Positions 1 to 64,000 of a stretch of DNA of 64,000 bases are shown here, piece after piece. This stretch comes from Chloroflexota bacterium. Lineage in GTDB: Bacteria > Chloroflexota > UBA11872. The stretch covers positions 62,001 through 126,000 of the forward strand of contig JAJDUU010000014.1 of NCBI GenBank assembly GCA_022826485.1. Direction: 5' to 3'. Numbering within the stretch: the stretch's first letter is position 1; each line of letters begins with the position of its first letter. The notes beneath the pieces were generated by a model. It did not search any database, had not been told where the DNA came from, and worked only from the letters and a program-made list of their open reading frames with translations. The position numbers were made by a program, and so were the translations under genes.

Positions 1-369
1 CGTCACCCGGTGAGTTCACCATCGGACAGGCAGAATCACGAACTCCGCCTGCCGACGACTCGAGCCCTCGCGCGGCATTCCCAAGCCCAAATCCGCAGTG
101 GCGAACGCCCATCTCGAGATCTTGCGATTGCGCTAAACTGGGTGCCGCCAAATCTCTCGGTTGCGTCACGAGCAACACTGTCGCTCCAATCGAAAGAACG
201 CAACCAATTCACACGGCGCCTGCCTCTGTCGGACGTACGGGACATGCCGGCGATTACCAATTGGCCGGCGAACTGAAAGCAGTTCAATCACAAAGTTGCC
301 GTGGTGTCAGAAAGCTAATTTCCCGGTGCAAATGATGGGCCGGCCGCCGGAATCTCAGGGTCAAAGATA
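1..369. other. Left-edge region with no supportable gene
   Basis: No convincing gene is visible here. The reading frames present have no domain-like composition. Bases 7-25 are identical to 1347-1365 inside the carbamoyltransferase gene, a 19-nt match that encodes PMVNSP on the minus strand. The matching frame on its 5' side does not continue as carbamoyltransferase. The left edge may therefore carry the C-terminal end of a second, broken copy that extends out of the window. Confidence 0.4.
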
Positions 370-1125
370 GTGGCGAACTATAGAGCGGATACTATTCCAA
401 ACGAAGACGAGATCGAAGCGACAAAGGACATCAGCTTCGTCATTCATCCTTCGACGTGGGAGTTCATTCGTGACCGGCTGGACAGAGGTGGGCGCGTTCT
501 CGATGTAGGTTGTGGCAACGGAACGCTCCTATGGAATGTCGAATACCGCACTCCTTCGAGTGGATATGGCCTCGACCTCTCCGACACCAGGACAAGAGTC
601 GCGGCAAAGACGATTTGCAACGGACGGATTGCTACGGCGGACGGAGCAAGGTCGCCGTTCCCGTCAGAGTCCTTCGATGTGATCGTGTGCCTGCAGATCA
701 TCGAGCATATCGTGGATCGCCAAGGTTTCATCGCTGGGCTATACGAGATGCTCAAGCCTGGGGGAATACTGGTGATCTCATCGATTCGGCGCGGCAAGTA
801 TCGCTGGTACTATTTGCGCGACGAACACGGCGAAATCGTCCTGGACAAGGGGCATGTGTACGAGTTTAGTTCACTAGATGAGTTCAATCGCCTTATTCTG
901 TCCGCAAATACCATTCATCCGTTCGTTATCATTCGGTCCTTTGAGTATCAGGTGCGCTTTTCCGCTCTAGACTTTATTTTCAAACGCCTGCATCGACTAT
1001 TTCGAACGTCCTTCACGCGTTCGATGCCTGCCAGCCGAATCGGGATTGCCTCGCGGAAAGTGAGCATGGTTCCCATTCCTGGATACTTCTGTACGGATGT
1101 CGTGGCGGAGCGGCGCGAGCTGTGA
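370..1125 (+). CDS. Class I SAM-dependent methyltransferase
   Basis: A 251-residue protein with a Methyltransf_11/25-type Rossmann core. Motif I, VLDVGCGNG, lies at about residues 43-51. An acidic residue follows the next strand (GLDLS), and a motif IV/post-motif region contains FDVIVCLQIIEH and LKPGG. It probably transfers a methyl group from SAM to a small molecule or a sugar-linked substrate; the substrate cannot be read from the sequence. The start is GTG. The C-terminal third is basic and has no recognised domain. It lies at the edge of a surface-glycan locus, which suggests glycan or lipid-carrier modification, but that role is inferred. Codon use looks somewhat less GC-biased than in the genes to the right. 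Confidence 0.8.
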   Translation: MANYRADTIPNEDEIEATKDISFVIHPSTWEFIRDRLDRGGRVLDVGCGNGTLLWNVEYRTPSSGYGLDLSDTRTRVAAKTICNGRIATADGARSPFPSESFDVIVCLQIIEHIVDRQGFIAGLYEMLKPGGILVISSIRRGKYRWYYLRDEHGEIVLDKGHVYEFSSLDEFNRLILSANTIHPFVIIRSFEYQVRFSALDFIFKRLHRLFRTSFTRSMPASRIGIASRKVSMVPIPGYFCTDVVAERREL

Positions 1126-1254
1126 GCGGCCAGGACGCAGGCGTGCATGGGGGTTGGAGCTCGCCGTCATCGGAGGAATCGCAGGGACGGCGGTTAGTCC
1201 CTAGAAGGTGGCGTCTGCGTGTGGCGCTGTCGCAGCCTCAGGGAAGCGAAATGG

Positions 1255-3066
1255 TCACACGCGCTGCGAAATCGGCTTGCTGATGAAGTAGTCCCCGAGC
1301 GTCAGGAAGGCCAGGTCGCTGTTGAGAAGCGTACGCAGCGCGTCGTCCGGTGAGTTCACCATCGGGTCGCCGTGCAGGTTCAGGCTGGTGTTGAGCACGG
1401 CGCCGATCCCGGTGCGGTCCCGAAAGCGCTCGATCACGCGGTAGTAGTCGGGATTTGCCTGGCGCTCGAGGATCTGGGCGCGGCAGGTGCGGTCGTAGGG
1501 ATGCGTCCCGGCGGCGATTTCGTGCCAGCGGTCCGGCACGGTGTCGAAGGCGAGCATCATGTATGGCGACCTCGGGGCCGGGGGCGTCTGCAAATAGGTG
1601 GTCGCCGCCTCGTCGAGAATCGTGGCGGCGAAGGGCATCCAGAAGTCGCGGCTCTTGATGCGGGAGTTGATCTCACGCACGACGTCGTGCCGGGACGGGT
1701 CCGCCAGGATGGAGCGGTTGCCCAGGGCGCGGGCGCCCCACTCCATGCGTCCGTGGAAACGGGCGACCACATGGCCGTCGGCCAGCAGGCCGGCGGTGTG
1801 GTCGGCGATGTCCGCGGGACGCTCCACGCGAAGCCCGTGCTCTGTGGCCGCTCGATCAATGGTCTGCCTGATGTCGGCGTCGCTCCAATGCGGTCCAAGA
1901 TAGATGTGATCGGTGCGCTTGATTTCGGCCGGACGTCCGGCGGCTGCGCAGGCATCCAGATATCCAAGGTAGGCGGCGCCCACGGCGCATGACTCGTCGC
2001 CGCAACTGGGTATCGGCGTGACCGAGTTGGCCCAGGCTTGTTGGGCGATCCGCATGTTGGCCTTGACGTTCATGAAGACTCCGCCGCCGAGGCCGATGTC
2101 GACGCCCTCGTGGTCGAGGCCGAGGTGCCGCACCCAGGCCGCCATCCACTTCAGAATGATCTCCTCGCAAAGTCGTTGCACGGCGCCGCACTGCACGTCG
2201 AATCTGAACTCCCGCAGATAATCGCCGATGAATCTATGCACCAGGCGCGTGCCGCGCGAGGCCACAATGGACGGTGCGCCCGACCGGTCCTTCGCCACGC
2301 AAAGCAGGGATCGCAGGCGGTCGTAGCAGGCGTCGCGCGCACTCGCGTGCGCGTAGGGGGCCATGCCCATGACCTTGAACTCGTCCTGGTGCGGCGTCAT
2401 GCGCAGGTGTCCGGTCACTCCGGCGTACACATGGCCGAGTGAGGCATTTCGCGAAACGGCCCCGACCCGCTCGGGCGGCTGGCCGGAGCGATACCAAGCG
2501 ACCGAACCGCTCAAGCCATCGCCCTCTCCGTCGAGGGTGAAGACCACGGTCGGCCGGTCACCGATGAGCGGCGCCAACGCCATGGCGTGTGACGTGTGGT
2601 GGTCATAGAAGTTCATCCGGTCGGACCTTGCGCCGGTTGCGGCGATTACGGCGGCGGCGCGCGTTCGCTTCAGCAGCGGCCGTCCAAGCCGGCGAGCCGC
2701 ATCCGAGGGCAGCGTGAGCGCTCGGCTGCCGGGCCAGCGCCGCTCGATCGACGCTAGCAGGTTCCATGCAGCTCCGTAGGCGTCGTAGAACCGCCATGTC
2801 GTCCGTGCCGTCGGAACATCGTCGACCGTCGGCATGATCCCGTCTTGGGTGCTGATGGCGATCAGGTCGACGTCATCGATCGTGACGCCCTCGGTCGCCA
2901 GAACCGTCTCCGCCGCGTGCACGGGAATGCCGGCCTGGTTCTTCTTTCGGGTCAGGCGCTCCTCGGCGCAGGCGGCCCGAAGCTCGCCGTCCACGACCAG
3001 GGCGGCTGCCGCCACCATGCCGTCGTGAATGCCAAGCGTGACGATTGGCTTGCGAGCGGCAGTCAC
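1255..3066 (-). CDS. Carbamoyltransferase, NodU/CmcH family
   Basis: A 603-residue protein that transfers carbamoyl from carbamoyl phosphate to a hydroxyl group of a sugar or secondary metabolite. The N-terminal ASKHA-like domain opens with TLGIHDGMVAAAALVVDG and the CAEERLTR segment typical of the family. A DHHTSHA metal/active-site motif is at about residues 155-161. The C-terminal YrdC-like half has WGARALGNRSILADP and ends near MVNSPDDA. The frame stays open upstream to 3318, but those 84 residues look like non-family sequence, so GTG at 3066 is preferred. The gene is divergent from the GT4 gene, and carbamoylation of a surface glycan fits the locus. The length is normal for the family. 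Confidence 0.88.
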   Translation of the reverse strand: MTAARKPIVTLGIHDGMVAAAALVVDGELRAACAEERLTRKKNQAGIPVHAAETVLATEGVTIDDVDLIAISTQDGIMPTVDDVPTARTTWRFYDAYGAAWNLLASIERRWPGSRALTLPSDAARRLGRPLLKRTRAAAVIAATGARSDRMNFYDHHTSHAMALAPLIGDRPTVVFTLDGEGDGLSGSVAWYRSGQPPERVGAVSRNASLGHVYAGVTGHLRMTPHQDEFKVMGMAPYAHASARDACYDRLRSLLCVAKDRSGAPSIVASRGTRLVHRFIGDYLREFRFDVQCGAVQRLCEEIILKWMAAWVRHLGLDHEGVDIGLGGGVFMNVKANMRIAQQAWANSVTPIPSCGDESCAVGAAYLGYLDACAAAGRPAEIKRTDHIYLGPHWSDADIRQTIDRAATEHGLRVERPADIADHTAGLLADGHVVARFHGRMEWGARALGNRSILADPSRHDVVREINSRIKSRDFWMPFAATILDEAATTYLQTPPAPRSPYMMLAFDTVPDRWHEIAAGTHPYDRTCRAQILERQANPDYYRVIERFRDRTGIGAVLNTSLNLHGDPMVNSPDDALRTLLNSDLAFLTLGDYFISKPISQRV

Positions 3067-3229
3067 CCTAGGCCCTCCCAGGACGGTCGAGGGACAAGCG
3101 CACGCTGGCTCCGTCCCAGAATCTCGCCCGCACCGTCTTTTGCCGCCACGCCCCAATAGGACCCCGGCTGGTCGGGCTGCTGTATCGTAAGGGCCTGACA
3201 GCCGCGATGGGTAGCCGCAGCCCAGAACC

Positions 3230-4396
3230 ATCCGAATCCTGCTGATCGTCAACGGCATCGCCGGGCAAACGGCTGGCGGTGTAGCCGGCGGTGACATCCG
3301 CGTCATCGAAGTGGCCAAGCGTTGGGCATGGGCTGGTCATGACGTCCACCTGATGGGCAGCGCGGCGAGCCTTGACTTGTTTCGTCGGCGAGGCCTTGAC
3401 GTGCAGCCGCACCTTGTCGCCTGGCAGGGCGGCGAGAGCCGTTGGTCATTCATGCTGCGCGCCATCACGGTGTGCGTCGGGCTTCCACGATCGCTGCTGC
3501 AACTGCAACCGGACGTGGTCGTGAGCGCAAACGAACAGCTCTACGACACCCTTCCCGGAATGCTGCTCAAGCTCTGGTATCGGAGGCGCGTGCGCTGGGC
3601 GGTGGTGGCCCACAACATCCCGGCGTGGCGCTTTTGGCAACGCGAGGGCCACCGCTGGTTTCAATCGCTGGCATTTCTCGTGTCCGAGCGGCTGTCGCTC
3701 CTGGTGGCGGCGCTGGGCGCCAACCACCTGCTGGCTGTGTCCCCCGCCACCACGCGACAGCTCACGGCCTTGGGGTTTCCGGAGCGGCGTGTGACCACCG
3801 TCCCCTGCGGCGTGGACGTGGCCGCTCTCGACGCCATCGCCCGCACCACCACGGAACGCCCGTACGAGGCGGCGACGATCATGCGCGTCTCGGCCGAGAA
3901 GGGAATTTTCACGCTCATTGACGCCTGGAAGCTCGTGGTGGCGGCGAATCCCACAGCCAGATTGGCGGTCATCGGCGGCGGCATCGACATGGAAGCCGCT
4001 CAGGCGCGGGTCCGCGCGCTCGGCCTGGAAGACAACATCGACTTCTTGGGGCTCATCCTCGATACCACGCGGGCGTTCACCACGCTTCGCACGGCGAAGG
4101 TGTTCCTCCATCCGTCGTACAAGGAAAACTGGGCGATCGCGATCGGCGAAGCGATGGCGCTGGGCATGCCGGTGATCGCCTTCGACCTGCCGGAGCTCCA
4201 GGAGGTCTGGGGCGAGGCGTTTCGCGCCGTTCCGCGGGGCGACTCGTCGGCGTTCGCCGACGAAGTCCTGGCGCTTCTGGCCGACGAGCCGGGACGCCGT
4301 GACCTTGCCCAACGAGGACTTGCCCGCGTGCGCTCCCTCGATTGGGCCGACATTGCGCAACGCGAGATCCAGGAGATTACGGGCAATCGGAGCTAG
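3230..4396 (+). CDS. Glycosyltransferase family 4 (GT-B fold); non-canonical start
   Basis: A GT-B retaining glycosyltransferase of about 388 residues, presumably moving a sugar from a nucleotide-sugar donor to a lipid-linked or surface glycan. The C-terminal donor domain has the EX7E-type stretch ENWAIAIGEAMALG followed by PVIAFD. The N-terminal strand IRILLIVNGIAG and a GG-rich loop are clearly coding and continue upstream of the first GTG (3311). The frame closes at a TAG at 3212-3214, and no ATG, GTG or TTG occurs between that stop and 3311. ATC at 3230 (giving MRILLIVNG) or CTG at 3239 are the candidate starts; otherwise there is a frameshift after the ATG at 3207. The domain assignment is secure, the start is not. 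Confidence 0.85.
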   Translation: MRILLIVNGIAGQTAGGVAGGDIRVIEVAKRWAWAGHDVHLMGSAASLDLFRRRGLDVQPHLVAWQGGESRWSFMLRAITVCVGLPRSLLQLQPDVVVSANEQLYDTLPGMLLKLWYRRRVRWAVVAHNIPAWRFWQREGHRWFQSLAFLVSERLSLLVAALGANHLLAVSPATTRQLTALGFPERRVTTVPCGVDVAALDAIARTTTERPYEAATIMRVSAEKGIFTLIDAWKLVVAANPTARLAVIGGGIDMEAAQARVRALGLEDNIDFLGLILDTTRAFTTLRTAKVFLHPSYKENWAIAIGEAMALGMPVIAFDLPELQEVWGEAFRAVPRGDSSAFADEVLALLADEPGRRDLAQRGLARVRSLDWADIAQREIQEITGNRS

Positions 4397-4420
4397 CCGG
4401 CCGACGGACGCCGCCGCTCG

Positions 4421-5302
4421 CTAGGGTGACCGCTTGACCGCGCGAATGGCCAGATTGGTGCTTGGCCCAAGCGGGTCCCGGAGGCTGTCGTTGCGACGAT
4501 CGACGCGCTGCATCAGGCGCAGGCCCCAGGTGATCGGGTTCAGGCTCAGGCGCCGGTGCGGCGTGTGCTCGTACTCGAACTTTTCCATCGACCGGTAGGC
4601 GGCCGAAGTCTCCGGCAGTCGTCCGTAGAGCTGCTTGCCGGTCCACAACAGCATGTGGTTGAACGGCAGGCACCACCGGGTGAGGCCCTCGAAGTGCGTG
4701 ATCTCCAGGCGCTCCTCGCCCGCCACAAGCTCGCGAAACTCACCCGGGCGATAGAGACGCAGATGCATGGCCCACAGCCCGCCCCAGAAGCCGGAGTCCG
4801 GGCTGAAGTGACCCAGCCCAAGCCGCTCACGCACCCAGTTCAACGGATCCCATAGCGCCGGGTAGTTCGCGCAGGGCACGGTCAGCGCGGCCACGCCGCC
4901 GGGCTTGAGCACCCGGGCGATTTCGCGCACCACGCTCGCGTCGTCATCGACGTGCTCCAGAACCTCGGAGCACACCAGCCCGTCGAAGCTCTCGTCGCGA
5001 AACGGCAATCGGGCGCCGTCGCCAAGCAGCCAAACCTGCCTGGACCCGTGGACGTCGCGATCCACACCCTGGTGCAGAATCGGTGGAGCGGCGTCCAGCG
5101 CCACGACGCGACACGCAAACGCCTCGCGCAGCGCCAGGCTCACGAAGCCCTCGCCGGCCCCGAGATCGAGGATGCGGTGCTCGGGCCGAGGGTTCAGGTA
5201 CTCCGCAACGGATTGGATCCGCCGGCGATAGGACAGGTCGCCGACATTGGTGAGGACGTGGGCCAGCCGCTCCCACGCCGTCGGCTCAGCGGTGCGGTGC
5301 AT
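4421..5302 (-). CDS. Class I SAM-dependent methyltransferase
   Basis: A 293-residue protein with a canonical SAM-binding core: ILDLGAGEG (motif I), VVALDAAPP, FDGLVCSEVLEHV (motif IV) and LKPGGVAALTVP. The C-terminal half is long and rich in aromatic residues (WDPLNWVRERLGLGHF) and may bind a lipid-linked sugar. It lies tail to tail with the GT4 gene and head to head with the first GT-C-like gene, inside the glycan locus. Methylation of a polysaccharide, or of a polyketide-like headgroup, is plausible but inferred. The ATG start at 5302 directly precedes the family N-terminus. Confidence 0.8.
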   Translation of the reverse strand: MHRTAEPTAWERLAHVLTNVGDLSYRRRIQSVAEYLNPRPEHRILDLGAGEGFVSLALREAFACRVVALDAAPPILHQGVDRDVHGSRQVWLLGDGARLPFRDESFDGLVCSEVLEHVDDDASVVREIARVLKPGGVAALTVPCANYPALWDPLNWVRERLGLGHFSPDSGFWGGLWAMHLRLYRPGEFRELVAGEERLEITHFEGLTRWCLPFNHMLLWTGKQLYGRLPETSAAYRSMEKFEYEHTPHRRLSLNPITWGLRLMQRVDRRNDSLRDPLGPSTNLAIRAVKRSP

Positions 5303-5492
5303 GCGCGAGCACGGCGCGCGGCCGCTGCGGGATCATCGCCGCGGCCAACCCACAAGGTAAGGTGCCTGGCGGTGCATTCGTGCCGGTGAGCGTGCTGGCC
5401 CCTGACGGGTTGGTGGTCGGAATCATACTGAACGCACGTGGCCGCTGGCTGCCGCCGGCGCCGGTCCGCGCCGGCCGCCCGAAGCCGCCTCG

Positions 5493-7568
5493 ATGACCAC
5501 CCGGGCGGTCCGTCTGCTGACCCGCGATTCGACCTGGGTCGTGCTGGGGCTGGCGGTCACCCTTGCCGCGGGCTGGCGGGTGGTGGCGACTCCGGGCGAG
5601 ATCATCCAGGGCGACCTTGGCTATCCGTTCGCCGACGTGTTCTGGACCCGTCGGTTCACCAGCGCCTGGGACACCTCGTATGGCACCGGGCTCGTCAATG
5701 TCATGCGCACCTACACCTATGTGCCGTGGGGCTATTTCGTTCAGGCGTTCGATCTGACCACGGAAGTGGCCGGAAAGTTCCATTGGCTGAGCTGGCATCT
5801 CCTGGGATTCCTGGCCGGATATCTCGGCGCGCGCCTGCTGGCGGGACCGGAAATCCGGGGCGCGCATCCCGTTGCGGTGCGTCTCGGCCTGATGCTCGCG
5901 GGGCTGTTCTGGGCACTCAATCCATGGACCCTGGCCCGCTGGGAGCAATTGGGGGTGCACGTGAGCGCCGTGTTGCTCCCGCTTGTGCTGAGCCTCGTCG
6001 TGGCGGCGACGCGCGCGCCCGGCACCCGAGCCGCGGCGCATCGCGCGCTGGCGGCGGCCGCCGTGTTGGCCTTTGCCGTTTCGACCTCCCCCCACTACAT
6101 GGCGATCGGCCTGCTCGTTGGACTGGGGTGGTTCGCCTACGCCGCCGTCGCGATTCGCGGCCCCCACCGCTCGATCGGCGCAAGCGCCGGGATATTCCTG
6201 GCCGGCTTTGCCATATTCGCCGCGTTCATCCTGGTGCCGCTCCTGGTCACGGCGGCGGGCGGGTCGGCCACCGGACCCAGATATGCCGAAGGAACCGATG
6301 TGCAGGCGGTGCTCGAGAGCGGCCAATCGGTCATCAATACCCTCACGCTCACGGGGCACACATTCTTCGGCGGGGGCCTCATGCCCGAGGCGACGGCGTT
6401 GCCGGGATGGCGCATGGCGGCCCTGGTCCCCGCCGCGTTGCTGCTCGTGGCGTTCTGGCGACTTCCCGGTCAGCGACGCGTGCTGGGCTACGTCGCCATC
6501 GTCGGCGCGGCTACGGCCGTCATCCAAATTGCCAGCTGGCACGAGGCGCTGCGCCCCAGCTACCTGGCCGTCACCGAGCATGCGCCGTTCGGCTGGGCGC
6601 TCCGGGAGCCGGACAAGCTCTCCGGCGCGCTTGCCTTGGCCTATCTGCCCGGACTGGCCCTGGCGCCGGCGACCTTCGCTCGATACGCGCCGCGCCGCTT
6701 GCCGGCACTTGCAACTATCCAGACAGCCGTCCTGGCGATTCTCCTCGCGGCGTTCGTGATGCCGGGAATCCATCGCATGCTTTGGGACGATCGAGCGCTG
6801 AGCATCGTCCCGGAGAGGTTCCCGGCGTCGTTCCGCACCGTGCCGGCGGAGATCGACCGTCGAAACGCCGCCGAGGCCTCGCGCACGCTGCTGGCCGCGT
6901 GGCCGCTGCGCTTCCCCGATTGGTCGCAGCAGAACCGAGTCTTGCACGCGATCGAGGCGCTTGCCGTCACCACGCCCTATGTCGTGGACAATTCGCTGGT
7001 TGGTGACCGGCTCGTGGCCCTGCTCGAGTCCGACGCCCCCGACTTGGCCGCTACGCTTCGCGCTCACGGCGTGGCGCGGGTGCTGGTGCCGACCGGCACC
7101 CTCCGCGGTCGACAGCTGGCCCAGGCGCTGCGCCGGACCGACGGACTTGCCCTGGAGTTGACCGCGGACTACTACGAGCTGTTTCGCACCGTCGATCCGC
7201 CCTATCCCTGGGTCTACGCCGAAAGCCCGGCCGGCCCTGTTGAGCTACCGTGGAGGCGTGACGGCATGCATCGGCTCTTCATCGACCTGCCGCCATCCGG
7301 GGGGCATGCTGGCGGAATCGTCACGCAGGAGCACTGGGACCCACTCTGGACCGCTCAGGTACCGGGATTTGCCGCGACCGTTGAGCCGTCGGAGCGCGGC
7401 CTGCTTCGCGTCCGCACCGAAGCCGGAGCCTCGGGCCGGCTGGTGCTCGAGTACGGCCTGCACCGGGCGCTGCTGGCGGGCCACGCCCTAGCGTGGGCGG
7501 CGCTGTTGGCGTGGGGCGCGTGGGCGCTGTGGCCGTATCGGCCGGAACGAATCCGCGGGCCGGCGTGA
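5493..7568 (+). CDS. Large GT-C-like polytopic membrane protein (copy 1)
   Basis: A 691-residue integral membrane protein. After a first helix (WVVLGLAVTLAAGW) come about ten hydrophobic segments, then a soluble C-terminal domain and a final helix near residue 660. It shares ordered landmarks with the protein ending at 14111: an ATPG loop after helix 1, NPWTLARWEQ, SPHYMAIG and a REPDK motif late in the membrane domain. These features resemble GT-C glycosyltransferases that use polyprenyl-phosphate sugars, but no specific family can be assigned. The stop overlaps the GTG start of the next gene, so the two are translationally coupled. A role in building or lipid-linking surface glycan is inferred. 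Confidence 0.7.
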   Translation: MTTRAVRLLTRDSTWVVLGLAVTLAAGWRVVATPGEIIQGDLGYPFADVFWTRRFTSAWDTSYGTGLVNVMRTYTYVPWGYFVQAFDLTTEVAGKFHWLSWHLLGFLAGYLGARLLAGPEIRGAHPVAVRLGLMLAGLFWALNPWTLARWEQLGVHVSAVLLPLVLSLVVAATRAPGTRAAAHRALAAAAVLAFAVSTSPHYMAIGLLVGLGWFAYAAVAIRGPHRSIGASAGIFLAGFAIFAAFILVPLLVTAAGGSATGPRYAEGTDVQAVLESGQSVINTLTLTGHTFFGGGLMPEATALPGWRMAALVPAALLLVAFWRLPGQRRVLGYVAIVGAATAVIQIASWHEALRPSYLAVTEHAPFGWALREPDKLSGALALAYLPGLALAPATFARYAPRRLPALATIQTAVLAILLAAFVMPGIHRMLWDDRALSIVPERFPASFRTVPAEIDRRNAAEASRTLLAAWPLRFPDWSQQNRVLHAIEALAVTTPYVVDNSLVGDRLVALLESDAPDLAATLRAHGVARVLVPTGTLRGRQLAQALRRTDGLALELTADYYELFRTVDPPYPWVYAESPAGPVELPWRRDGMHRLFIDLPPSGGHAGGIVTQEHWDPLWTAQVPGFAATVEPSERGLLRVRTEAGASGRLVLEYGLHRALLAGHALAWAALLAWGAWALWPYRPERIRGPA

Positions 7569-8287
7569 GAGTCGCCACGTGGCTCGTGGTCGTCGCGCTG
7601 GCGCTCGCGCTGGGTGCGACCGCCGGGCTGGGATGGAAGCCGCTGGTCACTTCGCGGAACCCAATGTCGCCGAGCTTCGAGCTCGGCCCGCTCGCAGGAT
7701 CGGTCACCCAGTCCATCGCCTTCCCCGGCGGGCCGATCGACACCGTGACCATCTGGGCGCGGCGCGCGGGCGGACCTCCGGCCTATGTCGACATCCACCT
7801 GCTCTCGGCGGAGGGCGGCTCGCCCATCCGCTCCGCGCGCCTCGAAGCACCCGACAGCGCTGAGCTTCGAGCGGCGCCGATTGTGTTCTCGCCCGTTGAC
7901 CTGCCCGCGGGACCGCTGTCCCTCCGGGTGGTGGCGCCGGAGCAGAATCCGGCGGATCTCTACGTTGGGGCAACCGGCAACGATGCCTACGCCGGCGGTC
8001 GGCTTGTCGACCATCTCGGCCAATCTCTAGTTGACGTAGATTTGGCCTTCTTGGCCAACGGTCACGCGGGTCCCTTCACCCGCCTGAGAACCCAAGCCAC
8101 CGAGTCGCCGCTGTACCTGGTCGTCGGTGTCGCCGTGGCGATGCTGGGAGGGATGGTCGTCGGAACCGCCGCGTGGTCCTCGCTGCCCGGCCGGCACTTT
8201 GGGCGGCCGACGGCCTTGCTGGTGGGCGGCGGGGTGGCGGCGGCAGTTGTCCTGGCCCTGATGCACGGGCCGGCCGCGCTGATATGA
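7565..8287 (+). CDS. Membrane-anchored beta-rich protein (partner, copy 1)
   Basis: A 240-residue protein with an N-terminal hydrophobic segment (WLVVVALALALGATAGLG). A predicted beta-rich extracytoplasmic domain of about 160 residues follows, then a C-terminal helix (LYLVVGVAVAMLGGMVV) and a second hydrophobic stretch. The GTG start at 7565 overlaps the upstream stop (GTGA). It resembles the protein at 10606-11352 in order and composition: an FELGP/FNLDFGP-type strand, paired VTIWA/VELHA strands, and an N-x-Y-x-GG or N-x-Y-x-QG loop before a V-D-L/F-A-x-L segment. No known family was recognised. It is probably an accessory subunit of the upstream membrane protein, which is inferred from the repeated pairing. 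Confidence 0.65.
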   Translation: MRVATWLVVVALALALGATAGLGWKPLVTSRNPMSPSFELGPLAGSVTQSIAFPGGPIDTVTIWARRAGGPPAYVDIHLLSAEGGSPIRSARLEAPDSAELRAAPIVFSPVDLPAGPLSLRVVAPEQNPADLYVGATGNDAYAGGRLVDHLGQSLVDVDLAFLANGHAGPFTRLRTQATESPLYLVVGVAVAMLGGMVVGTAAWSSLPGRHFGRPTALLVGGGVAAAVVLALMHGPAALI

Positions 8288-9501
8288 CGCCGACCGCGGC
8301 TACGACGGACACCGGCCAACCGACCGGGCGTCGCGTGCTCATGTTGAGCCCGTTCGCCTCCCCAAATCGCGGTGGGGTCGAGACCCACATCGACGCGCTC
8401 ATCGCCGCCCTGGCCCGGCGGAACATCTGGGTGACGCTGCTCACCCACCAACCGCTCGTCGCCCCGGTGAAGGCCCCGGCGCACGAGGCGCTCCCCAACG
8501 GCGAAGTCATCCGCATCCCGTGGTTCGGGCGGGGCTGGCATCCGCGCATCGAACCCTATGCGCCGCTCGTGTTCGCCTACCTGGTGCCCGGCCTGCTGGC
8601 CGGCGCCGTGCGGCATCGCTTTCGCCACCAGATTGAATTCGATGTGATCCATGCGCATGGCTTGGCCGCCGCCGTGGCGGCCCTCGGGATGCGCTGGACG
8701 GGCGCGCGACAGCCGATTGTCGTCAGCATGCACGCGATCTACGAACTGCGGCAGCGCGGGCTGCTTGCGCAGGGCGTGCGCTCCCTGCTCGGGCGCGCGG
8801 ACCGGGTGCTGACGGTGAGCGAGGCGTCCCGGCAGGAGCTGCTGGCGATTGGCCTGGATCCGGCGCGGGTCACCGCCCACCAGCATTGGGTCGATCTCGA
8901 CGTGTTTCGACCGCGAAGCCAAGCCGAATCCCGTAGGCGGCTGGGGTGGCCGGAAGCGGTGCCCACCTGCCTCTTCGTGGGCCGACTCCTCCGCAAGAAA
9001 GGCGTTGGCCTCGTGCTCGATCTCGCCCGGCGGCTGCCCGACGTGCAGTTCCGAATGCTGGGCGCCGAGGGCGACATGGGCTCCGAGGTTGCCGACGCCG
9101 CCTCGACCTACCCCAACCTCACCCTCATGACGGATCCCGCGGGCGCTCCGGCCGAACGCCTCGACACCATCGCGACGATCTATGCGGCCGCGGACGTGTT
9201 GCTCGTGCCGTCGCAGTACGAAGAGGCAGCGGGAATCGTCGTGCTGGAGGGCAGCGCCGCCGGCACGCCGATCGTCGCCAGCAACTTGGGCGGTCTGCGC
9301 GAAGCCGTGACGCCCGACATCGGCCGGCTGGTCGAGCCGAGCGCCGAGGCATTCATGGCCGCGCTGCAGGATCTGCTGTCCGATCGCGCCGGTCTGGCCG
9401 CGCTCAGCAAGCGCGCCCGCGCCGCCGCCGAGCGCCGGTTCTCGGAGCGCAACGTCGACGTGATCGCCCGCCAATACGGATTCGACGCCGACAACGCCTA
9501 G
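8284..9501 (+). CDS. Glycosyltransferase family 4
   Basis: A 405-residue GT-B enzyme. The N-terminus RRVLMLSPFASPNRGGVETHI has the GG-V-E acceptor-side signature of GT4 enzymes. The C-terminal half contains FVGRLLRKKG, then EEAAGIVVLEGSAAGTPIVASN, which is the donor-binding EX7E region. The ATG at 8284 overlaps the preceding stop (ATGA) and is preferred over the longer open frame from 8173, whose extra residues are non-domain sequence. It forms one transcription unit with the two genes upstream. The likely role is adding a sugar during assembly of the locus glycan. Confidence 0.88.
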   Translation: MTPTAATTDTGQPTGRRVLMLSPFASPNRGGVETHIDALIAALARRNIWVTLLTHQPLVAPVKAPAHEALPNGEVIRIPWFGRGWHPRIEPYAPLVFAYLVPGLLAGAVRHRFRHQIEFDVIHAHGLAAAVAALGMRWTGARQPIVVSMHAIYELRQRGLLAQGVRSLLGRADRVLTVSEASRQELLAIGLDPARVTAHQHWVDLDVFRPRSQAESRRRLGWPEAVPTCLFVGRLLRKKGVGLVLDLARRLPDVQFRMLGAEGDMGSEVADAASTYPNLTLMTDPAGAPAERLDTIATIYAAADVLLVPSQYEEAAGIVVLEGSAAGTPIVASNLGGLREAVTPDIGRLVEPSAEAFMAALQDLLSDRAGLAALSKRARAAAERRFSERNVDVIARQYGFDADNA

Positions 9502-9582
9502 AAGTCTTCACGCGCGAATACCCGGTCACGCTGGCCGAATCCAGCCGACTGGTTCCGGTGGCGCTTCGGCATACTGCGAGCC

Positions 9583-10599
9583 ATGGCAGCTGCTCCCGGA
9601 ATCTCGATCGTCATTCCGACGCTGAACTGCGCACGCAGCCTGGAGATCGCCCTGCGTTCCATCCGCGGCCAGCGCTATCCGGCGGAACGGGTGGAAGTCA
9701 TCGTGGCTGACGGCGGCTCAACCGACGCCACGCGCGAAACCGCCCGGTCTTGGGGCTGCACCGTCGTCGACAACCCACTGGTCACGGGCGAAGCGGGCAA
9801 GGCCGCGGGTCTGGCGCACACGTCCCACGAGATTGTCGGCTTTGTCGATTCGGACAACGAGTTGGCGTCGCCGCGGTCCTTCGAGGCCGTGGCCGACGCA
9901 TTGGCCGATCCACGGATCGCGGGCGCCGAGCCCATTCAGTTTGCCGCCCTCGACACGATGCCTGCGCTCGACCGCTACTTTGCCCTGCTCGGCATGAACG
10001 ATCCCCTCGTCCTATTCCTCGGGACCTACGACCGTGAGTGCCTGGTGACCGGCAAGTGGACCGGTGTGGACCATGAGGTGTACGAGGCGTCTCCGGCTTA
10101 CCGAAAGGTCCGGTTTCGTCGGGAACGTCTGCCCACGGTGGGGGCCAACGGCTTCTTTACTCGGCGGTCGATTGCCGCCGCCGCCGTTCGCGACGGGTAT
10201 CTCTTCGATGTCGACATCCTCCACCTGGGCACGTCCGGGCCGTTCGTCCACGTCGCCAAGCTGCACCTCGGCATCGCGCACCACTACGCGCAAACGCTGG
10301 GACAGTTCGCCCGCAAGCAAACGAGGCGAGCGCAGGATTTCCTCTACTTCAGCGCGGCATGCATTCGAACGGCGCCCGCCGCTCCGCCGCGGCTGGGCAT
10401 CCTGCTTTTCACCGCCGCCACGCTGACGATCCTTCCCCTATTGGTCCAGGCGGCGATCGGCTGGGTGCGTCGTCGAGATCGCGCCTGGCTCTTTCACGTG
10501 CCGGCCTGCTGGATCACGCTCGTGGTCTACGGCACGGTCACGCTGCGGCGCCTGCTGGGGGCGGCGCGTCCGCACAGCCGTGCCGAGTGGGGTCGGTAG
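9583..10599 (+). CDS. Glycosyltransferase family 2 with C-terminal membrane helices
   Basis: A 338-residue GT-A inverting glycosyltransferase. It has the family opening SIVIPTLNCARSLEIAL, VIVADGGSTDATRE (nucleotide binding) and the DxD-type FVDSDNEL. The C-terminal 90 residues contain two hydrophobic segments, consistent with membrane attachment as in enzymes acting on polyprenyl-linked sugars. It lies 81 nt after the GT4 gene on the same strand and is probably part of the same operon. Acceptor and donor cannot be told from sequence. Confidence 0.88.
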   Translation: MAAAPGISIVIPTLNCARSLEIALRSIRGQRYPAERVEVIVADGGSTDATRETARSWGCTVVDNPLVTGEAGKAAGLAHTSHEIVGFVDSDNELASPRSFEAVADALADPRIAGAEPIQFAALDTMPALDRYFALLGMNDPLVLFLGTYDRECLVTGKWTGVDHEVYEASPAYRKVRFRRERLPTVGANGFFTRRSIAAAAVRDGYLFDVDILHLGTSGPFVHVAKLHLGIAHHYAQTLGQFARKQTRRAQDFLYFSAACIRTAPAAPPRLGILLFTAATLTILPLLVQAAIGWVRRRDRAWLFHVPACWITLVVYGTVTLRRLLGAARPHSRAEWGR

Positions 10600-10605
10600 C
10601 GCCGG

Positions 10606-11352
10606 CTACGCCACCCAGGGCGCCAGGACTTCAAAGCCGATGCGCGCCAGGGCGAGGCCAACCGCGGCGGCCAGCACGCATGCCGTCGCCGGCGCAAATC
10701 GCGAGCGGCCGGCGAATCGTCGCCAGACCCAGGCCAGCGCCAGACCGGCGATCACGAGCAGCGACGCCAGCGCGAAGAGGATGCCAAACCCGTTCGCGCG
10801 AACCACCTCGATTCCCAGGGCGGTTGGCGTCACGCGCCGCCAGGTCTGAAGCGCCAGGTCGACCGATCCCGTACCGACATCGCCGCCAATGGAGGCGCGG
10901 CCCTGGGCATAAGGATTGGTGCGGTTGGCCTGAAGCGCCAGCGGCGTGCGCGATCCGGGCGGATTGACGACCTGGATCTGGAGTTGCCGCCCGCTGGTGT
11001 CCACCGTCCGCGGAATTGCAACTTGGATCGTGCCGTCGACGCCGATTTCAACGCTGGATTCGACCAGCAGCGGGGCCGCTGGATCGCCGACGTCGCGCAC
11101 TCGCACCAGGACGGCGTCGGGCCAGGGGCTCACGGCGTGCAGCTCAACGCGTCGCAGTGGCGTCGCCGGGGCGGCAAGCCCTTGTTCGAGGCTGCCCCCA
11201 GCGAACGCCGGCCCGAAATCCAGGTTGAACGCGTACGCCGGAAAGGCCGGCCACTCGCGTTCGGCCGTCGCCAACGTCAGGCCCGCCGCCAGGGCCGCGA
11301 CTACACTCAAAGCCGCCAGCACGCCCGGCATCACCCGCAATCGCCGCGTCAT
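10606..11352 (-). CDS. Membrane-anchored beta-rich protein (partner, copy 2)
   Basis: A 248-residue protein with an N-terminal hydrophobic segment (VLAALSVVAALAAGLTLA), a beta-rich domain and a C-terminal helix (FGILFALASLLVIAGLALAWVW), then a second hydrophobic stretch. It is an apparent paralogue of the protein at 7565-8287, but is transcribed divergently from its large membrane partner instead of being fused to it by overlap. The frame is open to 11388, but the ATG at 11352 directly precedes the basic, signal-like stretch TRRLRVMPG and is preferred. No named family was recognised. Confidence 0.62.
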   Translation of the reverse strand: MTRRLRVMPGVLAALSVVAALAAGLTLATAEREWPAFPAYAFNLDFGPAFAGGSLEQGLAAPATPLRRVELHAVSPWPDAVLVRVRDVGDPAAPLLVESSVEIGVDGTIQVAIPRTVDTSGRQLQIQVVNPPGSRTPLALQANRTNPYAQGRASIGGDVGTGSVDLALQTWRRVTPTALGIEVVRANGFGILFALASLLVIAGLALAWVWRRFAGRSRFAPATACVLAAAVGLALARIGFEVLAPWVA

Positions 11353-11390
11353 CAACGGTAGCGACCGATCGTCTCGGCCCGCGTCCAACG

Positions 11391-14111
11391 CTGCCGCCGG
11401 TTGCCCGTCGGCTCGTCAAGCGGCTGGCCAGCCCCTGGGTCCTTGCCTTCACCGCCGGCGCGCTCATTGTCGGGGCCGTGTTCTGGGCCGTCATTGCGAC
11501 TCCCGGCGACTTGCAGCAGCGTGATCTCTACCCCTCGCTCGTCCTTGATCGAGTCGTCGAGCACAGCGTCTATCCGCTCTGGTCGCCGCGCGACACGCTC
11601 AACATTGCCGGCACCGGGCGGCTGCCGATCACGCTTGCTCTAGTAGGCGCGGCCAAGTCGCTCGGCCTCGACGGGGCCACGTACGCACGGCTGATCGTCC
11701 TGTGGATCGCCGGCGTCGGATATGTCAGCGCCTTTGCCGCCTTTGCGTTGGTCGCCCGCTGGCGAACCGATATCCCTCGCGCCAGCGCCGCCGTCGGCGC
11801 CATGGTCGCGGGGGTTGCCCTGGTGGTCAATCCCTGGGCCATCGCGCGACTGGAGCACAGCTGGCTCCTGGCCCAGTGGGCGGCAATGCCCCTGGTGTTG
11901 GGGCTCTATCTCGAGGGCACGCGAACCGGACAACGGCGTTGGACCATGGCCTCCGCGCTCGCATTCGCTCTCCTCGGCGCGGCGCAGCCGCACTATCTGG
12001 TCTTCACCTCGCTGATGATCGCCGCCTGGGCCGTCGGCACCATGGTGCAGTGCCCCGTCAAGCGGCGCCGGGCCTTGACCGACATCCTCGTGTGGACGGC
12101 GGCTCTCATCCCCCTTCTGGCCTACCAGATCGCGCCGTTCGTCGCCGTCAAGCTCTATGGGGGCAGCCCCGACCCGGCCTATACGCTCATGGATCAAACG
12201 CGCACGGTGCTCTCGCGCTACCAGGACCTGCCGACCACGCTGCAGGGCGCGGCCAACCCCAACTGGCACGAGGTCCTGGTGCCTGCGGGCGCCGACCGGC
12301 TGCCCTGGGAGTTTGCGGGGTGGATCGTGGCGGCGCTGCCGCTCGCCGCAGTCCTTCTGCGCCGCTGGGGTCCGCCGGCGCTGTTCCTGGCCGTTGGCGG
12401 CTATACCGCGGCGCTGGTGGCGGCCGCCTCGAACTGGACGCTCACCGCGGATGCCTATCAGACGGCGGTCAACACCGTGCCCGGCCTGTGGGTCTTCCGT
12501 GAGCCGGATCGCGTCATCGGCGTCCTGATTGCGGCGCAGGCGTTTGGGGCGGGCTTTGTGGTCGCGGACCTGCTGAGCCGCGCGGCGACCGGGTGGCGGG
12601 CGCCCCGAGCGCTCGGATCCGCGCTGCTGGCCGGATATGTCGGCCTCGCGCTCGGCGTTCACGCCGTTCCCGGCATCCCGCTCCTTTGGAGCACCGATCA
12701 ACCCGGCTATGTTCCGCGTCCGTTGCCGGCGGACTATCGCGACGTGCTGAGGGCGGTTGACGCGGCCGCAGGCCCCGATGGCCGGATCCTCGTCGTGTCC
12801 TCCGACGATCGACCCGCGCCCTGGGACCCGGCGCGCACCCTGCGCCTGATGGAGGCGGCCAGCCTGGCGCATCCATCGCTCACCGGCGACACGCGGTCGC
12901 CGGTTCCGCCCGCGCCGGTTGCGGGGCGTTGGATGGAGTTCATCTATGGCAGCGAGCCGCTTCCGGCTCGTGACGCTGCGCAGCGCGCGGGTTTCAGCCA
13001 CGTGGTGGTGATGCGCGACCAGCCGGCGGGTGACGATTTGGCCGCGGCTCTGGCCGCACGGCCTGACGCTGCCGTTTTGGCGTCCGGCCCGAATGCACTC
13101 GCGATTGAGCTCGGCGCCGCCGCGCTGCTGCTCGAATCCACGAGCGCCGTCTGGAGCGACACGCTCAACACGCCTGCTTCCGCCGGCACGACGCACGTTT
13201 TGGCCAACCACCGCACGCGGCCCTCTCTGCCCGGCTCGGTCGCGCCTGCGCAGTCAACCACCGACGCTGTATTCGCCGTCGACGACGATGTGGCCCTGCT
13301 GCCGGTCACCGGCTGGTTCGGCTTCCAGGGATCGCGGGGCGGCTGGACGCGCGGCGGCGCCTACGCGGACGAGCGACAGGCATGGCTCAAGCGGCTGACG
13401 CGCGAGGGCCTTGAAGACTGGGCGTCCGACTATGGCTTCGGTCTGGCCTTCGCCAAGCCCGACGGCGTGCGTAAGGCGCTGGAGATCGACTTGCCCGACG
13501 ACCGCGACCGCGCCGTCTGGCTGCGCGTGTTCACCAGCCCTCGTTCGACTTGGCTCGAAGTTGCGAGCCGGCAGGCCGTCGCGCGCCTGACGACCAATGC
13601 CTCCACGAGCGGCTGGCGCTGGCTGCGGGTCGGCCTGGCCGGAGACGGACCGATCAGCGTCACCGCCGGACCCGGGCTCGAAGCCGTGAGCACGCTGGCC
13701 CTCACACCCGGCGAGTGGCGTCCGACCGCCTCGCGGCAATCACCCACACTGGTTCAGCCGCAGCTCGACATCGGCGCGCGCGAGCCAACGCGAATCGAAG
13801 CCACGGCGCGCGGAGCCGACGGCTGGGCGTTCGTTCTGCTCCGCCGCGCCTACGATCCAGCCTGGCTGGCGTGGGTCGATGGTGAAGCCTTCGCGCCCCA
13901 GTTCGCGGACGGCCTATGGAACGGCTATCTGCTGCCCGTCACCGACGGCGCCGAGCTCACCTTCGAGTTCGCGCCGCAGCGTTGGTACGACCTCGGCATC
14001 GCCATCGCCGCCGTCACCGCGGGAGGTCTGGTGGCGAGCCTCACGGTCACCGGCGTCGATTTCGCTGGCTGCTGTTCGATGCTGCGGTTCCAGCGTCGGC
14101 GCCGACCGTGA
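11391..14111 (+). CDS. Large GT-C-like polytopic membrane protein (copy 2); start uncertain
   Basis: A protein of about 906 residues with roughly ten membrane segments, followed by a long soluble C-terminal region and a last helix near the end. It parallels the 691-residue protein at 5493: VIATPGDLQQRDLYP matches VVATPGEIIQGDLGYP, then NPWAIARLEH, QPHYLVF and FREPDRV. The first GTG (11478) would cut through helix 1 (PWVLAFTAGALIVGAVFW), and there is no in-frame ATG, GTG or TTG between that helix and the divergent gene. CTG at 11391 is the nearest plausible start. It is probably a lipid-sugar-dependent glycosyltransferase or flippase-like enzyme; the function is inferred. Confidence 0.68.
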   Translation: MPPVARRLVKRLASPWVLAFTAGALIVGAVFWAVIATPGDLQQRDLYPSLVLDRVVEHSVYPLWSPRDTLNIAGTGRLPITLALVGAAKSLGLDGATYARLIVLWIAGVGYVSAFAAFALVARWRTDIPRASAAVGAMVAGVALVVNPWAIARLEHSWLLAQWAAMPLVLGLYLEGTRTGQRRWTMASALAFALLGAAQPHYLVFTSLMIAAWAVGTMVQCPVKRRRALTDILVWTAALIPLLAYQIAPFVAVKLYGGSPDPAYTLMDQTRTVLSRYQDLPTTLQGAANPNWHEVLVPAGADRLPWEFAGWIVAALPLAAVLLRRWGPPALFLAVGGYTAALVAAASNWTLTADAYQTAVNTVPGLWVFREPDRVIGVLIAAQAFGAGFVVADLLSRAATGWRAPRALGSALLAGYVGLALGVHAVPGIPLLWSTDQPGYVPRPLPADYRDVLRAVDAAAGPDGRILVVSSDDRPAPWDPARTLRLMEAASLAHPSLTGDTRSPVPPAPVAGRWMEFIYGSEPLPARDAAQRAGFSHVVVMRDQPAGDDLAAALAARPDAAVLASGPNALAIELGAAALLLESTSAVWSDTLNTPASAGTTHVLANHRTRPSLPGSVAPAQSTTDAVFAVDDDVALLPVTGWFGFQGSRGGWTRGGAYADERQAWLKRLTREGLEDWASDYGFGLAFAKPDGVRKALEIDLPDDRDRAVWLRVFTSPRSTWLEVASRQAVARLTTNASTSGWRWLRVGLAGDGPISVTAGPGLEAVSTLALTPGEWRPTASRQSPTLVQPQLDIGAREPTRIEATARGADGWAFVLLRRAYDPAWLAWVDGEAFAPQFADGLWNGYLLPVTDGAELTFEFAPQRWYDLGIAIAAVTAGGLVASLTVTGVDFAGCCSMLRFQRRRRP

Positions 14112-14142
14112 CGGTGCGGCGGATCCGCAACCTACGGCCGGG

Positions 14143-15771
14143 CTAGCTCGCCAGCAATCGCCTCGCCGTCGCCTGCGCCTCGTCCAGGGTGGCCACGAAC
14201 CGATCGGCGGGAATGCGCCGCAGCACGTTGAGCGCGTGCAGGGTGATGGCGGCCCGGCCTCCCAGTCCCATCACCACGCACCGGGTGTCTTCGGCAATCG
14301 CCATGTCGATCATCCGCTCCAGGACCAGCGCGGCGCTGTCGTCCATGTAGACGGTGTCCGAAAAGTCGAGGATCACGACCTCGTGGTGGCGAATGTCGGC
14401 GCTGATCGTGTTGATCAGCTTGCTGGCGGAGATCACGGAAAAACTCCCGGCCAGGGACACCAGGCCCACGCGTTCGGCGAATGAGGTCTCCGTGCTCGAG
14501 GCATCCGAATCTGGATGAGCGCTCTGCTCCGGCAGCGGCGTGGACACCACGCTATCCATGTCCAGGCGCTCGAATTGCCGCGCGCTTGCCACGGCGGCGG
14601 CAATCAGGCCGATGGCCACGGCGGTCACCAGGTCAAGGACCAGCGTCAACCCCAGCGTGACGGCCATGACCAGCAGGTGCTCCGGCTGCACGCGGTGGAT
14701 ACGGGTGAGGAACTGCCAATCGATGATGTCCCAGCCGATCTTGATCAGAATTCCGGCCAGCGCCGCGTGGGGGATGAACTCGACGAATCGCCCCAGGCCC
14801 AGGACCAACGCCAGCAGGATCGCCGCGTGCAACGCGCCGGAAACCGGCGTGCGTCCCCCGGCGCGGAGGTTCGCCGCGGTGCTCGGCGTCACCCCGGCAC
14901 CCGGCAGCCCGCCGATGAATCCCGCGGCCATGTTGCCGATGCCTTGCCCGATCAGCTCCCGGTTCGAGTCGTGCCGGGTGCGCGTCATCGAGTCGGCGAC
15001 GCGAGACGTCAGCAGGCTGTCGATCGCTCCGAGCAGCGCGATGATCAGCGCCGGCAGCACCGCGCCGGCAAGGGCGTCGACGGACACGTCGGGCAATTGC
15101 AGCTCCGGCAGCCCGGCTGCCGCCTGGCCAATGACCGGCGTGTCGCTCAGCCACAGGGCGCTGAGCAGCGTTCCGGCCAGCAGCGCCACCAGCGTCGACG
15201 GCAGATGGGTCCGCAGTCGCTTGGGCCAAACCACGACCACCGCCAACGTGACCACGGCGATGGCCAGGGCGTTGTAGTTGACGTCGTGGCGCGCGTCCAG
15301 CCACGCGCGCACCGTGTCGACGGGACCGCCAATTGCCATCGGCGCGCCCACGACCGGCAGCGTCTGCACCAGGATGATGATGATGCCGACGCCCGACATG
15401 AGTCCGGAGATCACCGAAAACGGCGCATAGGACACGAAGCGACCGACGCGAGTGGCGCCCAGGAGCGTCTGGATCAGTCCCGCCATGATGACCACGGTGA
15501 ACGCTTCGGCCAGGTTGTCGGCGTGGGTGGCGACGACCACCGCCATGGCCATGGCAATTGGAGCGGTGGGGCCGGAAATCTGCGACCGCGTCCCCCCAAA
15601 CACCGCCGCGAAGAAGCCCACCGCGATCGCCCCGTAGAGTCCGGCCATCGGTCCAAGACCCGACGCTACGCCGAACGCCAGCGCAAACGGGAGCCCGACG
15701 ACGGCGGCGGTGACGCCGCCGAAAAGATCTCCGCGAAAGGCCTGCCGGCCGTAGCTCACGACTGAGGGCAC
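14143..15771 (-). CDS. SulP-family anion transporter with STAS domain
   Basis: A 542-residue SLC26/SulP permease. The membrane domain (about residues 15-400) has the family features GVTAAVVGLPFALAFGVASG, GTRSQISGPTAPIAMA and the NMAAGFIGGLPGAGVTPSTAANLRAG region. A C-terminal STAS domain spans about residues 430-535 (VVILDFSDTVYMDDSAALVLERM). Substrates in this family are sulfate, bicarbonate or other anions. A beta-carbonic anhydrase lies upstream on the same strand, which favours bicarbonate, though this is inference. The start is GTG. Confidence 0.92.
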   Translation of the reverse strand: MPSVVSYGRQAFRGDLFGGVTAAVVGLPFALAFGVASGLGPMAGLYGAIAVGFFAAVFGGTRSQISGPTAPIAMAMAVVVATHADNLAEAFTVVIMAGLIQTLLGATRVGRFVSYAPFSVISGLMSGVGIIIILVQTLPVVGAPMAIGGPVDTVRAWLDARHDVNYNALAIAVVTLAVVVVWPKRLRTHLPSTLVALLAGTLLSALWLSDTPVIGQAAAGLPELQLPDVSVDALAGAVLPALIIALLGAIDSLLTSRVADSMTRTRHDSNRELIGQGIGNMAAGFIGGLPGAGVTPSTAANLRAGGRTPVSGALHAAILLALVLGLGRFVEFIPHAALAGILIKIGWDIIDWQFLTRIHRVQPEHLLVMAVTLGLTLVLDLVTAVAIGLIAAAVASARQFERLDMDSVVSTPLPEQSAHPDSDASSTETSFAERVGLVSLAGSFSVISASKLINTISADIRHHEVVILDFSDTVYMDDSAALVLERMIDMAIAEDTRCVVMGLGGRAAITLHALNVLRRIPADRFVATLDEAQATARRLLAS

Positions 15772-16113
15772 GCTAGGCGTCCGGCTATTGCCTCACGGCG
15801 GCCGCGCAGGAACTCTGCGTGGGCGGCGTTGCGGCTCGAAGCGCCGCGCGAGTGTGGCGGCCGGAGCGATGGCTTCCGCCAGGGTGGGGCTACGGCGGGC
15901 AACGTGCCTCTCCCTCGCTGCCGCATGGCGGACCGTTCGGGCCCCGCCAATCCAATCAATCCCGAACTATAGCACCAATCTTCTTTAGGGACAATGTTGC
16001 TGTCATCCTCGAATCGATGGTAATCGTAACCTGTCGATAGTATATGGGATAACAGTTGGAATGAAACTCAGTTATACCAGTCGATAAGAACCAGCTCACC
16101 TGCCAGAGTCTCT
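15772..16113. other. 342-nt intergenic region between carbonic anhydrase and SulP genes
   Basis: No gene is visible. The 15960-16080 part is visibly AT-richer than its surroundings and could hold a promoter for the SulP gene, which is read leftwards. I could not identify a confident -35/-10 pair or a terminator. Confidence 0.4.
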
Positions 16114-16611
16114 CTACGCATCCAAGACTTCCGTGAGCTTTCCGGTGGCGCAATCGTAGATGAATCCCCGAATCTGGTCCTTGTGCGGAATGAACGGGCT
16201 GGCGTGGATTCGAGCCATGGACTGCCGCACGTTTTGGTCGAGATCCGCGAAGGCTTCGAGCGCGAATGCCGGACGAATCCCCGTTTCGGCTTCAATCTCG
16301 TCCTTGAAGTCGTCGTCGCGGAACTTCAGCATGCCGCAGTCGGTGTGATGGATGAGCATGATCTCGCGGGTACCGAGCAGGCGCTGGGAAATTATCAGCG
16401 TCCGAATCACGTCGTCGGTGACCACGCCGCCCGCGTTGCGGATGACGTGAGCCTCGCCCTCTTCGAGGGCCAGTATTCGGTGCACGTCAATGCGCGCGTC
16501 CGCGCACGTCACGACCGCAAGCTCACGCCCGGGCGACGCGGTCAAATCCCCCGCGCGGAAGTTTGCCGCATAGCCGGCGTTGCTTGCCAAGACCTCATCG
16601 ATTTCGGTCAA
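16114..16611 (-). CDS. Beta-class carbonic anhydrase
   Basis: A 165-residue enzyme that interconverts CO2 and bicarbonate. The zinc site is complete: Cys36 within CADAR (with the catalytic Asp38-Arg40 dyad) and His89/Cys92 within HHTDCG. The length fits the short bacterial beta-CA group. The start is TTG at 16611, supported by a TCCTCTC Shine-Dalgarno complement at 16619-16625. It is encoded upstream of a SulP transporter on the same strand. SulP/carbonic anhydrase pairing is known in bicarbonate uptake. Confidence 0.93.
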   Translation of the reverse strand: MTEIDEVLASNAGYAANFRAGDLTASPGRELAVVTCADARIDVHRILALEEGEAHVIRNAGGVVTDDVIRTLIISQRLLGTREIMLIHHTDCGMLKFRDDDFKDEIEAETGIRPAFALEAFADLDQNVRQSMARIHASPFIPHKDQIRGFIYDCATGKLTEVLDA

Positions 16612-16887
16612 ATCGTGCTCCTCTCATGTAAGAAAAACAAAAGATAACGTGACGGAACCAGCCAAGCAATATATCACGACGCTTGCTTCTAAATGTGACC
16701 CGTGCCGCGCCAACATGCGCCGTGGCCCCCGGCGCATCGACGAGGATAGCTAGCTACGCCCGGTCGAGCGATTCCGGCAACCGGCGCTTCGTGCCCCGAA
16801 TCAAGGGCGCCCACGGCTGGCGCGGCGCCTGAGAAGGTGGCAGCATTCTAGGGGCGGGCCGTGTGTGAGTGCGGATCGGAGAGCGCC

Positions 16888-17751
16888 ATGCTACTCACCG
16901 AGCAACAACTGCGATTCTTCGAGACTTTCGGCTACCTGGCGTTGCGGGGCCTATTTCGCGACGAGGTCGACAAGCTCAACGACGCCTTCCGCGACGTGTG
17001 GACGTCCAACGGCGGCGGGCTGGACGGGGCGTCCGACGATCTGGACGAGCGCCTGACAATCGTGGTGCCGTTCGTCGATCAGCACCCTTACCTATGCTCG
17101 CTGATCGACGACCCGCGCATCTACGACATCGGCGTCTCGATCTGCGGCGCGGATTTCAACTACATGACGAGCGACGGCAACGTCTACTCCGGCGACACGC
17201 CCTGGCACTCGGACTGCAGCCACGGGGCCAAGCTCTCCATCAAGCTTGCCTTCTACTTGGATCCGCTGGACGTCGCGTCGGGCAGCCTGCGGGTGATTCC
17301 GGGCAGCCATCTCAAGGGCGGCCGCTTCTCGCAGATGTTGAATGCGGTCGACTACTACCGCGCGCCGGCCGACGCGCGCACGGGGCTGCCGGAGAAGGCG
17401 TGGGGCGTCCCGGGGCAGCACGTTCCGGCCGTGGCGCTGGAGACGGCGCCGGGCGACGTGCTGATATTCCAGCACGAGCTCAAGCACGCATCGTTCGGCG
17501 GCGGCACGCGCCGGCGGATGTTCACCATCAACATGCAAAAGCGGCAACCCGACGACGACCTGGAGCCCGTTCGCAAATCGGTCGGCAACCTGTCGCGGCA
17601 CCTGATGGAACGGGCCTACGGCGACGTGATGCTCCAAACCGCCTCACCGAAGCGCATGCGCCACCTCGAGCAGCGCCTGGCCAACGACGGCCACCTGCCC
17701 GCCCTCAGCGCCAAGGTCCGCGCCGAAAGGCAGCAAGCCGCCGGAGGCTAG
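16888..17751 (+). CDS. Phytanoyl-CoA dioxygenase (PhyH) family protein
   Basis: A 287-residue non-haem Fe(II)/2-oxoglutarate oxygenase of the PhyH superfamily. The HxD iron ligands are His107-Ser-Asp109 in PWHSDC. The distal histidine is in FQHELKHASFGG (His196 or His200), followed by an Arg-rich strand (RRRMF) that can bind the 2-oxoglutarate carboxylate. RVIPGSH is the usual PhyH motif. The ATG at 16888 is preferred over GTG at 16861, which adds nine Cys/Ser-rich residues. The substrate is unknown; members hydroxylate lipids, alkaloids or phosphonates. Confidence 0.87.
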   Translation: MLLTEQQLRFFETFGYLALRGLFRDEVDKLNDAFRDVWTSNGGGLDGASDDLDERLTIVVPFVDQHPYLCSLIDDPRIYDIGVSICGADFNYMTSDGNVYSGDTPWHSDCSHGAKLSIKLAFYLDPLDVASGSLRVIPGSHLKGGRFSQMLNAVDYYRAPADARTGLPEKAWGVPGQHVPAVALETAPGDVLIFQHELKHASFGGGTRRRMFTINMQKRQPDDDLEPVRKSVGNLSRHLMERAYGDVMLQTASPKRMRHLEQRLANDGHLPALSAKVRAERQQAAGG

Positions 17752-17810
17752 CGCGAGCCAAGCGTCGGTCCGGCCCCTCTCCCATCGTAGACCCGTGCGA
17801 AACCCCGCCG

Positions 17811-17841
17811 TCATTCCGGCGCACGCCGGAATCCAGTCCGC
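17811..17841. repeat. ATTCCGGCG hairpin repeat, copy 1
   Basis: ATTCCGGCG, a two-base loop, then CGCCGGAAT, followed by CCAGTCCG. It lies 60 nt after the PhyH stop codon. It matches three other copies in the window and could act as a REP-like mRNA 3'-end structure. Confidence 0.75.
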
Positions 17842-18101
17842 CTGAACCCGGAGGCGCACTCAGCCATTCGAAGTAGCGGCGGGTCTCAGTCCCGCCCCTT
17901 CAGGGCTCGGCAAGCGTCGCCCCCGGTCGAATCAGCCGCCAGACCCGAGTCCGGCCCCCTCTCCCACGGGGACAGGGCCGGGGTGAGGGGACCTCCGGTG
18001 GCCCCGGCTGCACGCAGCCCGGAAGACAGCCCCACAGCAACCGGGCAGTCGTCCGGCTCCCTCTCCCATTGGGAGAGGGCCGGGGTGAGGGCCTCCGGTG
18101 G

Positions 18102-18123
18102 CCCAGGCTGCGCGCAGCCTGGG
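18102..18123. repeat. 22-nt perfect palindrome
   Basis: The half-site CCCAGGCTGCG is followed directly by its reverse complement, with no spacer. A near-identical palindrome (half-site CCCATGCTGCG) occurs at 45282-45303, next to the same flanking GGGCCACCGG word in the opposite orientation, so this is a mobile or repeated element and not chance. Confidence 0.75.
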
Positions 18124-18151
18124 ATCCGGGGCCCGGTCGAAAGCCGACCCC

Positions 18152-19210
18152 TTAGACCGCCACCGCCCGCACCTCGTCCGACCAGTCCGCCCAGATGTCG
18201 TCGAGAGTTTCATTCACCACGCGGTCGTCCGGCATCGACTCCGGCGTCTTGGCAAAGGCGTACAGCGTGGCCTGGCGGATGATGTCGCTCGACATGTTGA
18301 CGCCCGCCATGTGCAGCATGATCGAGTGCCATAGCACCACCGAGCCTGCCGGTCCGTGCGTGTCGACCGGCTCCGTGTCGGCTTTGATCTCCCCAACCAC
18401 CGGGTGGCTGTAGCCGTCATAGTTCTCGCCCGAGCCGCTCTGCTTGAGCTCGCGGTAGGCCTCCCACACCCTGGCGTGGCTGCCCGGCCACAGGTGCAAG
18501 CCGCCTGCGCCCAGCGGCAGGTCGTCGAAATACACGGCGGTCTGCACCTTCCAGCGGCTTTCCGAGCCCATGCCCTCGCCGGAGTGGGCGGAAGGATAGT
18601 TCGGACCGCGGGGGGAGCCGTTCGGCAGCGTGCAGTACATGCCGCGCGTGCCCTGGCCCGTCACCCAGTGGGGACCGGTTTTCGGCAGGCGCAGCGGTCC
18701 AGTCTTGTAGGTCGCCGGGCCGGTCCACTCCCTGGTCTTGTCACCCAGATGGGACTCCATACCCTTCACCGCGTCCTCGGTCAGGAAACAGGGCCCGGTG
18801 GTGTGGCCGGTGGCGTCCAGGCCCGCGGGGTAGACCACCTCGCCCTCGCCCAGCAACTGCTCGGCGACGTCCCACACCACGCGGGCGCCGATGTCGAGCA
18901 GCAAGTCCTCGGCCCCATTGCGAATGTAGAACCGATGACCCCCGCCGCCGAAGTAGGGGTCGCCGCCCGTCGCCTCGCGCGTGTAGCTCGCGTTCTCCTC
19001 GTCGGAGATCGGGGTCCAGGTGGAGGGATCGTCGCGCCGCATGCTGGGCCGGTACTGCGCAATCGTGTCCCACATCTGGTCGCGCGCCTGCCGGCAAAGT
19101 TCGGGGTCGACCACCCCGGGCAGCACGAGATACCCGTCGCGCTTGAACTTGGCGATCTGGTCCGTCGTCAGCCGCGGCGCCTGCGCCACGGCGGGAGATG
19201 CCGTCGTCAT
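18152..19210 (-). CDS. Phytanoyl-CoA dioxygenase (PhyH) family protein, long form
   Basis: A 352-residue PhyH-superfamily protein. The N-terminus FKRDGYLVLPGVVDPELC is a typical PhyH opening. The core has AVYFDDLPLGAGGLHLWPGSHARVWE and the distal HGPAGSVVLWHSIMLHMAG with a late histidine. The usual HxD iron motif is not obvious: AHSGEG occupies the expected place and would give an H-x-x-E variant. It may therefore be an active variant or a diverged member. It is not obviously co-transcribed with the other PhyH gene. The substrate is unknown. Confidence 0.78.
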   Translation of the reverse strand: MTTASPAVAQAPRLTTDQIAKFKRDGYLVLPGVVDPELCRQARDQMWDTIAQYRPSMRRDDPSTWTPISDEENASYTREATGGDPYFGGGGHRFYIRNGAEDLLLDIGARVVWDVAEQLLGEGEVVYPAGLDATGHTTGPCFLTEDAVKGMESHLGDKTREWTGPATYKTGPLRLPKTGPHWVTGQGTRGMYCTLPNGSPRGPNYPSAHSGEGMGSESRWKVQTAVYFDDLPLGAGGLHLWPGSHARVWEAYRELKQSGSGENYDGYSHPVVGEIKADTEPVDTHGPAGSVVLWHSIMLHMAGVNMSSDIIRQATLYAFAKTPESMPDDRVVNETLDDIWADWSDEVRAVAV

Positions 19211-19349
19211 GGAAATCCTGCCTCGCTAGCCGAGTCAGCCCGAAGTTGACGGGCAACCATTATGACGGATTCGGAGCGGCAGCCCAAGTTGGGACGGCGG
19301 ATTTCCCATCCTGCTGACGGCCCGCGATCGCCAACTTCCAGGTCCGATC

Positions 19350-19380
19350 GGACTGGATTCCGGCGTCCGCCGGAATGACG
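19350..19380. repeat. ATTCCGGCG hairpin repeat, copy 2
   Basis: Reverse-oriented copy: GGACTGGATTCCGGCG, a two-base loop, then CGCCGGAATGACG. It lies 24 nt beyond the 3' end of the DUF3500 gene, which ends at 19404 on the minus strand. It is probably a 3'-end structure of that transcript. Confidence 0.72.
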
Positions 19381-19403
19381 GAGGGGTGGCGCAAGGGTCT
19401 CCG

Positions 19404-20540
19404 TCAGCGGGCATCCAGCGCGGCGCCGCCGTATTCGTTGGTTGGGTCCCGATAGATCGAGTGGTAGTGCGCACTCTCGCCGCCGGACCTGCTCTGGGTG
19501 GCGAACTCAATGATGAGGCTTGGGCCCTGAATGCGGTAGTAGATGGGTCGGCTGGCGTCGACATCCCCGTGCCAGGCGAAGGTGGTGTCGGCAAGCTCGG
19601 CCTCGATCTCGGACAAACGCTCTTGGGCGCTGTCGGCGGGCAGCAGGCCGATCCATAACGCGACCGCGTCCAACAGCAGGGCCTGTTGCGCGTCGCTCCA
19701 GGAGGACACGCGTGACCCTTCCAGCGGAGGAGTCACACCGTCCTTGCCCGCGCCGGCCCAGAGCTCGTTGGGGCGCTGCACCCGCGCGGCCGCCCGCTGC
19801 TCATCGTCCAGCGCATGCATCAGCGCCAGCCCCGTCTGCACCTCGCCGGCCAGCGGCGCCACGGTGACGCCGTCGGCCTCGTAGGACGCCGGTTGAATCG
19901 CGATCAGCGTCGGTGAGAGATACGAGCGCCCGTCGACAACGGTCACGTTCACGGCCAGGTGGTGACCGCCGAATTGCCAGCCCCAGGGATTCTGCGGTGA
20001 CGGCTCGCCGAAGAAGGCCAGCCAGTAGTTGTCCGCGCTCAATCGCCGGCCGGACGATGCGGCCAGCGCATCTTCGGCCCCCACGATGCCGACGACCTTG
20101 GCGTAGCCCTCGGGACTGAGCGCCGCCCGCAGGAAGCCGTGCATCAGCTCGGTCTGCCGCGCGTCCAGGTCGCCGATGCGGACGCCGTTGAGTTCGAAGC
20201 CGGTCATGCCCGGCGGCAGATTGGACCAGTTGGGCCGCAGGGGTGAGTCAAAGGCGAGCAGCGCCGCCGACCGTTGGTCCCCGCCGAGCGAGTCGAGGAA
20301 ATCTCTGGCGGCATCCACTGCGGCTGCGGCTCCGGCGTCGTCAGCGATCGCAGGCGCCGTTGTTGCCTGGATCGCCGCCGCCGTCGCGGTGGGTACAGGT
20401 TGCGCCGGTACGGGAGGCGCCTGCACGGCGGTGGTCGAAGTCGCCGGCGCCTGAGACTCGGGCGGTGCTGACGTGTCCTCGCCGCAAGCCGACAGCACCA
20501 GGGCCGCCAGCGCGACAACTAGGAGTGCCCGAACGAGCAT
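19404..20540 (-). CDS. DUF3500 lipoprotein
   Basis: A 378-residue predicted lipoprotein. The signal peptide LVRALLVVALAALVLSAC ends in a lipobox with Cys19. A Pro/Ala/Thr-rich linker of about 40 residues leads to the mature domain. The domain shows DUF3500 features: WGWQFGGHHLAVNVTVVDG, SPTLIAIQPASYEADGVTVAPLAGE and ALDDEQRAAA. The biochemical function of DUF3500 is not established. A single gene on the minus strand, with a repeat hairpin just after its stop. The VOC gene begins upstream after a short gap, so co-transcription is possible. Confidence 0.85.
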   Translation of the reverse strand: MLVRALLVVALAALVLSACGEDTSAPPESQAPATSTTAVQAPPVPAQPVPTATAAAIQATTAPAIADDAGAAAAVDAARDFLDSLGGDQRSAALLAFDSPLRPNWSNLPPGMTGFELNGVRIGDLDARQTELMHGFLRAALSPEGYAKVVGIVGAEDALAASSGRRLSADNYWLAFFGEPSPQNPWGWQFGGHHLAVNVTVVDGRSYLSPTLIAIQPASYEADGVTVAPLAGEVQTGLALMHALDDEQRAAARVQRPNELWAGAGKDGVTPPLEGSRVSSWSDAQQALLLDAVALWIGLLPADSAQERLSEIEAELADTTFAWHGDVDASRPIYYRIQGPSLIIEFATQSRSGGESAHYHSIYRDPTNEYGGAALDAR

Positions 20541-20546
20541 GCGGCC

Positions 20547-21011
20547 TCAGCTGCTCTCGGACGCCCGGCGCAGCGTTTCGATGTCGAGCTTGTCCATGGC
20601 GAGCAGTGCTTCCATCAACTTCGCCGTGTTGCCCGCCATCAGGTCGGGCAGCATCGAGGGGGTCACCTGCCACGACACGCCGAATTTATCCTCGAGCCAG
20701 CCGCAGCGGCCCGGTGCGCCGTCCTCCGAAAGCCGGTCCCAGTAGTAGTCGATCTCCTCCTGCGAGTCGCAGGCGACCACGAACGAGATGGCCGGCGTGA
20801 AGCTGAACGTCGGTCCACCGTCCACGGCCCCGAACCTCTGGCCGTCGAGTTCGAACTCCACCAGCGCGTCGCCCTTGGCGGGGCCTTCCGTGACGATCGA
20901 GACACTCAGAATCCGGGAGTTTGGGAACACCGAGACGTAGAACTCGGCGGCCTCCTCGGCTCGACCGTTAAACCAGAGGAATGGGCTGAGCTTGGGTGAT
21001 GCCGGCGTCAC
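20547..21011 (-). CDS. VOC/PhnB-like family protein
   Basis: A 154-residue vicinal-oxygen-chelate fold protein of the PhnB/3-demethylubiquinone-methyltransferase-like group. It has PFLWFNGRAEEAAEFYVSVFPNSRI near the N-terminus, TFSFTPAISFVVACDSQEEIDYYWDRL in the second repeat, and GVSWQVTPSMLPDLM at the end. Such proteins are common and their substrates are mostly unknown. It ends 6 nt before the DUF3500 start and could be in the same transcript. Confidence 0.9.
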   Translation of the reverse strand: MTPASPKLSPFLWFNGRAEEAAEFYVSVFPNSRILSVSIVTEGPAKGDALVEFELDGQRFGAVDGGPTFSFTPAISFVVACDSQEEIDYYWDRLSEDGAPGRCGWLEDKFGVSWQVTPSMLPDLMAGNTAKLMEALLAMDKLDIETLRRASESS

Positions 21012-21062
21012 GACCTGTCCTTCGCTGATTGGGGTTGATCCGTTGCCCGACCGGGACGACGA

Positions 21063-21752
21063 TCAGGGCGGACACATTATCCGCGCCAGAGCCATGAGGT
21101 CCGGCACCACGAGATCGGGCACGGCGTCGCTGCGGCGCGTGCCGCCGCCCCGATTCGGACGGTTCACCCAAACGCTGGCGATGCCCAATTTGTTGGCTGG
21201 CGCAATGTCGTGATAGAGGCTCTCGGCCACGTGCAGCCAGGCGTCCGTGGCGACGCCCAGGCGCGTGGCGGCGGTGTGAAAGTGGCCCAGGCTCGGCTTG
21301 TAGCTGCGAACCTGCTGCGCGGTGACCACAACTTCGAAGTCGATGCCCAGCGCCGCGGCCGTCCCGGTGAACAGGTCGTCGTCCACGTTGGAGATCACCG
21401 CGAGCTTGAAGCGTGATTGCAGCGCCCGCAGCGCGTCCACGGTATCCGGAAATACCGGCCAACGCGGCAGGGCATCGGCCAGACAGGCCAGGTCGGACTC
21501 GGTGGGCTGGAAGCCGAGCTCGCGGCCGATCACGGCCATCACCCGGCGCAGAACGCGGCGGTACTCCAGGTAGCCTGCGCGCTGCACTCGCGGCTCCACG
21601 TCCGCGAATAGCGCCAGGATCTCAGCCCGAGACTTGCGTATCCCGTGGGACGTCAGGACTGCGTCGACCGCCGTGGCAATGCCGGTCTCCCAGTCAATCA
21701 GCGTGCCGTAGCAGTCGAAGCTGACCCATTGGAAGCGGTCGACGTCGAGCAC
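21063..21752 (-). CDS. HAD-superfamily hydrolase, haloacid dehalogenase type II
   Basis: A 229-residue HAD hydrolase. Motif I is VSFDCYGTLIDW, with the nucleophilic Asp at about 13. Motif II is AVISNVDDD. The motif III lysine is in YKPSLGHFH, and a variant motif IV is HVAESLYHDIAPANKLG. This arrangement matches (S)-2-haloacid dehalogenase-like type II proteins, many of which are general phosphatases or dehalogenases. The substrate is unknown. It starts with ATG at 21752. Confidence 0.87.
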   Translation of the reverse strand: MLDVDRFQWVSFDCYGTLIDWETGIATAVDAVLTSHGIRKSRAEILALFADVEPRVQRAGYLEYRRVLRRVMAVIGRELGFQPTESDLACLADALPRWPVFPDTVDALRALQSRFKLAVISNVDDDLFTGTAAALGIDFEVVVTAQQVRSYKPSLGHFHTAATRLGVATDAWLHVAESLYHDIAPANKLGIASVWVNRPNRGGGTRRSDAVPDLVVPDLMALARIMCPP

Positions 21753-21782
21753 CGGTCACTCCTCTGCCAGGCAGCCGCGACC

Positions 21783-21899
21783 GGCATGGGCGTCAGGGAA
21801 TCGCTGACGGTCGCCGGTGAGTCCCGCCGCACCGCGGATCATCTGAGAAGAATCGTGGCTGCGGACGAGATTAACGCCGCGGGCCGCGTCAATGGCCAC
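21783..21899 (+). pseudogene. Fragment of a LivJ-type substrate-binding protein gene
   Basis: Translation of this stretch gives MGVRESLTVAGES, then VAADEINAAGRVNGH. This aligns without gaps to IGVMESLTGAGET and MAVDEINAAGGVDGR near the N-terminus of the intact binding lipoprotein at 22535. About 39 codons of homology remain, flanked by unrelated sequence and lying between two minus-strand genes. It is a remnant of a duplicated or recombined copy of the family. Confidence 0.75.
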
Positions 21900-21911
21900 A
21901 TGCCGAAATTC

Positions 21912-22409
21912 CTACTCATGGCCCTCCAGTCGCTCGCGCAGTGCGGCGACGCTGACTTCGATCTTCTGTCCGGCGGTGTCGATGACGATATCGGCATCCC
22001 ACGGTTCATACTCCCGATCGCACACCTGTTGCCACGTCGGCAGTCGGTGGCCGGCGATGTCGGATTTCCGGGACTCCACCCGGCGCCGGTGCTCGCCATG
22101 GTCGGAGCAGACGATCTCGATCTCGATGCAGCGCGTGCCTGCCCGGCGGGCGACATCCCGCCAGGCGGCTCGCGTCACCTCCAGCGGGTTCACCGAGTCG
22201 GCGATGACCGTGCGGCCCAGCCTCAGGTTGTCCTCCGCGACCGCATAGGCGACCACATAGCCCTCGGGTCCGGAAATCTCCACCCCGGAGTCCCGCAGCG
22301 CCTGCTCGATGGAATCGATGCGCAGGTGCACGGCCCCGACGCCCCGCGCCAGTCCGGCGGCAATCGCCGTCTTCCCCACCGCTGGCAGGCCGCCGAAGAT
22401 CACGAGCAT
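21912..22409 (-). CDS. Small P-loop NTPase/kinase (AAA_33-like)
   Basis: A 165-residue protein opening with a strand and Walker A, VIFGGLPAVGKTAIA. A DSIEQAL-type second motif and a late catalytic-loop region (RRRVESRKSDIAGHRLPTWQQV) follow. It resembles small AAA_33/gluconate-kinase-like phosphotransferases that phosphorylate small molecules or RNA ends; the substrate is unknown. It starts at 22409 (ATG), divergent from the binding lipoprotein gene. Confidence 0.82.
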   Translation of the reverse strand: MLVIFGGLPAVGKTAIAAGLARGVGAVHLRIDSIEQALRDSGVEISGPEGYVVAYAVAEDNLRLGRTVIADSVNPLEVTRAAWRDVARRAGTRCIEIEIVCSDHGEHRRRVESRKSDIAGHRLPTWQQVCDREYEPWDADIVIDTAGQKIEVSVAALRERLEGHE

Positions 22410-22534
22410 GGAGTCGCGGCTTTCACGTCTCTCCCGATCTCAGGCGGCGCTCGCCCGACGACACCCTAAACTGCGCACACAGTGTGCATCGGCGGTGCTC
22501 GGCCGCTGACCCAATCGCCCTGCGGGAGTGTTTC

Positions 22535-23707
22535 ATGCGCTTCTCGTCCTGGAAACGAATTGTCGCGCTAGGACTATTGGCCGGCGTCGCCTCGGTTCTC
22601 GTCGCGTGCGGCGAGGATGCGGACGACGGCGCTCCCTTCCGCATCGGCGTGATGGAGTCGCTCACCGGCGCCGGGGAGACCTACGGCACGGTGGCCCACC
22701 AGGCCAAGGTCATGGCCGTGGACGAGATCAACGCCGCGGGTGGCGTCGACGGGCGCCGGCTGGAGCTGGTCGTCGAGGACTCGAAGTGCAACGCCCAGGA
22801 CGCGATCAACGCCTACAACAAGCTCACCGACGTCGACGGCGTCAAGATCATCCTCGGGACCTCGTGCAGCGGCGCGATGCTCGGCGTCGCCCCGCTGGCC
22901 GAGGAGGACGGCGTCATCCTCTTCTCCGGTCTGGCCAGCAATCCTGATATCGCCGACGCCGGCGACTACATCTTCCGCACCCAGATCAGCGACATCGAGG
23001 TGGGCATTCGCACCGGCGACGTGCTCTGGGCCGACGGCATCCGCAGCCTGGCCACCATCACCGAGGAAACCGACTACGCCGAGGGCGTCCGCCGCACCTC
23101 GGTCGCGCGGTTCGAGGAGAACGGCGGCACGGTGGTCGCCGCGGAGCGCTTTGGCTCCGACGTCACGGATTTCCGGTCCCAGCTGACCAAGCTATTCGAG
23201 GCCAATCCGGACGCGCTCCACGTCGCGCCGCAGGCCGAGTTCGCTGCGGGCACCATCATCAAGCAGGCGCGGGAGCTGGGATATGCGGGCCCCATCTACG
23301 GCGACACCATCTCCGTGGGCACCACCTCGCTCGAAATTGCCGGCGACGCGGCCACCGGGGTCAAGGCCATCACCGCCGCGCCCGACCCCAACAACGCCAA
23401 GGCGCAGTCCGTGCTCGCCGATTTCAGGCAGCGCTACGACTACATCACCCTGCCCTGGCACCTCGGCTCAGCCTACGACACCGTCTACATCGCCGCCGAG
23501 TGCCTCAGCCAAACCGGGGACGACCAGGACGCCGACGGCTTTCGGGACTGCCTCTACGACATCACCTGGAGCGGCGCCCTCGGCGACAATTACAGCTTCG
23601 ACGCCGACGGCGAGGTCGTGGGTCTATCCCGCGTCGTCGTGGAGGTCCTCCCAGTGGCCGAACGCACCAAGGACAACTACGGCTACAGGGTTCTGAGCGG
23701 CGGTTAG
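22535..23707 (+). CDS. ABC transporter substrate-binding lipoprotein (LivJ/periplasmic-binding type 1)
   Basis: A 390-residue lipoprotein. The signal is RFSSWKRIVALGLLAGVASVLVAC, with a lipobox cysteine at about 25. The mature protein begins FRIGVMESLTGAGETYG and has the two-lobed type 1 fold of branched-chain amino acid/amide binding proteins (AVDEINAAGGVDGR, GPIYGDTISVGTT). The ATG at 22535 has a GGGAG Shine-Dalgarno sequence; an upstream in-frame ATG at 22484 would bury the signal peptide. No permease or ATPase is adjacent, so it is an orphan component within this window. Confidence 0.9.
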   Translation: MRFSSWKRIVALGLLAGVASVLVACGEDADDGAPFRIGVMESLTGAGETYGTVAHQAKVMAVDEINAAGGVDGRRLELVVEDSKCNAQDAINAYNKLTDVDGVKIILGTSCSGAMLGVAPLAEEDGVILFSGLASNPDIADAGDYIFRTQISDIEVGIRTGDVLWADGIRSLATITEETDYAEGVRRTSVARFEENGGTVVAAERFGSDVTDFRSQLTKLFEANPDALHVAPQAEFAAGTIIKQARELGYAGPIYGDTISVGTTSLEIAGDAATGVKAITAAPDPNNAKAQSVLADFRQRYDYITLPWHLGSAYDTVYIAAECLSQTGDDQDADGFRDCLYDITWSGALGDNYSFDADGEVVGLSRVVVEVLPVAERTKDNYGYRVLSGG

Positions 23708-23739
23708 GCGGAATCTGCTGCGCCCGGAAGCGGTCTGAA

Positions 23740-24297
23740 TCAGGCGTGTCCTTTGGTTCTCTGGTTGGAGTCAAGGACCGACCGTATGGCGTCCGCGAGG
23801 TTTGAAACGTCAACCGTTCGCGCGCCGAGCGCGACCAGGTGCGCGTTGTGCGGGCTCGACAGTGTGAGCACCGGCTTTCCTTGCGCGATGGCGTCGCGCG
23901 CCAGGTCTTCCGTTTGGCCGCCCGGAGCGGCGTGCACGATCAGCACCGCGGCGGCCTGGTCGACCACGTAGCGGTTGCGGTCCGCCGCCAGCTTGGCCGT
24001 CACCCGCCGCCGCGCGTCGTCGAAGGGAGAGCGTAGAAGCAGGCGGCCCTCGGCTATGGGGCCTTTCCACGCCGGCGGCAGGCGCATGCGCCCAATCCCC
24101 CGTGCCGGACACACCACCACCGGCTGCGTGCCGCGCAGCAGAATCTCCAGGCAATCCTTCTCGATCGGCGTGTGGAAGCCGCCGATGACCGTGATGCCGG
24201 CCTCACGCAAGGCAACGGCGGCGTCGTAGGCCTTGAGAATCAGGTCTCCAGGACAGCGGCTGGAGCAGAACAGGGCAAGCAGCGGCGCGTCGGACAG
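23740..24297 (-). CDS. Short DprA/SMF-like Rossmann protein; non-canonical start
   Basis: A protein of about 185 residues resembling the Rossmann core of DprA/SMF, with motifs CSSRCPGDLILKAYDAA, GITVIGGFHTPIEKDCLEILLRG and VVVCPARGI. The first standard start is TTG at 24210, which would remove the conserved LLALFCSSRCPG strand and the first loop. CTG at 24297 gives a natural N-terminus, but no strong Shine-Dalgarno sequence is seen. It lacks the SAM-like and winged-helix parts of full DprA. A role in nucleotide or nucleic-acid binding is inferred. It follows the DUF2442 gene by 25 nt. Confidence 0.72.
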   Translation of the reverse strand: MSDAPLLALFCSSRCPGDLILKAYDAAVALREAGITVIGGFHTPIEKDCLEILLRGTQPVVVCPARGIGRMRLPPAWKGPIAEGRLLLRSPFDDARRRVTAKLAADRNRYVVDQAAAVLIVHAAPGGQTEDLARDAIAQGKPVLTLSSPHNAHLVALGARTVDVSNLADAIRSVLDSNQRTKGHA

Positions 24298-24322
24298 GGA
24301 TGAATTAACCCTCGACGCCTCG

Positions 24323-24658
24323 CTAACCCTCGGTCAAGTCGGCAGAGGGCGCCGGGCGGCCGGCGCGCCTGGCCTTCAGCCAGCGCTTGAAGGAGCGTTG
24401 GCTTTCCCTTGACGGACGGCCCGCGATCAGCCCTTCGACGCTGAGATCTTCGTCCAGGTCGGGCCAGTGAATTCCCTGGCCCTGGCCAATCAACTCCCAA
24501 CGGTTTCGCTCAGCCGGCGTTGCGTGGACCAGCCGGGGATACCAGGCCAACGGCACGGAGACCGCGCGACCATCGGAAAGCTCAGCGTGCAGCGTGTCTT
24601 CCGTGACGGTCACCGCGCGCGCCGCCGGTATGCGCGCCTCAATCGTTGAAATAGTCAT
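24323..24658 (-). CDS. DUF2442 domain protein
   Basis: A 111-residue protein with the DUF2442 pattern: TVTEDTLHAELSDGRAVSVPLAWYPRL then WELIGQGQGIHWPDLDEDLSVEGLIAG. DUF2442 genes are commonly paired with DUF4160 in toxin-antitoxin-like loci. The ATG at 24658 lies inside the end of the DUF4160 gene (20-nt overlap), so the two are co-translated. After the domain there is a short Arg/Lys-rich tail (FKRWLKARRAGR) that may bind nucleic acid. The frame extends further upstream but without domain sequence. Confidence 0.87.
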   Translation of the reverse strand: MTISTIEARIPAARAVTVTEDTLHAELSDGRAVSVPLAWYPRLVHATPAERNRWELIGQGQGIHWPDLDEDLSVEGLIAGRPSRESQRSFKRWLKARRAGRPAPSADLTEG

Positions 24659-24875
24659 CCCACGCGTCCATGAGCCGACTGCGATTCGCCTCAATTATGC
24701 GCTGCACCCGTCGAACCTCCAAGGGTCGCATGCCGCCGCTTCGCTGCATGCGTACCGGGTCCAGCCAGAACTTCGCGACCCGTTCGTCGCGCATGACGTG
24801 GACATGTTGCGGTTCGTCACCGTCGCCGGAGTAGAAGAAGAAACGGTAGGGACCCTCGCGCAGCACCGCCGGCAT
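24639..24875 (-). CDS. DUF4160 domain protein
   Basis: A 78-residue protein with the complete DUF4160 pattern: YRFFFYSGDGDEPQHVHVM, AKFWLDPV and a C-terminal helix RRVQRIIEANRSRLMDAWDDYF. It is regarded as the partner of DUF2442 in a toxin-antitoxin-like pair. The ATG at 24875 overlaps the preceding stop (TGATG) and gives the usual family length. A much longer open frame to 25103 is spurious upstream sequence. Its gene overlaps DUF2442 by 20 nt. Confidence 0.88.
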   Translation of the reverse strand: MPAVLREGPYRFFFYSGDGDEPQHVHVMRDERVAKFWLDPVRMQRSGGMRPLEVRRVQRIIEANRSRLMDAWDDYFND

Positions 24876-25024
24876 CAGGATTCCGGGGCGTGCATTCGCG
24901 CCAGGCCGGCATTGCCCCCACGCCGCGTCGTAGAGCGGGACGGTACGGTCTGCCACCCGCGCTTCCGCGGCGCCAACGCCCAATCGGAAGATCGGTTCAT
25001 ATCGAGGACGAGCTTCGGCCTCAT
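24875..25024 (-). pseudogene. DUF5615 (PIN-like) remnant
   Basis: A 49-codon open frame. Its first 27 residues, MRPKLVLDMNRSSDW through RKRGWQTV, match the opening of DUF5615 PIN-like proteins (an LxDMNLSP..W strand, then HGW). The rest departs from the family, and the protein stops at less than half the usual length, so a frameshift or deletion is likely. It lies directly after the DUF433 remnant, which is the usual partner order, and its TGA overlaps the DUF4160 ATG. Confidence 0.6.
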
Positions 25025-25068
25025 GCCGTGGAGAGTTGGACTTCTCGCTCCTCCAGCCGCCGGGCCGG

Positions 25069-25230
25069 CTAGGCCAGGGACTGGCCGATGTCCTCCCGTT
25101 CAAGATACGGATGAGCTTCGAGGACTTTGGCGGGTGAGCGACCGGACGCCAGCAGACTCACCACCGTTCCAGCCGTGACCCGCAGACTGCGGATTCAGGC
25201 CTTGCCGCCTAGCTGTATGGTTGTTCTCAC
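25069..25230 (-). pseudogene. DUF433 antitoxin-like gene with an in-frame stop
   Basis: A 54-codon frame starting at GTG 25230. The end reads LRVTAGTVVSLLASGRSPAK, then VLEAHPYLEREDIGQSLA, which is a clear DUF433 C-terminal helical region. Codon 12 (25195-25197) is TGA, falling in the family's conserved GGKP-x-IRG segment (here GGKA, stop, IRS). DUF433 proteins act as antitoxin-like partners of DUF5615. The gene is therefore a nonsense pseudogene unless TGA is read through or a sequencing error is present. Confidence 0.7.
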
Positions 25231-25244
25231 GTGTAGCACTTTAT

Positions 25245-26006
25245 TCACCGTCGTTCCTCCTGTTGCGGATCGATTGATGGCCCCACTCTTACTGCTGGGC
25301 CTATCTGTGTATCGTTCTCGCTGCCTTCCGGCTGGTCATTTAGGCGGTATAGTCCGACGAGAGTCATCGGAGTTGCGGATGATAGGAGTAATTCCTTGGG
25401 CCCTTTCCTTCCCACTCGCAACACTTGAAAGTCCCCGTCCTCGTAAAACCAGAGGAAGAGAATGCCCTCCCCAAGAGCGGGTTTGTTCCCTGCATCAGAG
25501 AAAGGCAGGGACAACACTTCTTCTCCTCTAAAGATAAGCTCAGGCTGTACCTGCTTGCCGATGGGGTGCGGTTGAAGCTTGATCTTCGAAATCAGGGCAA
25601 TGAGTTTCGGAAAGTCGCTCGCCACGGTCGCCCAGAGCACTGTAGGATCGATACTCCAAAACTTGTGCGCAAGTCTGATGCGCATTCCTTTTAGGTTCGC
25701 CCACGCGGTATCACCCTCGGCCTCAGATTCGATGGGTATCTCAATCAGTCGAGGGAGTATCTTGTTGTTGATTCTGTCCAACTGGGTTATCGACTCCTGC
25801 ACATTCTCGGCGTACTTTGCCAGTGCCCAGAAGAGATCGTTGGACTCGTTGCAGTCGTCAACAGAAAGTCGGCTTGCAAGGTCCAGTGCACGGTGTGCAT
25901 TGGTGAGGATCCTCTCAAACCAAGTGCCAACGTCGCGAATGGCCGAATCATCCATCCGTCGTTGCTTGCCTTTTGTGCTTGATCTCTTTCGCCTCTTTGT
26001 CATCAC
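25245..26006 (-). CDS. DUF86/HepT-like HEPN protein with an unknown C-terminal domain
   Basis: A 253-residue protein. Residues 20-140 are helical and carry a HepT/DUF86-like segment: WANLKGMRIRLAHKF, then IDPTVLWATVASDFPKL. It has an R-x4-H motif (Arg109, His114), the catalytic pattern of HEPN ribonucleases. The usual Asn after the Arg is Ile. Residues 150-253 form a second, beta-rich region (ELIFRGEEVLSLPFSD; FQVLRVGRKGPKELLLSS) that I do not recognise. GTG at 26006 or ATG at 26003 overlaps the stop of the upstream micro-ORF. The gene is visibly less GC-rich than its neighbours, suggesting transfer. Confidence 0.6.
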   Translation of the reverse strand: MMTKRRKRSSTKGKQRRMDDSAIRDVGTWFERILTNAHRALDLASRLSVDDCNESNDLFWALAKYAENVQESITQLDRINNKILPRLIEIPIESEAEGDTAWANLKGMRIRLAHKFWSIDPTVLWATVASDFPKLIALISKIKLQPHPIGKQVQPELIFRGEEVLSLPFSDAGNKPALGEGILFLWFYEDGDFQVLRVGRKGPKELLLSSATPMTLVGLYRLNDQPEGSENDTQIGPAVRVGPSIDPQQEERR

Positions 26007-26068
26007 CCGTTCCGTCCCATGCGGTGCTTGATGTCGGAGTTAATGACGAAGTCCAGATCCTGTTCCAT
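26003..26068 (-). CDS. Micro-ORF, 21 residues (copy A)
   Basis: A 21-codon ORF starting at ATG 26068, whose peptide ends DFVINSDIKHRMGRNG. Its stop overlaps the GTG/ATG start of the HEPN gene. It is homologous in peptide and DNA to the micro-ORF at 26611-26664 (DFITNYGIKYRMGRSG). Silent-looking changes between the copies are consistent with selection on the peptide. Both sit directly upstream of HEPN- or MNT-type genes. It is either a leader or small protein, or the end of a repeated element. Confidence 0.45.
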   Translation of the reverse strand: MEQDLDFVINSDIKHRMGRNG

Positions 26069-26084
26069 TGAGGCCCTACCGCTT

Positions 26085-26255
26085 TTCCGGTGCCCGGCCG
26101 CTCTCGCCGCTCGCGCGATGCCTGTTGTCGGTTCTCAGCATGCCCTATCGAGGGAATATTCCACGGCGCATGAACTCCACCGCCACGTTCAGGTCTTCCG
26201 CTGAGAACCGCAGCCAGCGTATGGCTTCCTGGACCACGGGATCAGGGACGCTCAT
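26085..26255 (-). pseudogene. HEPN-domain gene, truncated and frameshifted
   Basis: ATG at 26255 opens a normal HEPN protein (VQEAIRWLRFSAEDLNVAVEFM), which stops at a TAG after 36 residues (GIFPR). In another frame the downstream DNA still encodes GHAENRQQASRE (about 26116-26141), resembling the HEPN FHAQQAAEKA helix. A frameshift plus stop has therefore inactivated it. The start overlaps the MNT nucleotidyltransferase gene by 14 nt, the usual arrangement of MNT/HEPN toxin-antitoxin pairs. Confidence 0.65.
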
Positions 26256-26559
26256 ACACGACAGTCCCTTCCCGGAGCGCGGCGTGGAGGACGGTCCCCG
26301 CCACCTGTCCTCGACCGGCAATCTCATCGGGCGTGGTCACCACAATGTCCTTGCCGACCGGAAGGTCGCCTAGCAACCGCCGCATCTCGACCGCGGCCCG
26401 GCGCTTGTCCGGCGCGTCGCCCATCACCACCAACAGGTCCACGTCGCTCGACGGCGTTGCCCCGCCGCGTGCCCGGGAGCCAAAGAGCACGACGCGAGAC
26501 GGCTGGAACCGCGCCACGATGCGGTCCACCATGGTGGCGACCACCGCTTCCATGGTCAT
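26242..26559 (-). CDS. MNT-type nucleotidyltransferase (MntA-like antitoxin)
   Basis: A 105-residue minimal nucleotidyltransferase. The catalytic pattern is complete: LFGSRARGGATPSSDVDLLVV, with Gly27-Ser28 and the metal ligands Asp39/Asp41. In MNT/HEPN modules the MNT protein modifies or neutralises the HEPN ribonuclease. Here the HEPN partner, overlapping by 14 nt, is broken, so this gene may be an orphan antitoxin or may act on another HEPN such as the one at 25245. It starts at ATG 26559, with ATG 26553 as an alternative. Confidence 0.85.
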   Translation of the reverse strand: MTMEAVVATMVDRIVARFQPSRVVLFGSRARGGATPSSDVDLLVVMGDAPDKRRAAVEMRRLLGDLPVGKDIVVTTPDEIAGRGQVAGTVLHAALREGTVVYERP

Positions 26560-26610
26560 GGCACGTCCTCACACCCGCCGCTCAGGACGCCTGGCACTAC
26601 CATCGGCCCC

Positions 26611-26664
26611 TCACCCCGAACGCCCCATGCGGTACTTGATGCCGTAGTTTGTGATGAAGTCCAT
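26611..26664 (-). CDS. Micro-ORF, 17 residues (copy B)
   Basis: A 17-codon ORF whose peptide is MDFITNYGIKYRMGRSG. The ATG lies 7 nt after the stop of the large methyltransferase gene, and AGCAGG just upstream could serve as a ribosome binding site. It is homologous to the micro-ORF at 26003-26068. No known family was recognised. The repeated DNA spans roughly 45 nt in each copy. Confidence 0.45.
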   Translation of the reverse strand: MDFITNYGIKYRMGRSG

Positions 26665-26671
26665 CCTGCTT

Positions 26672-29600
26672 CTATCCTCGATCCTCGAACGAGGTTCTTA
26701 CGACCAATGAGTGCTCCAACTCGATGTCTTCCCACAGGTCGCCTAGGCCCAATGCTTCTAACCAAACCTTGTCAATTTTGTCCGTGATGTGCCGGCATCT
26801 GGCGATGTTGTAGTTGCCGATGTTCTTTCCAGCGTTTAGCTTGAAGACTATATTGTCGTTCATAGCGTCTTCTAACGACGGCAATAGCGGCAATAGATGG
26901 TTTTTCTGGCGAACGGTTAGCTGGCTCGGTCCCAGGGGGGCGCTAGTGAAGCCGCTCTGAGTCACATCAAAGTCGTCGCCAATGGCCGCCCACCAGACAA
27001 AGAGAATCTTGCCATTCGTTAAGAGCATGGACAAATCTCTATCATCGGATTCCAGAAAGTGGACGGTTCCGTACTTTGTTTGGGGAATCAGGTTGTCGTC
27101 CTGACCGTATGCTGGCGGTTGGTTTATACAGAATGTCAGCCAGTTATAAGCGGTCTGCTTGAAGTGAAGATTATGCGCGCCGGATCGACGCGGAGCAAGC
27201 TCGTTCTGGAGGCGGTAGGCGCTACCCTCTAGTAGTGACTCGAAGCTCTGTAGAATGCGTTCACTTCCTAGCTTGGGAATCAATCCGCCAAATGCTGATG
27301 GCGAAAACGGTGCATACGATAGTGCGCCAAACAGAGACGGACGCTGCGAGTCGAACCATCTGTGAAGACGTGTCGTGAAACTGCACTTCTGTGAATCTGA
27401 CGATTTACGGGCCAGATAGATCGTGTTGCGTACCCTCGTATCGAAGCTGAAGAGGGCAGACGGAATGCGGCCGAACGACGAGAACCAAATGGAATCGCAT
27501 TCCTCGTATAGGTGAGAGCGTAGGCTAGTGAATCCTGAGCTGAATGTGAGGCTAAGCGGCACGATCATGCTTGTCCAACCGGCGCTACGGCAGACGTTGA
27601 CGCTTCGCTCTGCGACCAGTGCATATATGTCTGGGCAACTTGACGTTTGAAATCCCCTTAGCGTGTATTCCTTGGCGACCGTCCGCCGAGCCACGTAAGG
27701 AGGATTCCCGATCACAGCGTCAAATCCGCTCTCGCTTATGGCCCCGTGAAACTCGACGAACCAGTGGAATGGCTTATGGCTGTCGCCCCAAGCGGTGTAG
27801 GCGTCCGAGTCGCCCAGGTCGATTCCGTGCTCGCCGGCGAGGTAGCGATTGAGCTCTGTGCTCAAATTGTCCAGACGGCGGCGCAGGTCAGCCTTATGGT
27901 CGGCAGTGATCTCGCCGCCGAGCATGGTCTGCTGTCGTTGAAACTGGGTAAAGGCAGCACTGGCTAGCCGCGCCTGCTCTTCGATGTGGTCGAGGACTGC
28001 CTGTTCTTCGGGAAAAACCTGCCTGTACTGACCGTCGGGCATCACAGTCATGGCCCGGCGAACGTCATCGAGGGAAGTAAAGCCCACGAGGGTATTGCCG
28101 GCGCGAATGTTGAAGTCGATGTCGGGCAGCGGCTCCAGCTCGTCCACCGTGCCGGCCTGCGCCGCCAGCTTGAGGAAGAGCCGCAGCTTACAGATCTCCA
28201 CCGCCTCTTCCATGATGTCCACGCCGTAGAGATTGCCGATGATGATCGACTTGAGGATGTAGTAGCGACGGTTGGGGTGGCGCGCGGCCTCGGCCAGATC
28301 TCGGCGGAAGTCGATGAACTTGGCCGGGCTGTGCTTGCCGCCTGACTGGTCCAACTCGTCCACGAAGGCTTCCATGCGCTCCAGGCAGGCGTCGTAAAGC
28401 GGTTCCAGCACGTTGAGGGCGGCGAAGAGGAAGGCGCCGGAGCCGCACGCGGGGTCAAGCACCGAGACCTCTCGGATGGCCTTCCAGAAGGCCCGAAGCA
28501 GCTCGGGGCCTTCGCAATCCAGGATCACGTCCTGGGCAAACTGCCGAGTGTCCAGGTTCAGCGTGATCAGGTCATTGATCTGGTGGACCTCGCCGTCCAC
28601 CAGCTTTTCCCAGATTTCATAGTGCCGCTGGCGTCGCGCGACGTGCTCGCGCCAGGTCTCGGTGGGCAGGGCGTGGGCCTCGTCGGCCGGCTCGTTCCAG
28701 CGGCCGCGCTGCGCCACGTCGTCCACGCCGGGGGCGATGTGTGGCGGAAGCTCAACAGCGACGCCTTTCTGCATGGCCGGATAGATATAGCGGTCCGGGT
28801 TCTCGCTCAGCAGCCGCCAGAGCGCGGAGTCGCGCCGGAACGCGATGGCGCATTGCTTTCGCGCCATGTCGAATAGCCGCGGAATGACGGTGTTCTGCGA
28901 GATGTAGCCGGTGATGTCTTCCTTGGTGTAGTAGGCCCCCATCTGCTTCTGATTGACGTACTTCTCGAAAATGTAGCCCAACACGTCGGGATTGACCTCG
29001 TTGTCGGCCCGCAGCGGGCGCTCGTCGAGGTGCCATTGGTAGGCGTCGAAGAAGGCGAACAGCCTCTCGAAGGCTGAGTCGTCAATCTGAATGTCTTGGT
29101 ATCGGTCTTCGAGTTCATGCACGTCGAAGATGCCGCCGTTGAGGTAGGGCACCGTGCCGATGAGTGCGTCGAGGTCTGCGGCCCGATCTTCCGGCAACAG
29201 TCCCAGCCCCTCGTGGAAAAACCGCCGCAGGAAGTGCCGGTAGAAGCTGAGGAACTGACCTTCACCGCGCAGCCGCTGCACGTCCGTCAGCCGGTTGCGC
29301 AGGTAGTCCCGGTCGCCGTCCAGGAAGCCTTTCTTCTGCACAAAGTAGATGAACATCAGCCGGTTGAGCATCAGGGACGTGTACCACTCGCGATCGTCCA
29401 TGACCGGGATGCCCTCCACGAACTCGAGGAAGGCGTCGTGCTCGGTCTTGAACCGGGTGTAGAAGCGTTTGGTGACACGATCGACGTCGAAGGCCCTGCC
29501 CGCGCGAACCGTCACCTCGGCAATGGAGGGTTCTTCGTCCAAGCTGAAGGCCAGCAATTGGAGCTTCTGGATCAATGGCTCGCCGGTCTGGTCCCGATGG

Positions 29601-29947
29601 AAGGCGTGCTCGCGGTAGAGCGGTGAGCGCCCGGGCTGCCGCTTGACCCACTGCCAGACCTGGCGCGTTGCAGCGTCGTCGACAAAGACCAGCAGGTGCT
29701 CGTGGGTCTGCTTTGCCAGTTGCCGTTCGATCTTCATGCGCACGGCGCGCTCGGGTACTTCCGGGTTTCGGCACACGTAAGCAACCAGTCCGCTCTTTTC
29801 CGCCACCGCCCCCAGGTCGTAGGCGTGGTCGTCAACCTCGGCGGACTGGTTGCCGGGCGGCCGGTCCCAGCCCAGCTCTTCGATGAACAGACGCTGGAAG
29901 TCGAAGTCTTGGACTGCTTGCCTGACCTGCTCGGAGCGGAACGCCAC
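26672..29947 (-). CDS. Eco57I/PglX-type adenine-specific DNA methyltransferase
   Basis: A 1091-residue protein that methylates adenine N6 in DNA. Motif I is DPACGSGAF at about residue 495, and the catalytic motif IV is NPPY at about residue 745 (27689-27716). A long N-terminal region, with the FDVDRVTKRFYTRFKTEH segment seen in these proteins, precedes the MTase core. The C-terminal 340 residues are the likely target-recognition region and are markedly AT-richer than the rest. No PD-(D/E)xK nuclease is evident. GTG at 29947 is chosen; the frame runs on to 30079 but would overlap the PIN gene with non-family sequence. The PLD-helicase upstream is the likely partner. Confidence 0.87.
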   Translation of the reverse strand: MAFRSEQVRQAVQDFDFQRLFIEELGWDRPPGNQSAEVDDHAYDLGAVAEKSGLVAYVCRNPEVPERAVRMKIERQLAKQTHEHLLVFVDDAATRQVWQWVKRQPGRSPLYREHAFHRDQTGEPLIQKLQLLAFSLDEEPSIAEVTVRAGRAFDVDRVTKRFYTRFKTEHDAFLEFVEGIPVMDDREWYTSLMLNRLMFIYFVQKKGFLDGDRDYLRNRLTDVQRLRGEGQFLSFYRHFLRRFFHEGLGLLPEDRAADLDALIGTVPYLNGGIFDVHELEDRYQDIQIDDSAFERLFAFFDAYQWHLDERPLRADNEVNPDVLGYIFEKYVNQKQMGAYYTKEDITGYISQNTVIPRLFDMARKQCAIAFRRDSALWRLLSENPDRYIYPAMQKGVAVELPPHIAPGVDDVAQRGRWNEPADEAHALPTETWREHVARRQRHYEIWEKLVDGEVHQINDLITLNLDTRQFAQDVILDCEGPELLRAFWKAIREVSVLDPACGSGAFLFAALNVLEPLYDACLERMEAFVDELDQSGGKHSPAKFIDFRRDLAEAARHPNRRYYILKSIIIGNLYGVDIMEEAVEICKLRLFLKLAAQAGTVDELEPLPDIDFNIRAGNTLVGFTSLDDVRRAMTVMPDGQYRQVFPEEQAVLDHIEEQARLASAAFTQFQRQQTMLGGEITADHKADLRRRLDNLSTELNRYLAGEHGIDLGDSDAYTAWGDSHKPFHWFVEFHGAISESGFDAVIGNPPYVARRTVAKEYTLRGFQTSSCPDIYALVAERSVNVCRSAGWTSMIVPLSLTFSSGFTSLRSHLYEECDSIWFSSFGRIPSALFSFDTRVRNTIYLARKSSDSQKCSFTTRLHRWFDSQRPSLFGALSYAPFSPSAFGGLIPKLGSERILQSFESLLEGSAYRLQNELAPRRSGAHNLHFKQTAYNWLTFCINQPPAYGQDDNLIPQTKYGTVHFLESDDRDLSMLLTNGKILFVWWAAIGDDFDVTQSGFTSAPLGPSQLTVRQKNHLLPLLPSLEDAMNDNIVFKLNAGKNIGNYNIARCRHITDKIDKVWLEALGLGDLWEDIELEHSLVVRTSFEDRG

Positions 29948-29987
29948 GGCTAGCCCTCGGCGTCCGGCTTGCGCTGGGCCCGGGTGC

Positions 29988-30392
29988 TCACTCTGAGACG
30001 AGACGCGCGTGGGGGAGGGAGGCCATCCGTCGGTCGAGAGTGAGCGTGTCCAACCCGGCCCGCGCGTAGTCGTTGGCAATCAGGCGGTCGAAAAGCCCTG
30101 GGCCGCCGGAGGCGGCGAGGGCATCCAGCACGGCGCGCCCGTTCAGCGGGGCGACCAGGCCGCTGGTGAGGGTGGTGTGAAGCTCGGCGCGGGCGTCCTC
30201 CTTCGAGACGCCATAGTGGCGTTGCAGGGTGACGTAGGTCTCCCCGATGACCTGGTTGGACGCGAGTATCTCGGTGTCAGCTGCGCAGAGGGCGCTGAGC
30301 CTCTCGACGCAGAGCGTGAAGAGGTCAGGGGGCTGGCCGGTCACCAGCCGGATTAGAACCGACGTATCAATCCCGATATTTGTACGGATCAT
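29988..30392 (-). CDS. PIN-domain ribonuclease toxin (VapC-like)
   Basis: A 134-residue PIN protein. The acidic metal-binding residues are in place: IDTSVLIRL (Asp near residue 9), SNQVIGETYVTL (Glu), LFDRLIANDYARAG (Asp) and a late TLDRRM. It probably cleaves RNA when not bound by its antitoxin. The gene starts inside the AbrB-type antitoxin gene (26-nt overlap). The pair lies between the helicase and methyltransferase genes on the same strand. Confidence 0.87.
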   Translation of the reverse strand: MIRTNIGIDTSVLIRLVTGQPPDLFTLCVERLSALCAADTEILASNQVIGETYVTLQRHYGVSKEDARAELHTTLTSGLVAPLNGRAVLDALAASGGPGLFDRLIANDYARAGLDTLTLDRRMASLPHARLVSE

Positions 30393-30612
30393 ATCCCTCG
30401 TCGCGGAACTTGCGGATGTCGAAAGGTGGAGTGCCCGGCTTTATCTTGTCGCCGAGGGTTCCCAGCTTCGAATAGTCGATTCGCCGTGGCTTTAGGGTGT
30501 ATCCGTCGGGACCCTCTTGCAGCTCGAGCCGATCGCCGGGGCCGACGCCCATGGCGTCCAGCACGTGCTTGGGAAAGGTGACCTGGCGCTTGGACGTAAT
30601 CTTCACGAGCAT
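30367..30612 (-). CDS. AbrB/SpoVT-type antitoxin
   Basis: An 81-residue protein with an N-terminal swapped-hairpin AbrB domain (VKITSKRQVTFPKHVLDAMGVGPGDRLEL) that binds DNA. A C-terminal tail (GTPPFDIRKFRDEGYDPYKY) probably wraps the PIN toxin. It is expected to repress its own promoter. The ATG at 30612 has a GGAGGC-type Shine-Dalgarno sequence just upstream. Confidence 0.9.
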   Translation of the reverse strand: MLVKITSKRQVTFPKHVLDAMGVGPGDRLELQEGPDGYTLKPRRIDYSKLGTLGDKIKPGTPPFDIRKFRDEGYDPYKYRD

Positions 30613-30688
30613 GAGATGCCTCCTTACGAAAAGTCTATATCAGGTAAGGCGGAGCGTCCAGTACACTGGCCCACCGCGCGGCGCCGCC

Positions 30689-33600
30689 CTACGTCTCATC
30701 GCCGCGCAGGCCCAGTGAGCAGATGATCTGCGGCTCCTCCGGCGCCGTGTCGTCTTCGACCACGCAGAGGCGTTCCTCCTGATGCAGGGTCGTCACCAGC
30801 TCGGCCAGTCCCTCGTCGGACATGCCGCTGCGCATTTGTCGGTTCAGCGTGTCGCGGGCGGTCTCACGCAAGGGGAAACGGTAAATCGCCTGATGAGCTC
30901 GTTCGAGCTCGGCACTTACGAAGAGCGTGCCCCGCCCCTGCTCGATGTAGTTCTTGAGGCGTTCGTAGACGCGGAATCGGGCTCCAGACGGCCGGCCAAG
31001 CTGCCCGCCTACACGCTTTTCCTCGGCGGCTGCTTGCCGCACGGCGTTTGTCACCAGCTCATGGTGGCGCTCCTGGCGTGGCGCGGCGGGCGTGTCCGGT
31101 GCGCAGCGGGCGGCATTGAGGATGGCGAAGTGCGACTGGCTGACGGTGTTTCCGTTGGCGTCGAGGCGGACGAGGGTGTCGTTGTCGGCGGCCGTCCGCA
31201 GGTAGATCAGCACGCCGGCGGGATCGTCACCGTCACCACGGCCCTCTCGCATCCCAGGGGAGATAGTGCGTGTGCTGTAGACGACGTCCGGCAGATCCTC
31301 GATTCGCCGGCGCAGCGATGGATCGTCGTCGGTGGCGTTCTTCCAGATCTGGTAGGCGTAGGACGCCAGGTCGATTTCGGTGTCCTCGTCGCCGTCAAGG
31401 ACGCCGGCTTGCTCGTTGTAAAGGTCGAGAATTGGCCGGTCCTCGTCGTCCTCGAAGTAGGCTTCGTCGGTCCCGACGACTTCCGCGTTCTCCCGTAGTC
31501 GCGTCCGCACCCGCGCGCGAAGCCGCAGCACCCGTTCCACGCCGTCGGCGGGCAGGAACGAATAGCAGAGAATCTCTGCGGCTTGCTGCCCGATACGGTC
31601 GACGCGGCCCGCCCGCTGGGCCAGCCGGATGATGGCCCAGGGCAGGTCGTAGTTGACCACGATGGCGCAGTCCTGCAGGTTTTGGCCCTCGCTGAGAACA
31701 TCGGTGGCGACAATCACGCGCAGTTCGTCGTCGGGCGAAACTGCGTCGCGTCTCCCGTTGCTGACCGGGCTGAATCGACCGGCTGTGGCTGTCGGGCTCT
31801 CCGAGTTTCCCGTGACGCCTTCCAGCTGTTCGAGTGCCGGACGCTCGGTGGCGCCATCCCGGAGTTGTTCCGTGAGGTAGTCCACGGTGTCGGCGAACTG
31901 GGAGAACACAAGCACTTTGTCTTCCGGATGGTCGCGGGTGAGCAGGTCGTGAAGCCGCTGCAGCTTCGTGTCATGCCGCGGCTCCCATTCGCCTGCCTCT
32001 GCCAGCACTCCCAGCAGCGCCTCGGCATCGGCCCGCAGATCGTTGGCGAGCTCGGGCTTGAATAGGTCGGCCCGCAGCCAGTCGTAGCGGTTCCGCCGTG
32101 GTCCGGCCAGCCGCGTGTAAGCCTGCGCGGCCTGCGCTTGAAAGGCTTCGGTCGTGTATATGCCGGGAGTTGAATGCGACTCGTCGGCGTCGTCGAATTG
32201 GAATCGTGCGGTGATCCGATCCGTATCGGTCACGCGGGTGTCCAGGTCGTCGGCGCTTTGGGTGCCGATGGGAATCTCCAGTCCCTGCTCAATCGCGTGG
32301 AGCACCAGCAGGTTTCGGATTACGTGCCGTTCCAGCGACTGAATGAACGCCGGGCCGCTGCTTTCCAGCCTCTTGAATAGATTGGTGCGACAGAATCCCT
32401 TGAGCCGTTGACCGGCGCGATTGAGGTTGTCGATTACCTGCTGCTCTACGTTGTTGGGTGGCTGGTCGGGCGACGGGTCTACGTGGTTTCCCAGGCCATA
32501 GCGCGGCAGTTCGAGCGCGTTGATCACGCTCACGACCCGGTCCGAATACAGGCGGGCGTATTGATCATCGGCGTTGCGCGGGTCGATCGAGAACCCGAGC
32601 GTGCGCGGTACTCGCGTGGGGAAATACGAAAGGGTTCCGTCGGCGAACTGCAAGAACTTTCGGCCGTCGTCCGGGTCGGTTTCCGCGTAGTTGTCCTTAA
32701 TGAAGCTGCGCGTGCGACGAACCATGTAGAGCCGCATGAGTTCCCGCCAGTCGTCGGCGAACTCGCTCTTCTCGAAGGCCGCCAGCGTGCCAAGACCGCA
32801 TTGGTGCTGGCGAATGAACTCGGTTTCGCCCATTTCGCGCAGTTTGCGATCGGGCCGCACGCCTAGGTCGTGGTCGACTGGCGTGAAGAGGCCGAGCTGC
32901 GCGGAGAGGTCGCCGTAGGTCTTGTTATAGGGCGTGGCCGACAGCAGCACGCAGCGGCTTTCGTTTTCGGCGATGTACTCGCGGATGGCGCGGTAGGTCC
33001 GGCCCTCGGGATTCCGCAGGTTGTGGCTCTCGTCCACGATTACGACGCGGTAGCGGCGCAGGGTGGGCAGCTGGTTGATGGCCACACTGATCGACATCAC
33101 TCTGGCCCGCAACTGGTAGCGGTGCGCGTAGTCCTCCCACATGTCGGTCAGGTTCTTGGGACAGAGGATGAGCGTTTCAAGCCCGTGGTCTTCTTCCAGG
33201 ATTTTTGCGACCGCCGTGGCCATGAGGGTCTTGCCGAGCCCCACGACGTCGCCGATCAGGGCGCCCCCGCGTCGGTTGATGTGATGCGCGGCGATGCGGG
33301 CCGCGGCAGCCTGAAACTCGAAAAGTGCGTCGCCGAAGATGGGCGGTATCTTGAATTCCTGCAGGCCCGCCCGCGCGTCCTGCGACAGGTGATAGGCCAT
33401 CTTGAGATAGATGTGATAGGGCGGAATCGGTACCTCCCGCGCCCAGCTCTCATCGATGATCTCGGCAAGTTCTTCTGAGATGTCGATGCACAGGCGGTCG
33501 TCCCAGCGGTCGTCAAACCAGCGCTGAAGCTTGGCGCAGGCGTCATGGTCGAGCACGTCGACGTTTAGCTCGCCCTGCTTGGCCAGACCGGCAAGGGTGA

Positions 33601-34087
33601 GGTTGCTGCTTCCCAGATAGCCGGTGGTTGGGTTGTTGGGGTCGGTGCGGTGGAGGAGGTAGAGCTTGGCGTGCAGGGGGTAGCGCAGGAAGAGCTTGAC
33701 GACGACCTTTCCGGCCTTGATTTGCGCCTTGAGCCGCCGTAGCCCGGCCTCGTCTTCATTACTGGGGGAGCCGGTGGTCAACTGCTGCCGAAACTCTGCC
33801 GCCACCTGCTGGCGTAGCCGCCGGGCTGCTTGCGAGTCAACGAGATCATCGCGGCTCAACAGGCTCAGCGCAGACCGCAACTCGTCGTGCGGCAGCCGCT
33901 GCATCCCAACTAACAGGCGGCAGCGTGAATCGTCGGCACCACTCCAGCCGTCAACAAAACGGTCGATCAGCCGCCAGCCGCGCAGGTTGAAGTAGCCGAC
34001 GCAGAAATCGGCTCGTTGCGAGATCCTGAGGGTCTCGGTGAGAGCCGGTAGAAGTTCTGACGTGATGTTGTCGAAGACGCGCGGCAC
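30689..34087 (-). CDS. PLD-nuclease/SNF2-like helicase fusion
   Basis: A 1132-residue protein. The N-terminus has a single phospholipase-D nuclease motif: HAKLYLLH (His139, Lys141), then GSSNLTLAGL and ELNVDV. A superfamily 2 helicase follows: Walker A GDVVGLGKT at 279-287, DESH at about 352, LLSATPYNK, then VLVFSQFADTVDYL and the C-terminal IVATDVLSEGQNLQDC and RLAQRAGRVDRIGQ. Such proteins act with PglX-like methyltransferases in restriction-like phage defence. The nuclease is presumably the PLD domain. It is the first gene of the minus-strand array. Confidence 0.88.
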   Translation of the reverse strand: MPRVFDNITSELLPALTETLRISQRADFCVGYFNLRGWRLIDRFVDGWSGADDSRCRLLVGMQRLPHDELRSALSLLSRDDLVDSQAARRLRQQVAAEFRQQLTTGSPSNEDEAGLRRLKAQIKAGKVVVKLFLRYPLHAKLYLLHRTDPNNPTTGYLGSSNLTLAGLAKQGELNVDVLDHDACAKLQRWFDDRWDDRLCIDISEELAEIIDESWAREVPIPPYHIYLKMAYHLSQDARAGLQEFKIPPIFGDALFEFQAAAARIAAHHINRRGGALIGDVVGLGKTLMATAVAKILEEDHGLETLILCPKNLTDMWEDYAHRYQLRARVMSISVAINQLPTLRRYRVVIVDESHNLRNPEGRTYRAIREYIAENESRCVLLSATPYNKTYGDLSAQLGLFTPVDHDLGVRPDRKLREMGETEFIRQHQCGLGTLAAFEKSEFADDWRELMRLYMVRRTRSFIKDNYAETDPDDGRKFLQFADGTLSYFPTRVPRTLGFSIDPRNADDQYARLYSDRVVSVINALELPRYGLGNHVDPSPDQPPNNVEQQVIDNLNRAGQRLKGFCRTNLFKRLESSGPAFIQSLERHVIRNLLVLHAIEQGLEIPIGTQSADDLDTRVTDTDRITARFQFDDADESHSTPGIYTTEAFQAQAAQAYTRLAGPRRNRYDWLRADLFKPELANDLRADAEALLGVLAEAGEWEPRHDTKLQRLHDLLTRDHPEDKVLVFSQFADTVDYLTEQLRDGATERPALEQLEGVTGNSESPTATAGRFSPVSNGRRDAVSPDDELRVIVATDVLSEGQNLQDCAIVVNYDLPWAIIRLAQRAGRVDRIGQQAAEILCYSFLPADGVERVLRLRARVRTRLRENAEVVGTDEAYFEDDEDRPILDLYNEQAGVLDGDEDTEIDLASYAYQIWKNATDDDPSLRRRIEDLPDVVYSTRTISPGMREGRGDGDDPAGVLIYLRTAADNDTLVRLDANGNTVSQSHFAILNAARCAPDTPAAPRQERHHELVTNAVRQAAAEEKRVGGQLGRPSGARFRVYERLKNYIEQGRGTLFVSAELERAHQAIYRFPLRETARDTLNRQMRSGMSDEGLAELVTTLHQEERLCVVEDDTAPEEPQIICSLGLRGDET

Positions 34088-34222
34088 GAGCGAGTGGTTT
34101 TGAAGCGAGACGCAGTCAGCTTACTTCCGATGGCGGCGAGCCACATGGCCGTCGCGGCCTGCACCACTCGGATCAAGCGGTAGGCTCGGCGTACCGATTC
34201 CAGATTCAAGGGGGTGCGGATC

Positions 34223-35314
34223 GTGAGCCGGATTCGGATTGGCGTCGTTGGCTGCGGGGGGATTGCCCAGATCCAGCACTTGCCGCATCTGGTGGAGCTG
34301 CCGGACGTGTTCGAGATTGCCGGCTTGTGCGATCTGTCGCGCGAGTTGCTGGACCACGTCGGCGACGCCTATGGCGTGCCGCCGGAGCGGCGGCACGTGG
34401 ACTACCACGAGTTGGTCGGGCGCGCGGACATCGACGCGGTGATCGTATGCACCACCGGCTCGCATGCGCCGCCCGCCATCGCGGCCGCTGAGGCCAGCAA
34501 GCACATCCTAGTCGAGAAGCCCGTTTGCTACACGGTCGCCGAGGCCGAGGCGATGGCCGCCGCCGCCGACCGCGCCGGCGTCGTCTACCAGGCGGCCTAC
34601 ATGAAGCGCTACGACCCGGCCTTTCGGTTCGCGCAGCGGCGGGTGGCGCAGATCGACGACGTGCGCTTCATCCAGGTCAACCACCTGCACCCCGACAACG
34701 CGCTGCACTTGGCGACGTTCGACTACCACGTGCCGTCGGATCTGCCGGACGCGGTGATCGAGGCCGGGCGCGCCGAGTCGGACCGGCTTGTGGCCGAAGC
34801 GCTGGGCCGCGACCGCGTCGACTCCGCCACGCTCAGCGCCTTCGGGGCCATCAACGGCAGCATGATCCACGACATCGGCAATCTGCACGGCATGTTCGGC
34901 GCCCCGCGGCGCGTGGTCAGCACCGACATCTGGGCCGGCGGCGTCGCCCTCTCGACCGTGCTGGAGTACGACGGCGGCGCGCGGGCGGTGTGCAACTGGA
35001 TCGACTTGCCGGAGTTGTTCAGCTTCGAGGAGACGCTGGCGGTCTACGGCTCGCGCGATCGCGTCATCGCGTCGTTCCCCACGGGATGGAGCCGCGGGAT
35101 TCCAACCGACGTCACCGTGCAGTGGATCGACGCCGAGGGCCACCCCGCCGCGACGACCCGCTCATGGCAGGCCAACCCCTTCAAGCTGGAGCTCGAGCAT
35201 TTCGCGGACTGCATCGCGCGCGGCGAGCCGCCGCTCACGCCGGGCCGCGAGGCCGTGGAGCACGTAGCGCTGGTACGCGATATCGTGCTGGCGCACCTGG
35301 AGACCGTTGCCTAA
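34223..35314 (+). CDS. Gfo/Idh/MocA-family oxidoreductase
   Basis: A 363-residue NAD(P)-dependent sugar dehydrogenase-like protein. The Rossmann opening is IRIGVVGCGGIAQIQHLPHL, and the family EKP motif is in HILVEKPVCYT. A C-terminal alpha/beta domain contains GSMIHDIGNLHGMFG. It probably oxidises or epimerises a sugar, inositol or sugar acid. GTG at 34223 is preferred because AAGGGGG at 34207-34213 is well spaced for it; GTG at 34214 directly abuts that site. A hairpin repeat lies 8 nt after the stop. Confidence 0.88.
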   Translation: MSRIRIGVVGCGGIAQIQHLPHLVELPDVFEIAGLCDLSRELLDHVGDAYGVPPERRHVDYHELVGRADIDAVIVCTTGSHAPPAIAAAEASKHILVEKPVCYTVAEAEAMAAAADRAGVVYQAAYMKRYDPAFRFAQRRVAQIDDVRFIQVNHLHPDNALHLATFDYHVPSDLPDAVIEAGRAESDRLVAEALGRDRVDSATLSAFGAINGSMIHDIGNLHGMFGAPRRVVSTDIWAGGVALSTVLEYDGGARAVCNWIDLPELFSFEETLAVYGSRDRVIASFPTGWSRGIPTDVTVQWIDAEGHPAATTRSWQANPFKLELEHFADCIARGEPPLTPGREAVEHVALVRDIVLAHLETVA

Positions 35315-35321
35315 CCTCTCC

Positions 35322-35352
35322 GTCATTCCGGCGGAGGCCGGAATCCAGTCCG
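35322..35352. repeat. ATTCCGGC hairpin repeat, copy 3
   Basis: ATTCCGGC, a four-base loop, then GCCGGAAT, followed by CCAGTCCG. It starts 8 nt after the stop of the Gfo/Idh/MocA gene and could fold at the 3' end of that mRNA. Confidence 0.75.
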
Positions 35353-35401
35353 GCCCAACAGGGTTTGGCAAAGGTCTCCACTTGGAAGGAGCCGCTTAGC
35401 C

Positions 35402-36046
35402 ATGCCGCTTGAGGTCTTCGACTATCGCCGCGACATCAAGAACGTCGTCATCACGCCCGAGATCCGCGCGCGCTTTCTGCGCTTCGAGCCGGGCGACGTG
35501 GCCACGCGCCACAGCCACGACCTGGGCGCCGAGGTCTTCCTGATCATGCAGGGCCGCGCCGAGTTCGAGATTGAGGGCGAGACGGCGGTGCTGGGTCCGG
35601 GTGAGCTGTGCTTTGCCGGTCGGGACGAGCTGCACCAGGTGCGGGTCATCGGCGGCGAGCCCGTGATCATGTACCTCTCGGTCACGCCGCACGTCGAGCC
35701 GACGCACACCATGTACGCCGACGACGGCTCCCGCCTGCCGCCCAAGTACGGTCACGCGACCAGCGAGGAGCGCGCCGAGCACGACCCGTCCGCCGGTATC
35801 TCCACGGCGGACCTTGCCCTGGAGCACTTCCGGGCATCGCGGGAGCTGGCCCGCCTCGCGCGCGAGACCGCCGCCCGCCACGCCGCGCACACCGCCGAGA
35901 TCGAGCAGCTCGCGGCGGCAGGCGATGACGTCCAGGCCAAAGCCATCGTCGACACCATGTGGCCCGACACCTACGCCACCCTCAGCGCCGTGGCACGGGT
36001 AGAAGCCGCCTGGAACGAGCTCGCCGCACGGGTGGATTCGGGCTAG
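35402..36046 (+). CDS. Cupin-domain protein with helical C-terminal half
   Basis: A 214-residue protein. Residues 20-100 are a single cupin barrel: GDVATRHSHDLGAEVFLIMQG has the His-rich metal motif 1, and PGELCFAGRDELHQVRV is motif 2. The C-terminal half is helical (ASRELARLARETAARHAAHTAEIEQLAA) and may mediate oligomerisation. It may be a sugar isomerase, a dioxygenase or a small-molecule sensor; the function is unknown. It follows the dehydrogenase on the same strand. Confidence 0.8.
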   Translation: MPLEVFDYRRDIKNVVITPEIRARFLRFEPGDVATRHSHDLGAEVFLIMQGRAEFEIEGETAVLGPGELCFAGRDELHQVRVIGGEPVIMYLSVTPHVEPTHTMYADDGSRLPPKYGHATSEERAEHDPSAGISTADLALEHFRASRELARLARETAARHAAHTAEIEQLAAAGDDVQAKAIVDTMWPDTYATLSAVARVEAAWNELAARVDSG

Positions 36047-36267
36047 TCGTCAATTCCGCGAGGGTTGCCCTCGGCACGCTTCTTGCAGCAGCGGCCAAGG
36101 GGCCGTGGGTGGCCAGCGAAGGGCGGGTCTGAAACCCGCACCTACGAACCGCTCCGTTCGTGGTGAGCTTGTCGAACCACGCCTCGCTGGCGGGCTCAGG
36201 AGACGCCCTTCGACAGGCTCAGGGCGAACGAAGTCGGTAGATGGGGTCGGTCAGTGGAACCGCTCGC
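36047..36267. repeat. Intergenic region with two further repeat types
   Basis: No gene is visible. GGGCGGGTCTGAAACCCGCA is at 36121-36140. A larger inverted arrangement has CGTTCGTGGTGAGCTTGTCG at 36156-36175 and CCCTTCGACAGGCTCAGGGC at 36206-36225, the halves of a known type of dispersed intergenic repeat. It sits tail to tail between the cupin and MDR reductase genes. Confidence 0.65.
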
Positions 36268-37308
36268 CTACTGCGGCTCGCGGACGGAGACCTCTTCCGA
36301 GCTCACGCGCACCAGTTGCTTGCCGATGTTCTCTCCAGTGAAGAGACCCACGAATGCCGCGGGGGCGTTCTCGATCCCTGACACGATGTTCTCGCGGTAG
36401 GTGAGCTGGCCGGTGGTCACCCATTCGGTGAGCGCGGCCATGGCCTCGGCGTCATGGTCCTCGAAGTCGTTGACCAGGAATCCCTCCATGCGCGCGCGGC
36501 GGCTGTGGATGGTGCGCGAGTGCGGCGGCACGGGGGCAAGCTCTTGGGAGTGGTACTGCGAGATCGCGCCGCAGAGCGCGATGCGGGCGTGGATGTTGAT
36601 GCGCCGCAGCAGGGCCTCCAGCACCTCGCCGCCGACGTTTTCGAAGATCACGTCAATGCCGTCGGGGCAGGCGCTGTCGAGCGCGTCGTCCAGCGGCTGG
36701 GTGCGGTAGTTGATCGCCGCGTCGAAGCCAAGCTCGTTGACCAGGTACATGCACTTGGTGTCGCTGCCGCAAGTGCCCACCACGCGGCAGCCCTGGAGCT
36801 TGGCGATCTGGCCGGCGGCGCTGCCCACGGCCCCCGCGGCGCCCGTCACCACCACGGTGTCGCCCGCGCGCGGCCGGGCCACCTCGAGCATGCCGTAGTA
36901 GGCCGTAAGCCCGGGCATGCCCAGGATGCCGAGCGCGGTGGACAGCGGCGCGGCCTGGCGGTCGATGATCTCCAGGTCTTCCAGCGTCGTGACGGCGTAT
37001 TTCTGCCAGCCGAACTCGCCGCGGACGATCTCGCCCTCGCGCAGGCGCGGGTCGCTGGAGAAGACCACCTCGCCCACGCCCTCGCCGATCATCACCTGGC
37101 CGAGTGCAATCGGCTCCCCGCGCAACGGCTTCTCCCACAGGCGCCCGCGCATGTAGGGATCGACCGAGACGTAGATCGAGCGCACGAACACCTCGCCGGC
37201 CGAAGGCCGCGGAATCGGCGACTCGACGATCTCGAAATCGTCAACCTGGGGCACGCCGACAGGCCGGCGCGCCAGGACTATCTGTGTGTTCGTCGGGGTG
37301 GCAGACAC
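36268..37308 (-). CDS. NADP-dependent MDR oxidoreductase (CurA/PTGR-like)
   Basis: A 346-residue zinc-independent medium-chain reductase. The N-terminus QIVLARRPVGVPQVDDFEIVE and SVDPYMRGRL are typical of prostaglandin-reductase/CurA-like enzymes. The Rossmann region is VVVTGAAGAVGSAAGQIAKLQG, followed by FDAAINYR and DVIFENVGG. It probably reduces alpha,beta-unsaturated ketones or aldehydes with NADPH. ATG start at 37308. Confidence 0.9.
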   Translation of the reverse strand: MSATPTNTQIVLARRPVGVPQVDDFEIVESPIPRPSAGEVFVRSIYVSVDPYMRGRLWEKPLRGEPIALGQVMIGEGVGEVVFSSDPRLREGEIVRGEFGWQKYAVTTLEDLEIIDRQAAPLSTALGILGMPGLTAYYGMLEVARPRAGDTVVVTGAAGAVGSAAGQIAKLQGCRVVGTCGSDTKCMYLVNELGFDAAINYRTQPLDDALDSACPDGIDVIFENVGGEVLEALLRRINIHARIALCGAISQYHSQELAPVPPHSRTIHSRRARMEGFLVNDFEDHDAEAMAALTEWVTTGQLTYRENIVSGIENAPAAFVGLFTGENIGKQLVRVSSEEVSVREPQ

Positions 37309-37316
37309 GGAATCCC

Positions 37317-37350
37317 CCTCACCCTAACCCTCTCCCCAGGGAGAGGGAAT
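37317..37350. repeat. CCCTCTCCC/GGGAGAGGG repeat (reverse copy)
   Basis: CCCTCACCC, CTAA-type spacer, CCCTCTCCC, CA, then GGGAGAGGG. It is the same element as at 17955, 18057 and 40371, in opposite orientation, and lies after the 3' end of the isomerase gene. Confidence 0.7.
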
Positions 37351-37402
37351 AAGACCTGCCCGAAGCGCCTGCTGCATGGACGTCCTCAAGCGGCTCGTCA
37401 GG

Positions 37403-38287
37403 CTACGCCACGCTTGCCAAACGCCGCTGCAAGTCCACGCCGGCCTCGATCTGGGCCATGAACTCGCGCGTGGACGTGAGCACGGTGCGCCAGTCGGGCT
37501 TGGCGGGGACGCAGTCGATGGAGAGGTAGCCCTGGTAGTCGATGGCGTGCAGGACGCGCACGATGTCGCTGAAGTCGAGATGGCCGGTGCCGGGCATCTG
37601 GCGATTGCTGTCGGCCAGGTGGATGTGCCGCAGGTGCTTGCCCGCGGTGCGCAGCGCCTCGGTGACCGGGCCATCCTCGATGTTGAGGTGGAAGAAGTCG
37701 GCCACGATGCCCAGGTAGTCCGACCCCACGGCTTCGACGACCGCCACCGCCTCGACGACCGAGTTCATGAACCCGGCGTAGCCTTCGAAGCGATTGACGG
37801 GCTCGATGGCCACCGGCACGCCCACGGATTCGGCGTGGTCCGCGATCTCGCGCGCCGACCGCTCGAACTGACTCCGCAGCTCCGTGAGCGGCTTGGTGGT
37901 TACCGGGTACTCAGGCACGAACGACACCGCGCAGATTTCGTAAACCGGCGGCTCGTCCAGCGTCGCGCCCAGGTCGAGGCAGCGCTTGGCGTAGTCGACG
38001 GCATAGCTACGTTTCGCCTCGTCGCTCGATGCCAGGTCGCGCTCCTCGCCGGCGTGCCAGCCGCCCCAGGCCCCGAGCAGCGAGGGAATGCTCAGCCCCA
38101 GGTTCCGCGCCTTGTCGACCACGCTGTAGAACAGCGCATCGTCGATGCGGTCGGGCTCGGCGTCCAGGTCGACGCCGTCGTAGCCCGCGTCGGCAACCGC
38201 GCCCAGCACGGTGTCCGGGTCCTCCCACACCTGCCCGCCGGGGCTGGACGCCAGCGTCGCCAGCACCACCGAGTATTTCAGCGCCAT
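37403..38287 (-). CDS. Sugar phosphate isomerase/epimerase (AP-endonuclease-2 TIM barrel)
   Basis: A 294-residue xylose-isomerase-like TIM barrel. Metal-binding acidic and His residues appear at the usual strand ends: VAIEPVNRFEGYAGFM, GIVADFFHLNIED, HLRHIHLADSNRQMPGTGHLDF and YLSIDCVPAK. The family includes IolE, IolI and tagatose/psicose epimerases; the exact substrate is unknown. The gene starts 3 nt after the RraA stop, so it is co-transcribed. Confidence 0.88.
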   Translation of the reverse strand: MALKYSVVLATLASSPGGQVWEDPDTVLGAVADAGYDGVDLDAEPDRIDDALFYSVVDKARNLGLSIPSLLGAWGGWHAGEERDLASSDEAKRSYAVDYAKRCLDLGATLDEPPVYEICAVSFVPEYPVTTKPLTELRSQFERSAREIADHAESVGVPVAIEPVNRFEGYAGFMNSVVEAVAVVEAVGSDYLGIVADFFHLNIEDGPVTEALRTAGKHLRHIHLADSNRQMPGTGHLDFSDIVRVLHAIDYQGYLSIDCVPAKPDWRTVLTSTREFMAQIEAGVDLQRRLASVA

Positions 38288-38290
38288 CGC

Positions 38291-38980
38291 TCAGTGCCCC
38301 ATCTTGGAGAGCGCCTCGTCCACCGAGGCGTTCGGGCCGGTCAGCACGTCCATCGCCGCCCGCTCCGTGGCGCGCACGTGCTCGACCTGCGCGGGCAGGT
38401 CCGCGGCGGCCGCCAGCGGCACGTTGAGCAGCCCGTTCACGTCGCCGTGGATCAGATCGCCCGGCTCGACCACCATGCCGTCGATCTCGATCGGGATGTC
38501 CATCGTGATGCGCCGCGGGTTGCCGTGGGAGGCCGACGTACCGGCGGCGAAACAGGAAAAGCGCATCTCGCGCAGCTGGTCCACGTCGCGGATGGCGCCG
38601 TCGGTGACGAAGGCCACGGCGCCGATGGCGCCATAGAGCGTGGCGGCATAGTCGCCAAACATCGCCGCGCGCGCCTTGTGCGGTCCGACATCCTGCACCA
38701 CGACGATCGCGGGCTTGGGAGCGGCGGCCAGCAGCTCGGCGAATTCGCGCATGCCGCGGCCCACCTCGATCGGGCCGGGCCCCGTGGTGTCGATCTGCGC
38801 CGTAACGGCATAGCCGAGCGTGACGCCAAGCTCGGGGAACATGCAGCGAACTTGTGACCCGGTAAACCCGACCCGGTGGTCGCGCACGCCAAGCTCTTCG
38901 ATGGCGTTCGACACCGTGGGGCTGTCGGCGGCCTGGAGCGCGGCAAAAGTGTTTTCGTCGAGCGGCCCGGATACCGACAT
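38291..38980 (-). CDS. RraA/HMG-aldolase family protein
   Basis: A 229-residue protein of the RraA/class II 4-hydroxy-4-methyl-2-oxoglutarate aldolase family. It has the hallmark GDYAATLYGAIGAVAFVTDGAIRDV, with the Arg-Asp pair, and the later GDLIHGDVNGLLNVP. Most members outside enterobacteria are aldolases or oxaloacetate decarboxylases acting on sugar-derived or aromatic-derived 2-oxo acids. Co-transcription with the sugar isomerase favours a sugar-acid pathway. Confidence 0.88.
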   Translation of the reverse strand: MSVSGPLDENTFAALQAADSPTVSNAIEELGVRDHRVGFTGSQVRCMFPELGVTLGYAVTAQIDTTGPGPIEVGRGMREFAELLAAAPKPAIVVVQDVGPHKARAAMFGDYAATLYGAIGAVAFVTDGAIRDVDQLREMRFSCFAAGTSASHGNPRRITMDIPIEIDGMVVEPGDLIHGDVNGLLNVPLAAAADLPAQVEHVRATERAAMDVLTGPNASVDEALSKMGH

Positions 38981-39216
38981 GGCGGCTCCCCCGATGGGCT
39001 GGCGCTGCGGGTCGATGCTATGCGCGGTGGCGCATGAGCGTCAACGAGCGCGCGGCGCAGAGCCTTCTCCACGCACCTTCCATGTCATCCCCGCGCGGAC
39101 GAACGGGCGAGTCTAGGGAATCTCTGAATAAGTCCATAGGCCGCGCTTCAATCCCCCCCATCCTCACCTTCCCCCCAAGGGAGAAGGGACCGGAAGTGGC
39201 CTTAATCAGAGGTTTC
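38981..39216. other. Intergenic region with a degenerate repeat
   Basis: No gene is seen. A degenerate copy of the CCCTCTCCC/GGGAGAGGG repeat lies at about 39161-39190 (CCTCACC, CCTTCCCCCCAAGGGAGAAGGG), just after the 3' end of the methyltransferase gene. Confidence 0.5.
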
Positions 39217-40092
39217 CTAGGGCTCGGCGCGTCTCCGGCCGATGATCTCGTGCCAGATGCGTGGCAGGCCGTCGTAGCGCACTTTGTCGACGGCCAGGCT
39301 GAGGTAGTGGCTCTGCTCGGCCAGGCTGAATTTACGTGGGAAGACCAGGTCGCCCGCGACGCCTTCCACGAACGCCGGATAGCGGGCGATCGCCTTCAGC
39401 GCTTCACGCGTGAGGTGGATTGCGCGCTCCAGCTCGTGCACGACCTTGAATCCCGCCTCCTCGATCATCTTGCGGTAGTCATCGGGCCGGCGGTAGGGCA
39501 GGGAGCCGCCCTTGTCGTTGCGGCGGGCGCCGGTCAGGCGCATGAAGTGCAGCTTCCACTCGCCGTGTCCGCGCAGCGAGTTCGCCACCGCCATCGAGAC
39601 GGTCGTGAAGGTGCTGTTCGACGACAGCAGGGCGCCTTCGCGTGCGATCGCGGCCATGCCGTTGTAGACCTGGCGTTGCCCGTCCTGATCGGTAATTTCA
39701 TGAATGGCGTCGTGAATGCTCAGGCTGTCGGCGCCGTCGGCGGGGAGCTCATCGCCCTTGAGACGCTCCAGGTATCGGGCGTCGGCTTCCACGAAGCGCA
39801 GGTCGATGTTCGACGGTCGCGGCGTGGTGGCCTCGGCGATTTCCAGCGCCTTGGGGCTCCGGTCGATGCCGATGATCGTGCCCCGGAAGCCCCGCTTCTC
39901 GGCCTCCTCGATCAGGAGCTGCGGCACCAGACCCGTGCCGGTGGCCAGATCGACGTGCACGAAGGGATTCGGCATGTGGCGAAACAGCTCTTGCACGAGT
40001 TCCCGGTTGACTTGGCGATACTCGGGCACCGCCGCGAAGTGTCCAAAGTGCAAATCCTCGGGCGTGGGAAGGTCCTTGGCGTCGACAGTCAC
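39217..40092 (-). CDS. SAM-dependent methyltransferase
   Basis: A 291-residue protein with a SAM-binding core: FVHVDLATGTGLVPQLL (motif I), GTIIGIDRSPKALEIAE (motif II), FVEADARYLE and SLSIHDAIHEI (motif IV). The N-terminus EDLHFGHFAAVPEYRQVNRELVQEL is a helical lid, and a long C-terminal segment has LPYRRPDDYRKMIEEAGF. The substrate is unknown. GTG at 40092 is chosen; the frame continues to 40173 with Cys-rich non-family residues. Confidence 0.82.
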   Translation of the reverse strand: MTVDAKDLPTPEDLHFGHFAAVPEYRQVNRELVQELFRHMPNPFVHVDLATGTGLVPQLLIEEAEKRGFRGTIIGIDRSPKALEIAEATTPRPSNIDLRFVEADARYLERLKGDELPADGADSLSIHDAIHEITDQDGQRQVYNGMAAIAREGALLSSNSTFTTVSMAVANSLRGHGEWKLHFMRLTGARRNDKGGSLPYRRPDDYRKMIEEAGFKVVHELERAIHLTREALKAIARYPAFVEGVAGDLVFPRKFSLAEQSHYLSLAVDKVRYDGLPRIWHEIIGRRRAEP

Positions 40093-40410
40093 GTCAGCCG
40101 CTCGGCAAGATGGTCGGGGTCGTGCGCCCGAATGGTGGATTTGGCACGGTAGGCAAAACGGCCCGACGGCCAAATACGTATGGCTTGGTGAAGGGCCCCA
40201 CCGGAGTCACGGCGATGGATGTCAATAGCGCATGTACACAACGACGGCCTGACAATAGGGCCGCTGACAGTAGCGGCGATGATAGCTCAAGGGCGCGCAT
40301 GGCCGCTCAAGGGGGAGTCGGTCGTTGCGATCGGGACGAAACGCCGCTTGACCTCCGCCAAAGTCCGGTCCCCTCTCCCTCGATGGGAGAGGGCTAGGGT
40401 GAGGGCGCCG
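40093..40410. other. 318-nt divergent intergenic region
   Basis: No gene is seen. It carries a clear CCCTCTCCC/GGGAGAGGG repeat at 40371-40405 directly before the DUF3179 gene. A promoter for either flanking gene is expected but not confidently recognised. Confidence 0.5.
40371..40405. repeat. CCCTCTCCC/GGGAGAGGG repeat
   Basis: CCCTCTCCC, TCGAT-type loop, GGGAGAGGG, then CTAGGGTGAGGG. It is the best-preserved copy of the family in this window. Unlike the others it lies at a 5' end, 6 nt before the chosen start of the DUF3179 gene. Confidence 0.72.
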
Positions 40411-42099
40411 GTGACGGGAATCTCCGCCGAACGCCTGTCGTCAGAGCAGGGCACCTCGCGACGAGCGGTGGTGTCGCGCCGCCGGGTGCTGGGGCTGATG
40501 GCGACCGGCGGCGCCGCGCTCGCCACGTTGGCGGCCTGCGACGATTCCCCATCGACAGCCTCACCGACCAGGCCCGCTGCCGCCGCCAAGGTGATCGTCA
40601 CCGCGCCTCCATCTCCAACACCCAGTCCCACCGCCACGGCCGCGCCCACGCCGACGGCCGCGCCCACCCCAACGGCGACCGCCGAGCCCACGCCGCGCCC
40701 GGCCCTGGCCGGCACCCCCGTGCCGGACGACCGCAGGCTATCGGATGACCAGGCGCAGTCGCTGCTTGACGGCCTGCTGCTCGACCCGACCTTTCCAGAG
40801 GCTCAGGTGGAGCTTGTGGCGTATATGGGAACCACCGGCGACGAGCGGCTCATCTCCGTGCTCATCGAGGTCCTGCGGGCGGCGCAGCTTGGCGCGTTTC
40901 ATCCCGACACGTGGGACAACGCTCGGCAGGGTCTGTTCCAGCTCACCGGAGAACAATACGAATCGTGGGCGGAGTGGGCTGAGTGGTACGCGCGGACCGA
41001 CCTGACCACCGTGCCCGGGTTCGGCGCCTGGAAGGGCCGCATCTACGGCCGTGTCGACCCGCAGTTTGTCCGGTTTTTCGATGAATCCGCGCCGCGCAGC
41101 ATCCGCTTCGAGGAGATCGTCTGGGGCGGCGTGCGCCTGGATGGCATTCCCCCGCTGGAGTCGGCGCCGATGGTCGCGGCCGACAATGCGGCCTACCTCG
41201 AACCCGACGACGTGGTCTTCGGCGTCGCCATCAACGGCGACTATCGCGCCTATCCCCTCCGCATCTTGGACTGGCACGAGATGGCCAACGACGTGGTGGG
41301 CGGCGAGCCCGTGGCGCTGGCCTACTGCACCCTCTGCGGCGCCGGCGTGCTGTTCAGCCGCCGCTACCGCGGCGACGTGCTCAGCATCGGCACGTCGGGG
41401 TTCCTCATGCGCAGCAACAAGCTGATGTACGACCGCGGCACGTTCACGCTCTGGAATCAGCTGACCGGCGAGCCTGTGCTCGGGCCGCTGGCGGCCGATC
41501 CGGGCAGGCTCGACGTCATCCCGATCGTCACGACCACCTGGGAAGCCTGGCGCACGGCCAATCCCACGACCGCCGTGCTCAGCATCAACACGGGCCACCG
41601 CCGCGACTATTCACCCGGCGCGGCCTACGGCGGCTATTTCGCCAGCCCCGACGTGATGTTCCCGGCGCCGACGGCGGATGGCCTGGCCCCCAAGGACCGC
41701 GTGTTCGCGCTCGTGCTCGGGGACGCCGCTCGCGCCTATCCGATTCCAGACGTGGTCGAGGCTCGGGTGCTCAACGACACCCTCGATGCTCAGCCGGTCG
41801 TGCTCGTGGCGCTCGGCGAGGAGCTGACCATCGAGGGCGTCGACCGGCGTCGGGGCGAAGTGTCCTGGAGCGCTGGCGCCGCGGTGCGCGCGTTCGAGCG
41901 CGGCGAGCGGGAATTCGCGCCGGGCAGCGAGCCGCGCACGGTCGTGGACGGGCAGGGAGATGTCTGGGAGGTCACCGAGGAGGCGCTCGTCGGTCCGGAC
42001 GGCGCCCAGCTCGCCCGCCTACCCGGCCACCTGGCCTACTGGCTCGGTTGGTCCTCGTTCCACCCCGCGACGACGCTCTACGGCGCCGACGAGGGCTGA
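40411..42099 (+). CDS. DUF3179 domain lipoprotein with Pro/Thr linker
   Basis: A 562-residue exported protein. The N-terminus SRRRVLGLMATGGAALATLAAC combines a twin-arginine-like motif with a lipobox cysteine, suggesting a Tat-exported lipoprotein. A Pro/Thr/Ala-rich linker of about 70 residues follows. The C-terminal 380 residues are DUF3179: DVVFGVAINGDYRAYPLRIL, AYCTLCGAGVLFSR (two cysteines), GTSGFLMRSNKLMYDR and LGDAARAYPI. The DUF3179 function is unknown. GTG at 40411 is preferred because the upstream frame runs through a repeat. Confidence 0.88.
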   Translation: MTGISAERLSSEQGTSRRAVVSRRRVLGLMATGGAALATLAACDDSPSTASPTRPAAAAKVIVTAPPSPTPSPTATAAPTPTAAPTPTATAEPTPRPALAGTPVPDDRRLSDDQAQSLLDGLLLDPTFPEAQVELVAYMGTTGDERLISVLIEVLRAAQLGAFHPDTWDNARQGLFQLTGEQYESWAEWAEWYARTDLTTVPGFGAWKGRIYGRVDPQFVRFFDESAPRSIRFEEIVWGGVRLDGIPPLESAPMVAADNAAYLEPDDVVFGVAINGDYRAYPLRILDWHEMANDVVGGEPVALAYCTLCGAGVLFSRRYRGDVLSIGTSGFLMRSNKLMYDRGTFTLWNQLTGEPVLGPLAADPGRLDVIPIVTTTWEAWRTANPTTAVLSINTGHRRDYSPGAAYGGYFASPDVMFPAPTADGLAPKDRVFALVLGDAARAYPIPDVVEARVLNDTLDAQPVVLVALGEELTIEGVDRRRGEVSWSAGAAVRAFERGEREFAPGSEPRTVVDGQGDVWEVTEEALVGPDGAQLARLPGHLAYWLGWSSFHPATTLYGADEG

Positions 42100-42115
42100 C
42101 GACTCTCAGAGCCCT

Positions 42116-43966
42116 CTAGAACCCCACTTCGTCGAGCGGCGTCAGCGGCTGCTGCGGCTCCGGCGACCGGTCCAAGGCGCCGTTGACGCCGTAGGGGTTC
42201 TCCACCGGCCCGCTGAAGCCGGCCACGCCGAGGCTCAGGGCGTCCAGATCGCCGAGCTCCGACACCGGCACCCAGAAGACCACGACGTTCGTCAGGATCA
42301 TGGCCGCGGCCTCGGTTGGCATGGGCTCCAGCTGCGGCCCGAAGGTGCGGCCCAACTCCCAGCCGTCCGTCGTTGCCGCGATCCAGTAGTGCGTGTCGCT
42401 GCCGTCCAGCACGTCGTTGGCGAACTGCGGCAACGCCTCCCAATCGTTCGCCGGATCGCCGTCCTGGAATAGGGCCCAGTAGGTGCGATTGAAGTCGGGG
42501 TCGTCGAGCGGAATGGGGTCGAGCACCTCGCTCCAGACCAGCAGGTAGGCGCCGGCACCGACGCCATTCGCGCCACAGACCACGACCGGGTCCAGCGAGC
42601 CGCAGGGAACAGCGCCGTCGGGGCCAAACAGCTCGCGCGCCGTGGCTTCCGCCAGCTCGATCTCTCCGACGCCCCAGTTCCAGATGTCCACGGTCGGGTC
42701 GTAGCGCACTTGCGCGATGCCGGGGTCGCCGTGGAACAGATCGCCCAGGTCGTCGCGTGCCTCGCCATAGGGCGACGTGTCCAACTCCATCCACAGGGCG
42801 GCGCGCTCGCTGGTGATCACGCGTTCCGCGTCGGCCCCCGGTTGCTCCTGGGTGCTGGGCGGCAGGGTCGGTCCCTGCGAGATGCCCGCCGAGCCGAAGA
42901 AGAATCCGGCCAGGGTGAGCGCGAACTCATCCGGGGACACCTCCCGCGCGTCAGCCGGCGCGCTGATCGAGACTTCGGCGTTCCATTCCAATCGCATCTC
43001 AACGTCCGTTTCGAAGCCCTCGCCGAGAGCCGGGCCGCGAAACACGACGGGCAGATAGGTCTCGGTATCCACCAGCAACTGCACCGACCTGTCCTCGGGA
43101 CTCGTGAGGACGAAGCACTGCCGGCCGTCGCCGCAGTCCTCCACGCCGACCACCTCGATCGGCGCCAGCTCGTCCTCGGGAATCATGTCGTCAAGCAGGT
43201 CGCCGGCGCCCATCGCGTCGATCAGCGCCGGTTCGCCGGCAGCAATACTCGACGCCAGCCAGGGGCTCTCGGTGCCGTCCAGGTCCACGGCGCGGATGTA
43301 TTGCGTGGCGCCGATCACGATCAGCTCGAGGCTCAGCTGCTGGTCGTCCGCGCCAAGCACCATCAGCATGCGTATGGCCTCGTCCGCCGGCACGAGCTCG
43401 AGCGTCACCGCGATCTCGCCCTCGACCATGGGCATCAGGCGCGCCTGAGCCGTCATGCGAACCGACTCCGGTGGATTGTTCGCGACGGCGTCGTGCAGCC
43501 GGTCGCGGTTGAAGTCAGACGCGTCAGGGGCTTCGTCTGTGGGCTCCGGCGTGGGAGTCGGTGAAGGCGTGGCCGTGGGGCTTGGAGTTGGGGTCGGCGT
43601 GGGTGCTGGAGTGTCGGTTGGGCTTGGGCCCGGCGTCGCGGTTGCCGTGGGTGCGGTCGTCGGCGTGGGCGGCTCAGGCGTCGGCGAAGGCGCCGCAGCC
43701 GCCACGGCCGGCGTCGGCGTGGCCGGTGCCGGCGGTGGCTCATCCTCGCCGCAGGCCGCGGCGACCAGCAGCACGACCGCGACTCCAACCGCCAGCATTG
43801 CCGCCCATGCCGCGCGCCGGGCCGCTCGCGGGCGTTGCGCAGCTCGCTCCGGTCTGGTGGCCCACGCCGCGTGCAGAATGGGATCGGCCGGGTCAAGGCG
43901 CTCAGGTTGCGCCGGTCCCGGGCCACCGCGCAGGCGCATCAAGTCGTTCATCCATCCAAATGCCAT
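42116..43966 (-). CDS. Membrane-anchored protein with Pro/Thr linker, family unknown
   Basis: A 616-residue protein. A short cytoplasmic N-terminus with many arginines leads to a hydrophobic segment (AAMLAVGVAVVLLVAAAC) ending in Cys72, then a long TPTPSPT-type linker (about residues 80-145). The remainder is extracytoplasmic. Residues 150-340 look like an LppX/LolA-like lipid-binding fold (IGATQYIRAVDLDGTESPWLA; LLVDTETYLPVVFRG). The C-terminal 240 residues are acidic and unrecognised. It lies tail to tail with the DUF3179 gene, 16 nt apart. Confidence 0.72.
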   Translation of the reverse strand: MAFGWMNDLMRLRGGPGPAQPERLDPADPILHAAWATRPERAAQRPRAARRAAWAAMLAVGVAVVLLVAAACGEDEPPPAPATPTPAVAAAAPSPTPEPPTPTTAPTATATPGPSPTDTPAPTPTPTPSPTATPSPTPTPEPTDEAPDASDFNRDRLHDAVANNPPESVRMTAQARLMPMVEGEIAVTLELVPADEAIRMLMVLGADDQQLSLELIVIGATQYIRAVDLDGTESPWLASSIAAGEPALIDAMGAGDLLDDMIPEDELAPIEVVGVEDCGDGRQCFVLTSPEDRSVQLLVDTETYLPVVFRGPALGEGFETDVEMRLEWNAEVSISAPADAREVSPDEFALTLAGFFFGSAGISQGPTLPPSTQEQPGADAERVITSERAALWMELDTSPYGEARDDLGDLFHGDPGIAQVRYDPTVDIWNWGVGEIELAEATARELFGPDGAVPCGSLDPVVVCGANGVGAGAYLLVWSEVLDPIPLDDPDFNRTYWALFQDGDPANDWEALPQFANDVLDGSDTHYWIAATTDGWELGRTFGPQLEPMPTEAAAMILTNVVVFWVPVSELGDLDALSLGVAGFSGPVENPYGVNGALDRSPEPQQPLTPLDEVGF

Positions 43967-44045
43967 GGCCCGAGCATAGCCCCAGCCCTACCATGCGTAG
44001 TGTGACCAAACCGGCGAATCTGAGCCGCGTGCCAGCGCCGGCCAG

Positions 44046-44171
44046 TGCCGCGGCAAGTGGTATACCGAAGCGGGCACCTACAGCATTCGGATCAATCGCC
44101 AGTGGCGAGTCTGCTTCCGCTGGGGCGACGACGGGCCCTACGACGTGGAAATCGTGGACTACCGCCGCTGA
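44046..44171 (+). pseudogene. HigB-type toxin gene, C-terminal remnant
   Basis: The last 41 codons of a HigB/RelE-like killer protein are intact: GTYSIRINRQWRVCFRW, then YDVEIVDYRR and TGA at 44169-44171. This is the conserved RelE/HigB C-terminal sheet. No upstream in-frame start or N-terminal domain exists, and the frame upstream of about 44046 does not match the family. The toxin is therefore truncated. HigA follows at once. Confidence 0.78.
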
Positions 44172-44182
44172 GGAGGTGGGCC

Positions 44183-44518
44183 GTGCCGACGACGAATCGC
44201 ATGCGACCGGTGCATCCGGGGGAGATATTGGGTGGTGAGCTGGACGAGCTTGGGCTCTCGGCCAATGCGCTCGCCAACGCCCTGTCCGTCCCGACCAACC
44301 GAATCACGGCCATTCTGAAGGGCCAGCGGGGAGTGACGGCAGACACTGCGCTGCGCTTGTCGCGCTACTTCGGCACAACGCCGCAGTTCTGGCTGAACCT
44401 CCAGAAGACGTTTGAACTGCGCGTGGCGGAGCTGAGATCGGGTGAGGACATCGCCGAACGCGTCCGGCCGCGTGTGCCGGCGCAGGCCGCAGCGGCCCAT
44501 CCACCGCAAGCACATTGA
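44183..44518 (+). CDS. HigA-family antitoxin (HTH, XRE-like)
   Basis: A 111-residue protein with the HigA signature: RPVHPGEILGGELDELGLSA, then the helix-turn-helix LANALSVPTNRITAILKGQRGVTADTALRLSRYFG and PQFWLNLQKTFELRVAE. GTG at 44183 is fixed by the AGGAGG at 44171-44176. It normally binds HigB and represses the operon. Here it remains although the toxin gene is truncated. Confidence 0.9.
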   Translation: MPTTNRMRPVHPGEILGGELDELGLSANALANALSVPTNRITAILKGQRGVTADTALRLSRYFGTTPQFWLNLQKTFELRVAELRSGEDIAERVRPRVPAQAAAAHPPQAH

Positions 44519-44592
44519 GAATCTGAGCGGCGCTAGCTCCCACGAGCTAGCCATCCAGCCCGAGCGGGCCTAATGCGTATACTAAAGATGGA

Positions 44593-44606
44593 ATACGTAT
44601 ACGTAT
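44593..44606. promoter_or_regulatory. Palindromic operator-like site upstream of DUF6364/PIN operon
   Basis: ATACGTATACGTAT is a 14-nt perfect palindrome 15 nt before the antitoxin ATG. A related GCGTATAC word lies just upstream at 44575-44582. Ribbon-helix-helix antitoxins typically bind such sites to repress their own operon. The surrounding AT-rich sequence may include the promoter -10 region. Confidence 0.5.
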
Positions 44607-44621
44607 CATTGGTGACCATCA

Positions 44622-44843
44622 ATGAAACACCGGCTCACGCTCACGGTTGACGGCGAGGTCGTTCTCGCCGCTAAGCGCCATGCCCGCGCCCACGGCGTCT
44701 CGCTGTCGTCACTGGTCGAGCAGGGTCTTCGCGACGTGGTGGACGAAGGCGCGCCATCCTTCGCCGCGCGCTGGCGGGGTCGGCTCCGACCGGCGGACGG
44801 CGACGATCCGCGCTACGAGGCTCTCGCCCGCAAGTACCTCTGA
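44622..44843 (+). CDS. DUF6364/ribbon-helix-helix antitoxin
   Basis: A 73-residue protein. The N-terminal strand (HRLTLTVDGEVVLAAKRHARAHG) and helix pair (SLSSLVEQGLRDVV) match DUF6364-type ribbon-helix-helix antitoxins. The C-terminal tail (RYEALARKYL) probably contacts the PIN toxin. Its stop shares a base with the toxin start (TGATG). It is probably autoregulated through the palindrome upstream. Confidence 0.85.
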   Translation: MKHRLTLTVDGEVVLAAKRHARAHGVSLSSLVEQGLRDVVDEGAPSFAARWRGRLRPADGDDPRYEALARKYL

Positions 44844-45253
44844 TGCTGCTCGACACCGACGTGCTGCTCGACGTGGCGCTCGACCGGGAGCCCCACGCGG
44901 ACGCGGCGGCGGAGATCCTCGACCGGCTTGAGCGAGGTCGCGAGAGTGCCTTCATCGCCTGGCACAGCGTCTCGAACTTCTACTACCTCGTGGCGCCGTC
45001 GCGTGGCGGCCCCGGCGCCCGCGGGTTCATTCTCGATCTGATTCGCTTCGTGGCGGTGGCGGAGACCGATACGAGTGCCGTGCGCTACGCCGCCGAGCTG
45101 CCCATGCGCGACTTCGAGGACGCGCTGCAGGTCGCCGCCGCGCGGGCCTGCGGCGCGCGACACATCGTGACCAGAAACGTCAAGGACTTCGATCGCTCAC
45201 CCATCCCCGCGCTCACCCCGGCCGAGGCGCTCCACGAGCTGTTCCGCGCCTAA
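44843..45253 (+). CDS. PIN-domain ribonuclease toxin (VapC-like)
   Basis: A 136-residue PIN protein with its acidic site intact: MLLDTDVLLDVALDR (Asp4, Asp6), the MRDFEDALQVAAARACGA segment (Glu/Asp) and TRNVKDF. It is likely an RNA-cleaving toxin held by the DUF6364 antitoxin. It overlaps the antitoxin stop by 1 nt. A 22-nt palindrome lies about 30 nt after the stop. Confidence 0.88.
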   Translation: MLLDTDVLLDVALDREPHADAAAEILDRLERGRESAFIAWHSVSNFYYLVAPSRGGPGARGFILDLIRFVAVAETDTSAVRYAAELPMRDFEDALQVAAARACGARHIVTRNVKDFDRSPIPALTPAEALHELFRA

Positions 45254-45281
45254 GGCGCCAGACCCAGGAGAAATGTCGATT

Positions 45282-45303
45282 CCCATGCTGCGCGCAGCAT
45301 GGG
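45282..45303. repeat. 22-nt perfect palindrome, second copy
   Basis: The half-site CCCATGCTGCG is followed directly by its reverse complement, then GGCCACCGG. It differs at symmetric positions from the palindrome at 18102-18123, so the symmetry itself is conserved. It lies between the PIN toxin gene and the 3' end of the M42 peptidase gene and may form a bidirectional 3' structure. Confidence 0.7.
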
Positions 45304-45329
45304 CCACCGGGCGCGGCGCTGGTCCTGCC

Positions 45330-46388
45330 TTACGGCGTGAAGTCGATGTCCGGCGTCAGCCGCTGGGCGAACGCGGCCAGCAGGTCGGCCGCCTGGTCCG
45401 CCACGTCGAGCGAGATAATCTCCGACGGCGTGTGCATGTAGCGCAGCGGCACGCTCACCAGACCGGTCGCGACGCCGGCCCGCGAGAGCTGCATGGCGTT
45501 GGCGTCGGTGCCCGTGCCGCGGGGCTCGGCCTCGATCTGGACGTCCATCCCGAGTGCCTCGGCGCTCTCCATGAGCAGCCGCTCCACCACCGGATTCACG
45601 TTGGCGCCGCGGGCGATCGCGGGACCGCCGTCCAGGCTCACGTCGCCGGCGGTGACCTTGTTGACGTTGGGATGATCGGTGGCGTGGGTCACGTCAACCG
45701 CCACGCCGACCAGGGGGTCGATGCCGAACGTGCTCGTCGTGGCGCCGCGCAATCCCAGCTCTTCCTGCACCGTGGCCACCGAGACCACCTCCGCCGCGCA
45801 CTTGTCGGCCTCGATGCGCCGTAGCGCCTCGGCCACCACCCAGGCCCCGATCTTGTTGTCGAACGCCCGCGCCACGCCCAGCCCGTTGCGCAGCGGCTGC
45901 ATGCCAAGCTCGTAGGTCACGGCGTCGCCCACCCGCACCAGCGACTCGGCCTCGTCCTTGTCGCCCACGCCGATGTCGATCCAGATGTCTTCGACCTTCT
46001 GCTCCTTGCCGCGCTGATCCCGAGGCGTCAGGTGAACTGCCCGCCGTCCGGTCACGCCGCGCACCGGGCCGTCCTGCGTATGGACGATCACGCGCCGTCC
46101 CGAGATCAGACTCGGGTCGTGCCCGCCGATGGTGTTGAAGTACAGGAATCCCTGGTCCGAGATGTAGTTGACCTGCAGGCCCAGCTCGTCGCAGTGCCCG
46201 GCGAACATCAGCCTGGGACTGCCGCCGGAGTTTCGGGTCGCGATCACGTTGCCGTGCACGTCGCCGCGCACCTCGTCCGCGTAGTCGGCGACCGTCTCGT
46301 GCCAGACGCGGCGCGCGGCCTGCTCGTAGCCGGACGGGCTCGGCGCGTCGATCAGCCGCTGCAGGAACTCGCGGCCGGCGTCATCCAT
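45330..46388 (-). CDS. M42-family metallopeptidase
   Basis: A 352-residue co-catalytic dizinc aminopeptidase or glutamyl-peptidase-like enzyme. Ligands and catalytic residues are visible: MFAGHCDELG (His, catalytic Asp), FDNKIG (bridging Asp), VQEELGLRGA (catalytic Glu pair), VDVTHATD (Asp/His region) and YMHTPSE (late His). It cleaves N-terminal residues from peptides in the cytoplasm. It lies just downstream of the EF-G-like gene, with an 8-nt gap between them. Confidence 0.93.
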   Translation of the reverse strand: MDDAGREFLQRLIDAPSPSGYEQAARRVWHETVADYADEVRGDVHGNVIATRNSGGSPRLMFAGHCDELGLQVNYISDQGFLYFNTIGGHDPSLISGRRVIVHTQDGPVRGVTGRRAVHLTPRDQRGKEQKVEDIWIDIGVGDKDEAESLVRVGDAVTYELGMQPLRNGLGVARAFDNKIGAWVVAEALRRIEADKCAAEVVSVATVQEELGLRGATTSTFGIDPLVGVAVDVTHATDHPNVNKVTAGDVSLDGGPAIARGANVNPVVERLLMESAEALGMDVQIEAEPRGTGTDANAMQLSRAGVATGLVSVPLRYMHTPSEIISLDVADQAADLLAAFAQRLTPDIDFTP

Positions 46389-46396
46389 TTGGCGCG

Positions 46397-48460
46397 CTAG
46401 CCGTTCTCGGCGGCCGCTTCGGCCACGAGGCGATCCTGCACGTGCGGCGGCACTTCCTGATAGCGCACGAATTCGCTGGTGAACTGGCCCCGCCCCTGGG
46501 TGATCGAGCGCAGGTCGGTGGCGTAGCGCTGCACCTCCGCCTTGGGTACCTCGACTTCGACGATCGAGGCGCCGTCGTAGTCGGCGGGATTCATGCCCAG
46601 CACGTGACCTCGCCGCGCGCTGATGTCGCCGATCACGTCGCCCGTATTGCCGTCGGGAATCTCGATGGCCAGCTTGACGATCGGCTCAAGAATCACGGGG
46701 CCGGCCTTCGGATAGCCGTCTTCCACCGCCAGCCGGGCGGCGTTGCGGAACGATTCGTCTGACGAGTCCACGTCGTGATACTGCCCGTCGAACGCCGCCG
46801 CCTTGATATCCACCACGGGATAGCCCGCGAGCGCGCCCTTGACGAAGCACTCGACCAGCCCCTTCTCGACGGCCGGCAGGTACTGCCTGGGGATCGCGCC
46901 GCCCTTGATGCGGTCCTCGAACTCGAAGCCCGCGCCCCGCTCTCGGGGTGAGAACTCGATGTGCACGTCCCCGAACTGCCCGCGTCCGCCGGACTGGCGC
47001 TTGTGCCGCCCGTGCGCGTTGACGGTCTTGCGAATGGTCTCCAGATACGGCACCCGCGGCACGTCGGCCAGCAGATTCACGCCGAACTTGCGCCGGATGC
47101 GCTCCAGGCTGATATGGACGTGCGACTCGCCCAGTCCGGCCAGGATGGTCTCGCCGGTCTGGTCGTCGCGCCCCACCTGCAGCGACGGGTCTTCTTCGGC
47201 GATCCGTGCCAACACCTGACCCATCTTGTCCAAGTCCGCCTGGGTCGCGGGCGTGATGGCGGCCTCGAACAGTGGCGTCGGCATCTCCAGCGCGCCCATC
47301 TTGTGCGTGGAGCTGTCCGACACCAGCGTGTCGCCGGTGGCGACGTTCTCCAACTTGGTGACAAAGGCAATGTCGCCCGCGACCACGACTCCCGTTTGCT
47401 CACCGGCTTTGCCCACCGGGTATTGAAAGCCCGAGAGACGCTCGTTTCTGCCGCTGGTCTGGTTGCGCAGCTCGACGTCGCCCGAGATCGTCCCGGTATA
47501 GACGCGCAGCAGCGAGACCTTGCCCACGAACGGGTCGGCCAGGGTCTTGAACACCTGGGCCACGATCGGCCCGTCGATCGAGAAGTCAATAGTCGCGCCG
47601 TTTGCGACGGGTGCGACCGGCAGGTCGGACGGCGCCGGGAGCACGGCGGTGATCGCATCGAGCAGTTCCCGCACACCATGCGTGGCCGTGGCGGCGGTGA
47701 ATACGACGGGATAGACCTCGCCGCTGCGCACGCCTTCCCGCAGCGCCCGCTCGAGGTCGGCGCGCTCGAGCTCTTCACCTTCCAGGTATTTCTCAAGCAG
47801 GTCGTCGTCCGTGGCGGCCACGGCGTCCGTGAGTTGCTCGCGCGCGATCTCGACCGTCTCCGCCAGGTCGTCCGGAACCGGGATCGGCTCGCTGCCGGAG
47901 TCGGTGAAGGCGCGGGCCGTGCCGTCAAGCAGATCGACCACGCCGTCGAACGCCGGCGCCTCGCCCAGCGGGATCTGAATCGGAGCAATGGCCGCGCCGA
48001 ACTTGTCGCGCAGCTCTTGGACGACGTTTTCCCAGCTCACGTTTTCGCGGTCCATGCGATTCACGACCACGAGCCGCGGGCGGTCCCGCCGGTCGACGAG
48101 GCGCCACACGATTTCGGTGCCCACCTGAATGCCGGCAGTGGCATCGATCACCACAATCGCCGCATCCGCCGCGCGCAGCCCCGAGGCCACGTCGCCGATG
48201 AAGTCCGGATATCCGGGCGTGTCGATGACGTTGACGGTGGCGCCGCGCCAGGGGCATGGCACGACCGAGAGATTGATCGACATGCCCCGCTCCACCTCGT
48301 CGGGGTCGAAGTCGGAAATGGTGTTGCCGTCTTCCACCCGCCCGAGGCGAGACGTTTGACCGGTCACGTGAGCCATGGCCTCGGTGAGCGAGGTCTTGCC
48401 GGCGCCGCTGTGCGCCACGAACACCACGTTCCGGATCGCGTCGCTGTTGTCCCGATCCAT
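46397..48460 (-). CDS. Elongation factor G-like GTPase (EF-G2 type)
   Basis: A 687-residue translational GTPase. The G1 loop is AHSGAGKTSL, the switch region is ERGMSINLSV, G3 is DTPGYPD and G4 is NRMD. EF-G domains II-V follow (GGRGQFGDVHIEFSP; RGHVLGM; TQGRGQFTSEF). ERGMS in place of ERGIT, and NRMD in place of NKMD, place it with EF-G-like paralogues and not the housekeeping translocase. ATG at 48460 is chosen; the frame extends to 48625 with non-family sequence. Confidence 0.9.
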   Translation of the reverse strand: MDRDNSDAIRNVVFVAHSGAGKTSLTEAMAHVTGQTSRLGRVEDGNTISDFDPDEVERGMSINLSVVPCPWRGATVNVIDTPGYPDFIGDVASGLRAADAAIVVIDATAGIQVGTEIVWRLVDRRDRPRLVVVNRMDRENVSWENVVQELRDKFGAAIAPIQIPLGEAPAFDGVVDLLDGTARAFTDSGSEPIPVPDDLAETVEIAREQLTDAVAATDDDLLEKYLEGEELERADLERALREGVRSGEVYPVVFTAATATHGVRELLDAITAVLPAPSDLPVAPVANGATIDFSIDGPIVAQVFKTLADPFVGKVSLLRVYTGTISGDVELRNQTSGRNERLSGFQYPVGKAGEQTGVVVAGDIAFVTKLENVATGDTLVSDSSTHKMGALEMPTPLFEAAITPATQADLDKMGQVLARIAEEDPSLQVGRDDQTGETILAGLGESHVHISLERIRRKFGVNLLADVPRVPYLETIRKTVNAHGRHKRQSGGRGQFGDVHIEFSPRERGAGFEFEDRIKGGAIPRQYLPAVEKGLVECFVKGALAGYPVVDIKAAAFDGQYHDVDSSDESFRNAARLAVEDGYPKAGPVILEPIVKLAIEIPDGNTGDVIGDISARRGHVLGMNPADYDGASIVEVEVPKAEVQRYATDLRSITQGRGQFTSEFVRYQEVPPHVQDRLVAEAAAENG

Positions 48461-48583
48461 GGGCGTGTGTTCCTTCGGGCTGGGCACGCCACACGGCGCG
48501 CGGCGCGGGGAAGCGCCATTATATCGGCGAGTCCCTACAATCACGCACCCGAGCGGCACGGCGGATCTGGAGCCCCGGTAACC

Positions 48584-49690
48584 ATGCCCGGTCGAAAGCG
48601 CATCGTCGTCAAGTGCGGCACGCAATTGCTCACCACGCCGGCCGGCCTCAACGAGTCGTACATCGACCAGATCGCGGCCCAGATCGCGTCACTCATGCAG
48701 GACGGCGCGGAGGTGGTGCTCGTATCCTCCGGCGCCGTGGCGTCGGGGCGCGCCAAGCTGCACCTGCAAGGCAATCAGCTCGTCATCCGCCAGGTTCTGG
48801 CGGCGGTGGGCCAGGCGCCGCTCATCGCCCGCTACGGCACGGTGTTCGCCGGGCACGGCATCACGGTGGCTCAGACGCTGATGTCCCGCGCCGACCTGAC
48901 CACGCGCGACGGATTTCTCAACGCGCGCAACGCCCTCAATGGGTTGCTGGACCAGGGCGTGCTGCCGATCGCCAATGAGAACGACGTGGTCGCGACCGAG
49001 GAACTCCGGTTTGGCGATAACGACCCGCTGTCGGCCCTCATCGCGCAACTGATCGATGCCGATTTGCTGATTCTGCTCACGGGGACAGACGGCCTCTATA
49101 CCGGCGATCCTCGCCGCCACCCCGACGCGGAGTTGATTCGGGACGGGCATGAGATGACCGACGATCTCTTGGCCAGCGCGGCGGGAGCGACCGGCGCCGG
49201 TGGATCCGGCGGCGTCCGGTCGAAGGTCGAGGCGGCACGCCGCGCCAGCTTCGACGGGATCGAGGTCGTCGTCGCCGGCGGCAATGTGCCCAACGTTCTG
49301 CCGCGCGTCGCTGCCGGCGAGCGCATCGGCACGCGATTTGCACCGCGAGAAGTGACCCGCACGAGCCGCGCCCGCTGGCTCAGCTCCGCCGCGACCGAGC
49401 GCGGCACGCTGCGCGTCGACGGCGGCGCCAAACAGGCCCTCACCGATGCGGGGCGCAGCCTGCTGCCGGCGGGAATCTGCGCCGTGGACGGCGACTTCAT
49501 CCGCGGCGACGTGGTGGCGGTGGCCGGCCCCGATGACCGGGTCTTTGCCCGTGGGCTTGTAAACTATGCCTCGCACGACTTGGTTCGAATCCTGGGTCGG
49601 CCGTCGCACCTGATTGCCTCGATCCTCGATTACGAGCACGGCGCGGAAGCCGTGCACCGCAACAACCTGGTCTTGCTGGACAGTCCCTGA
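48584..49690 (+). CDS. proB: Glutamate 5-kinase
   Basis: A 368-residue enzyme that phosphorylates glutamate to gamma-glutamyl phosphate, the first step of proline synthesis. The amino-acid-kinase domain has IVVKCGTQLL, VVLVSSGAVASGR, PIANENDVV, FGDNDPLSALIA and the GTGAGGSGGVRSKVEAA loop. A C-terminal PUA domain (about residues 275-365; GAKQALTDAGRSLLPAGICAVDGDF) is complete. The length matches E. coli ProB. It is the first gene of proBA. Confidence 0.96.
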   Translation: MPGRKRIVVKCGTQLLTTPAGLNESYIDQIAAQIASLMQDGAEVVLVSSGAVASGRAKLHLQGNQLVIRQVLAAVGQAPLIARYGTVFAGHGITVAQTLMSRADLTTRDGFLNARNALNGLLDQGVLPIANENDVVATEELRFGDNDPLSALIAQLIDADLLILLTGTDGLYTGDPRRHPDAELIRDGHEMTDDLLASAAGATGAGGSGGVRSKVEAARRASFDGIEVVVAGGNVPNVLPRVAAGERIGTRFAPREVTRTSRARWLSSAATERGTLRVDGGAKQALTDAGRSLLPAGICAVDGDFIRGDVVAVAGPDDRVFARGLVNYASHDLVRILGRPSHLIASILDYEHGAEAVHRNNLVLLDSP

Positions 49691-49697
49691 ATCCGAC

Positions 49698-49705
49698 CGA
49701 GGAGG
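49698..49705 (+). promoter_or_regulatory. Shine-Dalgarno sequence of proA
   Basis: CGAGGAGG lies 5 nt before ATC at 49711 and more than 50 nt before the first GTG (49762). It therefore marks the ATC as the probable start. Confidence 0.65.
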
Positions 49706-49710
49706 CCGAT

Positions 49711-51003
49711 ATCAACGCCGCAGTTGACGCGCCGACCGCCGTCCGCTCGCGCGTCCCCGACTTGGTGGCCGCCGCGCGACGCGCCGCGCGGGAAGTCGCC
49801 AAGCTGGACGCCGACGCCAAGAACCGGGCGCTCGAGGCGATGGCGGCGGCGCTCCGGGCCGAGCAGACCGACGTGCTGGCGGCCAACGCTGAGGACGTCG
49901 CCCAGGCGCGCGCCGCGGGTCGCGACGACGCCTTCATCGACCGCCTGACGCTGACGCCCGCGCGGATCGACGGGATCGCCGATGCGCTCGGTACGGTGAT
50001 TGGCCTGCCCGACCCCGTCGGCGAATCCGTTGACGCGCGCCGGCTGCCCAATGGCCTGGAAGTTGCCCGGCGACGTGTGCCGCTTGGCGTCATTGGGGCC
50101 GTGTTCGAGTCGCGTCCCAACGTGGCCATCGATATCTCGGCGCTGGGTCTCAAGGCCGGGAACGCGGTTATCCTGCGCGGCGGCAGCGAGTCCCAGCACA
50201 GCACCGGCGCGTTGGTCCAATTGGCGCGCCAGGCGCTCGGCGCGGCGGGAGTGACGGCGGATGCCATTCAGGCCATCACCAATCCCGACCGGGAGCTGGT
50301 GCGGCAGCTGCTGCAGGCGCGCCATGGCGTGGACGTGGTGGTGCCTCGCGGCGGCCAGGGGCTGATTGACTTCGTGACCGAGACGGCCTCGGTGCCGGTG
50401 ATCGAAACGGGCTGGGGCGTGTGCCATACCTATGTCGACGCGAGCGCCGATCTGGCGGCGGCCGAGAGCATCGTGGTCAACGCCAAGACGCGGCGTCCAT
50501 CCATTTGCAACGCGCTGGACACGCTGCTCGTCGACCGAACCGTGGCGTCCGAGTTCTTGCCGGTGGTGGGCCAAGTCCTGGCGGGAAAGAACGTGGAGAT
50601 GCACGCCGACGCCGAGGCGCAGCCGCTGCTGGACGGCCTGGCGCGCGTCGTGAACCTTGCGGGCGACGACCTCGACACGGAATGGCTCGACCTGCGCATG
50701 TCGGTGGTCGTCGTGGATGGCATTGACCAGGCGCTGGGCCACATCCAGACGCACGGATCGGGCCATTCCGAGGCGATCGTGACCCGGTCGCTGGGCAATG
50801 CCGAGCGATTCCTCGATGAGGTCGACGCCGCCGCGGTGTACGTGAACGCATCCACGCAATTCACCGACGGCGGTGAGTTTGGGCTGGGCGCCGAGGTGGG
50901 CATCAGCACCCAGAAGCTGCACGCCCGCGGGCCGATGGGCCTGCGCGAGTTGACCACCTACAAATGGGTCGTCCGCGGCGATGGGCACGTCCGCCCGCTC
51001 TGA
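49711..51003 (+). CDS. proA: Glutamate-5-semialdehyde dehydrogenase (gamma-glutamyl phosphate reductase); probable AUC start
   Basis: A 430-residue NADPH-dependent reductase of the second proline-synthesis step. The catalytic region contains SICNALDTLLVD (catalytic Cys). The cofactor region has GVIGAVFESRPNVAIDISALGLKAGNAVILRGG, and the tail has FTDGGEFGLGAEVGISTQKLHARGPMG. The first ATG/GTG/TTG codon (TTG 49759/GTG 49762) would delete about 16 residues. ATC at 49711 follows a strong Shine-Dalgarno sequence and gives the expected full length. It starts 20 nt after the proB stop. Confidence 0.94.
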   Translation: MNAAVDAPTAVRSRVPDLVAAARRAAREVAKLDADAKNRALEAMAAALRAEQTDVLAANAEDVAQARAAGRDDAFIDRLTLTPARIDGIADALGTVIGLPDPVGESVDARRLPNGLEVARRRVPLGVIGAVFESRPNVAIDISALGLKAGNAVILRGGSESQHSTGALVQLARQALGAAGVTADAIQAITNPDRELVRQLLQARHGVDVVVPRGGQGLIDFVTETASVPVIETGWGVCHTYVDASADLAAAESIVVNAKTRRPSICNALDTLLVDRTVASEFLPVVGQVLAGKNVEMHADAEAQPLLDGLARVVNLAGDDLDTEWLDLRMSVVVVDGIDQALGHIQTHGSGHSEAIVTRSLGNAERFLDEVDAAAVYVNASTQFTDGGEFGLGAEVGISTQKLHARGPMGLRELTTYKWVVRGDGHVRPL

Positions 51004-51109
51004 CCGTCTGCGGCCGAAGTTCGTACGGGCACGTAGGGGGCGGCGCGGCGTCACGCAGCGCGCGTCCTGATCTGATAGCGGCGGGACGAGGCCCGCACCG
51101 CCTTCGCTC

Positions 51110-52093
51110 GTGCGACTGATCGCGCTCGGCGCCGCCTGGATCGATCGCTGCGGGCGGCGGATCGATGCTATCGGTCGGCGCTTGCGCCGGGCGGGGCTGC
51201 CATCCCTCGGTCCGGCGGTGAGACCGCGCCTTGCGGCGCTCTTGCTGCTGGCGGGGATGCTGATCGTGGTCGCCAGCGTGATCCGGGCGCGACCGGACAC
51301 CACCGGGTTGCCGCCGCTGGCGGCTGGCGAGCTCGAGCTGCGCGCGCTGGATGTCGGCCAGGGGGACGCCCTGCTGATGCGGCTGGACGGTGCAACCATG
51401 CTGGTCGACGCCGGACCCGATGCGCCGACCGCCGGCGCCGAAATCGTGCCGCAGCTGCGGCGGCTGGGTGTGGATCGCCTCGACGTCCTGGTGCTCACGC
51501 ACGCCGACGGGGACCACATTGGCGGCGCGCCGACCGTCATGCGGGAGTTCGCCGTCGGAATCGTCATACACGCCGATCACGACCTGAGCCATCCCGTGAT
51601 GCGCGAGGTGATGGACCTGGCCCGCGATGCCGGCGTGGCGGTGCGGCAGATCAGACGCGGTGAGGCGCTGGCATGGCATCCGCAGGTGGATCTCTCGGTG
51701 CTCAACCCGCCCGAGCCGGGACCCGACGACGACAACGATCGGTCGGTCGTGTTGCATCTGGCTTACCGGATGTCGACGATTCTCTTGACGGGCGACATCG
51801 AGTCGTCCGTCGAACGGGAGCTCGTGGAGTCCGGCGTTCTGAGGCCCGCCGACGTGCTCAAGGTGCCGCATCACGGCTCGAACAGCTCGTCGACCGCCGA
51901 CTTCCTGGACGCGGTCGAGCCGCAGATCGCCGTCGTGTCCGCCGGGCGGTACAACGCCTTCGACCACCCGCGGGACGGCACCCTCCGGCGGCTCCGCGCT
52001 CGCGACGCGGCCGTCTTTCGCACCGACCTCGCCGGCAGCGTCATGATCCGCACCGACGGACGGGTCATTCGGGTATTTCTCGAACGGTCGTAG
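51110..52093 (+). CDS. ComEC/Rec2-like metallo-beta-lactamase-fold hydrolase
   Basis: A 327-residue protein with one N-terminal membrane segment (LAALLLLAGMLIVVASVI) followed by an extracytoplasmic metallo-beta-lactamase domain. The domain has LDVGQGDALLMRLDG, THADGDHIGG (metal-binding His/Asp), LLTGDIESSVE and LKVPHHGSNSS. This matches the C-terminal domain of ComEC, without the large channel domain. It may hydrolyse DNA or nucleotides outside the cytoplasm. GTG start at 51110. Confidence 0.88.
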   Translation: MRLIALGAAWIDRCGRRIDAIGRRLRRAGLPSLGPAVRPRLAALLLLAGMLIVVASVIRARPDTTGLPPLAAGELELRALDVGQGDALLMRLDGATMLVDAGPDAPTAGAEIVPQLRRLGVDRLDVLVLTHADGDHIGGAPTVMREFAVGIVIHADHDLSHPVMREVMDLARDAGVAVRQIRRGEALAWHPQVDLSVLNPPEPGPDDDNDRSVVLHLAYRMSTILLTGDIESSVERELVESGVLRPADVLKVPHHGSNSSSTADFLDAVEPQIAVVSAGRYNAFDHPRDGTLRRLRARDAAVFRTDLAGSVMIRTDGRVIRVFLERS

Positions 52094-52116
52094 GGTCCCG
52101 GTGGACGGACGCGGGG

Positions 52117-52887
52117 CTAGTGGGCCGTCCAGCCACCGTCCACGGTGAGCACGGTGCCGGTGACGAACGCCGCTTCGTCGCTGACGAGGTAGGCGGCGGC
52201 CGCGGCAATGTCCTCGGGCTCGGCCCAGAGGCGCTCCAGCAAGCTCATGTCGCGCAGCACCTGGTCCCAGCCGTCGGGATTGCGGCGCTTCACGTCGTCC
52301 ATGACGGGCGTGTAGACCGCGCCGGGCGCGATGGCGTTGGCGCGGACGCCGGAACGGCCGTAGTCGCGCGCAATCGTCTTCATCAGCATCTCCACGCCGG
52401 CCTTGGCGGTGCAGTAGGCGGCCTGCCCGTCGAAGGCGACGGAGCCGCCGACGGATGAGGTCGCCAGGATCGATCCGCCGCCGGCCTGGATCATGTGCGG
52501 GATGACGTACTTGCAGCACAGGTAGACGCCGGTGAGGGTGACGCCGATGTGCCGCTCCCAGACCACCTCGGACGTCTCGGCCACGGCGAACAGCTCGTCC
52601 AGGTAGGCCGCGTTCGCGAACAGGATGTCGATGCGACCGAAAGACGTCACGACGTCATCGACGACCTGCTGCACGTTTTCGGAGTCCGATACGTCGCAAT
52701 AGCTGAACCGCGCTTCACCGCCGGCTTGCTTGATCGAAGCGGCCGTGTGCTCACCGCCGGACGTGTTGATATCCGCGATCACCACCCTGGCGCCCTCGCG
52801 CGCGAAGCGAATGGCGCTGGCGCGTCCGATGCCCGATGCCGCGCCGGTGACGATGGCTACCTTGTCGGCAAGGCGTGGGGATGCCAT
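52117..52887 (-). CDS. Short-chain dehydrogenase/reductase
   Basis: A 256-residue classical SDR. The cofactor motif is TGAASGIG. ADI after strand 2 suggests NAD(H). The catalytic Ser is in ILATSSVGG, and Tyr/Lys are in YCTAK. FANAA replaces the usual NNAG. The substrate is unknown. ATG at 52887 is chosen, although the frame is open to 53208. Confidence 0.92.
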   Translation of the reverse strand: MASPRLADKVAIVTGAASGIGRASAIRFAREGARVVIADINTSGGEHTAASIKQAGGEARFSYCDVSDSENVQQVVDDVVTSFGRIDILFANAAYLDELFAVAETSEVVWERHIGVTLTGVYLCCKYVIPHMIQAGGGSILATSSVGGSVAFDGQAAYCTAKAGVEMLMKTIARDYGRSGVRANAIAPGAVYTPVMDDVKRRNPDGWDQVLRDMSLLERLWAEPEDIAAAAAYLVSDEAAFVTGTVLTVDGGWTAH

Positions 52888-53219
52888 TCGTTGACCTGAT
52901 ACGTGTCTATGCAACGACGATCTGAATGATAGCATGTGGTCTGATTCGACTTGAATATCAATAGAAGCATCGAGATCAATATGCTGATAAATGCCAACGT
53001 ATCTTGGTGTAAGTCGATGGATTGCTTGTCGGGATTGCTTGGCGATTCGAATAGTCTCCAGTTTGCAGATCAGAATCGCCCATATCGACAGAGTGCTAAA
53101 CTCCGGCGCTGCAATCCTGGTGGGGTCGCCATGCTCCGGCATTGCCGACCGGACAACGCGGGGGCTACGTGTCGCTCGAGCTCGACTGGTTCCATGCATC
53201 AGCGCCAAGCGCCTGATCC
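52888..53219. other. 332-nt divergent intergenic region
   Basis: No gene is visible. The segment 52915-53075 is markedly AT-rich (GATTCGACTTGAATATCAAT; AATATGCTGATAAATGCC) and should contain promoters for the SDR and for the 53220 operon. No operator symmetry was confidently seen. Confidence 0.45.
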
Positions 53220-54206
53220 GTGACCGCGGAGCGAGAGGTTCGGGCGATTGCGGTGCCCGGGCATTCGTCGGCGGAAATCCCGCTCATTGAAATTTCAGCC
53301 GCGACGCCGGGACCGGTGGTCAACATCGTCGGCGGGCTGGCGGGCACGGCCTATCCCGGCATCTCGGCGTGCCGCATGCTGGCCAAGCGATTGCCCGGCC
53401 TGCTGACGAAAGGCCGGGCCCGGATCGTGCCGGTCGTGGATGTGGCGGGGTTCAATCAGCGGGCCGCCCGGTTCTGCCCGCTCGATGGCCGTGCGGTGGT
53501 CCGAGCATTCGCGGGCTCCGCGAGCGCGGACGAATCCTCCGCCAGCGATCGGATCGCGCAGGCCGTTGCCGAAGCTCTCGCGAACGCCGACGTTCACATC
53601 GATGTCCGGGGCGGCGAGTTGACCGAGCTGCACGCGCATTGGGTTGCCGTGCCTCCGGCGGCATCGCAGTTCGAGTCCCTGGCTATGGCCGTGGCTTCCG
53701 GCGCCGACATGCGCGTTTCCGTGGACCAGAACGAGCCGATGGCCATCGAACTGGGCGCCGCCGGTCGCCTGGCGACTCGAGACCGGGCGGCGCTCATCGT
53801 CTCGGGCGGCGGCGGGGTGAGCGACGTCGTCGCGGACGCCAAGGTCCTCGTGGATGACCTGCTGCGTGTGCTGGACGCCCTGGATGTCATCGACGGCGTC
53901 GTGACGAAACGCGCGGTGCCGCTGTCAGTCGTCGGACCGAAGATATGGAGCCATGTTGTCGACGCAGCGGGACTTTGGGTGCCCGCGACCACGCCCGGGG
54001 CGCGGGTGGCCGCCGGTGAGGTCTTGGGCCAGATCTGGGACTACTTCGGCGAGTCGGTGCAAGAGGTGACCGCACCGTTCGACGGCGTGGTCCTCGCGGT
54101 CACCACCAGCATGGCCGTCAATGCCGAGGCTCGCCCGGACGGCGACCCGTGGTACGCGCGCACGGTCACGGTGGCGGAGGCAGGTCGAGATGACCGCGAC
54201 GCTTGA
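53220..54206 (+). CDS. AstE/aspartoacylase-like protein lacking the zinc ligands
   Basis: A 328-residue member of the succinylglutamate desuccinylase/aspartoacylase (M14-like) fold. Landmarks match the intact paralogue at 55476, but the metal ligands are changed. GxHxGE is here GGLAGT (His to Leu40, Glu to Thr43), and D-x-H-A-G-E is DVRGGE (His to Arg). The C-terminal lipoyl-like barrel (VAAGEVLGQIWDYFGESVQEV) is kept. It is probably catalytically inactive; a regulatory or binding role is inferred. GTG start at 53220. Its end overlaps the M20 gene by 17 nt. Confidence 0.75.
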   Translation: MTAEREVRAIAVPGHSSAEIPLIEISAATPGPVVNIVGGLAGTAYPGISACRMLAKRLPGLLTKGRARIVPVVDVAGFNQRAARFCPLDGRAVVRAFAGSASADESSASDRIAQAVAEALANADVHIDVRGGELTELHAHWVAVPPAASQFESLAMAVASGADMRVSVDQNEPMAIELGAAGRLATRDRAALIVSGGGGVSDVVADAKVLVDDLLRVLDALDVIDGVVTKRAVPLSVVGPKIWSHVVDAAGLWVPATTPGARVAAGEVLGQIWDYFGESVQEVTAPFDGVVLAVTTSMAVNAEARPDGDPWYARTVTVAEAGRDDRDA

Positions 54207-55479
54207 CCTCGGCGCCGCGCGGACGGCGGCCTGGGAAGCCTTCGACCGGCGCCATGACGAGCACGTCGCCAGCCTGCAGGAGTTCGTCCGCATACCCAGC
54301 GCACGCGGCGAGGAGCTGGCGGCGCAGCAGTGGATGGCGCGTCGCATGGGAGACCTCGGGCTGGACGTGGAGCTCATCGAATGCGACCCCGTTGCGCTGG
54401 CCCGCTATCCGACCTGGAGCCCCACCGATTGGTCCTACGAGAACCGCCCGAATGTGGCGGGCCGCTGGCCCGGCGCCGGCGGCGGGCGGTCGCTGATCCT
54501 CAACGCGCATGTGGACACGACCTCCCCGGAGCCGGTCGAGCTGTGGAGCCGCGACCCCTGGGGCGGCGAGATCGACGGCAATCGCCTCTATGCCCGCGGG
54601 GCGCAGGACGACAAGGCCGGCTGCTGCGAGATGCTCTTCGTGGTGCAGGCGCTGCAGGACGCGGGGCTGCGCCTCAAGGGCGACCTGATCCTCGAGACCA
54701 CCATCGACGAGGAGTGCTCCGGCAACGGCTCGCTGGCGCTGGTCGCGGCGGGCTACGAGGCCGACGGCGTGCTGATGCTCGACGGCACCGGCCCGGGTCG
54801 AGCGATCGTGGCCCATCCCGGCCACGTGGCTTTCCGCGTCACCATCCACGGCAAGCCGGTGCCGTACATCTCGGCCACCCATGGCGTGAATGCCATCGAA
54901 AAGGCCTGGGTGGTGATGCGGGCGCTGCGCGAGCTCGAGGCGAAGAAGAACGAGACGGTGCCGGATCGCTGGGCCGGCACGGAGCATCCCATCCACTTCA
55001 ACGTCTATGGCATCGCCGGCGGCGAGTGGGTCGGCACGGTCGCCGCCCGTTGCGTGTTGGACGCGACGCTGGGCTTCATGCCGCCCGAGACCGTGGCCGA
55101 TGCACGGGCCGAGATCGAGGCGGTGGTGGCCGAGGCCGCCGCGCAGGACGAATGGCTGCGGGACCATCCGCCGCAGGTCACCTTCCAAGGCCTGGCGTTG
55201 GAGCCGCTGGACATGGGCGACGACAACGCCGTCGTGACACATCTGGCCGAGGCGCACCAGGTCGCCACGGGACGTCCGCTCGGGCCGGTGGCGATCACCG
55301 GATTCTGCGACCTGCACCAGCACAGCCTGCGACGCCCAACGCCGGGTTGCCTCTTCGGTCCCGGCGGCGGTGGTGGGGCGCACTCCGTGGATGAGTTCTT
55401 CGACTTGAACGATCTGGTCCCGGTGACGAAGACGGCGATTGCGTTCGTCCTCGACTGGTGCGGCTGGGAGGCGGCATGA
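54190..55479 (+). CDS. M20-family metallopeptidase/deacylase (ArgE/DapE-like)
   Basis: A 429-residue zinc hydrolase. Metal-binding residues are present: LNAHVDT (His/Asp), YARGAQDDKAG (bridging Asp) and IDEECSGNG (catalytic Glu pair), with a late HQHS-type His. A lid domain lies in the middle. It cleaves an amide bond of an N-acyl amino acid or dipeptide. ATG at 54190 lies within the end of the upstream gene, and the stop overlaps the next ATG, so three genes form a tightly coupled operon. Confidence 0.92.
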   Translation: MTATLDLGAARTAAWEAFDRRHDEHVASLQEFVRIPSARGEELAAQQWMARRMGDLGLDVELIECDPVALARYPTWSPTDWSYENRPNVAGRWPGAGGGRSLILNAHVDTTSPEPVELWSRDPWGGEIDGNRLYARGAQDDKAGCCEMLFVVQALQDAGLRLKGDLILETTIDEECSGNGSLALVAAGYEADGVLMLDGTGPGRAIVAHPGHVAFRVTIHGKPVPYISATHGVNAIEKAWVVMRALRELEAKKNETVPDRWAGTEHPIHFNVYGIAGGEWVGTVAARCVLDATLGFMPPETVADARAEIEAVVAEAAAQDEWLRDHPPQVTFQGLALEPLDMGDDNAVVTHLAEAHQVATGRPLGPVAITGFCDLHQHSLRRPTPGCLFGPGGGGGAHSVDEFFDLNDLVPVTKTAIAFVLDWCGWEAA

Positions 55480-56507
55480 GCGCTCGCGGCGGGTCCAAGA
55501 CCTCACGGATCGAGCGGTATGTCCACCATTCGGGCGAGGAGTTGGAGATTCCCGTCGGCACGGTCGTCGGCGCGCGGTCGGGTCCGAAGTTTGGCGTCTC
55601 CTCGGGCATGCACGCGGGCGAGTTTGCGGGGATTCACGGCGCCATCCGCCTCTTTCGCGAGCTCGATCCGGCGACGCTGCGCGGCGAGGTCCGCATCATC
55701 CCCATCATGAGCACGCGGGCGTTCTTTGCCCGGTCGACGCAGCTATCCCCCGTTGACGAGCGCGAGCTGCACTTCCAGCCGGCGGGTCGGCCCGAGGGGA
55801 CCTACTCCGAGTTCCAGATCGACTGCATCTTCAATCTCCTGCGCGACCTCGACTTCCACGTCGACATGCACGCCGGTGAGTACGTGCAGGCGCTCGACCC
55901 GTGGGTGGCCTTCGCCGACCCGACGACGAACGAGCGTCTGCGGCGGGACACCTGGCGGCTGGCCGGGTCGATGCCGGTGCCCTACCTGGACCCGCGCCAG
56001 GCCGACATCCAGGACAGGTTCTCCGAGTTGGACCAGGGCTTGCCCTTTGCGCTGATGCGCGAGGGCGTCGCGAACGTCTGGACGGAGATCGGGCAAAACG
56101 GCGTCCAGGACCCGGCGGAGATCGAGATGCAATACCAGTCGCTGGCCAACGCCCTGAAGCGGTTCGACATGATCGACGGCGAGCCGGCGCCGGTTCCGCC
56201 CCAGGCGATCCTCGGTCCGCGGCGCTGGAGCATGGAATCGCTGGAGAGCGGCTACTGGCAGTCGGAGGTCAGCATCGGTCAGAAGGTGCGCAAGGGCCAG
56301 CGGGTGGGTGTGCTCGAAGACCTGGCCGGCAACCACATCAAGACCTATACGGCTCCCGAAGACGCGGTGGTCCAGTACTTCTGGACCAGTCCGGCGATCA
56401 ATGCCGAGCGCGTGCCGCACGGGTATCCATGGCACCGCGGCCTAATCCGCCTGTCCGAGCTACGCCCCGACGCCCACCGCGACCCGCGGCTAGATCTCGC
56501 CCGCTAG
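55476..56507 (+). CDS. Succinylglutamate desuccinylase/aspartoacylase family protein
   Basis: A 343-residue zinc deacylase with the full M14-like site: SSGMHAGEFAG (His, Glu), then DFHVDMHAGEY (second His). The C-terminal barrel (VSIGQKVRKGQRVGVLEDLAG) matches the family. It removes an acyl or amino-acid group from an N-acyl amino acid. ATG at 55476 overlaps the M20 stop (ATGA). A paralogue without zinc ligands is encoded two genes upstream. A hairpin repeat lies 9 nt after the stop. Confidence 0.9.
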   Translation: MSARGGSKTSRIERYVHHSGEELEIPVGTVVGARSGPKFGVSSGMHAGEFAGIHGAIRLFRELDPATLRGEVRIIPIMSTRAFFARSTQLSPVDERELHFQPAGRPEGTYSEFQIDCIFNLLRDLDFHVDMHAGEYVQALDPWVAFADPTTNERLRRDTWRLAGSMPVPYLDPRQADIQDRFSELDQGLPFALMREGVANVWTEIGQNGVQDPAEIEMQYQSLANALKRFDMIDGEPAPVPPQAILGPRRWSMESLESGYWQSEVSIGQKVRKGQRVGVLEDLAGNHIKTYTAPEDAVVQYFWTSPAINAERVPHGYPWHRGLIRLSELRPDAHRDPRLDLAR

Positions 56508-56516
56508 GAGACGATT

Positions 56517-56548
56517 GTCATTCCCGCGAAGGCGGGAATCCAGGCCCG
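56517..56548. repeat. ATTCCCGC hairpin repeat, copy 4
   Basis: ATTCCCGC, a GAAG loop, then GCGGGAAT, followed by CCAGGCCCG. It is a sequence variant of the ATTCCGGC family with compensating stem changes, 9 nt after the AstE-like gene. Confidence 0.72.
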
Positions 56549-56654
56549 TTGAATCCTGAACCCTAGCGGGAACTCGTTGGCCAACCATGGCTTGACCAGG
56601 TGTGACACGAGTCTCGCCACGGCTTGGGGGTCAAGCAGCAGCCAGGTAGTCAGT

Positions 56655-57029
56655 TCAGGCCGGAACCTCGTCGTCCGGGAGGTTGGGTGCGAGGAAGCAC
56701 ATCATCAGCAGGGGCTCGTCGCCGACGACGCGTAGGGAGTGCCGGGAGCCGCGAGGTGCGTAGAGCACGGCGCCCGGCTCGGCCAGGATCGGTTGCTCAT
56801 CGTCGAAGGCGAACTCCACGCGTCCCTCGTGCACGACGAAGACCTCCTCGCAGTCGGGGTGGTAGTGCGCGGCCTGTGCGTTTCCGGGCGGCCAGTGCAG
56901 CAGCACGCTGCGGTGCTCGCTGGTGGCGCTGATGCGTTCGCGCCAGGCGTCGGAGCCGTTGCGCTGCTTGATGGCCGCGATGGCGTCGTGCGTCAGGTTG
57001 TTGGCGGTTGCCGGGTCGACGAATGGCAT
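56655..57029 (-). CDS. Small cupin-domain protein
   Basis: A 124-residue single-domain cupin. Motif 1 has AHYHPDCEEVFVVHEG (His-His-Glu), and motif 2 has PGAVLYAPRGSRHSLRV (His), so the metal site is complete. ATG at 57029 is preferred; a longer open frame upstream is shadow sequence within the GH4 gene. It is the last gene of the transporter/GH4 operon and may be a sugar-binding or isomerising protein. Confidence 0.86.
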   Translation of the reverse strand: MPFVDPATANNLTHDAIAAIKQRNGSDAWRERISATSEHRSVLLHWPPGNAQAAHYHPDCEEVFVVHEGRVEFAFDDEQPILAEPGAVLYAPRGSRHSLRVVGDEPLLMMCFLAPNLPDDEVPA

Positions 57030-57054
57030 CGCACATGCCTCCTTGGGTGGGGAC

Positions 57055-58347
57055 CTAGTGATACTCGCGAAGATACGCGGCGTGCGCATCCAGCAGCTCG
57101 CGGCCCATGGCGAGGCCGGCGTCGACGTCCACGATCGTGCGGTCGGCGAGGAGGGCCAGCAGGGCGAGCTCGCGGTCGCGCTGGACAATGGCGTCGGTGA
57201 GGAGCTCCAGCTGGTCGATCCAGGGCCGCAGCGTCCCGGCCAAGGGTTCCGGGAGCGCGCCCACCGGCTCACGCGTCATCCCGCTCTCGTCGAACCACGC
57301 CGGAACCTCGACGTTGGCCCAGGGCGCGAGATTGCCGATGGACTCCTCGTTGGGGATGTTGACGTGATAGCTGCCGCCGCGGCCGGTCGCCAGGGCGGCG
57401 ATCAGCTTCACGGCCTTCTCGCTGGTGGGCTTGAACAGCGAGTCGGGGAGCGGGTCCGATCCGTCGGCAATCTCGGTGAACCGCCGCTGAACCTCGGCTC
57501 CGCGGTCGAAGTACTCGTCCATGTCGAAGCGGAACAGCCCGCGCGGCAGCTTGCCGTCGTCGCCCGGACGGCAATACCAGGGGAAGAATTCGCTCACGTG
57601 GCGATCGCCGGGTGACGGGAAGTAGCCGTACAGCTCCATCAGATCCCAGCTCACGTCCAGGCGCTCGCTTGGCGGTGGGCGCTCGGCAGCCTTGAGCGCC
57701 GGGTAGAGGTCCGTGCCGTTGCAGCGCAGATCGAGAATCCACTGCAGGTGGTTGATGCCGGCAGCGCGGACCGACATGTTCTGCTCCGGAAGGTCGAGCA
57801 CCTGCGCCAGGCGCCGCGTAGTTCCCTCGATGCCGTGGCACAACCCCACGACCTCGAGCTCGGTGGTCTTGACCAGCGTGCGGCAGATGGCGCACATGGG
57901 ATTGGTGTAGTTGAAGAGCCAGGCGTCGGGGCACAGGTCTTCCATGTCCTGGGCAATCGCCTGGAACACCGGCACGGTGCGCAAGGCCCGCGACCACCCG
58001 CCCGGGCCGACGGAGTCTCCGGTGGTGAGGACCATGCCGTGTTTCTCGGCGATGTCGAGGTCGATGGTCCACAGCCGCCGGTGGTCCAGCGCGATGGCGA
58101 CGATGACGTAGTCGGCACCGTCCAGCAGGTCGCGACGGTCAGTCGACGACTCGATCCGGTAGGGCATGTCCCGCTCGGCGACCATGCGTTCGACCACGCG
58201 CGTGGTGACGCCCAGGGTGTCCGCGTCGACGTCGCAGAGGGCGACGGTGCTGCCCGCCAGGTCGTCGCGGGCGTGCCAGAGGTCGGCCACGATGGTGGGG
58301 GCGAAGACCCGGCTGGCCCCGATGACGACGATCTTGACGGCTGCCAT
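57055..58347 (-). CDS. Glycoside hydrolase family 4 enzyme
   Basis: A 430-residue GH4 enzyme, which cleaves glycosides by NAD-dependent oxidation at C3 with a divalent metal. It has the N-terminal NAD-binding KIVVIGASRVFAPTI, the GDSVGPGGWSRALRTVPV loop, LFNYTNPM, the metal-binding LCHGIEG cysteine and AAGINHLQW histidine, and DRHVSEFFPWY. No phosphate-specific signature is obvious, so it may act on alpha-galactosides, glucosides or uronides. It lies in an operon with a Dpp-type transporter. Confidence 0.93.
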   Translation of the reverse strand: MAAVKIVVIGASRVFAPTIVADLWHARDDLAGSTVALCDVDADTLGVTTRVVERMVAERDMPYRIESSTDRRDLLDGADYVIVAIALDHRRLWTIDLDIAEKHGMVLTTGDSVGPGGWSRALRTVPVFQAIAQDMEDLCPDAWLFNYTNPMCAICRTLVKTTELEVVGLCHGIEGTTRRLAQVLDLPEQNMSVRAAGINHLQWILDLRCNGTDLYPALKAAERPPPSERLDVSWDLMELYGYFPSPGDRHVSEFFPWYCRPGDDGKLPRGLFRFDMDEYFDRGAEVQRRFTEIADGSDPLPDSLFKPTSEKAVKLIAALATGRGGSYHVNIPNEESIGNLAPWANVEVPAWFDESGMTREPVGALPEPLAGTLRPWIDQLELLTDAIVQRDRELALLALLADRTIVDVDAGLAMGRELLDAHAAYLREYH

Positions 58348-58398
58348 GGCGAGCTCCGGCGTTCTAGCGCGTCGGCGGCCTCGGCGAGCCCCCGCGCG

Positions 58399-59151
58399 TC
58401 ACTGCACCAGCCGCCCGCCGTCGACGATCAGCGTGGCGGCGGTGATCCAACTGGCGAGGTCGCTGGCCAGGAACACCGCCGCGCCAGCCACGTCGGGCGG
58501 CAGTCCGAAGTCTGGAATTGGCGCCCCGTTCCAGCGCACGGCCGCCTGTCCGGCTGGGGCCGCCTTGCCCGTCATGTTGGTGTAGACGGGACCGGGGGCG
58601 ATGCAATTCGCGGTGATGCCGTGTTTCCCCAGGTCCTCGGCAATCGACTTGGTGAAGCCCTCCACTCCGGCCTTGGAAGCGGCATAGCTCACCTGGCCGG
58701 GGCATCCCTGGTGCCCGCACAGCGACGAGATGTTGACGATGCGGCCGCCCGCGCCGCGGGCCGTCATGCGCGCGGCCGCGACTTGCGTGCAGAGAAACAG
58801 CCCCGTCAGGTTGACCGCGAGCGTGCGATTCCAGTCGTCCAGCGTGATCTCGTGCAGGTGCCCGCGGCGGAGGATGCCGGCGTTGTTGCACAGGATGTCG
58901 ATGGGGCCAAGCTCGGCCTCCGTGCGCTGCACCAGGCGCTCGATATCGCTGGGGACCGACACGTCGCAGGGGATAGCGATGGCTTCCCCACCGCCGGCTT
59001 GGATTTCATCCGCGACCTGATCGACGGCGCTGCCGCCGGCGACGGCCACGCGGCAGCCATGCTCGGCATACGCCAGCGCAATGGCGCGTCCGATGCCGTG
59101 CAAGCCGCCGGCGCCGGTGACGATGGCGACTCGGTCTTGCAGCAAGCCCAT
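58399..59151 (-). CDS. Short-chain dehydrogenase/reductase
   Basis: A 250-residue classical SDR. The cofactor motif is TGAGGLHGIG, a two-residue extension of TGxxxGIG. NNAGI is present, the catalytic Ser is in IVNISSLCG, and Tyr/Lys are in YAASKAG. ATG at 59151 lies 5 nt after the DppF-type gene. It probably oxidises the sugar or polyol imported by the adjacent transporter. Confidence 0.92.
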   Translation of the reverse strand: MGLLQDRVAIVTGAGGLHGIGRAIALAYAEHGCRVAVAGGSAVDQVADEIQAGGGEAIAIPCDVSVPSDIERLVQRTEAELGPIDILCNNAGILRRGHLHEITLDDWNRTLAVNLTGLFLCTQVAAARMTARGAGGRIVNISSLCGHQGCPGQVSYAASKAGVEGFTKSIAEDLGKHGITANCIAPGPVYTNMTGKAAPAGQAAVRWNGAPIPDFGLPPDVAGAAVFLASDLASWITAATLIVDGGRLVQ

Positions 59152-59156
59152 TCGCG

Positions 59157-60124
<968 letters not shown>

Positions 60125-60128
<4 letters not shown>

Positions 60129-61114
60129 GAGGCCGCCGGATACAGGTGGCAACGGACGGCATGTCCGGCGGCTACCTCGCGCAGCAGGGGATTCTCAACC
60201 GAGCACTGCTCGAAGCGCTGGCTGCAGCGTGGCTCGAACTCGCAGCCCGTCCACTCCCGGGTAATGTCGGGCGGGAATCCTTCGAGCGGATCAATGATCT
60301 GCTCCGGTTGATCGAGGTCCGGAACCGAGCCAAGCAGCGCCTGCGTATAGGGATGCTTCGGATCGTCGAAGACGACGTCCGTCTGCCCGCTCTCGGCAAT
60401 CTTTCCGCCATACATCACGATGGTCCGCGCGCAGCTTTCGGCCACCAGCGCCATGTTGTGCGTGATGTGCAGCACGGCCATGCCGAACTCCTGATTCAGC
60501 TCGGCCAGCAGATCGATGATTTGCGCCTGGATAGTGACGTCCAACGCCGTCGTCGGCTCGTCGGCAATGAGCAGCTTGGGCCGGTTGGCCAGCGCCATGG
60601 CGATCACAACCCGCTGCGCCATTCCGCCGCTGAACTGATGCGGGTATTGCGGCAGCCGCTGTTCGGGATCGGGTATCCCCACGCGCTCGAGCAAGCCGAC
60701 GGCTTGCCGGTACGCCTCGCGGCGGCTGACGCGCTGGTGGGTGCGGATCGCCTCGACGAGCTGACGGCCGACGCTGAATACCGGGTTCAAGGCGCCGATG
60801 GGATTCTGGAAGATCATGGCGATTTCGTGACCGCGGACCCGGCGAAGCTGGCCCCCTGACATCTTCCGCATGTCGCGACCATCGAAGGCGATGGTGCCGT
60901 TGACCACCCGTCCCGGGGCGTCGACGAGCCCCAGAATGGACATCGCGGTCACCGACTTGCCGCAGCCGGACTCGCCGACGAGGCCCACGATTTCTCCCGG
61001 ATAGATGCTGAAGCTCACGCCGTTGACGGCGCGCACCGTCCCGGTCTTGGTGAAGAAGTGCGTGTGCAGATCCCTAACGGCGAGCACCGGTTCCGTCGCG
61101 GCAGCCACGCTCAT
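60125..61114 (-). CDS. Oligopeptide/dipeptide ABC transporter ATP-binding protein (DppD-type)
   Basis: A 329-residue ATPase: Walker [10 protein letters not shown], signature FSGGMAQRV, Walker [16 protein letters not shown]-loop ITHNMALV. The C-terminal extension has GCEFEPRC. It starts 1 nt after the permease gene stop. With the DppF-type protein it forms the ATPase heterodimer. Confidence 0.95.
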
Positions 61115-61115
61115 C

Positions 61116-62105
61116 TCAAAGCTGGCTCTCGCGCGGGCTGAGGATCTTCTGGACCTCGTCGCCGAGGACGTTGAAGCAGACTGCCAGCACCGAAATCAGG
61201 ATCGTCGGACCCAGGATCACCGCCGGCGCCTCGTAGAGCGCGCGCAGGCCGTCCGACATGATGGTTCCCCAGTCGGGATCGGGCGGCTTGAGCCCCATGC
61301 CGATCAGGCTGAAGCCGGCGGTGAAGATGAAGAAGCTCGTGGCGTTCAGGGCCGTCACCGTGATGACCAGCGGCATCACGTTCGGCAGCACTTCTCGAAA
61401 CATGATGCGCAGATTGTTGTAGCCAAGCAGGCGCGCCGCCTCGACGTATTTGGCGTTTCTCACGGTGAGCACCTGGCCGCGGAAGAAACGAATATTTAGC
61501 GGCACGGAGGAAAGGATTACCGCGATGGCCATGTTGATGACCGACGGTCCGAGCACGGTGAGGATCAGGAGCGCGAGGAGAAGGCCTGGGAATGCCAAAC
61601 CAACATCGACCAGGCGCATGATCACGCCGTCCACGCGGCCGCCGAGATAGCCGGCCAACAAACCGAAGAACACCGAGATCATCACCACCGCCACATTGGC
61701 GAAAATGCCAATCAGCAGTGAGATCCGGCTGCCCCAGATGAGGCGCGACAGCATATCTCGGCCGAGGCTATCGCCCCCCAGCAGATAGTGCTTGGGCACC
61801 GGAGGGATGTAGCGCTCGACGACGCTCGATGGAAACAGGTCTGGGTTGCGTTCCGGATGTACGACTTCGTTGCCCTGACGATCCGTTCCCAAGATAAAGG
61901 CCTCGGAAAGCGGCGGGATATAGCGCACGGAGAGATTGGCTCGGTTCGGGTCCGAGATGGGCAATAGGGGGGCGGCGAAGGCGATGATGATGGTAAGAAT
62001 AATGGGGATGAGCGAAAAGCTGAGCACTGGATGCTCCCGCAGAAAAACTAGGGTCCGTCTGGTACGTCGGCCAGCAACGCTTTCGAGTACTCGAGAGCTA
62101 TGCAT
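61116..62105 (-). CDS. ABC transporter permease (DppC-type)
   Basis: A 329-residue membrane protein. One N-terminal helix (VLSFSLIPIILTIIIAFAAPLLP) is followed by a periplasmic loop and the permease core (RDMLSRLIWGSRISLLIGI), with the EAA-type motif in EAARLLGYNNLRIMFREVLPN. ATG at 62105 overlaps the DppB-type stop by 8 nt and is preferred over 62150. Confidence 0.93.
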   Translation of the reverse strand: MHSSRVLESVAGRRTRRTLVFLREHPVLSFSLIPIILTIIIAFAAPLLPISDPNRANLSVRYIPPLSEAFILGTDRQGNEVVHPERNPDLFPSSVVERYIPPVPKHYLLGGDSLGRDMLSRLIWGSRISLLIGIFANVAVVMISVFFGLLAGYLGGRVDGVIMRLVDVGLAFPGLLLALLILTVLGPSVINMAIAVILSSVPLNIRFFRGQVLTVRNAKYVEAARLLGYNNLRIMFREVLPNVMPLVITVTALNATSFFIFTAGFSLIGMGLKPPDPDWGTIMSDGLRALYEAPAVILGPTILISVLAVCFNVLGDEVQKILSPRESQL

Positions 62106-63069
62106 AGCGTACTCGCGGATCCACGAAGGCGTAGAGAATATCGACGACAAGATTTATGAAAAGATACATGATAGCAATCAACATCGTTCCACCCATGACC
62201 ACAGGAACGTCGCGACTAACCGTGGATTCGACCATCATCAGGCCGATGCCAGGCCAGGCGAAGATGTATTCGAGGATGAACGATCCTGTAAGCAGGGATC
62301 CGAATAGGAGTCCGGCGCTGGTCAGGAGCGGGACAAGGGTTGTGCGCAGGCCATGCACAAAGTAGACGCGCCATAGCGGCAGGCCTTTGGCATGGGCCAT
62401 GCGAATGTAGTCTTCGCGCAGGATCTCGATCATCGTATTCCGCGCTAACCGCCAGTTGCCGCCGACTGAAGCAAGCGCGAGGCCGATGGTAGGCAGGATG
62501 AGATGTTTGGCGAGGTCGAGAATGTCGTCTTCCCCGGAGCGGGGATTGGACACGCCGCTGGTGGGGAGCCAGCCGAGCGTGACGCCGAACGCGAGCACCA
62601 TGAACACGGCGATGCCGAAACCCGGGATGCTGAGCATCAAGACGGGAGCCTGGGCCAGGAAGCGCGTGATGGCCTGATGCCATCCCCGGTTGTGAACCAC
62701 GGCGGCCACGACGCCCATGGTCCAACCGACGACGACCACCAGGACCACCGAGGCGGTGGCGACGCTGAACGTGTTGCGCATGCCGCGGAAGAGCAGTTCG
62801 GCGACCGGCTCGCCTCTAAGAATCGACTCGCCCATGTCGCCGCGAAACATCAGCGTGAGCCAGGTCCAATATTGATTCGGCAAGGGGTCGTTGAGGCCGT
62901 ACTTGTCCTTCATCGCGGCGACGATTTCGGGATTCGAGATGTCGGCCTGGCGCAGGAAAATCTCGACAGGGTCGCCCGGCAAGGCCTTGCTCATCGCGAA
63001 CACGATGATGCTGACCGCGATGAGCAGCGGAATGATCGACAGAAGTCGTCGCGCGATGTATCGGCTCAT
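62098..63069 (-). CDS. ABC transporter permease (DppB-type)
   Basis: A 323-residue membrane protein with the DppB opening RYIARRLLSIIPLLIAVSIIVFAM, the GDP-x-E loop, and the EAA-like region DYIRMAHAKGLPLWRVYFVHGLR. Six hydrophobic segments are visible. With the DppC-type protein it forms the channel for an oligopeptide or oligosaccharide. It starts at ATG 63069. Confidence 0.94.
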   Translation of the reverse strand: MSRYIARRLLSIIPLLIAVSIIVFAMSKALPGDPVEIFLRQADISNPEIVAAMKDKYGLNDPLPNQYWTWLTLMFRGDMGESILRGEPVAELLFRGMRNTFSVATASVVLVVVVGWTMGVVAAVVHNRGWHQAITRFLAQAPVLMLSIPGFGIAVFMVLAFGVTLGWLPTSGVSNPRSGEDDILDLAKHLILPTIGLALASVGGNWRLARNTMIEILREDYIRMAHAKGLPLWRVYFVHGLRTTLVPLLTSAGLLFGSLLTGSFILEYIFAWPGIGLMMVESTVSRDVPVVMGGTMLIAIMYLFINLVVDILYAFVDPRVRYA

Positions 63070-63166
63070 GGTGGGCTGGTCGGTCCGCGGCGCAGCGGGG
63101 AGGCGGGGACCCGCGCCGCCGGTCCGTTAGGACCGTGAGCGCGAATCCCCGCCACCGAGGCAACTC

Positions 63167-64000
63167 CTAAACAGGCGCCACCTTGTACAGCCATGGGTAG
63201 CTGTACTGTGTCGCGCCGGAAGTCACGTTGGTGACTTTCTCCTCCCGCCAGGCAGCCCCGAGCGTGGCCACGGTGTTCGGAATCCAGGCGACCTGCTCGG
63301 CGGCGATCTCCTGCATCCGGTGCACCTTTGCCGTCCGGTTGGCGGCATCGGCCTCGACCAGGATGTCCTGGTAGAGCTGGTTCATCTCAGCGTTGTCCAT
63401 GTAGCTGCGGGCAAAGTCGTCGCCCGCCGTCCAACGCTGATAGGCGAAGGCCGGGTCCCCGAGGAACACGCCGACGCCCCAGCCACCCACGTGCAGGTTT
63501 TGCTGCGCGTAGGGGCCGTTCTCGAAGTCGGCGCCGATTGCCGGGTCCCAGGCCTCGAGCTCCACGGAGAAGCCAAGATCGTTCAGCCCCTGCATCCAGA
63601 ATGTCTCCTGGTCAGGCGGTGAACCCGGGTCGCCCCGGTACTGGATCTTGAACTCGGCCCGCATGTCGCCGTTGGCCCACACGCCGTCGCCGCCCTTGGA
63701 AAAGCCGGCGTCCTGCATCAACGACTCGACTTGCGCCGGGTCGTAGTCCAGCTCCGCCGAGTCGTTCAGATACGGCGAGCCGGGGAACCAGAACCTGCCC
63801 CACGGAACCACGGTTGGTCCGGAGGTGGCCTCGTGGTAGCTGACGCGGTCGAACGATCGCGCCACGGCCTGTCGCACCCGATGGTCCTGAAACAGCGGGA
63901 ACGTGTGATTGATGTAGAAGTACACCAGCACGAAGTTGGGATACCACTTCGCCCCGATGCCGGGCGCGCGGAACAGGTCGTTGCGACGGGTGGCCGGCGT
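63167..64000 (-). CDS. Dpp-type ABC transporter substrate-binding protein (partial)
   Basis: The C-terminal 277 residues of a family 5 extracellular solute-binding protein; the N-terminus lies beyond the right edge. Typical segments are VRQAVARSFDRVSYHEA, YDPAQVESLMQDAGFSKGGDGVW, NDLGFSVELEAWD and the late IAAEQVAWIPNTVATL. It delivers the substrate to the permeases encoded downstream. The frame is open to base 64000, and the GTG at 63931 is internal. Confidence 0.93.
   Translation of the reverse strand, partial: TPATRRNDLFRAPGIGAKWYPNFVLVYFYINHTFPLFQDHRVRQAVARSFDRVSYHEATSGPTVVPWGRFWFPGSPYLNDSAELDYDPAQVESLMQDAGFSKGGDGVWANGDMRAEFKIQYRGDPGSPPDQETFWMQGLNDLGFSVELEAWDPAIGADFENGPYAQQNLHVGGWGVGVFLGDPAFAYQRWTAGDDFARSYMDNAEMNQLYQDILVEADAANRTAKVHRMQEIAAEQVAWIPNTVATLGAAWREEKVTNVTSGATQYSYPWLYKVAPV

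Follow-up and report, generated by a model that had tools for sequence, protein, structure and literature searches.

We analysed a 64,000-nt stretch of Chloroflexota DNA (the window), in which the minus strand carries a defence locus with two very short reading frames at gene junctions. In minus-strand order the locus reads PLD-Snf2 helicase, MazE/PIN pair, methylase, first micro-ORF (tail 1), MNT nucleotidyltransferase, HEPN remnant, second micro-ORF (tail 2) and HepT-like gene (Table 1). Profile PDLC03628 covers residues 54–1113 of the methylase, the full-length architecture of a predicted IIG enzyme, and by sequence the protein is a member of the Eco57I / Type IIG restriction-modification family with a predicted nuclease. 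Its annotated start is a TTG codon that is probably ~45 codons too early, because homology starts only at about residue 35–52. The pair between the helicase and the methylase has MazE/PIN or VapBC-like character and recurs in the same helicase-pair-methylase layout on cyanobacterial plasmids (L083, 3179–3812; L085, 1188–1821); this joint, at which no tail repeat was noted, thus appears to accept toxin-antitoxin modules as well.

Table 1. Features of the window locus, with coordinates in the window
Feature	Position	Strand	Description
PLD (HKD) + Snf2 helicase, same defence locus	30689..34087	minus	Pfam PLDc_2, SNF2-rel_dom, Helicase_C; PADLOC HKD+Snf2 / DrmD-like
MazE/PIN or VapBC-like pair	29988..30612	minus	
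Type IIG-like methylase (Eco57I domain)	26672..30079	minus	PF07669, E=6e-24; PADLOC REase_MTase_IIG PDLC03628, 985 bits
Orphan methylase tail 1	26611..26664	minus	MDFITNYGIKYRMGRSG, 17 codons + stop; profile 30.8 bits
MNT nucleotidyltransferase, putative antitoxin, intact	26242..26559	minus	Pfam NTP_transf_2, E=5e-11; cargo between tails
HEPN toxin remnant	26145..26255	minus	36 codons (MSVPDPVVQEAIRWLRFSAEDLNVAVEFMRRGIFPR, stop), cut short ahead of catalytic part; homology to L158
Spacer, right-hand cassette joint	26069..26144	minus	HEPN remnant to tail 2
Orphan methylase tail 2	26003..26068	minus	MEQDLDFVINSDIKHRMGRNG, 21 codons + stop; profile 27.8 bits
HepT-like (HEPN) gene 3' of tail 2	25245..26006	minus	PF01934, E=2.6e-9

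The MNT gene has homologues of 66–80% identity in related genomes, several of which adjoin full-length HEPN genes. Its counterpart in L158 (same order) is 80% identical, and there too a full-length HEPN gene comes next. The window matches the L158 DNA from 26559 to 26182, a homology that ends within the HEPN gene and ~115 nt short of tail 2, and the spacer that follows the remnant has no homology in related MNT/HEPN loci. An HEPN-MNT module consists of an MNT gene next to a complete HEPN gene with its catalytic motif; the window HEPN ends at 36 codons. Because the toxin is cut to this length, the pair is unlikely, as judged from its sequence, to work as a toxin-antitoxin system today. A lone antitoxin possibly remains, an intact MNT beside a truncated HEPN.

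A sequence-only reading of the window had described twin micro-ORFs sharing the pattern DF-x-x-N-x-x-IK-x-RMGR-x-G, and we find this pattern in both minus-strand translations. It had placed the first of them 7 nt past the methyltransferase stop, which is exact (26665–26671). The second was said to overlap the start of the HEPN gene: a 4-nt overlap (GTGA) does exist, but with a separate, longer HEPN gene that is not the partner of the MNT. Tail 2 lies between the MNT/HEPN remnant and this HepT-like gene. Homologues of the latter (253 aa) are too remote to reveal which gene first stood behind the tail in the lineage of the window.

The two micro-ORFs form a 53-nt direct repeat with 79% DNA identity and a distance of 608 nt, the strongest repeat of the stretch, and their likeness is far beyond chance. 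When we ran a profile of intact methylase tails over the six frames of the window, it matched solely these two copies, which are also the only tail matches in the 3.17-Mb assembly. Five genomes of the same genus contain no tail match, and the window arrangement is therefore accessory. The copies had been said to differ in DNA while keeping similar peptides. The differences are real but not mainly synonymous; over the 16 codons compared they fall 4/4/4 on codon positions 1, 2 and 3, an even spread that goes against reading the copies as peptides.

The methylase tail and its detached copies

By homology, both micro-ORFs are orphan copies of a conserved C-terminal tail (...DEELDFIINYDIKYRMGR, stop) of the Eco57I / Type IIG methylase family. 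A query with the complete enzyme yielded 80 methylase relatives from genome contigs, all six frames of which we scanned. In the majority of these the intact enzyme ends in ...IDEIDRVLAKHYGFTDEELDFIINYDIKYRMGR.. and a stop, and both window peptides align to the conserved last ~15–45 codons of the methylases. The peptide is thus present in other genomes, as the C-terminus of a methylase of ~1,100 residues; solved structures included no homologue. An earlier suggestion, that the micro-ORFs could be the coding edge of a duplicated recombination element, comes close to this evidence, the element being the 3' end of a Type IIG methylase gene.

The window methylase itself carries an alternative C-terminus (...VVRTSFEDRG, stop) in place of the family tail, and its closest relatives (L003, L005, L013 and L037) share a ...VVRTSF... 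ending. Three of them (L037, L013 and L003) have a tail remnant 3' of the methylase, each differently decayed, as in the window; the L003 remnant is more decayed and reads 'MDFNDIKCWMEQ' directly past the methylase stop. Tail 1, which corresponds to the ~16 final codons of a lost methylase 3' end, is therefore best explained as the leftover of an older gene end, whose place the present methylase has taken.

Searches for the tail in ~1,340 genomes and in fetched loci returned 88 orphan copies from Chloroflexota, Cyanobacteria, 'Poribacteria', Nitrospirota, Planctomycetota and other groups; the sample as a whole comprised ~1,700 genomes, and most genomes are metagenome-assembled. Of the 53 orphans that share a stretch with a methylase, 52 are found downstream of it in the same orientation, and the opposite strand has none; in the sole exception (L144) the tail is at a contig edge and precedes a second methylase. 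Whole-genome searches in the genomes of 16 loci placed almost every tail copy at the one locus, the orphans being nearly all 3' of the methylase by no more than a few kb, and a dispersed genomic repeat was ruled out because the orphans lie nearly all in cis and downstream. The remaining 35 of the 88 have no such methylase in the fetched stretch, some being located at contig ends and others after other defence genes; part of the set may therefore be plain deletion scars. The tail matched no phage, and the 10 plasmid records with a tail match showed no array. Tandem related methylases, with the tail region either their own or shared, were seen in L147, L143, L144 and L046.

A control of 80 loci that had not been selected for tails contained 16 isolated methylase fragments in short frames. 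All 16 are C-terminal, 14 of them beginning in the last 60 of the 1,089 profile positions. Of the two exceptions, one comes from a gene that is split ahead of an IS-like transposase gene (the second methylase of L046) and one is a frameshifted gene end (L081). As the fragments are all C-terminal, they reflect a property of the gene end and not general decay. The 5' edge of the orphans varies from tail position 2 to 37 (~35 codons), and 38 of the 88 have, at most 40 nt upstream of them, the end of an ORF on the same strand. Orphans decay by truncation and frameshift. Growth of the arrays next to the methylase was considered on the basis of this decay, which tends to increase away from the methylase, though not significantly (12 steps down, 5 up), and was not accepted.

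In intact tails from 50 loci, the fraction of C-ending codons is 0.79 in the core versus 0.53 elsewhere in the gene, AT-rich genomes included. Conservation of the tail at synonymous sites is weakly above that of other conserved motifs, one of which is similar. A constraint on the tail at the DNA level, which had initially appeared strong, is weak by this comparison and is not established.

Cargo and exchange between genomes

Between one tail and the next orphan we find modules of ~0.3–1.2 kb (46 intervals, median 762 nt). By Pfam, their cargo comprises HicA/HicB, PIN_3, ParE/Phd, RelB/ParE, PemK, MNT/HepT and DUF433/DUF5615, and further XisH/XisI, DUF4258, XRE/Peptidase_M78, an OLD nuclease (OLD-type ATPase) and YhcG. 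Among the intervals scanned, Pfam recognises a toxin-antitoxin gene or pair in at least 18 of the 46, a raw count, and ~7 further intervals hold a defence-type gene. The clearest array, in L051, reads methylase, DUF6883, tail, antitoxin/PIN_3, tail, HicA/HicB, tail, ParE/Phd, tail, DUF433. The tie to HEPN/MNT genes that the sequence-only reading had envisaged dissolves in this wider set, in which orphan copies stand before and after many unrelated genes. Where the usual methylase is missing, the upstream neighbour of an orphan is often another defence gene: a ResIII helicase in L112, the MTES_1575 helicase-nuclease in L113, an AAA_11/AAA_12 helicase in L115, an N6_N4 methylase in L105, a GmrSD C-terminal domain in L119 and a different Eco57I methylase in L150. 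Non-defence cargo was seen in 'Poribacteria', as tandem, near-identical cassettes for secreted coiled-coil proteins (~140–180 aa), each closed by a short tail (L053, 9562–11442; L134, 3029–4217; L039, 9294–9965; and L133).

Comparison of loci reveals blocks that are common to genomes with different surroundings. From the tail core onwards, L037 and L034 are 90% identical over ~800 bp, the tail being an orphan in L037 and intact in L034; upstream of this block L034 has the tail-bearing methylase and L037 a methylase with the alternative C-terminus. L113 and L038 have the tail and the XRE/M78 genes in common (1,166 bp, 74%), with unrelated genes upstream. Both L145 and L071 contain a methylase tail, XisH and XisI, to which L071 adds a module of tail, MNT and HEPN, while in L145 the next tail directly follows XisI. 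The MNT/HEPN block of L071 is present at 90% in L146 in a different order, and a DUF4258-containing block of L062 is found there at 92%.

Exchange also reaches into the tail. Microcystis-type tails carry two indel markers, and all four combinations of these are present (four-gamete test), which requires recombination within the tail, unless an indel arose twice. Certain states are confined to orphans and common to several genomes: L086 (three copies), L087 and L094 have KYPMG for KYRMG, and L092, L146 and others have LDDL for LDFI. On a tree built from 35 cyanobacterial tails, 6 changes account for the distribution of orphans versus 11.1 in shuffles (0 of 500 shuffles as low), and one clade consists of orphans alone from three genomes (support 99/98). 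The common orphan-only states and the grouping in the tree thus indicate that orphans propagate as orphans; local displacement of each methylase tail alone would not give an orphan grouping across genomes. Taken together, our comparisons document the homology of the tails, their strand and position, the presence or absence of modules, the replacement of upstream genes, recombination within the tail and orphan lineages that cross genomes.

A possible route and its alternatives

We favour as the probable explanation that the methylase 3' end serves as a portable recombination boundary for the exchange and stacking of toxin-antitoxin and other defence cassettes. Each copy would then be an old joint, at which DNA recombined in directly upstream of, or inside, a methylase gene end. 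In the window, tail 1 would have been left when the resident methylase with the alternative C-terminus replaced a tail-bearing one, and tail 2 would close a small MNT/HEPN toxin-antitoxin cassette whose toxin has since been cut short. More generally, a small module with its tail copy, or a longer piece of donor DNA that begins within the methylase, may recombine with the resident tail, so that the methylase retains an intact end, the tail copy stays behind the new module and modules stack downstream. Crossovers would take place in the tail itself, with homologous recombination as the likeliest process, and cassettes may travel as tail-flanked units or circles. For the first tail of a module, homologous joining on one side and illegitimate joining on the other would suffice. 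Stacking would presumably benefit either the host or the modules.

Tail copies in one locus are often 80–90% identical over ~100 nt, their edges are variable and no recombinase stands out, which makes homologous recombination the economical agent. Among the 25 commonest Pfam families of 111 flanking ORFs there is no integrase, a survey that could miss a rare one. The variable 5' edge of the orphans is unlike a fixed crossover point and counts against the boundary model, as do the lack of a recombinase in this survey, the orphans that have no methylase in the fetched stretch, the weak synonymous-site signal, the non-significant decay trend, the non-defence cargo and the predominance of metagenome-assembled genomes.

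Plain debris is an alternative that we consider improbable: methylases would have been repeatedly replaced or deleted, with their last codons left as scars that play no part in recombination, and toxin-antitoxin modules would merely accumulate in a defence neighbourhood. Clear deletion scars do occur, as if the locus had collapsed onto the tail, in L130 (~4110–4690, minus strand), where a short ORF with helicase-like sequence lies beside the tail, and in L136 (4188–4448, minus) and L142 (1493–1818, minus), where internal methylase pieces are fused to tails. The frameshifts and truncations of orphans, and the even decay of the window copies over codon positions, fit debris too. Yet the scars stem only from the last ~5% of the gene, the modules sit between successive tails and are present or absent as blocks, orphan-specific variants are common to different genomes and contexts, and the tail is internally recombined. 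At the other extreme, the tails could belong to an undescribed cassette-capture system in which the IIG methylase 3' end would be a dedicated recombination site that collects, reshuffles and keeps toxin-antitoxin and defence modules in several phyla, served by trans-acting machinery and with an integron-like function, the cassette site being the end of a protein-coding gene; we regard this possibility as doubtful.

Site-specific integration, with the methylase 3' end as attachment site, the tails as att copies and a recombinase acting in trans, on the pattern of elements known to insert at the 3' ends of genes, seems to us very unlikely. Att-mediated accretion would be expected to regenerate the gene end and to produce tandem arrays on one strand, and the core is conserved in its DNA, as seen in its C-ending codons; against this, no recombinase family stands out nearby, the 5' edges vary and the codon signal shrinks in comparison with other conserved motifs, one of them equal.

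Finally, the tails might encode leader peptides or micro-proteins that control the toxin-antitoxin gene behind them, the small-protein idea of the initial reading, which the methylase homology and the even codon-position differences of the window copies leave without support. Many orphan frames are open, window tail 1 starts with ATG, and the stop overlaps the start of the next gene at offset -4 in 10 orphans. The same overlap is equally common after intact methylase tails (11 cases), and start-codon coupling as a function was rejected for this reason; starts near the stop barely exceed the frequency at random positions (33/83 versus 0.31 expected). Starts are not conserved and Shine-Dalgarno signals are rare (an in-frame start before the core in 44 of 73 testable orphans and missing in 29, an SD-like motif in 10 of 73), and codon-position bias is relaxed in orphans (p3 fraction 0.59 versus 0.68, Fisher p = 0.04). 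Orphan tails are gene ends and not small proteins, with neither the conserved starts nor the purifying selection of the latter, and a peptide function is so improbable that we dismiss it.

Significance and relation to known systems

Defence islands gather restriction and toxin-antitoxin genes; to our knowledge, the route by which single modules join such an island in turn, always at one site, is mostly unclear. A short scar of 15–45 tail codons that closes each module would make past insertions countable and modules orderable, and it offers a sequence handle for finding cassettes and for testing the recombination route. Annotators should be warned that such small ORFs are gene ends and not peptides. 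In the open-licence PMC literature we found no description of methylase-tail arrays.

The peptides are the C-terminal tail of Type IIG / Eco57I methylases (PF07669; PADLOC REase_MTase_IIG), of which the window methylase is a member. Unlike in ordinary Type IIG genes, the tail is here detached and repeated downstream without the enzyme body, in the window as in many other loci. HEPN-MNT modules have been associated with restriction-modification systems (PMC3710099), and the window cassette, an MNT/HEPN pair beside a restriction-modification gene, follows this association; the parts of that work that bear on the association do not mention methylase-tail repeats bounding the modules.

As in integron arrays, small cassettes in one orientation, often toxin-antitoxin genes, are each closed by a repeat; unlike in integrons, a methylase coding end serves as the repeat and no integrase is seen. 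IntI is not among the 25 commonest Pfam families of the 111 flanking ORFs, from which a single copy or an enzyme acting in trans could escape. Integron attC sites were rejected as a candidate, since 83 of the 88 orphans (94%) lack the inverse RYYYAAC / GTTRRRY core pairs. Pairs resembling these cores occur in 5 of 88 orphans versus 0.7% of random segments, a small unexplained excess.

In SCC-type elements, as in others that insert at gene 3' ends, the joint (here the 3' end of rlmH) is restored, and stacked elements are separated by direct repeats of it. The loci described here are similar in that the joint is the 3' end of a methyltransferase gene, is likewise restored and recurs as repeats. 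They differ in that the gene encodes a Type IIG methylase and the cassettes are 0.3–1.2 kb long, with one or two genes and without a recombinase: ccr serine recombinases are found neither in the one- or two-gene cassettes nor among the 25 commonest flanking families, where rare ones could hide. An SCC-type element was rejected, as the 5' edge spans tail positions 2 to 37 in place of a fixed att core. In CDI and Rhs loci, conserved segments recombine and displaced modules accumulate downstream as orphans. Those orphans carry the variable toxin end, whereas in the methylase loci it is the conserved end that is left behind, and the variable cargo consists of separate toxin-antitoxin genes.
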